Source of the DNA: a virus | Virus record (IMG/VR): IMGVR_UViG_3300043435_000741 | Coordinates: 1 to 33,994 of that record | Direction: 5' to 3' (one strand) | Length of the DNA stretch: 33,994 bases | Part shown: positions 1 through 33,994 of the stretch, one piece after another | How positions within the stretch are numbered: the stretch's first letter is position 1 | Layout of the letters: each line of letters starts with the position of its first letter | The notes under the pieces: generated by a model | The model's input: the letters and a program-made list of their open reading frames with translations, nothing else | Told to the model about the DNA's origin: nothing | Database searches by the model: none | Made by a program: the position numbers and the translations under genes

Positions 1-94
1 TTCCACCCCCTGTTCCGTATCTAGAAATAACTGTTGGCACAATGCCATCTTCATACACACGCACATCATTAACGCGAGTGCCATCAATAATTAA
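1..94. repeat. End repeat, copy 1 (contig overlap)
   Basis: Positions 1-94 match 33817-33910 in the same orientation with four substitutions (window positions 17, 22, 23 and 77). Both copies encode the same stretch of a cytosine methyltransferase on the minus strand (LIIDGTRVND, then DGIVPTVISRYGTGGG). The simplest reading is that the contig ends overlap on a circular or terminally redundant genome, with strain variation or end errors causing the mismatches. A true terminal repeat or an intragenic duplication is less likely. Confidence 0.8.
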
Positions 95-206
95 AACAGT
101 GGCAAATGCCTCGCCATTGTTATCCATTGCGTTCAAAGTGGGAGCCACCCCCCCCGAAACCCAAGATTCGTAATCTTCAACATTTTGCGCCCGCTTAGCT
201 TTCGTG
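1..206 (-). pseudogene. Out-of-frame middle segment of the DNA cytosine methyltransferase
   Basis: Read on the minus strand in a frame shifted from the upstream methyltransferase piece, this stretch is open to the window edge. It encodes phage Dcm-like linker sequence: KAKRAQNVEDYESW, then APTLNAMDNNGEAFATVLIIDG. The VAPTLNAMDN-type motif is typical of the variable region of phage Dcm proteins. One extra base at about 207-211 would join it in frame to the piece at 195-938. It is therefore the continuation of that gene across a frameshift, either a sequencing/assembly indel or a real mutation. It has no start of its own. Confidence 0.7.
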
Positions 207-938
207 AACCAATAAAGTTTCACTACCGCCACCTAGCACGCCACCTGAAGATTTCAGGGTTGCAGAATTTATATCTGCTCTGAATTGTCCAAAAGAGGAT
301 TCGCCAAACGCGTTAACGCTGCCTGTAGTTTTTCGGGAAGTGTTTTTTCCCTGCGCGATGCTCTGCGCAAGATACCCTGCGCGGCCTTGCTTGATAGAGA
401 GTATTTCTTCAGGTGATCGCCCTGTGTTTCCAAGATTGCCGACAATGAACACTCTACGCCTGCGTTGTGGTACTCCAAAGTGTTGAGCATCAAGTACCCG
501 ATAGGCGATGCTATACCCGCGTTGGACCAACGCTTCAAGGACAACGGCCATATCTCTGCCCCCATTTGAGGAAAGTAAACCAGGCACATTTTCGAGGATA
601 AAGTTTTGCGCTCTTGTTTCGTCAAGGATTCTACAGATTTCCCAGAAAAGTCCACTACGCGATCCATCCAACCCTGCTCGCTTTCCAGCAACGGATAAAT
701 CTTGGCAAGGAAATCCGCCTGTGATAATTCCGTTTTCTGGTTCAAATCCTGCTGCTCTAAGTTGCTCACCTGTTACCCCCGTAATATCGCCAAAGATAGT
801 TGACTCAGGGAAGTGCCGGCGTAGCACATCCTGGGCTTTTTTATCAATCTCAACAGATGCAACTACTTTCACACCTGCGTTTTGTAGTGCTAAATCAAAG
901 CCACCAACACCTGCAAATAGACTAACTGCAGTTTTCAT
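195..938 (-). CDS. DNA (cytosine-5) methyltransferase, N-terminal catalytic part (frameshifted)
   Basis: This is the catalytic half of a C5 DNA methyltransferase, which transfers methyl from SAM to cytosine, probably to protect phage DNA from host restriction. From the chosen ATG at 938, motif I FAGVGGFD is at residues 8-15, motif IV PCQDLS at 77-82 with catalytic Cys78, motif VI ENV at 116-118 and motif VIII QRRRR at 158-162. The start is preceded by GGGGGAGCAA and overlaps the FmdB stop as ATGA; an in-frame ATG 12 nt upstream is less likely. The frame stops at 195, just after a point where a one-base insertion would continue into typical linker sequence. The target-recognition and C-terminal part lies at 33437-33994, across the contig junction. 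Confidence 0.9.
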   Translation of the reverse strand: MKTAVSLFAGVGGFDLALQNAGVKVVASVEIDKKAQDVLRRHFPESTIFGDITGVTGEQLRAAGFEPENGIITGGFPCQDLSVAGKRAGLDGSRSGLFWEICRILDETRAQNFILENVPGLLSSNGGRDMAVVLEALVQRGYSIAYRVLDAQHFGVPQRRRRVFIVGNLGNTGRSPEEILSIKQGRAGYLAQSIAQGKNTSRKTTGSVNAFGESSFGQFRADINSATLKSSGGVLGGGSETLLVHES

Positions 939-1096
939 TTGCTCCCCCATCCCGTTCCTTTAAAGTGTGCAGGTACTGCAGTAAATGATTTTTTGGCTAA
1001 CTTGCCACACTCACATAAAGCTAAGTGTTTATCATTCATCTTGAATTCGCGTTCAAATTCAATACCGCACTCGCACTTGAATTGGTAAATCGGCAC
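935..1096 (-). CDS. FmdB-type zinc-ribbon protein
   Basis: This 53-residue protein begins PIYQFKCECG and has two Cys pairs, CEC near residue 8 and CEC near residue 34, resembling the FmdB/CxxC zinc-ribbon family (MPIYEFRC.CG...). Such proteins probably bind zinc through the Cys residues; their role is usually unknown, with regulatory function proposed. I chose the GTG at 1096 because the family starts with M-P-I-Y and GGGGGAGCA lies just upstream. The longer ATG-started frame from 1153 adds 19 atypical residues and runs into the tRNA-like sequence. The stop overlaps the methyltransferase start (ATGA), so the two are translationally coupled. Confidence 0.75.
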   Translation of the reverse strand: MPIYQFKCECGIEFEREFKMNDKHLALCECGKLAKKSFTAVPAHFKGTGWGSK

Positions 1097-1124
1097 TGCT
1101 CCCCCGTTTCGGTTGTATCTTGCG

Positions 1125-1193
1125 CGGCGTTGCAGGAATCGAACCTGCTCCAACTATTGCTAGTTGCCCCGTGAGTGAACCATCACAACGCCT
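1125..1193 (-). other. tRNA-like cloverleaf sequence (not a canonical tRNA)
   Basis: On the minus strand a perfect T-arm, GCAGG-TTCGATT-CCTGC (1149-1133), is followed by AACGCC, which pairs with GGCGTT at 1192-1187 as an acceptor stem. Between them are a D-arm-like hairpin (GTGA/TCAC) and an anticodon-arm-like hairpin (CAACT/AGTTG). The anticodon-like loop has only 6 nt, or 8 with a shorter stem. The usual two-base linker before the D arm is absent and four Gs separate the two middle hairpins. No anticodon can be assigned with confidence. It could be a decayed tRNA, a tRNA with an assembly indel, an RNA-processing element, or a remnant of an attachment site copied from a host tRNA 3' end. Confidence 0.4.
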
Positions 1194-1217
1194 TTCTTGG
1201 CCTGGTGTAGCCAAGAA

Positions 1218-1676
1218 TTAGTTAATTGGTTTTGCTCCCAATTGTGCTAGTAGAGCCTGCACTGCAGGATCATTGATATTTGCTGCGGGTGCAGTGGCGG
1301 TGGCAGGTGCAGCAACCTTTGGCAACGCGCCTGCAATATAAGCGTTCGCCTTTGCAACGGCATCTGCATCGCCTGTTGCATCATTGAGAAGCCAAGGTGG
1401 ATTCTTACCTGGCTTTGCGACACCCTGGCCAATACGGCCAAGTACCTTTTGCCCGATTAGGGGCTTGAGTGCGTTTTTCAGTGCGACATTGAACCAAAGC
1501 AAAGAGATATGCTCTTCGTTTGTATCAAGATCAACCACATTTACTTCAATTGCATCTGCAGGGCCGTTCACTGTTTGGATATTTGCCTTGAACTCAATTG
1601 GTTCGACAATGAGAAGGTGGCCGTTAAAGTCTGCAACCTTAACGCCTTCATTTGCTACTGGTGCTGAAAAAGCCAT
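1218..1676 (-). CDS. Putative single-stranded DNA-binding-like protein of actinophages
   Basis: This 152-residue protein has a beta-rich N-terminal half (about residues 10-105: VKVADFNGHLLIVEPIEF, later KVLGRIGQGVAKPGKN) and a low-complexity Ala/Pro-rich stretch (about 120-135). The pattern recalls a conserved actinophage family usually encoded next to the Cas4-like exonuclease and thought to act as an OB-fold ssDNA-binding or recombination protein. That assignment rests on resemblance and context, not on a diagnostic motif. The start ATG at 1676 has GGGGGAAAGCCAA upstream. The C-terminus (LGAKPIN) lacks the acidic DDDxPF tail of bacterial SSB. Confidence 0.55.
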   Translation of the reverse strand: MAFSAPVANEGVKVADFNGHLLIVEPIEFKANIQTVNGPADAIEVNVVDLDTNEEHISLLWFNVALKNALKPLIGQKVLGRIGQGVAKPGKNPPWLLNDATGDADAVAKANAYIAGALPKVAAPATATAPAANINDPAVQALLAQLGAKPIN

Positions 1677-1712
1677 TTGGCTTTCCCCCGTTTCTTTTGG
1701 TTTGAGTTGGTG

Positions 1713-1817
1713 TTAGTTGTTTTCTAACTCTGTTGGTGGATTTGATTCAATGAATTCTTTTTTAATATCACTGATCGTTTTCCAAGGTTGGCAATCGCAT
1801 CCTTCGCGGCTACACAT
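1713..1817 (-). CDS. Small Cys-containing hypothetical protein (34 aa)
   Basis: This short frame starts at ATG 1817 with a GGAG motif 7 nt upstream and overlaps the end of the exonuclease gene by 8 nt. The product begins MCSREGCDCQPW, with Cys at 2, 7 and 9, and then has an acidic, probably helical tail. Three close Cys suggest a metal site or disulfide, but there are too few residues to name a fold. Its place in a tightly packed operon and its good ribosome site favour a real gene. Function unknown. Confidence 0.5.
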   Translation of the reverse strand: MCSREGCDCQPWKTISDIKKEFIESNPPTELENN

Positions 1818-2559
1818 TTGGTTTCTCCGTATCCCCATTGCAAGAAATGGATAAATCGGTGCTAAATGGGCGGTAATACGGACAATACATACACATTCTA
1901 GATGGTGTTGCCGGTATCAAAGGCCACATTTGAGGATTTTCTTCAACATCAATTGTTGATAACAGTTCGTACACTGAATCCAATCGAGCCAAAGCTGAAA
2001 GTGCTGCGCTTTCATCATAATCATATAACTCAATGTGCATATCTGTTATTTGGCCACCTGTAGGTAAGAAAATAAGGCCAACCTTATTTACTACCGCGCC
2101 CTGTTGGGCTTTTCCGTAGCCGTACAACTGCACTTGGGTAATCTGTTGAGATGTAGCGCCTTCACTGCGCTTGGCTTTTACACCTGCAGGTGAAGTGGTT
2201 TTCCAATCAAGCACATAACCCTTTTCAATATCAAAAAGATCAACAGTTCCAGATAGGTTTGCCCTAATTTGAACCTTTTGCTCTACTTCATACTTTTCAG
2301 GGTATTTGCTAAAAATATCCTCTAAGAAAGAGTGGATGGCGGTACCAACATTGGCTGCCCAGGAACCGCCACCCGACTCATTAGCCTTATCCCAATCCAA
2401 TAACTTGTAAGCCAATCGGCGTACACACTCTTGCCCAACCTCGCTAGGTCCAATATAAACCTGTTGTGATCGTGGCGAATAGCGTGAAGCCTCTGTAATG
2501 ATATTGGTGATTTCATTCGCCAACTCTTTACTTGGACTGTTCAAAGGTGCAAAGGTCAT
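1810..2559 (-). CDS. Cas4/RecB-like PD-(D/E)XK exonuclease
   Basis: This 249-residue DNA exonuclease of the Cas4/RecB type probably processes ends during phage recombination and replication. Visible motifs are GTAIHSFLE (about 72-80, conserved His76), GTVDLFD (104-110, metal-binding Asp107), VLDWKTTS (116-123, the D-x-K catalytic motif) and a Q-x3-Y-type motif near 142-148. One Cys at 45 and three at 223, 226 and 240 match the spacing of the four ligands of a 4Fe-4S cluster in Cas4 and AddB-type nucleases. It follows a small partner gene after a 3-nt gap and precedes the ssDNA-binding-like gene, forming a recombination cassette. No CRISPR array or other cas gene is present. Confidence 0.85.
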   Translation of the reverse strand: MTFAPLNSPSKELANEITNIITEASRYSPRSQQVYIGPSEVGQECVRRLAYKLLDWDKANESGGGSWAANVGTAIHSFLEDIFSKYPEKYEVEQKVQIRANLSGTVDLFDIEKGYVLDWKTTSPAGVKAKRSEGATSQQITQVQLYGYGKAQQGAVVNKVGLIFLPTGGQITDMHIELYDYDESAALSALARLDSVYELLSTIDVEENPQMWPLIPATPSRMCMYCPYYRPFSTDLSISCNGDTEKPNV

Positions 2560-2562
2560 TTG

Positions 2563-2880
2563 TTATTCATCCTCATTAACGATAGTAAAACGGCGTGAAG
2601 TAGATTTTACCTCAAGGGCTTCAACTACCTGTGGTGGTAACAATTCCCTTGCGCGTTTCGTGTCGAATCGTGTGGATTCAACAAATGACCAGCGAACTAC
2701 CGGCTTATTGTGATACATACCAATTTGGTTATCACCCAAAGCCGCCTCAATGTGTGATCGAGCTACATCGGCTACCTCTTGCAGTTGTTTAATCTGCCCA
2801 AGTGCGTTTCTGTATTGCTCAAGCCACGCAGCAATGTTGCTATCAAAATCAACAATGCCTTTCTCTATTTCTACGCTCAT
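2563..2880 (-). CDS. Exonuclease-associated coiled-coil protein
   Basis: This 105-residue protein has a helical N-terminal half (about 15-55, LEQYRNALGQIKQLQEV...), then GDNQIGMYHNKPVVRWS and a C-terminal TSRRFTIVNEDE. The pattern resembles small phage proteins encoded directly upstream of Cas4/YqaJ-type exonucleases and thought to assist them. I chose the ATG at 2880, which has GGGGGTTAGT upstream; an in-frame ATG 12 nt earlier overlaps the preceding gene. The next gene, the exonuclease, starts 3 nt after its stop. A role as nuclease cofactor is inferred from context. Confidence 0.6.
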   Translation of the reverse strand: MSVEIEKGIVDFDSNIAAWLEQYRNALGQIKQLQEVADVARSHIEAALGDNQIGMYHNKPVVRWSFVESTRFDTKRARELLPPQVVEALEVKSTSRRFTIVNEDE

Positions 2881-2891
2881 ACTAACCCCCA

Positions 2892-3323
2892 TTAGTAATA
2901 GTTTTTGCGCTTAAAATGCTCCCACGCTCCGCAAGGACCGCTTGAGCCGTATCTTCTGCCTATGTAGGCAAGTGCTGCAATCGTTTGGGCAACAGTAGAG
3001 TTACTGCGTTTCATCCCTAGATTGCGATAAGTACCATCCAGTAATTGCCCAACACCTGATGCTGAACTTGTTGGATTATCCTTATCTTGCCAGGCGCTTT
3101 CTTTGCTCATAAGAGCGTTGAAGCACTTGAACTGTTGAGTTGTGAGTAACTCACGCGCCACCTCTTTCGGGTTAACCTGCATCAAGTGCGGGCGATCCTT
3201 ATAGATCACTAGCGCCGGATTAGCAGGCGGTGCCGAAATGGTTTGAACCACTAGAGATGTTGCGATGCTTACGCTCACGATGAGTGCAAGCCTTTTGATG
3301 AGTCTTTTATCTGTTGGTGTAAT
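2892..3323 (-). CDS. Lytic transglycosylase-like (SLT/Rpf-like) protein with possible signal peptide
   Basis: The C-terminal region carries a soluble-transglycosylase pattern: ALMSKESAW with the likely catalytic Glu, then SGVGQL, then ALAYIGRRYGSS and AWEHF. It would cleave peptidoglycan glycan strands. The conventional start is a GTG at 3278 that shares GTGA with the whiB stop, giving 128 residues and an uncharged hydrophobic N-terminus. Extending in frame to an ATT at 3323, which has GGAG 7 nt upstream, gives 143 residues. That form has a Lys/Arg-rich start (DKRLIKRLALIVSVS) and a good secretion signal ending near TISA. I list the longer form but the start is unsettled. Two Cys (52 and 116 from the GTG) could form a disulfide. 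Placement in the early cluster rather than the lysis cassette is odd. Confidence 0.7.
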   Translation of the reverse strand: MTPTDKRLIKRLALIVSVSIATSLVVQTISAPPANPALVIYKDRPHLMQVNPKEVARELLTTQQFKCFNALMSKESAWQDKDNPTSSASGVGQLLDGTYRNLGMKRSNSTVAQTIAALAYIGRRYGSSGPCGAWEHFKRKNYY

Positions 3324-3745
3324 GGTTTAGCTCCTTGTTCAGTTGCAGCATACTTTGTTAAAACACGCCGGATGTAACCACCCGATGTTCCAAGTTGTGC
3401 CGCAATTTCGTTAACAGGCTTCCCCTTTAAGTGCAATTTGATAATGGAAAGTGCCATCCCTTTGAAGGCGTAATCCTTATCTCTTGCCTTGGCATCTCTT
3501 TCGGCAGGTGTTGACCCGCCCCAAATGCCGTGAGGAATCTGTTTTTCTAGTGCGTACTCCAAACACTCCATTCTGTGAATACAACTCTCGCATATCGCTT
3601 TGAGTTGGAGCAGTCTTTCTGCCTCTTGCTTTCGGTTATCGGGAAAGAATAAATCTTTATCCTCAACCTCGGCACATTTTGCTTGTGGAAATTTTGGAAG
3701 ATCAACAAAGAAATCAAGAGTTTTCAACGCTTTTCTTCCAACCAT
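3275..3745 (-). CDS. whiB: WhiB-family iron-sulfur regulator with C-terminal helix-turn-helix
   Basis: This 156-residue protein has the four WhiB cluster Cys: C24, then C52-x2-C55-x5-C61 in ICESCIHRMEC, followed by HGIWGGSTPAER (72-83), the family's turn and start of the basic motif. WhiB proteins bind a 4Fe-4S cluster and tune sigma-factor-dependent transcription in Actinobacteria. Phage versions can interfere with host WhiB control. Here the usual short protein is extended by about 60 residues that look like a helix-turn-helix (about 103-130, VNEIAAQLGTSGGYIRRVL), giving it a second likely DNA-binding part. It overlaps the resolvase gene by 22 nt and the transglycosylase downstream. It is the best host marker in the window. 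Confidence 0.9.
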   Translation of the reverse strand: MVGRKALKTLDFFVDLPKFPQAKCAEVEDKDLFFPDNRKQEAERLLQLKAICESCIHRMECLEYALEKQIPHGIWGGSTPAERDAKARDKDYAFKGMALSIIKLHLKGKPVNEIAAQLGTSGGYIRRVLTKYAATEQGAKPLHQQIKDSSKGLHSS

Positions 3746-4074
3746 TGTGATAAATCCTGAATTACCCAGGCTTTATCAATCCCTGCGTTTCGGCGCTTTA
3801 GGATTATGTAATGAAAAGGCACCTCGGATAAACCGCGAGCCTTTGCATAGTTTTCTGCCTCAACTTCAGCTTCACGCCAAAATTCAGGCAAACTTATTGT
3901 TTTTCTATTCTTGAGTTCAAGAATGTATTGCTTCCCTGCAATGATTGCGACTAAATCGCCTTCATCATTCTTTCCGGCCTTCACCAAACGCTCGCATAAC
4001 GCGCCTGCAGTTCGCAACCAACGCATTACATCAGTTTCAAATTGTGCGCCTTTGCGCCCGTTTGGATTGGCCAT
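3724..4074 (-). CDS. Hjc-like Holliday junction resolvase / PD-(D/E)XK nuclease
   Basis: This 116-residue protein starts NPNGRKGAQFETDVMRWLR, with a conserved Glu13, followed by GKNDEGDLVAI (Asp40) and YILELKNRK (Glu53-x-Lys55). E...D...ExK is the PD-(D/E)XK core as arranged in archaeal Hjc-type resolvases and related phage nucleases. It probably resolves branched replication or recombination intermediates, fitting the neighbouring recombination genes. A role in cutting host DNA is possible. The start at 4074 abuts the stop of the upstream gene, and its end overlaps whiB. Confidence 0.75.
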   Translation of the reverse strand: MANPNGRKGAQFETDVMRWLRTAGALCERLVKAGKNDEGDLVAIIAGKQYILELKNRKTISLPEFWREAEVEAENYAKARGLSEVPFHYIILKRRNAGIDKAWVIQDLSQWLEEKR

Positions 4075-4436
4075 TACTCGACTACTCGCAGTTTGGCTAC
4101 TTTGGTACTCATCTCATCAGCGTTAAAAATACGGCGCTTTTTGATTGAGGTAATAATATCTTGGCAAAGATTGTAAGCCTCATCTTCAGACATTACGGCA
4201 ATGCGCAGAGCCATTTCAGGCATCTCATCCCTAGCCTGATCAAGTTGCTCAACATAACCTTCAGCCTTATATGAAGTGCGGTTTGCGGCCTGAAGTTCAT
4301 CTAGGCAACTCAAATCAACTTGGCCAACTACATCTTCAACCAAATCAACGCAGGCATCACGCTCTTCAAGATAAAGGCAAATCTTGCCTGAATCAGTTGT
4401 GTGGACTGAAAACAAAGGATCGCGTACACGGCTCAT
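4074..4436 (-). CDS. Hypothetical early protein (120 aa)
   Basis: This is an acidic soluble protein without a motif I recognise. It begins SRVRDPLFSVHTTDSG, has an acidic middle with three spaced Cys, and ends in a basic stretch (TSIKKRRIFNADEMSTKVAKLR). The ATG at 4436 is preferred because GGGGGAACAA lies just upstream and the codon shares ATGA with the stop of the small membrane gene. The longer frame from 4448 adds only MGEQ. The same MGEQM artefact appears at the methyltransferase because both ribosome sites read similarly. Early operon position suggests replication or host takeover, but nothing specific. Confidence 0.75.
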   Translation of the reverse strand: MSRVRDPLFSVHTTDSGKICLYLEERDACVDLVEDVVGQVDLSCLDELQAANRTSYKAEGYVEQLDQARDEMPEMALRIAVMSEDEAYNLCQDIITSIKKRRIFNADEMSTKVAKLRVVE

Positions 4437-4552
4437 TTGTTCCCCCAATAATCCTTTATTTCATTATCTAGGAAATTATCTTTCTCGATAATCATCCACA
4501 TAATAAAAAGAAATGCGCTAACAGTTCCAATTGCTAATAGAAATAATTTCAT
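4433..4552 (-). CDS. Small membrane protein (39 aa)
   Basis: The start is ATG 4552 with GGAAAGG about 7 nt upstream, and the stop shares ATGA with the next gene. One membrane helix spans about residues 2-22 (LFLLAIGTVSAFLFIMWMII), followed by a charged tail (EKDNFLDNEIKDYWGNK) that would be cytoplasmic or exposed depending on topology. No family recognised. Small single-pass proteins in early phage operons often act in superinfection exclusion or host membrane interference, but there is no direct sign of that here. Confidence 0.65.
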   Translation of the reverse strand: MKLFLLAIGTVSAFLFIMWMIIEKDNFLDNEIKDYWGNK

Positions 4553-4616
4553 TGTTTACCTTTCCGTTCAAAGAGTAGGATGGCACATACTACACATCTT
4601 TAAACTGCGCGACACG

Positions 4617-5165
4617 CTAGGGTTTTTGAATCTCTATCTGAAACGGGGCGCAGGTGTTTATGTCGTATTTTGAAGATATTTGCAGCGCCTCAATAAACTC
4701 ACCTTGCGCCCATTCAGGCTTGGCTAGGTTGGCTAAGGTGCCGGCAAGGTATCCCAAGGCGTAAGGCGAGCCTGAACCAACGCCGTAAAGGCAATCAATG
4801 CTTTGGCTAATATCAAGTGAATCGCCAATCTCAAATATATTGCCTGCAAAAGCAATCAAAAAGCTGAAACTCACGCCATCTTTCTCAAAATCGTATGAGT
4901 TAGCCTTAAAGGCGGTAACAATGCTTGGGATAATTTTCTTGCCCATAAACCTAACGGGATCAGTGCCATCATAAAGGGGCGGTTTCCAGTTATACATAAG
5001 AATATCGCCTGGCCTGCAATCCCCGGACACGGCAAAGAGGTATTTGCCAATTTTTACGATTTTGGGGGTGCTAGGGGAAAGGGTGCGCTTATCGCCATCG
5101 GTGATTTGGGAATCAGCGCCTAGGATGGCGAAATCTGCCCCCTGGAAGGCAATAATGGTAGTCAT
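4617..5165 (-). CDS. Proteasome/HslV-like Ntn hydrolase
   Basis: This 182-residue protein fits the N-terminal nucleophile (proteasome beta/HslV) fold. After Met the chain starts T-T-I-I, giving a candidate catalytic Thr1. Counting from it, Asp17 lies in LGADSQ, as in HslV and proteasomes, and a Lys at 34 in TPKIVKI matches catalytic Lys33 with a one-residue shift. AVSGD corresponds to the Gly47 region, VGSGSPYALG to the conserved GSGxPYA signature, and KYDINT to the late conserved Asp. The active form would expose Thr1 by removing Met. I chose ATG 5165 because it places Thr at position 1; an ATG 30 nt upstream would bury it. It heads the early unit with no ATPase partner in the window. Substrate and assembly state are unknown. 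Confidence 0.75.
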   Translation of the reverse strand: MTTIIAFQGADFAILGADSQITDGDKRTLSPSTPKIVKIGKYLFAVSGDCRPGDILMYNWKPPLYDGTDPVRFMGKKIIPSIVTAFKANSYDFEKDGVSFSFLIAFAGNIFEIGDSLDISQSIDCLYGVGSGSPYALGYLAGTLANLAKPEWAQGEFIEALQISSKYDINTCAPFQIEIQKP

Positions 5166-5171
5166 TGGCCG

Positions 5172-5177
5172 ATTGTA
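5172..5177 (-). promoter_or_regulatory. Candidate -10 element for the early unit (leaderless start)
   Basis: TACAAT lies on the minus strand six bases upstream of the ATG at 5165, so transcription would begin at or next to the start codon. No Shine-Dalgarno motif is visible there, consistent with leaderless translation, which is common in Actinobacteria. I see no good -35 hexamer. Assigned by eye. Confidence 0.35.
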
Positions 5178-5204
5178 GGGGTTTAGGCTAGACAATGGCG
5201 AAAA

Positions 5205-5229
5205 CCCGCCTACTTCCCCTTTAGGCGGG
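5205..5229. terminator. Hairpin in the divergent intergenic region
   Basis: CCCGCCTA (5205-5212) pairs perfectly with TAGGCGGG (5222-5229) around a 9-nt loop. Minus-strand transcription would meet TTTT just after the stem, as in an intrinsic terminator. The plus side has a weaker CTTTC. It lies between divergent units, directly upstream of the early -10 candidate, so it may insulate the early unit from readthrough. Confidence 0.5.
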
Positions 5230-5239
5230 CTTTCAAGGT

Positions 5240-5254
5240 GAGCGTAACACGCTC
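5240..5254. promoter_or_regulatory. Inverted repeat GAGCGT-aac-ACGCTC (operator candidate)
   Basis: Two perfect 6-bp half sites are separated by three bases, in the intergenic region between the minus-strand early unit and the plus-strand operon. Spacing fits a dimeric regulator. There is no poly-T after it, so a terminator is unlikely. Which protein binds is unknown; the WhiB-HTH and the ribbon-helix-helix protein are the obvious phage-encoded candidates. Confidence 0.35.
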
Positions 5255-5314
5255 AAAACCCGTTATCAAATCGTTACCAAATTTAGCCACGAATTCAGCT
5301 CAAATGGCGGGTAT

Positions 5315-5336
5315 CTGTATATACAGGTGCTAGATT
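5315..5336 (+). promoter_or_regulatory. Palindrome plus extended -10 for the plus-strand operon
   Basis: CTGTATATACAG (5315-5326) is a perfect 12-bp palindrome. It is followed at once by TGcTAGATT, an extended -10 pattern with its hexamer at 5331-5336, about 45 nt before the first plus-strand gene. A factor bound at the palindrome would cover the promoter upstream side. The ribbon-helix-helix protein at the end of this operon makes autoregulation plausible, since that class binds short palindromes. Promoter assignment is by eye. Confidence 0.4.
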
Positions 5337-5342
5337 TATCTC

Positions 5343-5365
5343 ATTGAAGGGAACGGCTCTTCAAT
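5343..5365 (+). promoter_or_regulatory. Leader hairpin before the plus-strand operon
   Basis: ATTGAAG (5343-5349) and CTTCAAT (5359-5365) form a 7-bp stem with a 9-nt loop, ending 15 nt before the ATG at 5381. It may protect or tune the leader RNA. No T-tract follows. Confidence 0.3.
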
Positions 5366-5380
5366 AGAACGGATCAAAAA

Positions 5381-5707
5381 ATGAAGTATCAAATCAAAAG
5401 CCTTAAGCAATTTGAAATGAGAAACGGCGTTGCACTTACTGCAAACCTTTACCGCAATAACAAACTTATTGCATATCTTGAAGATGAAGGTAATGGCGGT
5501 AGTTTGGCAGTGCGTTGGGCAGAGGGCAATGTTTGGCAGAATCCTGAAGAATCAAAAATGATTATGGATTTCTACACTGCACACGCAGATAAAACTCATT
5601 GGACTCAGGAACACATCAACGCAGATTATGCAGATTCAGTTGAGTTGGCAGTTGAGTGGATGATTGAAATGCATCAATCAAAGCAACTTGTATTGGTAGG
5701 TGCATAA
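5381..5707 (+). CDS. Hypothetical protein, first gene of the plus-strand operon (108 aa)
   Basis: This soluble mixed alpha/beta protein begins KYQIKSLKQFEMRNG and later has TANLYRNNKLIAYLEDEGNGG, WAEGNVW and a C-terminal helix ending in MHQSKQLVLVGA. I recognise no catalytic motif and cannot name a family. It opens the only plus-strand operon, behind its own regulatory region, and its stop overlaps the next ATG by one base (TAATG). An early moron-like or host-directed role is possible but not shown. Confidence 0.8.
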   Translation: MKYQIKSLKQFEMRNGVALTANLYRNNKLIAYLEDEGNGGSLAVRWAEGNVWQNPEESKMIMDFYTAHADKTHWTQEHINADYADSVELAVEWMIEMHQSKQLVLVGA

Positions 5708-5829
5708 TGAGTTGGTACGAATTGCACAATTGCGTATGTAATTACTGCAAGGAAAAATTCCAATCAGTAGAAAAGATGAACATTTGCCTGCCTTGCTTTG
5801 AGGCACAACTAGCGAACGGGGATAACTAA
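5707..5829 (+). CDS. Small zinc-ribbon protein (40 aa)
   Basis: The start is ATG 5707, sharing a base with the preceding stop. The product has Cys pairs CNYC (11-14) and CLPC (27-30) plus Cys9, the layout of a minimal zinc ribbon (NCVCNYCKEKF...MNICLPCFEA). Such mini zinc proteins bind nucleic acid or act as adaptors. No start or stop ambiguity is visible. Function unknown. Confidence 0.75.
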   Translation: MSWYELHNCVCNYCKEKFQSVEKMNICLPCFEAQLANGDN

Positions 5830-5830
5830 T

Positions 5831-6004
5831 ATGGGCGCATATAAGGAACTATTTATTGAGATTCAAGATTCAATCTGCAATATTGCCAAAAACCTTGAGG
5901 AATCAATTGAGGATTGCGATATTGACCAAATGAAACTTGCCCTACGCGGTGCAATTGTGAACTCTGCCCTAACTATTGCTTTTATTGAAGAATTGGAGAA
6001 TTAA
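5831..6004 (+). CDS. Small helical hypothetical protein (57 aa)
   Basis: It starts one base after the preceding stop. The chain is acidic and strongly helical (YKELFIEIQDSICNIAKNLEESIEDC, then LALRGAIVNSALTIAFIEELEN), probably a helical hairpin. No family recognised. Tight spacing shows it belongs to the plus-strand operon. Confidence 0.7.
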   Translation: MGAYKELFIEIQDSICNIAKNLEESIEDCDIDQMKLALRGAIVNSALTIAFIEELEN

Positions 6005-6006
6005 AG

Positions 6007-6174
6007 ATGAAACTGAACAAACGCGGTTTAATCGTGATGTGGGCGCTAGTAATCCTTATAGTGCTTGGCTTTACCTATCTAACCCGTGATGTGTGTTATG
6101 TAGGTAATATGGATGGCAATACCCTTGGCTACGGCTCTTGCTCAAAAATGATTGATTTGGTGATTACAAAATGA
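6007..6174 (+). CDS. Small single-pass membrane protein (55 aa)
   Basis: A short basic start (MKLNKRG) is followed by a hydrophobic helix at about 7-25 (LIVMWALVILIVLGFTYL) and then a short, probably external domain with two Cys (30 and 45) and several Gly. Positive-inside charge places the N-terminus in the cytoplasm. It overlaps the next gene by 4 nt (ATGA). It could be an uncleaved signal-anchor protein acting at the cell envelope. No family recognised. Confidence 0.7.
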   Translation: MKLNKRGLIVMWALVILIVLGFTYLTRDVCYVGNMDGNTLGYGSCSKMIDLVITK

Positions 6175-6299
6175 AACTAAAAGATGTTGCTGAATATCAC
6201 GCTGAACAGGCTAAAGAGGCAGATGCTTGCAATGAGAGGTTTCAGGCCGAATATCACCTTGAAATGTTAAGTGCCTTGCTTGAAGAAATGGGAGAGTAA
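6171..6299 (+). CDS. Small helical acidic protein (42 aa)
   Basis: It starts with ATGA overlap on the preceding gene. The product is a single probable helix or coiled coil (VAEYHAEQAKEADACNERFQ, then LEMLSALLEEMGE). No motif. Its stop overlaps the ATG of the ribbon-helix-helix gene (TAATG), so the two are translationally coupled and could work together. Confidence 0.65.
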   Translation: MKLKDVAEYHAEQAKEADACNERFQAEYHLEMLSALLEEMGE

Positions 6300-6430
6300 T
6301 GACCCCCACGCCAATTAGATGTGTTCGAGTTTCGCAAGAATTGTGGAGCGCAGTAACTGCAAAAGCTACAGATGAAGGCAAAAGCGCCTCACAAATTATT
6401 ATTGAAGCACTCAAGGAATACATAAAGTAG
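6299..6430 (+). CDS. Ribbon-helix-helix DNA-binding protein (Arc/CopG type, 43 aa)
   Basis: The 43 residues fit one ribbon-helix-helix unit: a beta ribbon IRCVRVSQ (6-13), helix 1 ELWSAVTAKATDEG, turn KSA, helix 2 SQIIIEALKEYIK. Such proteins are dimeric repressors that bind palindromic operators through the paired ribbon. It is the last gene of the plus-strand operon, coupled to the gene before it, and the operon leader holds a 12-bp palindrome, so autoregulation or control of the divergent early unit is a reasonable guess. Confidence 0.75.
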   Translation: MTPTPIRCVRVSQELWSAVTAKATDEGKSASQIIIEALKEYIK

Positions 6431-6439
6431 TTAAAAAGC

Positions 6440-6481
6440 AAGTAAACCCCGCACCTGGAACGGCAGGCGCGGGGTTTACTT
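6440..6481. terminator. Bidirectional intrinsic terminator
   Basis: A perfect 13-bp stem, AAGTAAACCCCGC (6440-6452) with GCGGGGTTTACTT (6469-6481), is capped by a 3-bp CCT/AGG extension after one mismatch. The plus-strand operon ends just before it at 6430 and the minus-strand late unit ends at 6507. On the minus strand the stem is followed by GCTTTTT. It ends both converging transcripts. Confidence 0.85.
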
Positions 6482-6506
6482 ATTGGGGGCGTGTGAGCGC
6501 CTAAAT

Positions 6507-6770
6507 CTATTCTGTTGAAATCTCACCACTAATTGAGGCGTATGCCGCCAAATCAATGAAACTATCAAGGTGATCAGGGGTTTCAATCAATCTAGCAACC
6601 TTTACCAACCCCATACAGATTGCAACCTGCGCCGGTGTTACTTCAGTTTGTAGAAATGTTGACCATAAAGAGGCAATTCGCTGATGGTTGCTTAAAGCTG
6701 AACCATAATTCTTTTCTCTATCGCCGTGAGTGAGCCTATCGGCCTCGGCTAAAATCTCTTTGCGGTTCAC
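6507..6770 (-). CDS. DUF6378-like phage protein (87 aa)
   Basis: The sequence RLTHGDREKNYGSALSNHQRIA, then LWSTFL and VAICMGLVKVARL, is the signature of a widespread phage family of unknown function (DUF6378-like), often near nucleotide or replication genes. Here it is the last gene of the late unit. It starts at GTG 6770, sharing a base with the TAG of the glycosyltransferase, with GGGGGAATA upstream. A possible nucleotide-pyrophosphohydrolase-like helical fold has been suggested for similar proteins; I see no metal-binding ExxE set that proves it. Confidence 0.7.
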   Translation of the reverse strand: MNRKEILAEADRLTHGDREKNYGSALSNHQRIASLWSTFLQTEVTPAQVAICMGLVKVARLIETPDHLDSFIDLAAYASISGEISTE

Positions 6771-7828
6771 TATTCCCCCAACTCATACCAACCATCGCCC
6801 CATAAGGTAAGCAATCGTTGGAAATAATCATTGTATTGAGCGCCGATAGTATCAAGGTTATAGAGAGAAACCGCACGCCCTCGGATTGCGGCGCGATCTA
6901 ATTGCTTCACATTCTCGGCTGCATCCATAAACTCTTTGAGAGTACGGCACCTAAAACCTGTAACGCCGTGGGGGTTATTCTCGGTAAAAGCGCCCCAATC
7001 GGTAGTAATTGTTGGGGTACCGCAAGCCTGAGATTCAATAACTACATTCCCAAATGGTTCAACATAGAGAGTTGGCGCAAAAGTGGCGATTGCACCGCCC
7101 ATTAACTTTGCTCTTTCTTCAGGGTTTACGCTTCCCACAAATTCGCCGTAGCCGATTTGCTCGCCTGGACCTGCCAAGATGAGGCGCTTGCCTAAGCGTT
7201 GGCATACCTCTTGAGCGATTCGGTAGCCTTTTCGATCAATCAAACGGCCAATAAATAGGTAGTAATCACCCTTGCCATCGCCAAGTGGGAACATTTCAGG
7301 TTCCAAATACCCTGGGATAACCGCATCATAAAATTGGCCATCTGCAGTAGTTGGGTTTTTCCACCCTGCGTAGATTGAGTGCATCCAGGCGTAGGATTCA
7401 AAAACGCGGTACTTACTAAAAACACCGCCGTAGCCAACGCCAAATTCCACCGCTATCGCAGTTGGGAAGGCATCGGCAATTGGCTTGTGTGCGCCACCGC
7501 CGATAAGGCAAATGAAATCTTGCTCTTCAAATCGCTCTGCTATCTCTCGGATGGCGTTGCCATTGAAGGTTTGCCAGTGTGGCAGGGATGTATCAAATGA
7601 AACGCTTGTGTAGTGATTAGATCCTTGGGCTTGCGCTCGCATCTCTTCAGATATGCAGGTGATTAACTCATCCTCGACACCTTCAGATTGCTCACCGGCA
7701 TACAAATAAACAGTATGGCCTTGAGCCTTCATCATCATTACAAAACGGCGTACCTTTTCAGTAAAGGCACATCCTGCATACTCTTTTGTTACTTGAGTAT
7801 GAGGCAAAGCTACAATGTGAAACCGCAT
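6770..7828 (-). CDS. GT4-family glycosyltransferase
   Basis: This 352-residue protein has a GT-B type C-terminal half: LFIGRLIDRKGY (about 191-202), LILAGPGE (216-223) and EPFGNVVIESQACGTP (257-272), whose paired Glu257 and Glu265 form the E-x7-E nucleotide-sugar motif of GT4 enzymes. The N-terminal half (LPHTQVTKEYAGCAFTEKV) is the acceptor domain. It would transfer a sugar from an activated donor. Position after the tail-fibre and adhesin genes suggests it modifies virion fibres or the host surface, but DNA or lipid acceptors cannot be excluded. The ATG at 7828 has GGGGGAATA upstream. Confidence 0.85.
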   Translation of the reverse strand: MRFHIVALPHTQVTKEYAGCAFTEKVRRFVMMMKAQGHTVYLYAGEQSEGVEDELITCISEEMRAQAQGSNHYTSVSFDTSLPHWQTFNGNAIREIAERFEEQDFICLIGGGAHKPIADAFPTAIAVEFGVGYGGVFSKYRVFESYAWMHSIYAGWKNPTTADGQFYDAVIPGYLEPEMFPLGDGKGDYYLFIGRLIDRKGYRIAQEVCQRLGKRLILAGPGEQIGYGEFVGSVNPEERAKLMGGAIATFAPTLYVEPFGNVVIESQACGTPTITTDWGAFTENNPHGVTGFRCRTLKEFMDAAENVKQLDRAAIRGRAVSLYNLDTIGAQYNDYFQRLLTLWGDGWYELGE

Positions 7829-7848
7829 TATTCCCCCTGATTAGTGCG

Positions 7849-8193
7849 TTATTCGGCTATTTCAAGCCAAGAAAGTGTTGCTTCATCCCATTGATAAAAC
7901 TTGCCATCTGTAGGCATTGGTGTAGGTGATTCCCAAAGGTATGAATCAGGGTTTAATGTCCAAGATTCAAATGGCTTTGGTGCTGCAAATCCAACACCAT
8001 CCCAGGTATAGCCAACGCCTGCGTAGTTTTTGTTAAGTGGTGTGCCACCTAATGTGTGAACTCCACCAAAAGTATTGTATGAAGTCTTAATCCACTCACC
8101 TGTATAGCGATCAGGATTTGCCTGAATAAACTCATCTTCAACTACATTTACTTGAACAACAATTCCGTTTTCAACTTTAGCCCAGTGTGCCAT
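7849..8193 (-). CDS. Conserved phage protein, probable tail-fibre associated (114 aa)
   Basis: It begins AHWAKVENGIVVQVNVVEDEF, a pattern common in aquatic phages, especially cyanophages, where the family is unassigned. Later it is rich in Trp/Tyr with GVGYTWDG, PKPFESWTLN and GKFYQWDEATLSWLEI. The repeated W-x-W and GKFYQWDE pieces suggest a small beta domain, perhaps a carbohydrate-binding or fibre cap module. It lies between fibre genes and the glycosyltransferase and overlaps its upstream neighbour by one base. Confidence 0.7.
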   Translation of the reverse strand: MAHWAKVENGIVVQVNVVEDEFIQANPDRYTGEWIKTSYNTFGGVHTLGGTPLNKNYAGVGYTWDGVGFAAPKPFESWTLNPDSYLWESPTPMPTDGKFYQWDEATLSWLEIAE

Positions 8194-8399
8194 TATTCTT
8201 CATCCTTTTTTTCGCCATAAAGTTCAACTGCATTAAGTAACTTCACTTCACGCTTAGTAACAATTCCACCTTTTTCATCAAGTTGGCCTTTAGCGGTTGC
8301 TTCATCATCTGCAATGATGTGAACAAGCATTGTTACTTCGTATGAAAAGCATTGAGTTATTTTTTCGTTTTTTAACTTTGTTACATTGTCTTTAGTCAT
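8193..8399 (-). CDS. Small hypothetical protein in fibre cluster (68 aa)
   Basis: This charged protein begins TKDNVTKLKNEKITQCF, then has a predicted strand-helix-strand region (YEVTMLVHIIADDEATAKGQ) and an acidic/basic end (LYGEKKDEE). The middle resembles small phage proteins of unknown role with a ferredoxin-like fold. GGGGGAAAA precedes the ATG at 8399. Its stop shares a base with the next start. Context suggests fibre assembly, unproven. Confidence 0.7.
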   Translation of the reverse strand: MTKDNVTKLKNEKITQCFSYEVTMLVHIIADDEATAKGQLDEKGGIVTKREVKLLNAVELYGEKKDEE

Positions 8400-8407
8400 T
8401 TTTCCCC

Positions 8408-10105
8408 CTAAATTGGATAACGAATAATTACTACACCTGAACTGCCTGAGCCACCACTGCCAACACCAGCGCCGTTAGCAAACCCGCCACCGCCACCGCC
8501 ACCACGATTTACAACACCATTTGATCCATTAGGATTTCCTGCTGCTCCACCGCCACTTGTTGCAGTGCCACCAGTAAATGATGCAGTATTGCCAGTTCCA
8601 CCACCACCACCAGCATATCCGATTGAAGCACCTGATATTGAGTATGTTTTACCAATACCACCAACGCCACCAACATTTGTGCTTGCGCCATTACCACCAG
8701 CACCACCAGCACCGCCACCGCCACCGCAGCCAATATTGCCACCGCTAGTAAAATCATCACCACCAGCGTTACCAAAACCTTTACCACTGTAAGCATTTTG
8801 TGTTGATGTTCCAGGTGTACCACCACCAGCGTATTCACCAGCACCGCCACCTGAACCGCCGTTTGCACCATTTCTTGAAGAGCTATTTCCCCAAGATGCT
8901 CCACCACCACCACCGGTTGCAGTATAAGAAAGTGCTGAAGAATTTTGACCATTCGGCGCAGTTGCTTGAGTGCTTGATCCACTACCGCCTGCACCAACTG
9001 TAATGTTATATGTAGTTGCAGTTACAGATTCACCGGTTGAGTAAACTAATCCACCAGCACCGCCACCGCCACCTAGGAAGTAACCACCGCCACCGCCACC
9101 TGCTACAACTAAGCAATCAACTGTAAGTGAAACTGATGGAATAAAACTTCCATCACTTGTAAATGTGTGAATCCAATAAGTGCCATCAGTAGTAATTGTT
9201 CCACCAGTTGCTTTTGTATTTATTCCTGTATAAAAAGAACCATCAGATGTAAATGTGTGAATTGTATTGCCACCTGAAGTAGTTACAATTCCACCATAGG
9301 CTTTTTGTATAGTTCCTGAATAACGAGCAATAACAATGCCTGATCCACCAGAACCACCAGCAACATAGGCTGTTTGATAATGACCGCCGCCACCACCACT
9401 ACCTGTATTAGTTGTTCCTGCTATACCAGGATTATTTCCACCACTTGCACCAGCGTTACCGCCACCACCAGTGCCACCAGTGCCACTTATTCCAGTTCCT
9501 TCAATAGTTCCGCCGCCACCACCTGCACGGGTAACGGAACTACCAGTAATGCTTGAAGCAAGCCCATTTCCGCCATTTCCACCTGAAACATTTGCTACTG
9601 CGTTGCCACCTGCAGATCCAGCACCACCGCCACCACCTGCTGGAAACCCGCTACCATAAACGCCCGTTCCGCCATTAGAGCCTTGTCCTGTTGTGCCTGT
9701 TCCGCCTGAGTTGGAAGCACCAGTATTTATAGGACCGCCACCACCAGATCCACCATTAGGATTATTAGTTGATACGCTTGTATTACCATTAGCAGCACCG
9801 CCACCCAATGATGTGATAGTGCTAAATGAAGAGTTATTTCCTGTAAAACCATATCTTGGCGATGTAGTACCACCGCCTGCGCCACCAGCGCCAACAACAA
9901 CAGGATATAAAGTATTTAAAGCAAGAGTTAACGAATTTTCTGCTGCACTATTACCACCTGATGTACCAGCAGATGTTCTATAACCACCAGCGCCACCGCC
10001 GCCGTAATCACCACCGCCACCGCCACCGCCAGCAATAACAAGGTAATCAACAGATAAACCTAGATTCCCACTAATTGCAGATGCAACAACACCAATAATT
10101 GGCAT
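8408..10105 (-). CDS. Glycine-rich adhesin-like tail protein with two modules
   Basis: About 565 residues, strongly glycine-rich. There are two similar modules, roughly residues 20-270 and 325-565. Each opens with VDYLVIAGGGGGGG or VDCLVVAGGGGGG, continues through a GGAGGY/GGAGGL and YPVVVGAGG/YNITVGAGG pattern, and ends SGGSGIVIARYSG or SGSSGVVIIRYP. Between them are two short HTFTSDGSF repeats. The family is the phage glycine-rich domain, and long Gly runs recall the polyglycine-II helix packing of T4-like gp38 adhesins, so receptor binding at the tail tip is likely. The start at 10105 leaves room for the ribosome site GGGGG; an in-frame ATG at 10117 abuts it. The Gly-rich modules invite recombination. 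Confidence 0.75.
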   Translation of the reverse strand: MPIIGVVASAISGNLGLSVDYLVIAGGGGGGGDYGGGGAGGYRTSAGTSGGNSAAENSLTLALNTLYPVVVGAGGAGGGTTSPRYGFTGNNSSFSTITSLGGGAANGNTSVSTNNPNGGSGGGGPINTGASNSGGTGTTGQGSNGGTGVYGSGFPAGGGGGAGSAGGNAVANVSGGNGGNGLASSITGSSVTRAGGGGGTIEGTGISGTGGTGGGGNAGASGGNNPGIAGTTNTGSGGGGGHYQTAYVAGGSGGSGIVIARYSGTIQKAYGGIVTTSGGNTIHTFTSDGSFYTGINTKATGGTITTDGTYWIHTFTSDGSFIPSVSLTVDCLVVAGGGGGGYFLGGGGGAGGLVYSTGESVTATTYNITVGAGGSGSSTQATAPNGQNSSALSYTATGGGGGASWGNSSSRNGANGGSGGGAGEYAGGGTPGTSTQNAYSGKGFGNAGGDDFTSGGNIGCGGGGGAGGAGGNGASTNVGGVGGIGKTYSISGASIGYAGGGGGTGNTASFTGGTATSGGGAAGNPNGSNGVVNRGGGGGGGFANGAGVGSGGSGSSGVVIIRYPI

Positions 10106-10106
10106 A

Positions 10107-10760
10107 TTAGGCCACATCCCCCGTTGCGTACCAGGTATCGGTTCCGGCTTTCATCAAAGTTATTACTGAAAATTGCGCTCTCGTTTTTGGCGTTGTTGAT
10201 GTAGCACCTGTTGAGGCAAGTGTTACTCCACCCGCGCCAACTACTGTTACTTGGCCTGTTCCAATTTGGATGAGGTTTACAAGTGATCCTGTTGGAAATG
10301 CCACGCTTGAATTAAGTGGAATTGTGTAAGTTTGAGCTGAACCATTAGATGCAGTAACCAAATCATCTCGATCTGTTAAAACAAAAGTATAAGTTGTGCC
10401 AACTTGTGCATTTACGGCTTCAACGCCACCTGCACCAGTAGCACCTGTTGCACCAGTTGCACCTGTAGGACCTGAAGGACCTGTTTCACCAGTTGGACCT
10501 GTTGCACCTACTGGACCTGTTGGGCCAGTAATACCTGTTGCACCTGAAGGACCTACTGAACCTGTTGGGCCAGTTGGACCTGTAGCACCTGCTGCGCCTG
10601 CAGTGTAGGCATACGCCAAAGAGTTCCAGGCAGTAGTACCATCACCAATTTTATATTTAGTGGTATCTGTTTCAAGTCCAAGTTCACCTGCAGCAAGTGT
10701 TGGATTGTTTGAAGTCCAGTTTGCTGCGGTGTCGCGGCGGTTTTGTAGTCTTGAGGTCAT
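10107..10760 (-). CDS. Collagen-like tail fibre protein (217 aa)
   Basis: Residues 1-50 ([20 protein letters not shown], then [17 protein letters not shown]) are a common phage fibre attachment segment that folds as a trimer. Residues about 55-112 are G-x-y collagen repeats ([16 protein letters not shown]...), and the C-terminal about 100 residues form a beta-rich head ([37 protein letters not shown]). The layout is anchor, stalk, head, as in receptor-binding fibres. It lies between a much larger collagen-like protein and the glycine-rich protein. Confidence 0.8.
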
Positions 10761-10780
10761 TTTTTACCTTTTCCTGATTG

Positions 10781-12727
10781 TTAGAAAGAAACTGATGCTC
10801 CACCGGCATCAATAGTATAGGTCCAACTTGAAGTTGTTGAAGTTCCTGCATTGTAAATAATGTCTGGATTGATTGTTGAAGATCCACCATCAAGATAATC
10901 AACAATGTACGCTGCTGCATCTTGGCCGGCAGGGCCAGTAGCACCGGTTGCACCGGTTGCACCAGCAGGGCCAGTATCACCTGTTGCACCAACAGGGCCA
11001 GTGGCACCTGTAGCTCCAACTGCGCCTTGAGGTCCAGTTGGGCCTTGTGATCCTGTAGGGCCTACATCACCTGTTACACCTTGCGGACCAGTTGCACCAA
11101 CAGGGCCAGTTGCACCAACATCGCCTTGATCGCCTTGAATACCTTGTGGACCTGTTGCACCCGTTGGACCTACAGGGCCAGTTGATCCAACTTCACCCTG
11201 GATTCCTTGAGTACCTTGCGGACCTGTAGCACCTGTTGCACCAACAGGACCAGTGGCACCAACAGGGCCAGTTGATCCAACATCGCCTTGCGGGCCAGTA
11301 GCACCAACAGGGCCAGTTGCACCAACTTCACCCTGAATACCCTGGATACCTTGCGGGCCAGTGGCACCGGTTGCACCAATAGGACCAGTCGAGCCTGCAG
11401 GGCCAGTAGGTCCTACATCGCCTGTTACGCCTTGTGGACCAGTGGCACCAGTAGCGCCAACGGGGCCAGTAGCACCAATTGGACCAGTAGGGCCGGTATC
11501 GCCTGTAGCACCTACAGGGCCAGTAGCACCGGTTGCACCAGTTGGACCTTGTGGGCCTTCAACTGCCTGAAGTGATGTAATTACATAAGAATAATGTTGT
11601 GATCCTTCAGTGTAAAAATTAACTGTTCGAGCAGTGCCATCATCATTGCGAGCATACAACTCAATAATCATACGATCAGTTTCATCAACTGCCGAACTTG
11701 GCAACACAATCTCAAGCTGAGTAAGCATTGGATTTGCGCCATCGTAAGGAATTAATGTTGCATCTGTATCACCAATTGTTGCTAAAACAGTGCCTGCATT
11801 ATTTGCCAACTTTAAGCGTGCAAAAGCGTAAACATCTGAACCGCTTGTTGGCTTTGAAAAAAACATATAAAAGCGTTGTGCGCCTGCAGGAATTAAAGTA
11901 AATCCAAATGGCTCGCTTATGTATTGCTGCATTAATTCAGTTGAATTTCCTGCAACAGAGTTAGTAACAGTTGCCATTGAGGCAGTTGTTGGCTCTGTAC
12001 CTAATTGCTTAAATCCTGTTAACTCTGTAATGGATTCATTGAAATAGTAGAAACGGCCAGTTGAGTAACCTTGTGGGCCAGTAGCACCTGTAGCACCTGT
12101 TGGACCTTCAACACCGGTTGCGCCAATCGGTCCAGTAGATCCTGTAGCACCGGTTGGACCAGTAAGGCCAGTAGGTCCAACTTCACCGGTTGCACCGGTT
12201 GCACCTACGGGGCCAGTGGCACCTGCAGGCCCGGTTGGACCTGTTGCACCTGTTGGGCCTTCAATACCCTGAATACCCTGGATGCCTTGCGGTCCAGTTT
12301 GGCCGATAGGTCCAGTTGATCCGATAGGACCAGTTACGCCTGTTGGGCCAATCTCACCTTGCGGGCCAGTAGCGCCTATATCACCTTGCGGACCTGTAGC
12401 ACCGGTTGGACCTTCAACGCCTTGAATACCCTGGATGCCTTGAATACCTTGGGGGCCAGTTGCTCCAATAGGTCCAGTTACGCCTGTTGGACCGATAGGG
12501 CCAGTAGATCCTGTAGGACCTGTAGCACCGATAGGACCAGTAACACCGATAGGGCCAGTTACGCCTGTTTGTCCAATTGGACCAGTGGCACCGGTTGGAC
12601 CTGTAGGGCCAGTGGCACCTGCAGGGCCTTGTGGGCCTTGCTCATTGGAAATAATTACCTCTGCAGTTGAGGCAATTTCAACAATTACATCAGTTGTGCT
12701 TGAGGATACATAGACAATTGAACTCAT
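10781..12727 (-). CDS. Large collagen-like fibre protein (648 aa)
   Basis: A short N-terminal beta segment (about 1-30) leads into a first G-x-y collagen run (about 31-220), a globular beta domain (about 225-385, [20 protein letters not shown]...), a second collagen run (about 386-605) and a 40-residue end ([20 protein letters not shown]). Triplets are mostly [12 protein letters not shown] and GIQGIQ. Phage collagen repeats form trimeric stalks, so this is probably a long tail fibre or virion surface fibre with two shafts. The DNA is highly repetitive and may vary in length. It overlaps the upstream gene by 4 nt. Confidence 0.85.
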
Positions 12728-13071
12728 CGAGTTACCTCTGGTGAAATATTTAACTCACCCTGAACTAAACGGGTTACTGCGCCAACTGCAGAAATTAGCT
12801 CTAAATCATAAACATAGGTTCCTGCAGGCAAAAGTGCAGTTTGGGTTGCAGTTTGATTGAGGCTAATTGTGCCTGCTGCACCGCCAAGGGTAATGCCACC
12901 ATTGCTTGTTGTAAGCGAAAGGATAACTTCACTATCTTCAACATCTACGCGAGCCGCAAGGCGAGCAGTCCAATTGGTGATATTTACGGGAACGCTATCA
13001 ATCTCCCAAGTTAAGAGAAGGTTGAAAGTTGCACCCTGCTCAATCGTAAAATTAAGTGTGCCTGCTGCCAT
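12724..13071 (-). CDS. Beta-sandwich virion protein, BppU N-terminal-like (115 aa)
   Basis: The sequence [21 protein letters not shown], then [23 protein letters not shown] and [15 protein letters not shown], matches a common phage structural family with an Ig-like or BppU-N-type fold, often encoded next to tail or head fibres. It probably anchors the collagen-like fibre to the virion. Its stop overlaps the fibre start by 4 nt (ATGA), which supports a joint role. The fold assignment is inferred from pattern. Confidence 0.65.
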
Positions 13072-13097
13072 TTATTTGCTCCAAAAAATAGTAAGGG

Positions 13098-13283
13098 TTA
13101 CTTTGATCCTCTACCAAAATCAACGGCTGAAGAATCAAGCCACTTGAGAATTGGACCTGCAGCGCCTGCTAGGGCCGCCATTCCAAGAGTTTTCAAATCT
13201 GTTTCTCCGGCAAGATAAAGAGCAATTGCTGCTGCTGCTGCTGCGCGGAACCAGGTAAGGCCGATTTGTTTCATTTGTTCCAT
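13098..13283 (-). CDS. Holin-like small membrane protein (61 aa)
   Basis: The start at ATG 13283 has GGGAG 7 nt upstream. Two hydrophobic stretches are visible: about 8-26 (GLTWFRAAAAAAIALYLAG) and about 33-48 (LGMAALAGAAGPILKWL), with a short charged end (DFGRGSK). It directly follows the endolysin gene, so it is a holin candidate. The other small membrane protein upstream of the endolysin could instead be the holin, with this one as antiholin or partner. Confidence 0.6.
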   Translation of the reverse strand: MEQMKQIGLTWFRAAAAAAIALYLAGETDLKTLGMAALAGAAGPILKWLDSSAVDFGRGSK

Positions 13284-13295
13284 TATGTAACTCCC

Positions 13296-13790
13296 TTATT
13301 TATGAACTTTGCAACAAGTGCAAGTTGGCGTGATATATGCTTTTTTTGCAGGAATTGGCACGATTTTAGCACCAATCTGAGTAACTATCTTTGGTTGGTT
13401 ATACCACCAAAACCAGGGAGATGTATCGTTTGCGAACTCTTCCCTGATTGAAATATGAAGGTGTTTGGTGTGAAGATTTGAGCCTGTATATGGGCGATTG
13501 CCTTGCTTTGCCTTAGCCTTTGACCAAATGAGAGCGTTAAAAATCAAGTAATCAACGCGCTTATCCTCTTTCAGCTTTTCAAAGATTTCAGCGCAATCAA
13601 TCCCGTGTTTAGGATCGTGCGTTAAATCAACCGCAAGCCCTGTGTTGTGATCTGAGTTAGGGTTTTGCTTTTGATGTGCAGCAGATGGCAAAAGGCCATC
13701 ACTGATTTTTTTGCGTAAAGGCTTGAGCGCCGTGGCTTGGCGTAATACCGCTATTGCTGCAGGTGATGCCTTTTTGGCTAATGGCTTCAT
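13296..13790 (-). CDS. Endolysin: peptidase M15 (VanY/D-Ala-D-Ala carboxypeptidase type)
   Basis: This 164-residue zinc peptidase would cut peptide bonds in peptidoglycan for host lysis. SDHNTGLAVDL (46-56) holds zinc ligands His48 and Asp55, and KHLHISI (109-115) gives the third ligand His112 with His110 next to it, the M15 pattern. The catalytic domain fills most of the chain. The end carries a Cys-rich stretch (TCTCCKVHK, Cys157, 159, 160) that may bind metal or the cell wall. It shares 4 nt with the upstream membrane gene and is followed by a second one, forming a lysis cassette. No signal peptide is seen, so it relies on a holin. Confidence 0.85.
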   Translation of the reverse strand: MKPLAKKASPAAIAVLRQATALKPLRKKISDGLLPSAAHQKQNPNSDHNTGLAVDLTHDPKHGIDCAEIFEKLKEDKRVDYLIFNALIWSKAKAKQGNRPYTGSNLHTKHLHISIREEFANDTSPWFWWYNQPKIVTQIGAKIVPIPAKKAYITPTCTCCKVHK

Positions 13791-13981
13791 TTGCTTTGAA
13801 TTAACTTGAGGATTGTTTCAACTTGGGCTTCAAGCCTATTAATGGAATCGCGCATTGAACTGCCTGAATTCGGTTTAAGTTCAAAAAGGTAATGTTTTAC
13901 CAACCATCTTACCGCCCCTGCAAATGCAGTTACGATTGCAATGATAGATACTATTAAGCCTGCCCAATTTGCTGGGGTCAT
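13787..13981 (-). CDS. Holin-like membrane protein with coiled-coil tail (64 aa)
   Basis: One membrane helix lies at about 5-27 (NWAGLIVSIIAIVTAFAGAVRWLV), followed by a linker and a charged helix (about 44-62, INRLEAQVETILKLIQ), a layout seen in several actinophage holins and in spanin-like partners. GGGAGA lies upstream of the ATG at 13981 and the stop overlaps the endolysin start (ATGA). Probable holin or lysis helper. Confidence 0.65.
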   Translation of the reverse strand: MTPANWAGLIVSIIAIVTAFAGAVRWLVKHYLFELKPNSGSSMRDSINRLEAQVETILKLIQSK

Positions 13982-14000
13982 TTGCGCGGATCTCCCGTTA

Positions 14001-14138
14001 TTAGTTAGTGGTGGATGTTTCAGTTTCTAGCTCTTGAACGCGTGCAGTAAGCATTGCCTTATCAAGTGCTAGTACGCCAATCTGCTCACGCAATGATGCG
14101 ATTACAAGATTGATATTGAGTTCGGTGTTTTCTTTCAT
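14001..14138 (-). CDS. Small helical protein (45 aa)
   Basis: ATG 14138 is preceded by GGGGGAAGA. The product is one predicted helix or coiled coil (NINLVIASLREQIGVLALDK, LTARVQELETE) with a Thr-rich end. No family recognised. It lies between the S74 fibre and the lysis cassette and may be a trimeric coiled-coil piece of the tail tip or a fibre-assembly helper. Confidence 0.6.
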   Translation of the reverse strand: MKENTELNINLVIASLREQIGVLALDKAMLTARVQELETETSTTN

Positions 14139-14147
14139 TCTTCCCCC

Positions 14148-14291
14148 TTATTTGAGCCATTTTACAAATATAATTGGCAAGTTTGGATGTAATGGTTGTG
14201 CCTCTACCTTGGCTTGCTCTTTATCTGCTGCTGATACTTTTTCGGTAATGAGCGTGCCATCGTCATTAAAACCAACTAGGTATTCGTTCAT
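14148..14291 (-). CDS. Small hypothetical protein (47 aa)
   Basis: It starts at ATG 14291, sharing ATGA with the fibre gene. The sequence NEYLVGFNDDGTLITEKVSA and ADKEQAKVEAQ suggests a small beta-hairpin followed by a helix, ending IIFVKWLK. Such proteins downstream of fibres are sometimes fibre chaperones. No family recognised. Confidence 0.6.
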   Translation of the reverse strand: MNEYLVGFNDDGTLITEKVSAADKEQAKVEAQPLHPNLPIIFVKWLK

Positions 14292-15844
14292 TGTGTTCCA
14301 CCTTCAAGCATTGTAACGCGAGCGTTCAAATCCTGAACAAGTGCAAGTATTCCTGGAACAACAAAGCGATCATTCCAAGATTCAATCACCCCGTTATCTT
14401 TATCTGCTGCTATTGGATAAATCTCTCCAACCTCTTCGGCTATAAAGCCTGGAAGTGAATCGCCAAAACGATCATCTGCAGAATCTAGGTAATCTGCCTT
14501 GTAAGTAAAAGCCCTTACTGGCAGTGATAGTAATTTGTTTGGGTCAAGCCCAGGCACTGTACGAATATCAACAATGTTTTCTTTGTAGCGTTGGCTTGAG
14601 GCAGTGCTACGGCGAGTAAGGCCAGTTGTTGCACTCATCCAAGTATTTGCAGCATTTGCAGTAGTTGTTGAATCTTGATTGTAAAAACTATCAAGCGTAT
14701 ATACATCGCCATTCATAACAACACCAGTTGAACTTACTTGGCAATAAATACCTGAACTGTAGGCAATTCGAGCATCGCCTGAAGATACATAGGCATTTGG
14801 ATATGTAGTTACATTTGCGTTAAAAGTAGAACCATAGTGCATAACAACACCTGAAGTTGAAGCCGGACCAACCCAACCAACTACGCTACTTGATTCAGTA
14901 AATGAAATAGCGTTGCTCGCAGCAGAAACTGTAACTCTGCGAGCGCCTGAAGATGTACGCAATGTGAAGGCGGTAAGAGTGCCAGCCGTTAAACGATCAA
15001 CTGTAATTGAATCAGCTTCAATTTCAGCAGCAGTAATTGTTTCGGCTGCAATTTCAGCAGCAGTAATTGTTGCGCCGGCTATTTGATCTGCAGTAATTGT
15101 GGCAGTTGCAATTTTAGCGGCAGTAATTGTTTCAGCAGCAATTTCAGCAGCCGTAATTGTTAAAGCCTTGATATTAACGGCTTCAATTGTATTACCAGCA
15201 ATTTTTGCACCAACGATACTAGCCGCTTCAATTCTATCTGCTGCAAGGTATCCAGTTGTAATTTTGGCTGCATCTAGTGTGGCAATTACGGCATTTGTAA
15301 GCGCGTTTTTATTCCATTGGGTGCCGTCAAATGTCCATTGATCAAGCACATTTGAGGCTGCGCTTGTGCTTGCCATTTTCCACCAGAGATCGCCAGCAGC
15401 GTACCCAACTGTTCCTGAAGCATCGGCAGTTGAGCGCACAATCTTATTTTTACCATTAGCAGTAGTTTGTGCTGCAGTTGCTGCAATTTCTGCCTCTGCT
15501 GCTGCACTTTCTGCTGCTGCTGCTGCTGATTCTGCTGCTGCAATTCCAGTATCTTGAACGGATACCCAAGCGGTGCCAGTCCAATAATATTGCTTATTTC
15601 CATCATCGGTATCAAACCAAACATCGCCTTCAACTAGGGCGTAAACAGAGCCATCAGGCGCAGTTGTTTGGCGGTAGATATGGTTTTTGCCATTAACGGC
15701 AGCCTCAATTGAATTGATTTCTGTTTGAAGTTCAGTTGCCTGCTCTGTAGTTACAGGTGCATTTGCTGCAATAACTGAGGTTGTAGTCATTCCTGAAGTA
15801 GTTACAGTAATCGGTGTAATTGTTACTTGTGGGCAAAGTGGCAT
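14288..15844 (-). CDS. Tail fibre with C-terminal S74 intramolecular chaperone
   Basis: This 518-residue fibre ends in a Peptidase_S74 domain (about 415-518: SSQRYKENIVDIR..., then LPGFIAEEVGE, DRFVVPGILALVQ and a final coiled coil). S74 domains trimerise the fibre and then usually cut themselves off at the Ser/Lys dyad, which would be in SQRYKEN here. Residues about 215-290 are a run of near-identical ITAAEIAAET-type repeats, probably a beta-helical or coiled stalk. A long Ala/Gln-rich helix lies near 110-135. The ATG at 15844 has GGGGGAATA upstream. Likely receptor-binding fibre. Confidence 0.85.
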   Translation of the reverse strand: MPLCPQVTITPITVTTSGMTTTSVIAANAPVTTEQATELQTEINSIEAAVNGKNHIYRQTTAPDGSVYALVEGDVWFDTDDGNKQYYWTGTAWVSVQDTGIAAAESAAAAAESAAAEAEIAATAAQTTANGKNKIVRSTADASGTVGYAAGDLWWKMASTSAASNVLDQWTFDGTQWNKNALTNAVIATLDAAKITTGYLAADRIEAASIVGAKIAGNTIEAVNIKALTITAAEIAAETITAAKIATATITADQIAGATITAAEIAAETITAAEIEADSITVDRLTAGTLTAFTLRTSSGARRVTVSAASNAISFTESSSVVGWVGPASTSGVVMHYGSTFNANVTTYPNAYVSSGDARIAYSSGIYCQVSSTGVVMNGDVYTLDSFYNQDSTTTANAANTWMSATTGLTRRSTASSQRYKENIVDIRTVPGLDPNKLLSLPVRAFTYKADYLDSADDRFGDSLPGFIAEEVGEIYPIAADKDNGVIESWNDRFVVPGILALVQDLNARVTMLEGGTQ

Positions 15845-15852
15845 TATTCCCC

Positions 15853-16944
15853 CTAGAGTGCAATCGTGTAAGGATCAACAAGTGAGGTGAAGTAACTAAC
15901 CCGCCAATTATCTGGTGTAATTGAGTGAGCCATACCTTCAACCACGCAATTAATTGAGATGCTACGGCCATCATAGGTTAGGCGATCAACTGTAATAAGA
16001 TCGTTAAGTTCAGTTTCTAGAAAATCAGTAGCCAAAGCACCAATCCCAATAGGCGTAAAATCTATTTGCTCAACTAAAACTGCAGCATCTGCATCTTTTC
16101 GAGCTGCATAAAGTGAAAGATTTGTTGCAGCAGTAGATGTATTTGAAGGCGCATCTAACTTTTTGGACTTCAGGCCGTAGGTTGTAACGCTTGCGCCGTA
16201 GGTAGATGTATATTGCAATACGCCTGGCCCACGATCAACAATCGCCTGGTTATACACATAATCAGTACCCGGATTGGTGATAATGCCATCATAACCAACG
16301 CTATTGGCAGCGCCCTGATCACTAAAAAGTAATTGCGTAGGGCGTGAAAACTTATTTGCAAGGGGAACTAGGGTTGCAACGCCTGTACGGCTCACATAGA
16401 AACGGCCACCAACTACATTGGCGCACTGTTCAAGCATATCTAGGCAACTGATGCCTTGGCCTGTTTTTAGCATTACAGTAGTTCCTGTAAGGCTTCGAGA
16501 TCCTGCCGGCCACTGGGCAATGTCCAAAACTCTTGCTGCTCTTGCTGCTGCACTTTCAGAATAAGCTGAAACCGCTACGGCAGGTGCAATTGTCTTTCCA
16601 AATGTTGCTAGGCCATCCACAAAGGTAAGAGAAACAGTTGGGTAGATTCCCTGGTTAACCATATTATCTTCAAGGTAGCCTGTATAAATAATAGTTGAGT
16701 TGCCAGTAATTCTTACCTGCATACCCGCAATGAGAGTGTTATACCACGGGCTACTTGTGTTGCTTGGGTCAAAAGCGCCTGATTGGTTATTAAGCACAAC
16801 AGTAGCAGTGCCTGCATCAATGAATACATCTTGATACATACGGCCACGGCGAATATCAATTGTGAGAAGTAAATCTGCGCTTACATTGGTAAAACTGCCA
16901 TTGATACCAAAGGCAACTGTAATGGTAGGTGCGTTAGCAGGCAT
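15853..16944 (-). CDS. Minor tail protein (tail tip/baseplate, 363 aa)
   Basis: This is a beta-rich protein encoded directly after the tape measure, overlapping it by one base. Segments such as VSADLLLTIDIRRGRMYQD, VVLNNQSGAFDP and VRITGNSTIIYTGYLED resemble actinophage minor tail proteins with a Dit- or Tal-like hub fold. It probably forms the tail-tip hub that carries the fibres encoded next. No peptidase motif is visible. Confidence 0.75.
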   Translation of the reverse strand: MPANAPTITVAFGINGSFTNVSADLLLTIDIRRGRMYQDVFIDAGTATVVLNNQSGAFDPSNTSSPWYNTLIAGMQVRITGNSTIIYTGYLEDNMVNQGIYPTVSLTFVDGLATFGKTIAPAVAVSAYSESAAARAARVLDIAQWPAGSRSLTGTTVMLKTGQGISCLDMLEQCANVVGGRFYVSRTGVATLVPLANKFSRPTQLLFSDQGAANSVGYDGIITNPGTDYVYNQAIVDRGPGVLQYTSTYGASVTTYGLKSKKLDAPSNTSTAATNLSLYAARKDADAAVLVEQIDFTPIGIGALATDFLETELNDLITVDRLTYDGRSISINCVVEGMAHSITPDNWRVSYFTSLVDPYTIAL

Positions 16945-18545
16945 TACAACACCGCGTAACCACTACCGCCACGCCGGCGATAGATTACCTCAAGGCCATT
17001 TTTGATGCCCGTTACTAAATCACCCTGGGAAACAACTGAACCTGCAACATTCACTGTTATATTTCCCCCGTTCATCGTGGTATTGCCTGCAATATTTCCG
17101 TGGCCTGCAGATGCAGCAAGGGAAATTGTAGGGCTTGAGATGCCAAGTTTCTGTTGCTTCAACTGATTCTTTCGAATAGCCTCAAGAGTAATTGGATCTG
17201 TTGAATCAACCTTTTTAATGCCAAACTGTTTTAACCTATTTAAATACTTTTGAGCATTTGCTTCGGCCTGTTGGGCTTTTGTTAACTTTTTTGTTGATGT
17301 TGTAACTTCATCAACACCGCCTGCGTAATCCTTTAACTTAAACTTCATACCTTTTGCATCAGCGCCAAGGGTATCAATACCGCCAAGTGCCTTATCTGAT
17401 TCATCATTAAACTTTTTGGTAGCCACATAGATACCACCCAAAGCAACCGCAAATGCTGCTGCACCTGTTGCTGCTGAGATACCACCTGTTGCTAAGGCAG
17501 TTGCAGCAGCAGATGCAAGAGATACTGTACGCAAAGCCTTCATTACCTTGATAATTGCCTGGATTCCAGTAACAAGAGCAGCGACTGCACCGGCAACCTT
17601 AGCGCCAAAGAAAGCGGCTACTATAACTGCTCCCAAGGTGGCAAATACCTTGATATTTGAAGAAACAAATGAAAATGTATCAAACATTAAATTAGCAAAA
17701 GCAATTCCATAGGAAAGAGCTAATCTAAAAGCATTTGCTAACTTATCGCCGTTTAATTCTACCCATTCTTTAATGGCAGGGATAATTTTCTTTTGAATCA
17801 TATCCACAAATACCATTAAGTTAGGCAGTAGTGCCTCACCAATTGTAGTTTTAATTGCATCAAATGAGTTACGCAAGGCTTGCAATTGGCCTTCAGGTGT
17901 ATCTCTAAGGCTTTCGTTAAATCCTTTATATGTAGAATTTAATACCTTAACAATGGCTTCAGCACGCTCTGCCTCTGTACCATTTGAAATAAGTTTCTTT
18001 GTTTGCTCATCAAGCACAAAGCCTGCTCTAGTTAACGCACCAAATTGGCCGTTTAAAGCCTGGGCAAGCCCATTAGTCATACTCTTAAATTGATCTGCAG
18101 ATGCAGTAGCACCCTTTTCGGCAGTTACATAATCCAAGATGGCAGGTGTTAATGTCTTAATTGTTGTTGCTTGCAAATCAAATGTTGCAAGTTGTGCTTG
18201 GGTTACTTTGATATTGCCGGCAGAAACCACACCAACTGCCTCAAGAGCCTCTGCCTGATCATTAAGAGCCTTAACTTGCTCGGCAGTTGCAGCCCCTGTA
18301 GTCATAAGAATCTGATTAAGTCTGCTCTGTTCAGCCTGCGCGGTAATCGCTGCCTTAACCGAATCAGTACCAATTTTTACTGCAAAAGCGCCCGCAGCAA
18401 GTGCTGCTACACCAAAAGTTTTAGCGGCTTTATTTGCAAAACCTGAAAATTGCTTTTCCATTTTGCCAATATCTTTAAGAGCAGATTTTGTGCCTTTATC
18501 TGAATACTCGGTTAGAATTCGAGCGACAATTGCGCCAACTGCCAT
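16944..18545 (-). CDS. Tail tape measure protein (533 aa)
   Basis: Largely helical chain starting with VGAIVARILTEYSDKGTKSALKDIGKMEKQF, typical of tape measures, with repeated Ala-rich helices and a cluster of hydrophobic segments (about 295-370: FATLGAVIVAAFFGAKVAG, AATALATGGISAATGAAAF). A glutamine/lysine-rich region and a glycine-rich end follow. Tape measure length sets tail length at about 0.15 nm per residue, so a tail of roughly 80 nm is expected. The order chaperone, small gene, tape measure, tail tip is normal for siphoviruses. Confidence 0.9.
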   Translation of the reverse strand: MAVGAIVARILTEYSDKGTKSALKDIGKMEKQFSGFANKAAKTFGVAALAAGAFAVKIGTDSVKAAITAQAEQSRLNQILMTTGAATAEQVKALNDQAEALEAVGVVSAGNIKVTQAQLATFDLQATTIKTLTPAILDYVTAEKGATASADQFKSMTNGLAQALNGQFGALTRAGFVLDEQTKKLISNGTEAERAEAIVKVLNSTYKGFNESLRDTPEGQLQALRNSFDAIKTTIGEALLPNLMVFVDMIQKKIIPAIKEWVELNGDKLANAFRLALSYGIAFANLMFDTFSFVSSNIKVFATLGAVIVAAFFGAKVAGAVAALVTGIQAIIKVMKALRTVSLASAAATALATGGISAATGAAAFAVALGGIYVATKKFNDESDKALGGIDTLGADAKGMKFKLKDYAGGVDEVTTSTKKLTKAQQAEANAQKYLNRLKQFGIKKVDSTDPITLEAIRKNQLKQQKLGISSPTISLAASAGHGNIAGNTTMNGGNITVNVAGSVVSQGDLVTGIKNGLEVIYRRRGGSGYAVL

Positions 18546-18547
18546 TT

Positions 18548-19102
18548 TTAGACTCGCTCTCTAGTTAAGTATTTTTGTAGTTCAGCTTTGGCATCATTAA
18601 GAGCCTTCTCAACATTTTGTTCAATTCTTTTTTTATCTTTATCTACTACGCGCCAAACTACACGCGATGCTGCGCCAAATCTGTTTCCCAGGGTACGCAA
18701 AAATTGGGCGCTACTACCACCGCCCATACTACTTTTGGTTTTACGGCCTGCTACTTCAAAGATAGATCCTGCTGCAGACTTGTTAAGCAAGGCACCGGCG
18801 CTTGTAGTGTAATCGCCTCTAACTTTACCCTTGGCTTTTGTCTTTGTAATCTTTGATTTTATCTCGCCCGCGTTCCAGCCTGGCCATCCTTCTCCACCGC
18901 GAGTACGGCCATTAGTGGCATCCACCCTACGCCAACCACTCATAGGTGGATCCTCACTAATTAAACCCTTGGCATCACGCTCTGCGCCCGAAAGTTCACT
19001 ATTAATAACTTTGTTAAAACGCTTAACTGCATCTTTATCAAAATCTTTTAATGCAGTAAGCGTTTCTTTAACGCCGTTAAGAATAATTACTTGATCAGCC
19101 AT
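18548..19102 (-). CDS. HK97 gp10-like tail completion/neck protein (184 aa)
   Basis: The N-terminal 60 residues (LNGVKETLTALKDFDKDAVKRF..., SGAERDAKGLI) resemble the gp10-like tail-completion family. A basic middle (TKTKAKGKVRGDYTTSAG) and a C-terminal helix (KKRIEQNVEKALNDAKAELQ) follow. In most phages this gene lies before the tail tube, while here it lies between the tail chaperone and the tape measure. It starts inside the end of the chaperone frameshift extension (ATGgcTGA). An alternative is a tail-assembly factor unique to this group. Confidence 0.6.
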   Translation of the reverse strand: MADQVIILNGVKETLTALKDFDKDAVKRFNKVINSELSGAERDAKGLISEDPPMSGWRRVDATNGRTRGGEGWPGWNAGEIKSKITKTKAKGKVRGDYTTSAGALLNKSAAGSIFEVAGRKTKSSMGGGSSAQFLRTLGNRFGAASRVVWRVVDKDKKRIEQNVEKALNDAKAELQKYLTRERV

Positions 19103-19250
19103 TTGATTTAGCTCGTTCTTTCATATAAATCGTGATTGCTTCAAGAATCCCAGGTGGGGAATCAAGCAAATCTATGGGAGAGATTCCGGTTTCCACCGAA
19201 ATAGCCGCAATCGTATAAGTTAGGCTATTTCGGTGGACCCGAAAGAATCA
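19095..19250 (-). CDS. Tail assembly chaperone, -1 frameshift extension
   Basis: The frame one base back from the chaperone is open from just after two stop codons (19253-19248) to a TGA at 19095. It encodes TYTIAAISVETGISPIDLLD, then GILEAITIYMKERAKSNG, a helical sequence like the T part of G/GT tail chaperones. It has no credible start of its own. A -1 shift anywhere between 19247 and the frame-0 stop at 19220 would fuse it, giving about 134 residues. TTC in TCTTTCGGG could slip back to TTT, but this is not a classic heptamer. Confidence 0.65.
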
Positions 19251-19498
19251 TCAGAATCCAACTCGGCGCTAATTATCGTATCTAAAAACTCTGGACCCCA
19301 GGGCTTTACAATAATTCCCGCGTTTTGCATTGATTTCCAGGCCAACCAATAGATGTGTTCAACTTTTTGTTGCTCACCTAACAATTTTGGCATACCTGCG
19401 CCGTACTGTTGTTCGAATCCAACAATAACGCGTGGTGTTAACTTGTAACTTGCCTCAACGCCATCTGTTGTTTTTACCTTGATTGCTAATCCATCCAT
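19220..19498 (-). CDS. Tail assembly chaperone, short form (G-like, 92 aa)
   Basis: The protein (LAIKVKTTDGVEASYKLTPR, VIVGFEQQYG, HIYWLAWKSMQNAG, ending DDSFGSTEIA) has the look of actinophage G-type tail chaperones. It lies between the tail tube and tape measure genes, as expected. These chaperones coat the tape measure until the tube polymerises, and a fixed fraction of ribosomes shift frame to make the longer GT form. GGGGGAAAAG precedes the ATG at 19498. Confidence 0.75.
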   Translation of the reverse strand: MDGLAIKVKTTDGVEASYKLTPRVIVGFEQQYGAGMPKLLGEQQKVEHIYWLAWKSMQNAGIIVKPWGPEFLDTIISAELDSDDSFGSTEIA

Positions 19499-19516
19499 CT
19501 TTTCCCCCTTGTTATA

Positions 19517-19906
19517 TTAGGATTTTGTGATTGTACCACTGATAGGCCAAGTAACAGATGCAGTTGCAAGTTCGCCAACTGCTCCATTAAGCGGTGTCCA
19601 TTCTGAAACCAACGCTGAAAAACTGTATGCAGGTGATGCACCGGCTACAGGGCGAACTGTAACTGAAACTGCAGTTCCTATTGTTGGGTAAATTGTTGCC
19701 TCAAGTGCGCTTGCTGCATAATCCTGATTAAACTCAAAAGCAACAGAATTATCTGCAAGGCCAGCCACTCTTGTACGGGCGGTGTTGCCAAACGCAGTGG
19801 TTTCAACAACATCTAGTGTTGAAGATAAAGTTACGCTAGTTACATAACTTGAAATATCGGTTGTGCCAAATGTAACTGCAACATTTGTGAGTACGATTCT
19901 TGCCAT
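19517..19906 (-). CDS. Major tail tube protein, paralogue 2
   Basis: This 129-residue tail-tube-like protein shares its start (MARIVLTN), core (VVETTAFGN.ARTR.AGLADNSVA.EF.QDYAA) and C-terminal segment (SFSALVSEWTPLNGAVGELA) with the upstream gene. It differs mainly in the loop after the DYAA region. Tube subunits of this fold stack in rings to form the siphovirus tail. Both copies could build a mixed tube, or one could be a tube terminator. It starts one base past the upstream gene's stop. Confidence 0.75.
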   Translation of the reverse strand: MARIVLTNVAVTFGTTDISSYVTSVTLSSTLDVVETTAFGNTARTRVAGLADNSVAFEFNQDYAASALEATIYPTIGTAVSVTVRPVAGASPAYSFSALVSEWTPLNGAVGELATASVTWPISGTITKS

Positions 19907-20326
19907 TTATGAAACCGCCTTTGTGATTGCGCCGTCAATTGGCCAAGTAACAGATGCAGTTGCAAGTTCGCCAACGGCTCCGTTAAGTGGGGTCCATTCT
20001 GAAACCAACGCTGAAAAACTGTATGCAGGGTTATCGGCTGCAGTTGTAGCACCATTTGGCTTTACAACTACTGCAGTTACTGTTCCTACAAGAGATGAAC
20101 CTGCTGCGTTGATTGTTGCCTCAACTGAATTAGCCGCGTAATCCTGATGAAACTCAAGAGCAACAGAATTATCTGCAAGGCCACCGATTCGTGTACGCGC
20201 AGATGTTCCAAATGCAGTGGTTTCAACAACATCATCAGTTGTTGTTAGCGTAACACTGCCAATATGATCAGAAAGATTTACGCCGTTAATTGTAATGTAC
20301 GCGTTTGTTAGGACTATGCGGGCCAT
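19907..20326 (-). CDS. Major tail tube protein, paralogue 1
   Basis: This 139-residue protein shares the tube signature with paralogue 2: MARIVLTNAYITINGVNLSD, then TTAFGTSARTRIGGLADNSV and the SFSALVSEWTPLNGAVGELA segment. The loop between the last strands is longer (NAAGSSLVGTVTAVVVKPNG) than in paralogue 2. It follows the neck genes directly. The C-terminal coding DNA of the two copies is nearly identical, which indicates duplication or recent conversion. Confidence 0.75.
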   Translation of the reverse strand: MARIVLTNAYITINGVNLSDHIGSVTLTTTDDVVETTAFGTSARTRIGGLADNSVALEFHQDYAANSVEATINAAGSSLVGTVTAVVVKPNGATTAADNPAYSFSALVSEWTPLNGAVGELATASVTWPIDGAITKAVS

Positions 20327-20496
20327 TATTTAGTTTCCTCTACTGTAGCCGGTTTGATTGTTGCCTTTGCATCCTTGAGATGCTCGCCTGCAATCAGTGC
20401 TTCAATGTTCAAGCCTGATTCAAGCAATTCTTTTTCGGTGATTGAATCACCCTTTGCCTTGCCTTCAAAATTATCTGAAGTGATTGTGTAGCTCAT
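20326..20496 (-). CDS. Small hypothetical neck-region protein (56 aa)
   Basis: I chose the ATG at 20496, preceded by AGGGAG, over an upstream frame start at 20514 that overlaps the preceding gene. The product (SYTITSDNFEGKAKGDSITE, ELLESGLNIEALIAGEHL) is acidic and hydrophilic with a Lys/Thr-rich end. It resembles small phage proteins encoded before the tail tube, without a known role. Confidence 0.65.
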   Translation of the reverse strand: MSYTITSDNFEGKAKGDSITEKELLESGLNIEALIAGEHLKDAKATIKPATVEETK

Positions 20497-20504
20497 TTTT
20501 CTCC

Positions 20505-20903
20505 CTATCCCCAAATTGTGATGCGGTAACGATATGAAAGGAATTCAATATCACCTGATGAATAACTGCCTGCCTCGGCTGAAGTAACCCGCAAGGTATT
20601 GCAGGCACCGCCAAGAGTTCGATCTGATTCAATCGCTTGCTTAATTGAGTAATCCCCTGAACCTGCTAGGTACTTATCAAGTTCATTTTGGCCAGTGCGC
20701 TCGCTAAGGCGTTGTACCAAAACTATTACATCTAGGTTTGCCTGATCCAAGCCACGGGCGTTGTTCAGGTCAAAAGTGAAATCCAACTGGCCAACAATGG
20801 CTGCAGGGGCAACTGCCGGTGTAGGTATGAGTTCATACACCCGAATACCCTTAATAGCCTCTAGATTGGCTTTTAAGCCGTTTCTAACCTCGCTAGGTAT
20901 CAT
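20505..20903 (-). CDS. Tail terminator/tail completion-like protein (132 aa)
   Basis: The chain starts IPSEVRNGLKANLEAIKGIRVYEL and continues FTFDLNNARGLDQANLDVIVLVQRLSERTG, the pattern of phage tail terminator or minor tail proteins of the gpU-like fold. It lies between the head-tail connector and the small neck protein. It shares one base with the connector stop. It should cap the head-proximal end of the tail tube. Confidence 0.65.
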   Translation of the reverse strand: MIPSEVRNGLKANLEAIKGIRVYELIPTPAVAPAAIVGQLDFTFDLNNARGLDQANLDVIVLVQRLSERTGQNELDKYLAGSGDYSIKQAIESDRTLGGACNTLRVTSAEAGSYSSGDIEFLSYRYRITIWG

Positions 20904-21511
20904 TACTTAGCCAAGCCATTGTTACGGCGCATAGGGCGCAGCAGAGCCTCAACATCGGCATCTAGCTTTGCAGCCAAGCGTACTGTTCCTAAATCTGTAT
21001 TGCCAGCAATTCCAAAAGGTGATTGATTGCGTAGGAATAGGCGGGAAGCCTGAATCTTTGCAGCCGTTTTTACTTCAAAGGGAACTGTTGACCATCCAAA
21101 AATACCGCGAACCCTTACAGATTGTGGCAGTGGGCTTGGGAAAACATAGGCACCTGTTGCAAGGATGCGGGTTAATGGCCATCCCCTTGAAGGGTTATTA
21201 ACCGGCTCAAACATTGAATCGGTAGCAGTCCAAACAGTATCGTAGGTTTGATCAAAGTTATCATCTGTTGCAATCTCGCTGATGCTCACAAAATCATCAG
21301 TTGGCAAAACCCAATAGTTTTGAGGCGTGTAGTATCGAGTTGCAGGCGCTTGAACTGTTCCATCTGTATAAAAGAAACGGCCACAATAATCATCAATTTG
21401 GCGGCTTGCGGTGGCAATAGCCATCTCAATACTCGCATTTTCCATTGAATCTTCAATGTTCAAAGCTGATTTCACATCATTAAGCGTTGTATAGCCGTTA
21501 GTGATTGCCAC
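20903..21511 (-). CDS. Head-tail connector protein (gp6/gp15-like, 202 aa)
   Basis: The N-terminal region (GYTTLNDVKSALNIEDSMENAS, MAIATASRQIDDYCGRFF) is the classic gp6/gp15 connector helical domain, followed by a beta part (TRYYTPQNYWVLPTDDFVSI). It forms a ring below the portal. The GTG start at 21511 lies within the small basic gene before it, so the two overlap by 14 nt. Good fit by sequence and position. Confidence 0.75.
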   Translation of the reverse strand: MAITNGYTTLNDVKSALNIEDSMENASIEMAIATASRQIDDYCGRFFYTDGTVQAPATRYYTPQNYWVLPTDDFVSISEIATDDNFDQTYDTVWTATDSMFEPVNNPSRGWPLTRILATGAYVFPSPLPQSVRVRGIFGWSTVPFEVKTAAKIQASRLFLRNQSPFGIAGNTDLGTVRLAAKLDADVEALLRPMRRNNGLAK

Positions 21512-21623
21512 GCTTTATTCTCGTTTCTACTTTGGGAATCATTGCGCGTTCCAATTCAGGAACGGCGGTAGTAGTTTCCTTTGATTTTACCTTAATTCTT
21601 AAAATTCTTTTTATGCGTTCCAT
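21498..21623 (-). CDS. Small basic protein (41 aa)
   Basis: It starts at ATG 21623 inside the end of the glycosyltransferase gene (13-nt overlap) and ends inside the connector gene. The product is very basic at its start (MERIKRILRIKVKSKETTTA), with a second basic patch at its end (TRIKRGNH). Small basic virion proteins can bind DNA or cement capsids. No family recognised. Confidence 0.55.
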   Translation of the reverse strand: MERIKRILRIKVKSKETTTAVPELERAMIPKVETRIKRGNH

Positions 21624-22288
21624 ATATCGTGCTGCCTATCATCTAACCAATAGTGCTTTGAGTGAGGCAAAATCGCGCCCGTGTGGGCGTAGATAGGAAA
21701 GCCAAGTGATCTAACGCGCCGGCAAAACTGTAAATCCTCACCAATCCAGTTGCCGTGGATAGGTCCATCCCAAAACCAACACCAATCTTGCCCCTGGTGT
21801 TCATCAGCTTCATCACGCATTTTTTCTAGCACGCTGCGATGAATCAAAAGGCAACCGGTGCCTGCTGCATCTACTTCAAATAGCGAATCTTTATCGTATT
21901 TGTTCAAAGGCAAAAAGCCTTCAGGTGCATCTTGAAAGATTGTTGGAACTGGTTGGGGGTATGGGAACCCTGTTTCAAAACTTGCAAATACTAATCCCGC
22001 CACAATCGGGCGTTCCTTTTCGTGAGCCGCTTCAACCAATTTATCAAAACTTGAAACTGGCAGTTGCTCATCTGAATCCATCATTAAGAGCCAATCAGAT
22101 TTGGTTTCCAAGAATTGCTTAACCAACCGATTGCGTTGCTTTGATAAAAGCCCTGAACCCTTGATTCGCACAAAGGGGCCTAATCGAGATGCCCTAGATT
22201 GAGTAAGTTGAATCAAGCTAAATGCAAACCCGCCATCAACAGTACCTGGATCACAACTACCAATTGAAACTTTATGTGCGCTTTTCAT
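21611..22288 (-). CDS. GT2-like glycosyltransferase (225 aa)
   Basis: This is a probable GT-A glycosyltransferase. The N-terminal part (SIGSCDPGTVDGGFAFSLIQ) leads to LLMMDSDEQ at about 67-75, whose D-x-D binds the metal and nucleotide sugar. A later VDAAGTGCLLIHR and IGEDLQFCRRV (acidic residues before the final helix) match the acceptor and catalytic segments of GT2 enzymes. It sits between the capsid and connector genes, so capsid or tail glycosylation is a fair guess. A second, unrelated GT4 enzyme ends the late unit. GGGGGATT precedes the ATG at 22288. Confidence 0.75.
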   Translation of the reverse strand: MKSAHKVSIGSCDPGTVDGGFAFSLIQLTQSRASRLGPFVRIKGSGLLSKQRNRLVKQFLETKSDWLLMMDSDEQLPVSSFDKLVEAAHEKERPIVAGLVFASFETGFPYPQPVPTIFQDAPEGFLPLNKYDKDSLFEVDAAGTGCLLIHRSVLEKMRDEADEHQGQDWCWFWDGPIHGNWIGEDLQFCRRVRSLGFPIYAHTGAILPHSKHYWLDDRQHDIWNA

Positions 22289-22309
22289 AATCCCCCGATT
22301 AATTGAGAA

Positions 22310-22351
22310 GTGAAGGTTGGGCTAGTTGGGGGAAACTAACCCAACCTTCAC
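22310..22351. terminator. Strong hairpin after the capsid gene
   Basis: GTGAAGGTTGGG-C-TAGTT (22310-22327) pairs with AACTA-A-CCCAACCTTCAC (22334-22351), leaving one non-pair on the plus strand (a GU wobble on the minus transcript). The loop is G-rich. After the stem the minus strand has only TTCTC, but the plus side reads AATTTTT. It may act as a partial terminator or RNA-stability hairpin that lets the capsid be made in excess of downstream genes. Confidence 0.65.
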
Positions 22352-22369
22352 AATTTTTAACTCTCTAGA

Positions 22370-23722
22370 TTAGAAAGTTGGTGCTACCAAACCGGTGCCT
22401 GAAATGATTGAGGCAGCGAGTGGGTAACGCTCTGCTGAGAAGGCACCAAAGCCGTAAACAACAGATTTTACAGTGAGTGAACCAGCGCCTGTTGCATCAA
22501 ATGAGAGTGCAAAAGGTGATCCTGGTTGTTCCCAAAGGTGCATTTCTGGTGCTGCAACGCAGTAGATTTCATCCTGGTTTGTTGCTGCGCCGTATGTTGT
22601 ACCAACATTTGCATCAGTGATAACTGGAAGGCCAAGGATTGTGTAACCTGAGTTGCCATATCCTGGAAGTCCAGCGCCTGCTGCCATTGCGTTCATTGGG
22701 CCATTTCCTGTTGGAACTGCCAATGGGCGGCCTGTTGTGTCGCTTGAAGCAAGAATTGCTGCAAGGCGGCGTGGGTGCATAATCCAGTGTGTTGGAGCGA
22801 TGAAAACATTGCTCTCAATTTGCTGATACGCATCTGCCAACTTTGAGTAGAGAAGTGCAGTTGTAGGTGTTGTTGCAGTGTAAGTGATTGCATTTCCACC
22901 TGAAGCGCGGATTCCCTTGAACTGGCCGTTTGAGCCTGTTCCGTTTAGAACCTGAGCATCAACTGTTGTGTGCCAAGAGCGAATAAGATCTGCTACAACG
23001 AATGTATCAATCCCTGTTCCGCGCTCGATTGCCTGCTTTGATAGATCCTGCTGGCCTGCGATTGTGCGTACAGGAATTGTGAGCAGAGTATCATCAGAAT
23101 CAGTTTCAGAAACTGAAGTGTTTTGTGTTTCCTGAACTGCAGTAGATGTTCCAGTGGTCATACGGCTGATGTTTAGCGTCATACCTGAAGCTGGAAGTGC
23201 GTGCTTTGATGTTGCGAAATCTGCAGTTGGGCGGCCTGCGCGTGCATAAGGTGCAGCGAGATCAACCAAATACTGAGGAACAACTAGGCCCGCAAAGTTT
23301 GATGTATCAACATCACGGCGCTCAATTGATTCTTCGCGTGTGTGGCGTGCTAGGCGCTCTTGCGCTGAGTAATCGCCACGAATCTGAGCAGCGTAAACAT
23401 CCTTAACGAATGAAACATTTGCTTCAGGTGTGTATGTGCGGGCTTCGCGTGTAACTGTTGCTCCGCCTACCTTTGGTGCTACAACTGCTGCAACTGAAGC
23501 GCGAACTTCAGCAGCCTTTGCATCTGCAGCAGCCTGTGTTGAGAACTTTTCAATCTTTGCATCAAGTGCGCGTGCCTCTTCAACGAGAGCATCAACCTTT
23601 TCGGTTTCCTCTGCAGTAAGATCGGTGCGCTCTTCGGCAGCAACTGCCTCTAGAACTGCATCCATTTCAACCTTAACTGCATCACGGCGCTCAAGAGCAA
23701 TATCAAGATATGACTTAGACAT
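22370..23722 (-). CDS. Major capsid protein (HK97 fold, with delta domain)
   Basis: This 450-residue HK97-type capsid precursor has an N-terminal delta/scaffold segment, about 1-110, rich in charged helices (LDIALERRDAVKVEMDAV, ARALDAKIEKFSTQAAADAK), which is normally removed by the prohead protease. The main shell domain follows: VVPQYLVDLAAPYARAG, IAGQQDLSKQAIERG, WIMHPRRLAAILASSD and MHLWEQPGSPFALS. A strong hairpin follows the gene. Gene order with the protease directly upstream is as in HK97-like phages. Confidence 0.93.
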   Translation of the reverse strand: MSKSYLDIALERRDAVKVEMDAVLEAVAAEERTDLTAEETEKVDALVEEARALDAKIEKFSTQAAADAKAAEVRASVAAVVAPKVGGATVTREARTYTPEANVSFVKDVYAAQIRGDYSAQERLARHTREESIERRDVDTSNFAGLVVPQYLVDLAAPYARAGRPTADFATSKHALPASGMTLNISRMTTGTSTAVQETQNTSVSETDSDDTLLTIPVRTIAGQQDLSKQAIERGTGIDTFVVADLIRSWHTTVDAQVLNGTGSNGQFKGIRASGGNAITYTATTPTTALLYSKLADAYQQIESNVFIAPTHWIMHPRRLAAILASSDTTGRPLAVPTGNGPMNAMAAGAGLPGYGNSGYTILGLPVITDANVGTTYGAATNQDEIYCVAAPEMHLWEQPGSPFALSFDATGAGSLTVKSVVYGFGAFSAERYPLAASIISGTGLVAPTF

Positions 23723-23809
23723 TTTTCTCCAATGAGTGTTTTGATTTGTGAGGTGGTGGCGATGCTCTCCACGGCGCTTTTAGGGTGTGGGATTCGCTCC
23801 GGCTTCAAT

Positions 23810-23830
23810 CTGTTAACGCTTTGCTAACAG
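23810..23830. promoter_or_regulatory. Hairpin between protease and capsid genes
   Basis: CTGTTA (23810-23815) pairs with TAACAG (23825-23830) around an inner GC/GC pair and an AAA-type loop, in the 112-nt gap between protease and capsid. No poly-T follows, so a terminator is unlikely. It may mark a promoter or RNA-stability element for the capsid gene. I see no reading frame in this gap. Confidence 0.3.
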
Positions 23831-23834
23831 AAAC

Positions 23835-24956
23835 CTATTTTGTGTTGTTGATAATTGCTTTTGCTAGGCGTAGGGAAATTGAACGGCCTGCAGTAGCGTT
23901 TGAATCTGCCGATTCTAGCTCAAGTTCAGGCTCTTCAACTTCAATTTCCTCTTCAGGCTCTCCACCTGTAAGCATTGCCATCATTTCAACGGCCTTCATA
24001 ATGTAATCGTGGCCTTCGCTTAAATCTTCAAAAATGGTATTTAGCACAACCAAAGATTCGCCTGTTACTTCACGGCCTTCCTTAATTGCTTCAATTGCAT
24101 TGCGTAATGCTTCGCGTGCCTCAACACTTGTTGTTGGGTAGGCAGGATAAGTAACCACTGAAACATCTCCATCTGCTAGTGAAACTTCAGTAAGGGTGCG
24201 AACCGAACGATCATCATTCCACTTTTGGCGAATGACTCGGAAAGCAAAACTCATCTGATCAACATCTCCACGCTCAACCAACTTATACAAATCACGGCCT
24301 TCATTTGTATCTGCAATTACTGCATCCATAAATAGGCCACGCTCATCTTCAGTGAGTGTGAGAGTTCCATTCTTAGTGCGAGCCAAAGGCAAACCTTCGT
24401 GATTTATGAGAAGGCGTACATCCGGTGTTTCGCTCAAAGTCTTGCGAAATGCACCAGGGGCAATTGTTTCTTTGAAAGGTAGGGGAACGCTTGCATCATT
24501 GAATACTGCAGCGTAGCCGCGTAAGCGCATTGTTCCATCTTCAGTTTGGCGTGCTTCAACATCTTGAACTGTAAATGTACGGCGTTCGATTTTTTTGCTC
24601 ATTTTGCTCCTTGAATCGGCTTCAGCATCTAGTGCATCTATCTTGCTTTGCGCCCAGTTTTGCGCTCTATCACTGAAATTGGAATCTCCACCCCACAACA
24701 ACCAGGCAACTAAACCTGCGCCTGGATATTCGGGATCTGATGGATTGTTATTTTTTGGTGCTTGCCCATCAACTTTATGGCGGGCAAACCAGGGTGCCAT
24801 CTTGCGAACTTTGTTATCAGATATATTTCCTGCAGCCATCTCGCGTGCTTCACGCTTTGTGCCTTCAGTTAATCCATCTCCCCCAAAGCCTTCATCTAGG
24901 TATTTCAAACCGCGTGCTGCATTTTCTTGCATATATTCAGGTGCGGAAAATGGCAT
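23835..24956 (-). CDS. HK97 prohead protease fused to an N-terminal helical domain
   Basis: This 373-residue protein has two parts. Residues 1-about 115 form a helical domain (ENAARGLKYLDEGFGGDGLT, KVRKMAPWFARHKVD, VAWLLWGGDS) that is found fused to head proteases in some actinophages. Residues about 119-330 are the HK97 prohead protease (Peptidase_U35), with LLINHEG carrying the catalytic His and VDQMSFAFRV the catalytic Ser. The acidic tail (EPEEEIEVEEPELELE) follows. An internal in-frame ATG at 24602 has a strong AAGGAG site, so a second 255-residue protease form is likely. Start and stop overlap the portal by one base (24956). Confidence 0.85.
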   Translation of the reverse strand: MPFSAPEYMQENAARGLKYLDEGFGGDGLTEGTKREAREMAAGNISDNKVRKMAPWFARHKVDGQAPKNNNPSDPEYPGAGLVAWLLWGGDSNFSDRAQNWAQSKIDALDAEADSRSKMSKKIERRTFTVQDVEARQTEDGTMRLRGYAAVFNDASVPLPFKETIAPGAFRKTLSETPDVRLLINHEGLPLARTKNGTLTLTEDERGLFMDAVIADTNEGRDLYKLVERGDVDQMSFAFRVIRQKWNDDRSVRTLTEVSLADGDVSVVTYPAYPTTSVEAREALRNAIEAIKEGREVTGESLVVLNTIFEDLSEGHDYIMKAVEMMAMLTGGEPEEEIEVEEPELELESADSNATAGRSISLRLAKAIINNTK

Positions 24957-26353
24957 TACTGAACCTCATAAGCGGCTGAAGGATCTGCAGGATCAATTGT
25001 TGCAATTTGCTGCAATTGACTTGAAGGCAATCCGGTGTGCTTCATATCAGGCAAGCCAACTGCCTTAGTTACTGCTGCAGGATCAAAGCCAACCTGAATT
25101 AGACTTGCTGCAATCTCGGTGCGTAGCTTGAGGCCAACATCCTTGGCATCAGTTGCATCAATGTTTTGTAGTGGAACGCGGTACTCATCGCCACTTTCAA
25201 TTGGTGCCATATCCTCGTAAGAGTGAACATCATTGATTGAAAGGAAACCTTCACGCAATCCCTTTGTGTAGGCATCATAACGCTCAATTGTTGTGCCACG
25301 CAGTAGCGCATCTAGGTTAAAGCGAATGAATCCATCAGATTCAGGCAACAATGTTGATAGTGATTGCTCGATTCGCTCCAAGATAGGGCGCAATGAGTGC
25401 TGCACGAATGAAAGGTTTTGTGCTTCAACAGATGCAAAAGACATTGCACCGGCTACAGGGTGGCCTAGTAGCGATAGTGGAACACGGAAAATGCGAGCAA
25501 TTTCTTCAACTGAGAAACGGCGTGTATCTAAAAGTTGAGCATCTTGGGCATTAATCTGAAGTGGAGAGAATGAAGCGCCACCTGAAAGGATGCCAATCTT
25601 GCCTGCTCGGTATGGGCCAGTGTGGCTAATGTTCCAATCACGGGCAATATCTGCTGCCTGCTCTTCAGTCATTTCACCAGGAACTGAGATAACTCCACCT
25701 GGATTAGCAGCGTTACCAAAGTATGAAGCGGCATAGGTATCTGCTGCCATTGCAGAGCCAATTGTTGTACGGCAAGCCGCAATTGGGCTTAGGCCATAAC
25801 GCTGCCCTGGTAAACGGAAATCAGGGATGTGCATAATCTCGCGGCCATCAAGAATTTGCTCGTAAGTTCCCCCGCCTTCAATGCGAATCTTTACATAATA
25901 AATTAAAGGTTCACCTGGGCCACGGCGTTCAATGCGAACATAACGCGGATCAATAACATATAACTCTTTTACATCGCCCATATCATCGCGCACTGTAAGA
26001 ATGTAAGCGTTGCCTTCAAGTTTAAATGAAGTAACAATTTGCTCATAGAACTCAAGGCGTGTTGTTTCAGGGTTAGGGCGGGCAACCCATTCAGGCTGAT
26101 CGCCATAAACAGTTGCATAAGGCAGGCGATTACGGCCACGGCGCACATAAGCGGCAACCGGTAATGAGCTAACTGTATCTGCAAGCAAGCGAACGCAGGC
26201 ATAAACAGTGGACATACGAATAGCAGATTCAGAATCTACAACAACGCCTGCGAGTGTTTCAAAGGCAGGGCGGCCTGGAATCAATGGTTCGATATATTGA
26301 TTGTTAGCACGCTTTTCGCCTGATGCGTTGCTAAGGCGCTTAGATAAACTCAT
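24956..26353 (-). CDS. Portal protein (HK97 family, 465 aa)
   Basis: Typical HK97-type portal: MSTVYACVRLLADTVSSLPV near 47-66, then LYVIDPRYVRIERRGPGE, RLPGQRYGLSPIAACRTT and the clip region. The ring of twelve subunits forms the DNA gate at the capsid vertex. It overlaps the small membrane gene before it by one base (TAATG) and the protease after it by one base. Confidence 0.9.
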   Translation of the reverse strand: MSLSKRLSNASGEKRANNQYIEPLIPGRPAFETLAGVVVDSESAIRMSTVYACVRLLADTVSSLPVAAYVRRGRNRLPYATVYGDQPEWVARPNPETTRLEFYEQIVTSFKLEGNAYILTVRDDMGDVKELYVIDPRYVRIERRGPGEPLIYYVKIRIEGGGTYEQILDGREIMHIPDFRLPGQRYGLSPIAACRTTIGSAMAADTYAASYFGNAANPGGVISVPGEMTEEQAADIARDWNISHTGPYRAGKIGILSGGASFSPLQINAQDAQLLDTRRFSVEEIARIFRVPLSLLGHPVAGAMSFASVEAQNLSFVQHSLRPILERIEQSLSTLLPESDGFIRFNLDALLRGTTIERYDAYTKGLREGFLSINDVHSYEDMAPIESGDEYRVPLQNIDATDAKDVGLKLRTEIAASLIQVGFDPAAVTKAVGLPDMKHTGLPSSQLQQIATIDPADPSAAYEVQ

Positions 26354-26493
26354 TAGTTAGCCTTTTCTGTTAACCATACTAGAAAACTACCTGAAATAAT
26401 CAAAGCAAGAGGAACTGAAACCATTGCAAGCCCAGTTGTAACCAGTGTTACCCCAATGATTTCTACTGTAACTGATAGATCAATCTTTTTCAT
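26353..26493 (-). CDS. Small membrane protein between terminase and portal (46 aa)
   Basis: ATG 26493 has GGGAGC upstream. The product starts with a short charged segment (KKIDLSVT), has one hydrophobic span (about 10-40, IIGVTLVTTGLAMVSVPLA, LIISGSFLVW) that could form one long or two short membrane helices, and ends TEKAN. The stop overlaps the portal start. Membrane proteins are not usual in this slot. No family recognised. Confidence 0.65.
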   Translation of the reverse strand: MKKIDLSVTVEIIGVTLVTTGLAMVSVPLALIISGSFLVWLTEKAN

Positions 26494-26501
26494 TTTGCTC
26501 C

Positions 26502-28046
26502 CTATACCTGAATTGAAAAGAATCTTGCCACCGGTGCAGGTGGTTCAGCCGGTTGTGTGGCTCGGTCATACCCAAAGATTGATGCAACTGCAGCATCCAC
26601 CTTGCGCCTACTACTAGCTTTGGCAACCATAACACCCCTACTTGATTGTTTTGTTACGCAGTTGGCTATGTGTCGGGCAAGCCTTTCATCTCCATCGTGT
26701 GTGAAAGATTCATTAACTACTGCCTCATAAAACTTTTGTGTTGCCGGCACCATATTTTGCGCTGAGTTGGGATAGGAAACTACAGGCAAACCCTCTTCAT
26801 CCAAAACCATAAAAGTACGCTGCCAACGCGCAGGATCAAAAACAATTTCCTTTACATTGAAGCGTTCATCTCTGAAAGTATCAACAATGGTTTGTTCAAC
26901 CTCGGCAACGGGGATATGCCAACCCTGTTCAGCATCATCTGGGCGTTCCCATAAGCCAACAACCATCAAGTGTGGCTTTTCTCCACCCAATAACCAGGCA
27001 ACTAGCGCGGTTGAGTCATTAGAAAAGGCACCATCAAAGGCAAGAATTACATCCTCGCCGGCTTCAGGAAATCTATCTTTATCAACTAACGCTTCCCAAG
27101 CGCCTGTTGGTAGCCAAGCAACTGAAGTATTTACAAAACAGTTGAGGCGCTTTGTGCGAAATTCAGCTTCAGGTGTACGCAAAACTGCGCTTTGCATTTC
27201 CTCTGCATCGAGCAAATCGTTGTATCCGGGATTTGCCTCAAGCCAAAGTGATTGATCCCGGTGATCGCCTTCAGGCGTTGTTGGCTCCCACCACGAAAAG
27301 AAAAATGAAGGATCCTTTGTTTCACCCTTAACAACCTTTTGGCCGTATTGGTAAAGCGAGTAGCAAAGAGAATCTTGGCCATTGCTTTGAGTCTTTACAC
27401 CTGCAGTTGTGATGCCCAGGAGAAGTGAATCGGCACGCGCACCACCTGCAAGTGAAAGCACATTCCAAAGTTCCCAAGATGGTTGGGCGTGAACTTCATC
27501 AAAGATTACTAGCGGTGAAGGGTTCAAACCCTCTTTTGAGTAAGCCTCTGCAGATAGTACGCGGTAAACGCTGCCCTTATCTTTGAACTCAATGGCATCG
27601 CGGTACAAAGTGAACATTGAAGATAACTCTTCATCTAACTCAATCATTCGCTTAGCAGTGCCAAAAACAATTCGTGCCTGATCTCTATCAGCAGCACAAG
27701 AATAAATTTCAGATCCGTTGCCGCCCATTGTTAAACCGGCCAAGCCCATTGAAGCGGCTAGTGCGCTCTTTCCATTCTTCCGGCTCATCCCGATTAGGGC
27801 GGTGCGGTGTCGAAACCTGCCATCTTCACGGCGGGCTAAGGTGTGGCGCAGTAACTCTTTTTGCCAGGGGCGCAGTTGTAATAACTTGCCGGCAGGTGAG
27901 GCCACTGAATCTTTGGTTACTCTACAAACGGCCTCTGCAAACTCGGCGTATAAATCGCCATCACCGCGTTCAATATCCTCAATAGGAACTTCAGTTAACC
28001 AGCGCGGTGGCCATCCTGCAATATCAGCCATTTCTCTTTTGCTCAA
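26502..28046 (-). CDS. terL: Terminase large subunit (514 aa)
   Basis: Packaging motor: ATPase part with a Walker A-like GMSRKNGKS (86-94) and Walker B LVIFDE (179-184), then a nuclease part with VILAFDGAFSNDS (metal Asp), IVFDPARW and SSRRKVDAAVAS (last acidic cluster). The start at 28046 is a TTG with GAGG six bases upstream. An ATG at 28031 (MADIAGWPPRW) overlaps the small-subunit stop as ATGgcTGA and is the alternative. It works with the small subunit encoded just upstream. Confidence 0.92.
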   Translation of the reverse strand: MSKREMADIAGWPPRWLTEVPIEDIERGDGDLYAEFAEAVCRVTKDSVASPAGKLLQLRPWQKELLRHTLARREDGRFRHRTALIGMSRKNGKSALAASMGLAGLTMGGNGSEIYSCAADRDQARIVFGTAKRMIELDEELSSMFTLYRDAIEFKDKGSVYRVLSAEAYSKEGLNPSPLVIFDEVHAQPSWELWNVLSLAGGARADSLLLGITTAGVKTQSNGQDSLCYSLYQYGQKVVKGETKDPSFFFSWWEPTTPEGDHRDQSLWLEANPGYNDLLDAEEMQSAVLRTPEAEFRTKRLNCFVNTSVAWLPTGAWEALVDKDRFPEAGEDVILAFDGAFSNDSTALVAWLLGGEKPHLMVVGLWERPDDAEQGWHIPVAEVEQTIVDTFRDERFNVKEIVFDPARWQRTFMVLDEEGLPVVSYPNSAQNMVPATQKFYEAVVNESFTHDGDERLARHIANCVTKQSSRGVMVAKASSRRKVDAAVASIFGYDRATQPAEPPAPVARFFSIQV

Positions 28047-28491
28047 GTAAAGCCTCTAACTTGCCTTTGGCCTTAACTTCAGCAACCCCCAACTTACTGC
28101 GATCCGTTGGCGTGAGGCCAAGCAAGGAAAGCAATTTAACAATATCGTTTTCTACAGTGTTGAGCATCCCAAACAAAGGGTTGGCGTAGGCATAACCCTT
28201 ATCTGTATAAAGCACATAATCAGTAGCAGCCAACTTTTCTTTTAGCTCGTACTTTTTATCCATCTTTTCGCAGAGTTCAACTAGCAACCTGGCATCAGTG
28301 TTTGCTATCCAGGGTGCCATTGCTCGAACATCTAGCCACATCTTTTGGCCTGCATCGCTAAGGTGCAAAGGCGCATCGCTCTTGATTTGAGGCAAGGCAA
28401 TTACATTTTTGGAATCAGGCAATGGGCGTTGCCCAGGGTTTCCTGTTTTGCGCTTTTGCTCAATTGGCTTGCGCGGTCTGCCTGCAGTCAT
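28024..28491 (-). CDS. terS: Terminase small subunit (P27 family, 155 aa)
   Basis: The start TAGRPRKPIEQKRKTGNPGQ is the P27-type small-terminase signature, followed by a helical core (LVELCEKMDKKYELKEKLAA) and a C-terminal helix for TerL contact. It recognises phage DNA for packaging. It overlaps the nuclease gene upstream by 32 nt. Confidence 0.88.
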   Translation of the reverse strand: MTAGRPRKPIEQKRKTGNPGQRPLPDSKNVIALPQIKSDAPLHLSDAGQKMWLDVRAMAPWIANTDARLLVELCEKMDKKYELKEKLAATDYVLYTDKGYAYANPLFGMLNTVENDIVKLLSLLGLTPTDRSKLGVAEVKAKGKLEALLEQKRNG

Positions 28492-28906
28492 TGTTATCCA
28501 TTTCGCTTAGTAACCTACCGCCCCCGGCCAGGTTGATTGCTTTGCTTATTGGTAGGTATCCAACAACTTTATTTATTGTGTTGGCATTTGAAAAATCAGT
28601 GGTTGATGGCATCGGTTCACTTTGCCAAACAATTTCTTGGCTAGAAAGATTCCAGCCATAAATCCCAAGCGGGGTTGAGTTGATATACACCGCCTGGTAG
28701 TTCAAGGTTTTAGCTTTAGAAACCAAAGCATCAAACTTATGTTTCTCAATCAACAGTTCGTTGTAGTGCGAGCGCCTGCATTTGAGTTCAATAATCAAAC
28801 CGCGCTCATCGCTTACGCAGTCTGCACGATCAAATTGGCCTGGGCTTTTTTTCAAATCGCGCAGGTAGTTAGTTTGCAAAAACTGCAACAGTTCCAATTC
28901 GGACAT
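28460..28906 (-). CDS. PD-(D/E)XK nuclease-like protein (148 aa)
   Basis: From the ATG at 28906, Asp26 or Asp29 in FDRADC and LIIELKCRR (Glu40-x-Lys42) give a D...ExK nuclease core, followed by an aromatic C-terminal half (YQAVYINSTPLGIYGWNL). I prefer this start because a G-run lies about 12 nt upstream; a longer frame reaches 28978. The family is often found near terminase or tail genes in actinophages. It could be a packaging-linked or host-DNA nuclease. It overlaps the small terminase. Confidence 0.65.
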   Translation of the reverse strand: MSELELLQFLQTNYLRDLKKSPGQFDRADCVSDERGLIIELKCRRSHYNELLIEKHKFDALVSKAKTLNYQAVYINSTPLGIYGWNLSSQEIVWQSEPMPSTTDFSNANTINKVVGYLPISKAINLAGGGRLLSEMDNNDCRQTAQAN

Positions 28907-28994
28907 TTGGCGCAAACCCCCCAACTTGAATTTCGCAGAGAACTGCGTTCTCAGGGCATCGGGGTTTATATGGTGCAAATCAAGCGCACTTTTA

Positions 28995-29024
28995 CCCCGT
29001 ACGGGGGATGGCCACCGGGGGGGG
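28995..29024. other. G-rich palindromic site (packaging/cos candidate)
   Basis: CCCCGTACGGGG (28995-29006) is a perfect 12-bp palindrome, followed by a run of eight Gs (29017-29024), in the noncoding gap between the HNH gene and the PD-(D/E)XK gene just before the terminases. cos sites of actinophages tend to be GC-rich and near an HNH-terminase pair. No direct cutting evidence is visible. Confidence 0.3.
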
Positions 29025-29039
29025 TATTTGTATGCTTGT

Positions 29040-29345
29040 TTAACTATTTCCCTTTTGCGAATTGTGAAAGCGACACAACACCCGTAGGTTGCTTATCTCT
29101 AAGCGCAGATAGGGTGCATCCCCCAAGGGGATAATGTGATCAACTGTTAAATCTTTATTGGTGCAACCTTGTATGGAGCAATACGGCTGCTGCGCTCTAA
29201 GTTGTTTGCTTAATTTATTCCAAGCATAATCATAACCTCTTTGTGTGCGGGTTGGCCTACCCCTATCCAGTATGCGCTTACATTCAACACATCGAGAGGC
29301 ACGCACTACCTTGCCACATCCAGCACACGGCCTAGGTAATACCAT
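29040..29345 (-). CDS. HNH endonuclease (101 aa)
   Basis: Two Cys pairs (CAGC 7-10, CVEC 19-22) and a later Cys/His set flank an HNH core: DHIIPL (69-74), Asn86 in LEISNLRVLCRFHN and His94. HNH proteins next to the terminase help phage packaging by nicking at cos or assisting TerL. It overlaps the endonuclease VII-like gene by 14 nt. Confidence 0.88.
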   Translation of the reverse strand: MVLPRPCAGCGKVVRASRCVECKRILDRGRPTRTQRGYDYAWNKLSKQLRAQQPYCSIQGCTNKDLTVDHIIPLGDAPYLRLEISNLRVLCRFHNSQKGNS

Positions 29346-29706
29346 CGTGCTTTTCCAAATACTCTATTGCATAAGATAGAAACACAACTGAATCTTTGAA
29401 TTGTCCTAAGCCAAGATTGCAGTTATTGCACAACAAACCTCTAACAGTGTTTGTTTCGTGATTATGATCTACTGCTAATTGCTTGGGTAATTCATCCCCA
29501 TTAATTCCACAAATCCCGCAAGAGTAGCTTTGTTCCTCAAGCAAATCTTTTCGATGAGTTGATGTAATGTGTGTAGCTCTCTTGTGTTTGTTTCTGCAGT
29601 CATTGCAAGTAGTTCGCCTATTGTTCGGTGTGCGCTTATCTTTGTGATAATCAGTTAGCGGTTTATCAATATTGCATTTCTTGCACACCTGATAGTTATT
29701 CGTCAT
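29332..29706 (-). CDS. Endonuclease VII-like recombination nuclease (124 aa)
   Basis: CKKC (8-11) and CNDC (34-37) form a zinc site. CGIC (63-66), AVDHNHETNTVRGLLC (78-93) and CNNCNLGLGQFKD are the conserved Endonuclease VII (T4 gp49-like) region; Asp80 and His81-His83 are the catalytic set. It resolves branched DNA during packaging. It starts inside the end of the small gene upstream (11-nt overlap). Confidence 0.88.
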   Translation of the reverse strand: MTNNYQVCKKCNIDKPLTDYHKDKRTPNNRRTTCNDCRNKHKRATHITSTHRKDLLEEQSYSCGICGINGDELPKQLAVDHNHETNTVRGLLCNNCNLGLGQFKDSVVFLSYAIEYLEKHDGIT

Positions 29707-29875
29707 CCTCGGCTAATGTTTCATATTGTTCAGTTGAAACAAAGTATTCTTTGTAGGCAGTCAATGCAGAGATAGTTGCACGATTAAGTAATGTATCTAT
29801 TCCATCAAAGGATAGAACTGAATCTGTTGTTATCTCAGTTGTTACATCACCGATGCTAACCGAAATATTGATCAT
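29696..29875 (-). CDS. Small acidic hypothetical protein (59 aa)
   Basis: ATG 29875 shares ATGA with the gene before. The product (NISVSIGDVTTEITTDSVL, SFDGIDTLLNRATISALTAY, ending YETLAEDDE) is acidic with a likely beta-hairpin then helix. No family recognised. It lies early in the late unit and its stop region overlaps the Endonuclease VII start. Confidence 0.65.
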   Translation of the reverse strand: MINISVSIGDVTTEITTDSVLSFDGIDTLLNRATISALTAYKEYFVSTEQYETLAEDDE

Positions 29876-30027
29876 CTAGTTAGCTCCAATCGTGAATCAA
29901 GTAAATCATCAATGAACTTATCAACAATGTGTTTCTTTGAGTCAATGGTTTTAGAGCGCGTATCTACGGCGTGAGCCAACGCTTCATCTATTTCTTTGAT
30001 TGTTTCGGTATCCATATCCATATCCAT
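29872..30027 (-). CDS. Small charged hypothetical protein, first late gene (51 aa)
   Basis: Three in-frame ATGs (30027, 30021, 30015) give a repeated start (MDMDMD). The product is helical and charged (TETIKEIDEALAHAVDTRSK, KHIVDKFIDDLLDSRLELT). It starts right after a terminator-like hairpin, so it is probably the first late-unit gene. No family recognised. Confidence 0.6.
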   Translation of the reverse strand: MDMDMDTETIKEIDEALAHAVDTRSKTIDSKKHIVDKFIDDLLDSRLELTR

Positions 30028-30032
30028 AAAGT

Positions 30033-30057
30033 AAAAAACCCAACCTAAATGGTTGGG
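30033..30057 (-). terminator. Intrinsic terminator of the early unit / late leader hairpin
   Basis: On the minus strand CCCAACC (30057-30051) pairs with GGTTGGG (30045-30039) around ATTTA, followed by TTTTTT (30038-30033): a textbook intrinsic terminator. It follows the zinc-HTH gene that ends the early unit, yet lies only six bases before the first late ATG. It may be overcome by antitermination for late expression. Confidence 0.8.
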
Positions 30058-30067
30058 GAGAGTTGAT

Positions 30068-30124
30068 TAGATAGCAATACCTGTTACACGCAGTGTATCA
30101 GTAGCGTGTGAACTTTTCAGTCAA
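30068..30124 (-). promoter_or_regulatory. Late promoter and operator candidate
   Basis: Minus-strand TTGACT (30124-30119) and TGATAC (30100-30095) form a -35/-10 pair with 18-bp spacing. A second, extended -10 candidate, TGcTATCTA, has its hexamer at 30073-30068. Two inverted half sites, ACACGC (30086-30091) and GCGTGT (30104-30109), flank the first -10, as would suit a repressor or activator. It would drive the late unit through the hairpin at 30039-30057. Confidence 0.45.
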
Positions 30125-30127
30125 GTT

Positions 30128-30817
30128 TTACTTAGATGCCAGGATGCTTGCCAAATCGTAAAGGCTACCTTTGCGTTCAATCTTGTTGGCTCTAATAATC
30201 TTATATACCTGGCGTTGGGTGATGCCAAGCCATAAGGCAATGGCCTCAACATCTAGGTAGAACTTTTTATTAGGGTTAGACATTGCTAGGGCAACTAACC
30301 GGAGAACAGTCCACGATTCCTTGCATCCGAAACAACTCACATCATCCATAAGGTTTTCAACATCAATCACAATGAACTTACGGCAATCATCAGTAGGGCA
30401 AGGGATTCGGCGGGGTTGCTCAATGAATTGCTTAGTGGCAGCCATTCCCTTAGCGTGAATCTCACCAACCTCGGCTGCAAAGTCTTTTGCCCAATCCTGT
30501 TGTAATGACCAATCAAGGTGAGCCAAATGGAACTTGCAGGTTGCTTCAACCTCTGCCTCTGTAGTGGCTTCAGCTTTAACCAATGCAGGCGGTGTTAGTT
30601 GGCGTGCTTCTCGAATCATTGATTCCCACCCGTGAAGAATATCTAGGGTTTCCTTGGCCATTGAGTAATCAAGAGCAGCCACATTAATCCCAATAGATCG
30701 CTCGGCACTTACTGCCCCACTGCCTGAACGCGCAGGTGCTAAATGGTTACTGGCAAGTTTCTGCAATCGTGGGATGGCAGAAAGGTGAAGCCATACTTTC
30801 TTGGATATATCTTTCAA
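30128..30817 (-). CDS. Zinc-finger/helix-turn-helix DNA-binding protein (229 aa)
   Basis: The start at 30817 is a TTG with GAGGTG six bases upstream, sharing TTGA with the previous stop. A helical N-terminal part leads to a zinc site with CPTDDC (140-145) and CFGC (162-165), then a C-terminal helix-turn-helix (about 188-212, VEAIALWLGITQRQVYKII). It is the last early gene and lies directly before the putative late promoter, so a role in controlling the late switch is plausible. Similar zinc-HTH proteins are common in actinophages, usually without a known target. Confidence 0.75.
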   Translation of the reverse strand: MKDISKKVWLHLSAIPRLQKLASNHLAPARSGSGAVSAERSIGINVAALDYSMAKETLDILHGWESMIREARQLTPPALVKAEATTEAEVEATCKFHLAHLDWSLQQDWAKDFAAEVGEIHAKGMAATKQFIEQPRRIPCPTDDCRKFIVIDVENLMDDVSCFGCKESWTVLRLVALAMSNPNKKFYLDVEAIALWLGITQRQVYKIIRANKIERKGSLYDLASILASK

Positions 30818-31155
30818 AATGGCACCTCATCGCTAGTTGTGGATAACTTTGGCTTGCCCCAATAGTGGGGCGGTTCCTCGGCAAATACTGTTAAGGGGTA
30901 GCAGGTGTGAGTGGCAAGCACAATAGGATCCTTTGCCCCCATCCTTGGCACCATTCGGCGGGTGGCCTCGAATGAACCGGCAGTGCGGTGTATCTGATAG
31001 GTAGCAATGCCAGATGCGAGCGCCTGTATCTCTTCAATAAGGTTGAGCCGCTTTGTATCAAGTTTGACCTGGCAAGCACTGGTTGCAGAAATCCCATCCC
31101 ATACAAGGTTCCCACATTTTCGGCAGGTACTTGGCTTAAAGTCTAGGTAACTCAT
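30814..31155 (-). CDS. Zinc-binding hypothetical protein with an SSB-like tail (113 aa)
   Basis: CRKC (11-14) and a later single Cys (SAC, about 28) suggest a small zinc site. The middle (LASGIATYQIHRTAGSFEATRR) is mixed. The end reads TTSDEVPF, close to the acidic D-x-D-I-P-F tip by which bacterial SSB recruits partners. It lies after the origin-like repeats and before the zinc-HTH gene, so a replication role is plausible. No family name assigned. Confidence 0.65.
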   Translation of the reverse strand: MSYLDFKPSTCRKCGNLVWDGISATSACQVKLDTKRLNLIEEIQALASGIATYQIHRTAGSFEATRRMVPRMGAKDPIVLATHTCYPLTVFAEEPPHYWGKPKLSTTSDEVPF

Positions 31156-31161
31156 CTATTC

Positions 31162-31300
31162 GTTCCCGTACCGATAATGATGGTGTTCCTTATTCCGTAT
31201 GTATACACATACGGAACGGAACGAACACCGATCACGCTCATTTCTGCCTGTGTTCCCTTTTTAAAAAGGAACACAAAAGGAACGGAACGGAACACGGAAC
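31162..31300. repeat. GGAAC iteron array and hairpins (origin candidate)
   Basis: The gap 31156-31307 holds ten copies of GGAAC or its complement: forward at 31213, 31218, 31268, 31279, 31284, 31289 and 31296; reverse at 31162, 31185 and 31252. A perfect 10-bp inverted repeat (TTCCGTATGT/ACATACGGAA, 31193-31202 and 31207-31216) and an AT-centred near-palindrome (TGTTCC, TTTTT, AAAAA, GGAACA at 31251-31273) are part of it. Iterons, a hairpin and an AT-rich centre next to a prim-pol/RepA-like gene suggest a replication origin. Operator use is the alternative. Confidence 0.6.
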
Positions 31301-31307
31301 ACCTCAT

Positions 31308-33440
31308 TTATCCCACTACCAATTGGGTAACTATGGCATCAGAAAGTGAAAAATGCTCTTTACCTAACTCTGTTAAGTAAAGGATAAAGGATCTCTCATT
31401 GCCTTTATTCTCAATCCAACCGCCGGCCATCAAGTCGCTTAGGCGCTCGCCAATGGCCTCTTTTGAACCACTGATGCCATCTTGGACAATACGGCGGTTT
31501 GCCCCTGGATGGTTGTGAATGAACTCGGCAATCTCTTTGAGTTTCTTCAGCTCTTTATTAGATTCGTACTCATCCTCTGCCAATGGCACCGCAATCACAT
31601 ATTGCATCTGCGCCTTTGTGGAATCAATGGTGATAATCGCAGCCTCTTGGGTGCGGTCTGATTTTCTCCACATACCTGAAATTTTGCGGATAAATCCGGG
31701 GCGGTCTTTGGTAACTCTCATTGTGAGGCTACCGATTCGCCCAGGCGATAGGGCCTCAAGTGGCTCCACAAGATAGGCTGCGCCATCAATGGTTGCCAGT
31801 TTGGCTTGGCCACCAATAGCAAAGCGGCCACGGGTTTCGGCGTTTTTGGTGATATGGTCAATGAGTACCACGGCAGCGCCACTAGCAGTAGCAACAGTGC
31901 GGGGAAAGATTCGCATCCAACGGGTAATGGCATCATTATCCTTAGTTTCGCCACCCCACATTGTGAGAGATTCAGTAACACCATCAATGATAATGAGAGT
32001 GGCACTATTTGGCTCAAGGATAGATTGCCAATAAGGATCATCAACATCGCGTGGACCATCAGGCCGGATATAGGTGAAGTATTGCAAGAGGTTGGCTCTG
32101 CTCACCCCTAGCGCCTTGAGGCGGTTCACAATATCAATGGGATCTGATTCAAAATCAATATAGATAACCTTTTTATCACTCTTGAGCATCTCGGCAGATG
32201 CAATTTGAGCTACCCAAGATTTACCTGATTCAGATTCTCCATAAATTGAGTGAACCCTGCCTGTATAGATAAGGCCGTGGCCATCAGTGCGGTTAAGAAT
32301 CGTGGCAACCGGTGCTTGAAACAATCCATCATAATAATCTTTGAGTTCGATAGGTTTCCAACTAGATTCTTGCTCTTCATCCACTCGCGCCCTACTTGCC
32401 TCACTCGCGCCCACATTTTCGTAGGGCATAAGTGAACTTGTGGGCATAAGTGCGTTGCTAAAATCAAAAGAGCCAAGTGCCTGTTGGCCGTAGCCCTGCG
32501 AGCGCAAATCACGCGCAGCCTCTTTGAAATCGCCGTTGTGGAATATCACCGCGTAAGCGCCAAACTTATCGTAGGAACGCTCGGCATCAAATATGGTAGA
32601 TGTTGAGAAAACCCGCAATTTGTCTGTATTTTGGTAATTGGTAGTTGCAGAAACACCAAAATCTTTGCCGGGGCGTGTCCAAGTAGTTTTCTCGGCACTT
32701 TGGTAAGCAACTTTCCACCCAAGCGGTTCAAGTAGCTCGCGCCAAGTAGTTTTTGCGTTGAAATCATCACCAGGGGAAGTAGCACCTTCAACTTTTTGTG
32801 CTACATCGTAAGTAACTGAATCTGCCTTTGGCATTTCATCAAACATTGCAAAAATCGTGTGAAGAGCGTTTCTTTCATCAAGGGTAAGCGTTGGGATTGT
32901 TTCAATTGATCCGCGTAGCACTTCCCAAGCGCCCCCTGAAGGGTGAACTTGCCCCTTTGAAGGCGCAGTGATTACAAAACCGCCTTCACCGCGAGTTTCA
33001 GCGAAAACATCAACGCCACCATTCTCACCCGGCTTGCGTGCAAGTTTGGTATTGCCTGGAACTGCCCCCGTGAGGCGATAAAGCCAATGAAGGCCACCTG
33101 AAGGTGTTATTTCAACATATCCGGCGTTAATTCGTTCCCATAACTCGCCCATATTTGATGCGTTGGCGATTTCGGCAATCTCTAAGTGCATTTTGGCGCT
33201 TACGGCTCGCCCCTCAAGTTCAAGCATCTCCAAATTGCCTGAAATGGCACCGCAAATGACCCCAACACCTTCAGAATCAGCTTTAAACCAACTGATTAAC
33301 TCTTCAGGGGTTGGCATTTGGTGTTGGTACTCTTTCCAAGAGTTCAACCCTGGGCGTTTAGATCCATCTGAAGCAACCGGCACTGCAACAATGCCTGCGC
33401 TCGCAAATCTAAGTGCGGTAGTTAGGATTTCATTGCTCAT
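31308..33440 (-). CDS. Prim-pol / RepA-like helicase replication protein (710 aa)
   Basis: The N-terminal region (8-195) is a bifunctional primase-polymerase-like domain: NLEMLELEGRA (69-79) at the usual metal motif, GGLHWLYR (115-122) with His118, and VDVFAETRGEGGFV (143-156). The metal motif has E-x-E where D-x-D is typical. A linker leads to a RecA/RepA-like ATPase: Walker A GESESGKS (401-408), YIDFES (427-432), LIIIDG (482-487) and LIDH (526-529). A C-terminal winged-helix follows (about 630-690). It should prime and unwind DNA at the origin just downstream. It overlaps the methyltransferase stop by 4 nt. Confidence 0.88.
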   Translation of the reverse strand: MSNEILTTALRFASAGIVAVPVASDGSKRPGLNSWKEYQHQMPTPEELISWFKADSEGVGVICGAISGNLEMLELEGRAVSAKMHLEIAEIANASNMGELWERINAGYVEITPSGGLHWLYRLTGAVPGNTKLARKPGENGGVDVFAETRGEGGFVITAPSKGQVHPSGGAWEVLRGSIETIPTLTLDERNALHTIFAMFDEMPKADSVTYDVAQKVEGATSPGDDFNAKTTWRELLEPLGWKVAYQSAEKTTWTRPGKDFGVSATTNYQNTDKLRVFSTSTIFDAERSYDKFGAYAVIFHNGDFKEAARDLRSQGYGQQALGSFDFSNALMPTSSLMPYENVGASEASRARVDEEQESSWKPIELKDYYDGLFQAPVATILNRTDGHGLIYTGRVHSIYGESESGKSWVAQIASAEMLKSDKKVIYIDFESDPIDIVNRLKALGVSRANLLQYFTYIRPDGPRDVDDPYWQSILEPNSATLIIIDGVTESLTMWGGETKDNDAITRWMRIFPRTVATASGAAVVLIDHITKNAETRGRFAIGGQAKLATIDGAAYLVEPLEALSPGRIGSLTMRVTKDRPGFIRKISGMWRKSDRTQEAAIITIDSTKAQMQYVIAVPLAEDEYESNKELKKLKEIAEFIHNHPGANRRIVQDGISGSKEAIGERLSDLMAGGWIENKGNERSFILYLTELGKEHFSLSDAIVTQLVVG

Positions 33441-33994
33441 TCGGCAACCATTGAGTTAATAATCCAACTTACAACAGGCACCGCTACCGCGTTGCCCATT
33501 TGCTTATATCTATTTGAATCGGCTTGGCCATCAGTCCAACCATCAGGGAACCCTTGAAGGCGCTCACATTCTGTTGGGGTTAAACGGCGCACAACTGATT
33601 CATTTACAACACCTGGAACCTGTTGCCTATCAAGAGTGTATGCCGGTGCATTTTCATCACCAATACCTGTTCCGTTTTGGTGCTTTTCAATCTCTCTTGC
33701 ATCATCTATTGGAAATACCACTGCTGCCCCGTTCCCATTTGCTCGAAGGGTTGGAGAAGCACTTTCACTAGCCTGAACATCCATTCCTTGCGTATGTCCA
33801 AATATCATAGGCACATTTCCACCCCCTGTTCCATATCGTGAAATAACTGTTGGCACAATGCCATCTTCATACACACGCACATCATTAACGCGTGTGCCAT
33901 CAATAATTAAGAATTGATCATTGCTAGTAGCAAGAGTAAAACTCTTATCAGAATACATTAATCCCTTCCCCCCCCCCCGCACATCCCTCGCGGT
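33437..33994 (-). CDS. DNA (cytosine-5) methyltransferase, C-terminal part (runs off the window)
   Basis: This frame is open to the window edge and encodes the end of a Dcm-type methyltransferase: variable-region pieces (DKSFTLATSNDQFLIIDG, ASPTLRANGNGAAVV, APAYTLDRQQVPGV), then RRLTPTECERLQGFPDGWTD (the conserved end of the target-recognition region) and YKQMGNAVAVPVV (motifs IX-X). It joins the N-terminal part at 195-938 through the contig ends. The edge near 33967-33979 is a long C-run, a likely place for assembly to break. The end repeats show that at least two variants of the variable region occur. Confidence 0.85.
   Translation of the reverse strand, partial: TARDVRGGGKGLMYSDKSFTLATSNDQFLIIDGTRVNDVRVYEDGIVPTVISRYGTGGGNVPMIFGHTQGMDVQASESASPTLRANGNGAAVVFPIDDAREIEKHQNGTGIGDENAPAYTLDRQQVPGVVNESVVRRLTPTECERLQGFPDGWTDGQADSNRYKQMGNAVAVPVVSWIINSMVAE
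33817..33910. repeat. End repeat, copy 2 (contig overlap)
   Basis: This stretch matches window positions 1-94 with four mismatches. After it the sequences differ: copy 2 continues GAATTGATC (encoding SNDQFLIIDG in the methyltransferase) and copy 1 continues AACAGTGGC (encoding EAFATVLIIDG). Both flanks read as real phage Dcm linkers, so two alleles may be present in the sampled population. Confidence 0.8.

Follow-up and report, generated by a model that had tools for sequence, protein, structure and literature searches.

The viral record analysed here (IMGVR_UViG_3300043435_000741; 33,994 nucleotides, hereafter the window) encodes a catalytically complete proteasome-like Ntn hydrolase, a reading supported by profile matches, predicted fold and a conserved active site. 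In the simplest reading of the upstream sequence, its mRNA is leaderless and starts at the ATG. As far as the literature was searched, the conserved early-operon, leaderless setting of this Ntn gene in whiB phages is undescribed.

The gene is read on the minus strand from an ATG at 5165 to a stop at 4619-4617 (182 codons). A previous interpretation made from the DNA without database searches (the sequence-only reading) had described an HslV-like Ntn hydrolase at 4617-5165; the coordinates stand, but the strand is minus, and the plus-strand frame was rejected for its many stops. From this ATG, the protein reads MTTIIAFQGADFAILGADSQ...PSTPKIV...VSGDCRPGD...GVGSGSPYALG...KYDINT. In mature numbering, with Met removed, Thr1 is codon 2 (T2), Asp17 is D18, Lys34 is K35, and the oxyanion Gly47 is G48. 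Gly-Ser-Gly occupies positions 130-132, and the late Asp in KYDINT is D168, the equivalent of proteasome Asp166, with Thr171 in the same motif. Every residue named from the sequence alone (Thr1, Asp17, Lys34, GSG, and the late KYDINT Asp) was therefore found, as was the proposed one-residue insertion, since Lys34 sits one residue after proteasome Lys33.

Table 1. Features of the Ntn hydrolase operon and its upstream region.
Feature	Position	Strand	Remarks
GC-rich hairpin then TTTT	5201..5230	-	just upstream of promoter; direct reading of sequence
-10 box TACAAT	5172..5177	-	6 nt before ATG, no Shine-Dalgarno; putative leaderless mRNA promoter
Proteasome-like group I Ntn hydrolase	4617..5165	-	182 aa; 181 without Met
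Small predicted membrane protein, MKLFLLAIGTVSAFLFIMWMIIEKD...	4430..4552	-	39 aa; second gene, ggaaagg ahead
Conserved gene, family c15	4074..4448	-	found in 41 loci
RusA/Hjc-like Holliday junction resolvase	3724..4074	-	phrog_244 5.5e-20; related ORFs in 108 loci
WhiB transcription factor, C-terminal HTH	3275..3745	-	PF02467 2e-15
Transglycosylase-like protein in recombination operon	2892-3278	-	phrog_12661 2.3e-19; same place in 33 loci
PD-(D/E)XK (RecB/Cas4-like) nuclease, same operon as Ntn	1810..2559	-	PF12705 4.9e-8; related ORFs in 123 loci

Sequence profiles and fold matches together place the protein in the proteasome-like family far beyond chance. It matches Pfam PF00227 (Proteasome; E=4.8e-6, 26.8 bits, gathering cut-off 22.4) and phrog_1040, the 'peptidase HslV family' (E=3.1e-25, residues 8-191 of 192). 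A profile of 11 relatives searched against the PDB retrieves HslV (5.5e-13), BPH (Betaproteobacteria proteasome homologue; 4e-11), and also proteasome beta subunits. The single-chain AlphaFold2 model, built from eight phage sequences (the window protein and seven relatives), has a pLDDT of 86.9 and a pTM of 0.83. Foldseek ranks BPH first for this model (E ~1e-10, TM 0.76), HslV next, and then proteasome beta and Anbu. The Ntn fold assumed in the sequence-only reading is thus predicted. Structure matches in BFVD include many phage relatives, one of which, from an uncultured Caudovirales phage, is already named HslV peptidase subunit. In the model, the N-terminal Thr, Asp17, the Lys33 equivalent, and the oxyanion Gly lie on an alpha-beta-beta-alpha core. 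The predicted helices are H1 (50-58), H2 (70-88), H3 (133-141/144-147), and H4 (150-167), with no H5, and the C-terminus is a strand (176-180). Group I comprises compact proteasome homologues (HslV/BPH/AAH/PPH), phage members included (PMC8665760). The compact H1-H4 architecture without H5 fits the description by Fuchs, Alva and Lupas (PMC8665760), and on this predicted structure the Ntn protein belongs to group I.

An IMG/VR scan confirmed 119 relatives, and a second scan found at least 555. Among 160 aligned homologues, K35, G130, and G132 are kept in all 160, T2 and D18 in 159 each, and S131 in 156; the Thr1 and Lys34 of the sequence-only reading are thus conserved. The start codon lies immediately 5' of the Thr codon in nearly all of these homologues, and hence no propeptide is needed. 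The gene is under strong purifying selection: dN/dS is 0.057-0.133 when the window gene is compared with homologues that are 76-98% identical to it.

The window protein belongs to a distinct Ntn clade found in whiB-carrying freshwater actinophages; a sister clade is 50-54% identical to it. Homologues on plasmids of rhizobia, Paraburkholderia, Bacillus, and Streptomyces form, with phages of Vibrio, Aeromonas, Psychrobacter, and similar hosts, another supported clade (marked MTC). The tree is weakly resolved at depth, with HslV, mycobacterial, and several phage rows as long branches, and the exact sister group is left unclaimed. Aeromonas phage 2L372X (L092) has two adjoining genes both annotated as peptidase HslV family, which might form a two-subunit system. 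In about 10 loci, the Ntn gene seemed to have tandem paralogues; these were rejected as spurious antisense ORFs that single-linkage clustering had drawn in.

A scan of chromosomal contigs returned only two mycobacterial proteins (46% identity over 41 residues), and the one match at E<=1e-6 among 396 Actinomycetota genomes is a true HslV next to a true HslU. This contig scan and these 396 genomes thus yielded no close source on an actinobacterial chromosome. The Ntn gene has no match in the PADLOC defence-system library. Separately, Mycobacterium sp. IS-1742 (L163:8001-8699) has a 232-aa chromosomal proteasome-like protein beside a cytochrome P450-like gene; with 33 bits, it stays below the cut-off for the bacterial beta subunit (192) and is distinct from that protein.

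WhiB is a marker of actinophages (PMC10202952; PMC6802176), and all 19 of the long related contigs that were tested encode it. Judged by its own WhiB gene, the window virus is an actinophage. Its TerL is nearest to that of Pontimonas phage phiPsal1 (49%), and its capsid is nearest to those of mycobacteriophages. Ntn homologues at 29-31% identity occur in E7 and F5 (OX376640/OX376641), phages of 'Ca. Planktophila' LanE-43 that are in culture (PMC10202952). OX376641.1 is Planktophila phage LanE43-AprF5, and its GenBank organism label is 'Caudovirales sp. ct2KA10'.

Other features of the window concern the record itself and its tail genes. Positions 1-94 and 33817-33910 form a terminal repeat that is 96% identical and not exact, and a cytosine methyltransferase is split across the contig ends (195-950 and 33437-33982). 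The record therefore appears to be an almost complete genome, circularly permuted and cut within the methyltransferase gene. In the tail region, two adjoining similar genes of 129 and 139 aa (19517-20326, minus strand; DNA stretches 78-90% identical) are a recent tandem duplication, and two tail genes at 10107-12727 (minus strand) contain long collagen-like GPTGATGP repeats.

The position of the Ntn gene as the first of its unit, proposed from the sequence alone, holds across relatives, where it heads a conserved recombination/WhiB operon. In the window clade, the order is Ntn, (small gene), c15, RusA-like resolvase, WhiB, transglycosylase-like gene, c23, and PD-(D/E)XK nuclease; in the sister clade, it is Ntn, nuclease, c4, WhiB, c6, and RusA. 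The window WhiB carries an extra C-terminal helix-turn-helix and is longer than the sister-clade WhiB ORFs. By mechanical ORF calls, 126 of 157 loci have an upstream neighbour that runs opposite to the Ntn gene.

Leaderless mRNAs are common in actinobacteria. Of 110 distinct loci, 105 have a TANNNT motif that ends 6-7 nt before the Ntn start, whereas other offsets average 3.7 loci; an SD-like motif precedes the start in seven of the 110. In 12 distant phage relatives, by contrast, an SD-like motif is present in 10 and the -10 box in none. The hairpin upstream of the promoter is terminator-like and may insulate the Ntn unit. Sister-clade loci (e.g., L024, L051) have a conserved palindrome-like element, GTGTCGC...GCGACGACACGCC, about 20-45 nt before the Ntn start and upstream of the -10 box. 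A phage regulator may use this element as its operator.

The content of the operon suggests early expression of the Ntn gene. The early region of phiPsal1 is comparable, with a divergent regulator, exonuclease, WhiB, Holliday junction resolvase, and replication genes. This phage, the nearest cultured TerL relative, is absent from the tblastn matches to the window Ntn gene, which indicates that the gene is accessory in the broader phage group. In F5, a cultured Nanopelagicales phage (L084:1661-6537), the Ntn homologue directly follows terL and portal, and an early role is thus not universal in the wider family.

The sequence-only reading had stated that no ATPase partner is encoded. This was confirmed for AAA and AAA_2 domains, of which none was found in the window and 19 related contigs (contigs that may be incomplete) by a search that was positive in 14 of 14 control genomes. 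The P-loop ATPases seen in the window are only a RecA-like primase-helicase and the terminase. HslU scored above cut-off in one of 198 sampled Actinomycetota genomes, which also has a true HslV, whereas AAA+ proteins below the HslU cut-off and consistent with ClpX occur in essentially all of them. Given no phage AAA/AAA_2 protein and this rarity of HslU, an unfoldase partner, if there is one, would come from the general unfoldases of the host (ClpX, ClpC, or ARC/Mpa).

These observations are consistent with an early-made, propeptide-free, self-compartmentalising threonine protease of the BPH type without a dedicated unfoldase, a model given an even chance of being right. It draws on the family and fold, the invariant active site, purifying selection, the compact group I architecture, the first-gene position, the leaderless promoter, the absence of AAA/AAA_2, the rarity of HslU, an intermediate pore loop, and the comparable layout of the phiPsal1 early region. 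With the -10 box of its promoter only 6-7 nt from the ATG, the early operon would give an mRNA that starts at the coding sequence and is translated without a leader. Host methionine aminopeptidase would then strip the Met and expose Thr1, and the subunits would associate as two paired, closed homo-oligomeric rings of the HslV/BPH type that enclose the active sites; for both steps, the fold and active site are those predicted by homology and modelling. With no phage unfoldase and HslU mostly absent from the host phylum, the ring may act ATP-free on unfolded, small, or specific proteins, or it may be supplied by a general host unfoldase. As the first protein made, the protease would clear selected proteins of the host (or early proteins of the phage) as takeover proceeds. 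BPH and Anbu likewise lack an unfoldase and were inert on standard peptides and casein (PMC5777263). Thus, a protein with an intact active site need not be a general protease, and specific substrates or an activator yet to be found are to be expected. The degradation of host or defence proteins, put forward in the sequence-only reading, is suggested by gene position. A fuller version, in which a phage 'mini-proteasome' is the first protein made, leaderless and self-assembling, and removes specific host proteins (regulators, defence/restriction factors) either ATP-free or via a captured host unfoldase, is offered tentatively and is rather doubtful.

Other roles were weighed against this protease model. 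The protein could be a protease subunit that docks on a host AAA+ unfoldase (ClpX, ClpC, or ARC/Mpa) and turns it against host or defence substrates. The relative HslV requires such a partner, none was found in the phage and its 19 relatives, and ClpX-consistent proteins are nearly ubiquitous in the sampled phylum. However, HslU is missing from 197 of the 198 genomes and group I homologues do not co-occur with AAA+ proteins (PMC8665760), and docking is considered unlikely. Instead of a general protease, the protein could be, like connectase, a hydrolase or ligase specific for one protein or a small molecule, and it may work as a monomer. This would agree with the inertness of BPH and Anbu, and the proteasome-like family does contain a monomeric ligase (PMC8665760). 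This role is improbable as well: the model retains the ring-contact helix pairs H1-H4, the two-helix insertion of connectase is absent, and the nearest structures are HslV and BPH. The placement of the F5 homologue after terL and portal would suit a capsid (prohead) maturation protease or a virion component. Such a role is very improbable for the window protein, whose gene lies in the early operon distant from the head genes, in a genome with its own HK97-type head maturation protease (23835-24956; phrog_80, 1.3e-55).

In the literature searched, no function is assigned to a phage proteasome homologue, and the substrates of BPH, AAH, PPH, and Anbu still await identification. The Ntn clade is common (at least 555 relatives), strongly constrained, and bound to one operon and one promoter, which probably narrows its function to the early takeover stage and makes it a testable system. 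The homologues in the cultured Planktophila phages E7 and F5 make natural-host experiments possible. If true, the mini-proteasome reading would give a viral proteasome homologue its first functional role, and the hosts hit would be abundant freshwater actinobacteria.

Among known systems, HslV (ClpQ) shares with the window protein the fold, the Thr1/Asp17/Lys33 layout, and the GSG motif. The layout claimed in the sequence-only reading is accordingly proteasome-like, but strict HslV identity was rejected. The protein scores 14.4 and 16.6 bits against the equivalogs TIGR03692 and NF003964 (157.75 and 137), HslU was not found in the 20 phage genomes and is rare in the host phylum, and the Asp166 column differs: the residue aligned with D168 is Cys in three HslV rows and Asp in an archaeal proteasome beta subunit and the window family, which makes the catalytic surroundings look proteasome-like at this position. 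Unlike HslV, the window protein also has a longer pore loop.

BPH is the nearest solved fold and likewise combines a compact subunit without S12/H5, the T1-D17-K33 layout, and no unfoldase. However, identity is about 20%, and the window protein is phage-borne with a shorter, less acidic pore loop. The HslV linker is short, whereas the BPH loop is long, strongly acidic, and thought to recognise substrate, with five successive Asp/Glu in Cm-BPH (PMC5777263). The H2-S7 loop has 10-15 residues and a net charge of -1 or -2 in all 147 clade sequences, which by length and charge appears intermediate between HslV and BPH. The Anbu-like self-compartment raised in the sequence-only reading is unlikely, as an Anbu-type open ring involves the coiled-coil helix H5, whereas the model ends in a strand. 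PPH was rejected because it has about 140 residues and no H2, whereas the window protein has 182 and a predicted H2.

AAH and PPH nevertheless resemble the window protein in their compact group I architecture, occurrence in phages, and lack of an AAA+ partner (PMC8665760). In the 2021 survey, AAH turned up in no phage specific to Actinobacteria (Fuchs, Alva and Lupas, PMC8665760), whereas the window clade sits in whiB phages and touches this gap; AAH membership itself is left undecided. Further phage proteasome homologues are already known: Alteromonas phage V22 encodes a 'Proteasome-like' protein (PMC7289586), an Erythrobacter phage has a proteasome gene (PMC9127768), a Citromicrobium phage has BPH (PMC8953757), and several annotated actinophages carry a homologue. 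The phrog_1040 family is also annotated in Aeromonas, Vibrio, Moorella, and Tunturiibacter phages, but its named phage members are at most about 34% identical to the window clade, which forms a separate group. Planktophila phages E7/F5 and the actinophages DSL-LC01, Pumpernickel, and Hum25 share the same catalytic residues at about 28-34% identity, but they differ from the window clade in gene neighbourhood and in the SD-like motifs that mark most of the distant relatives.
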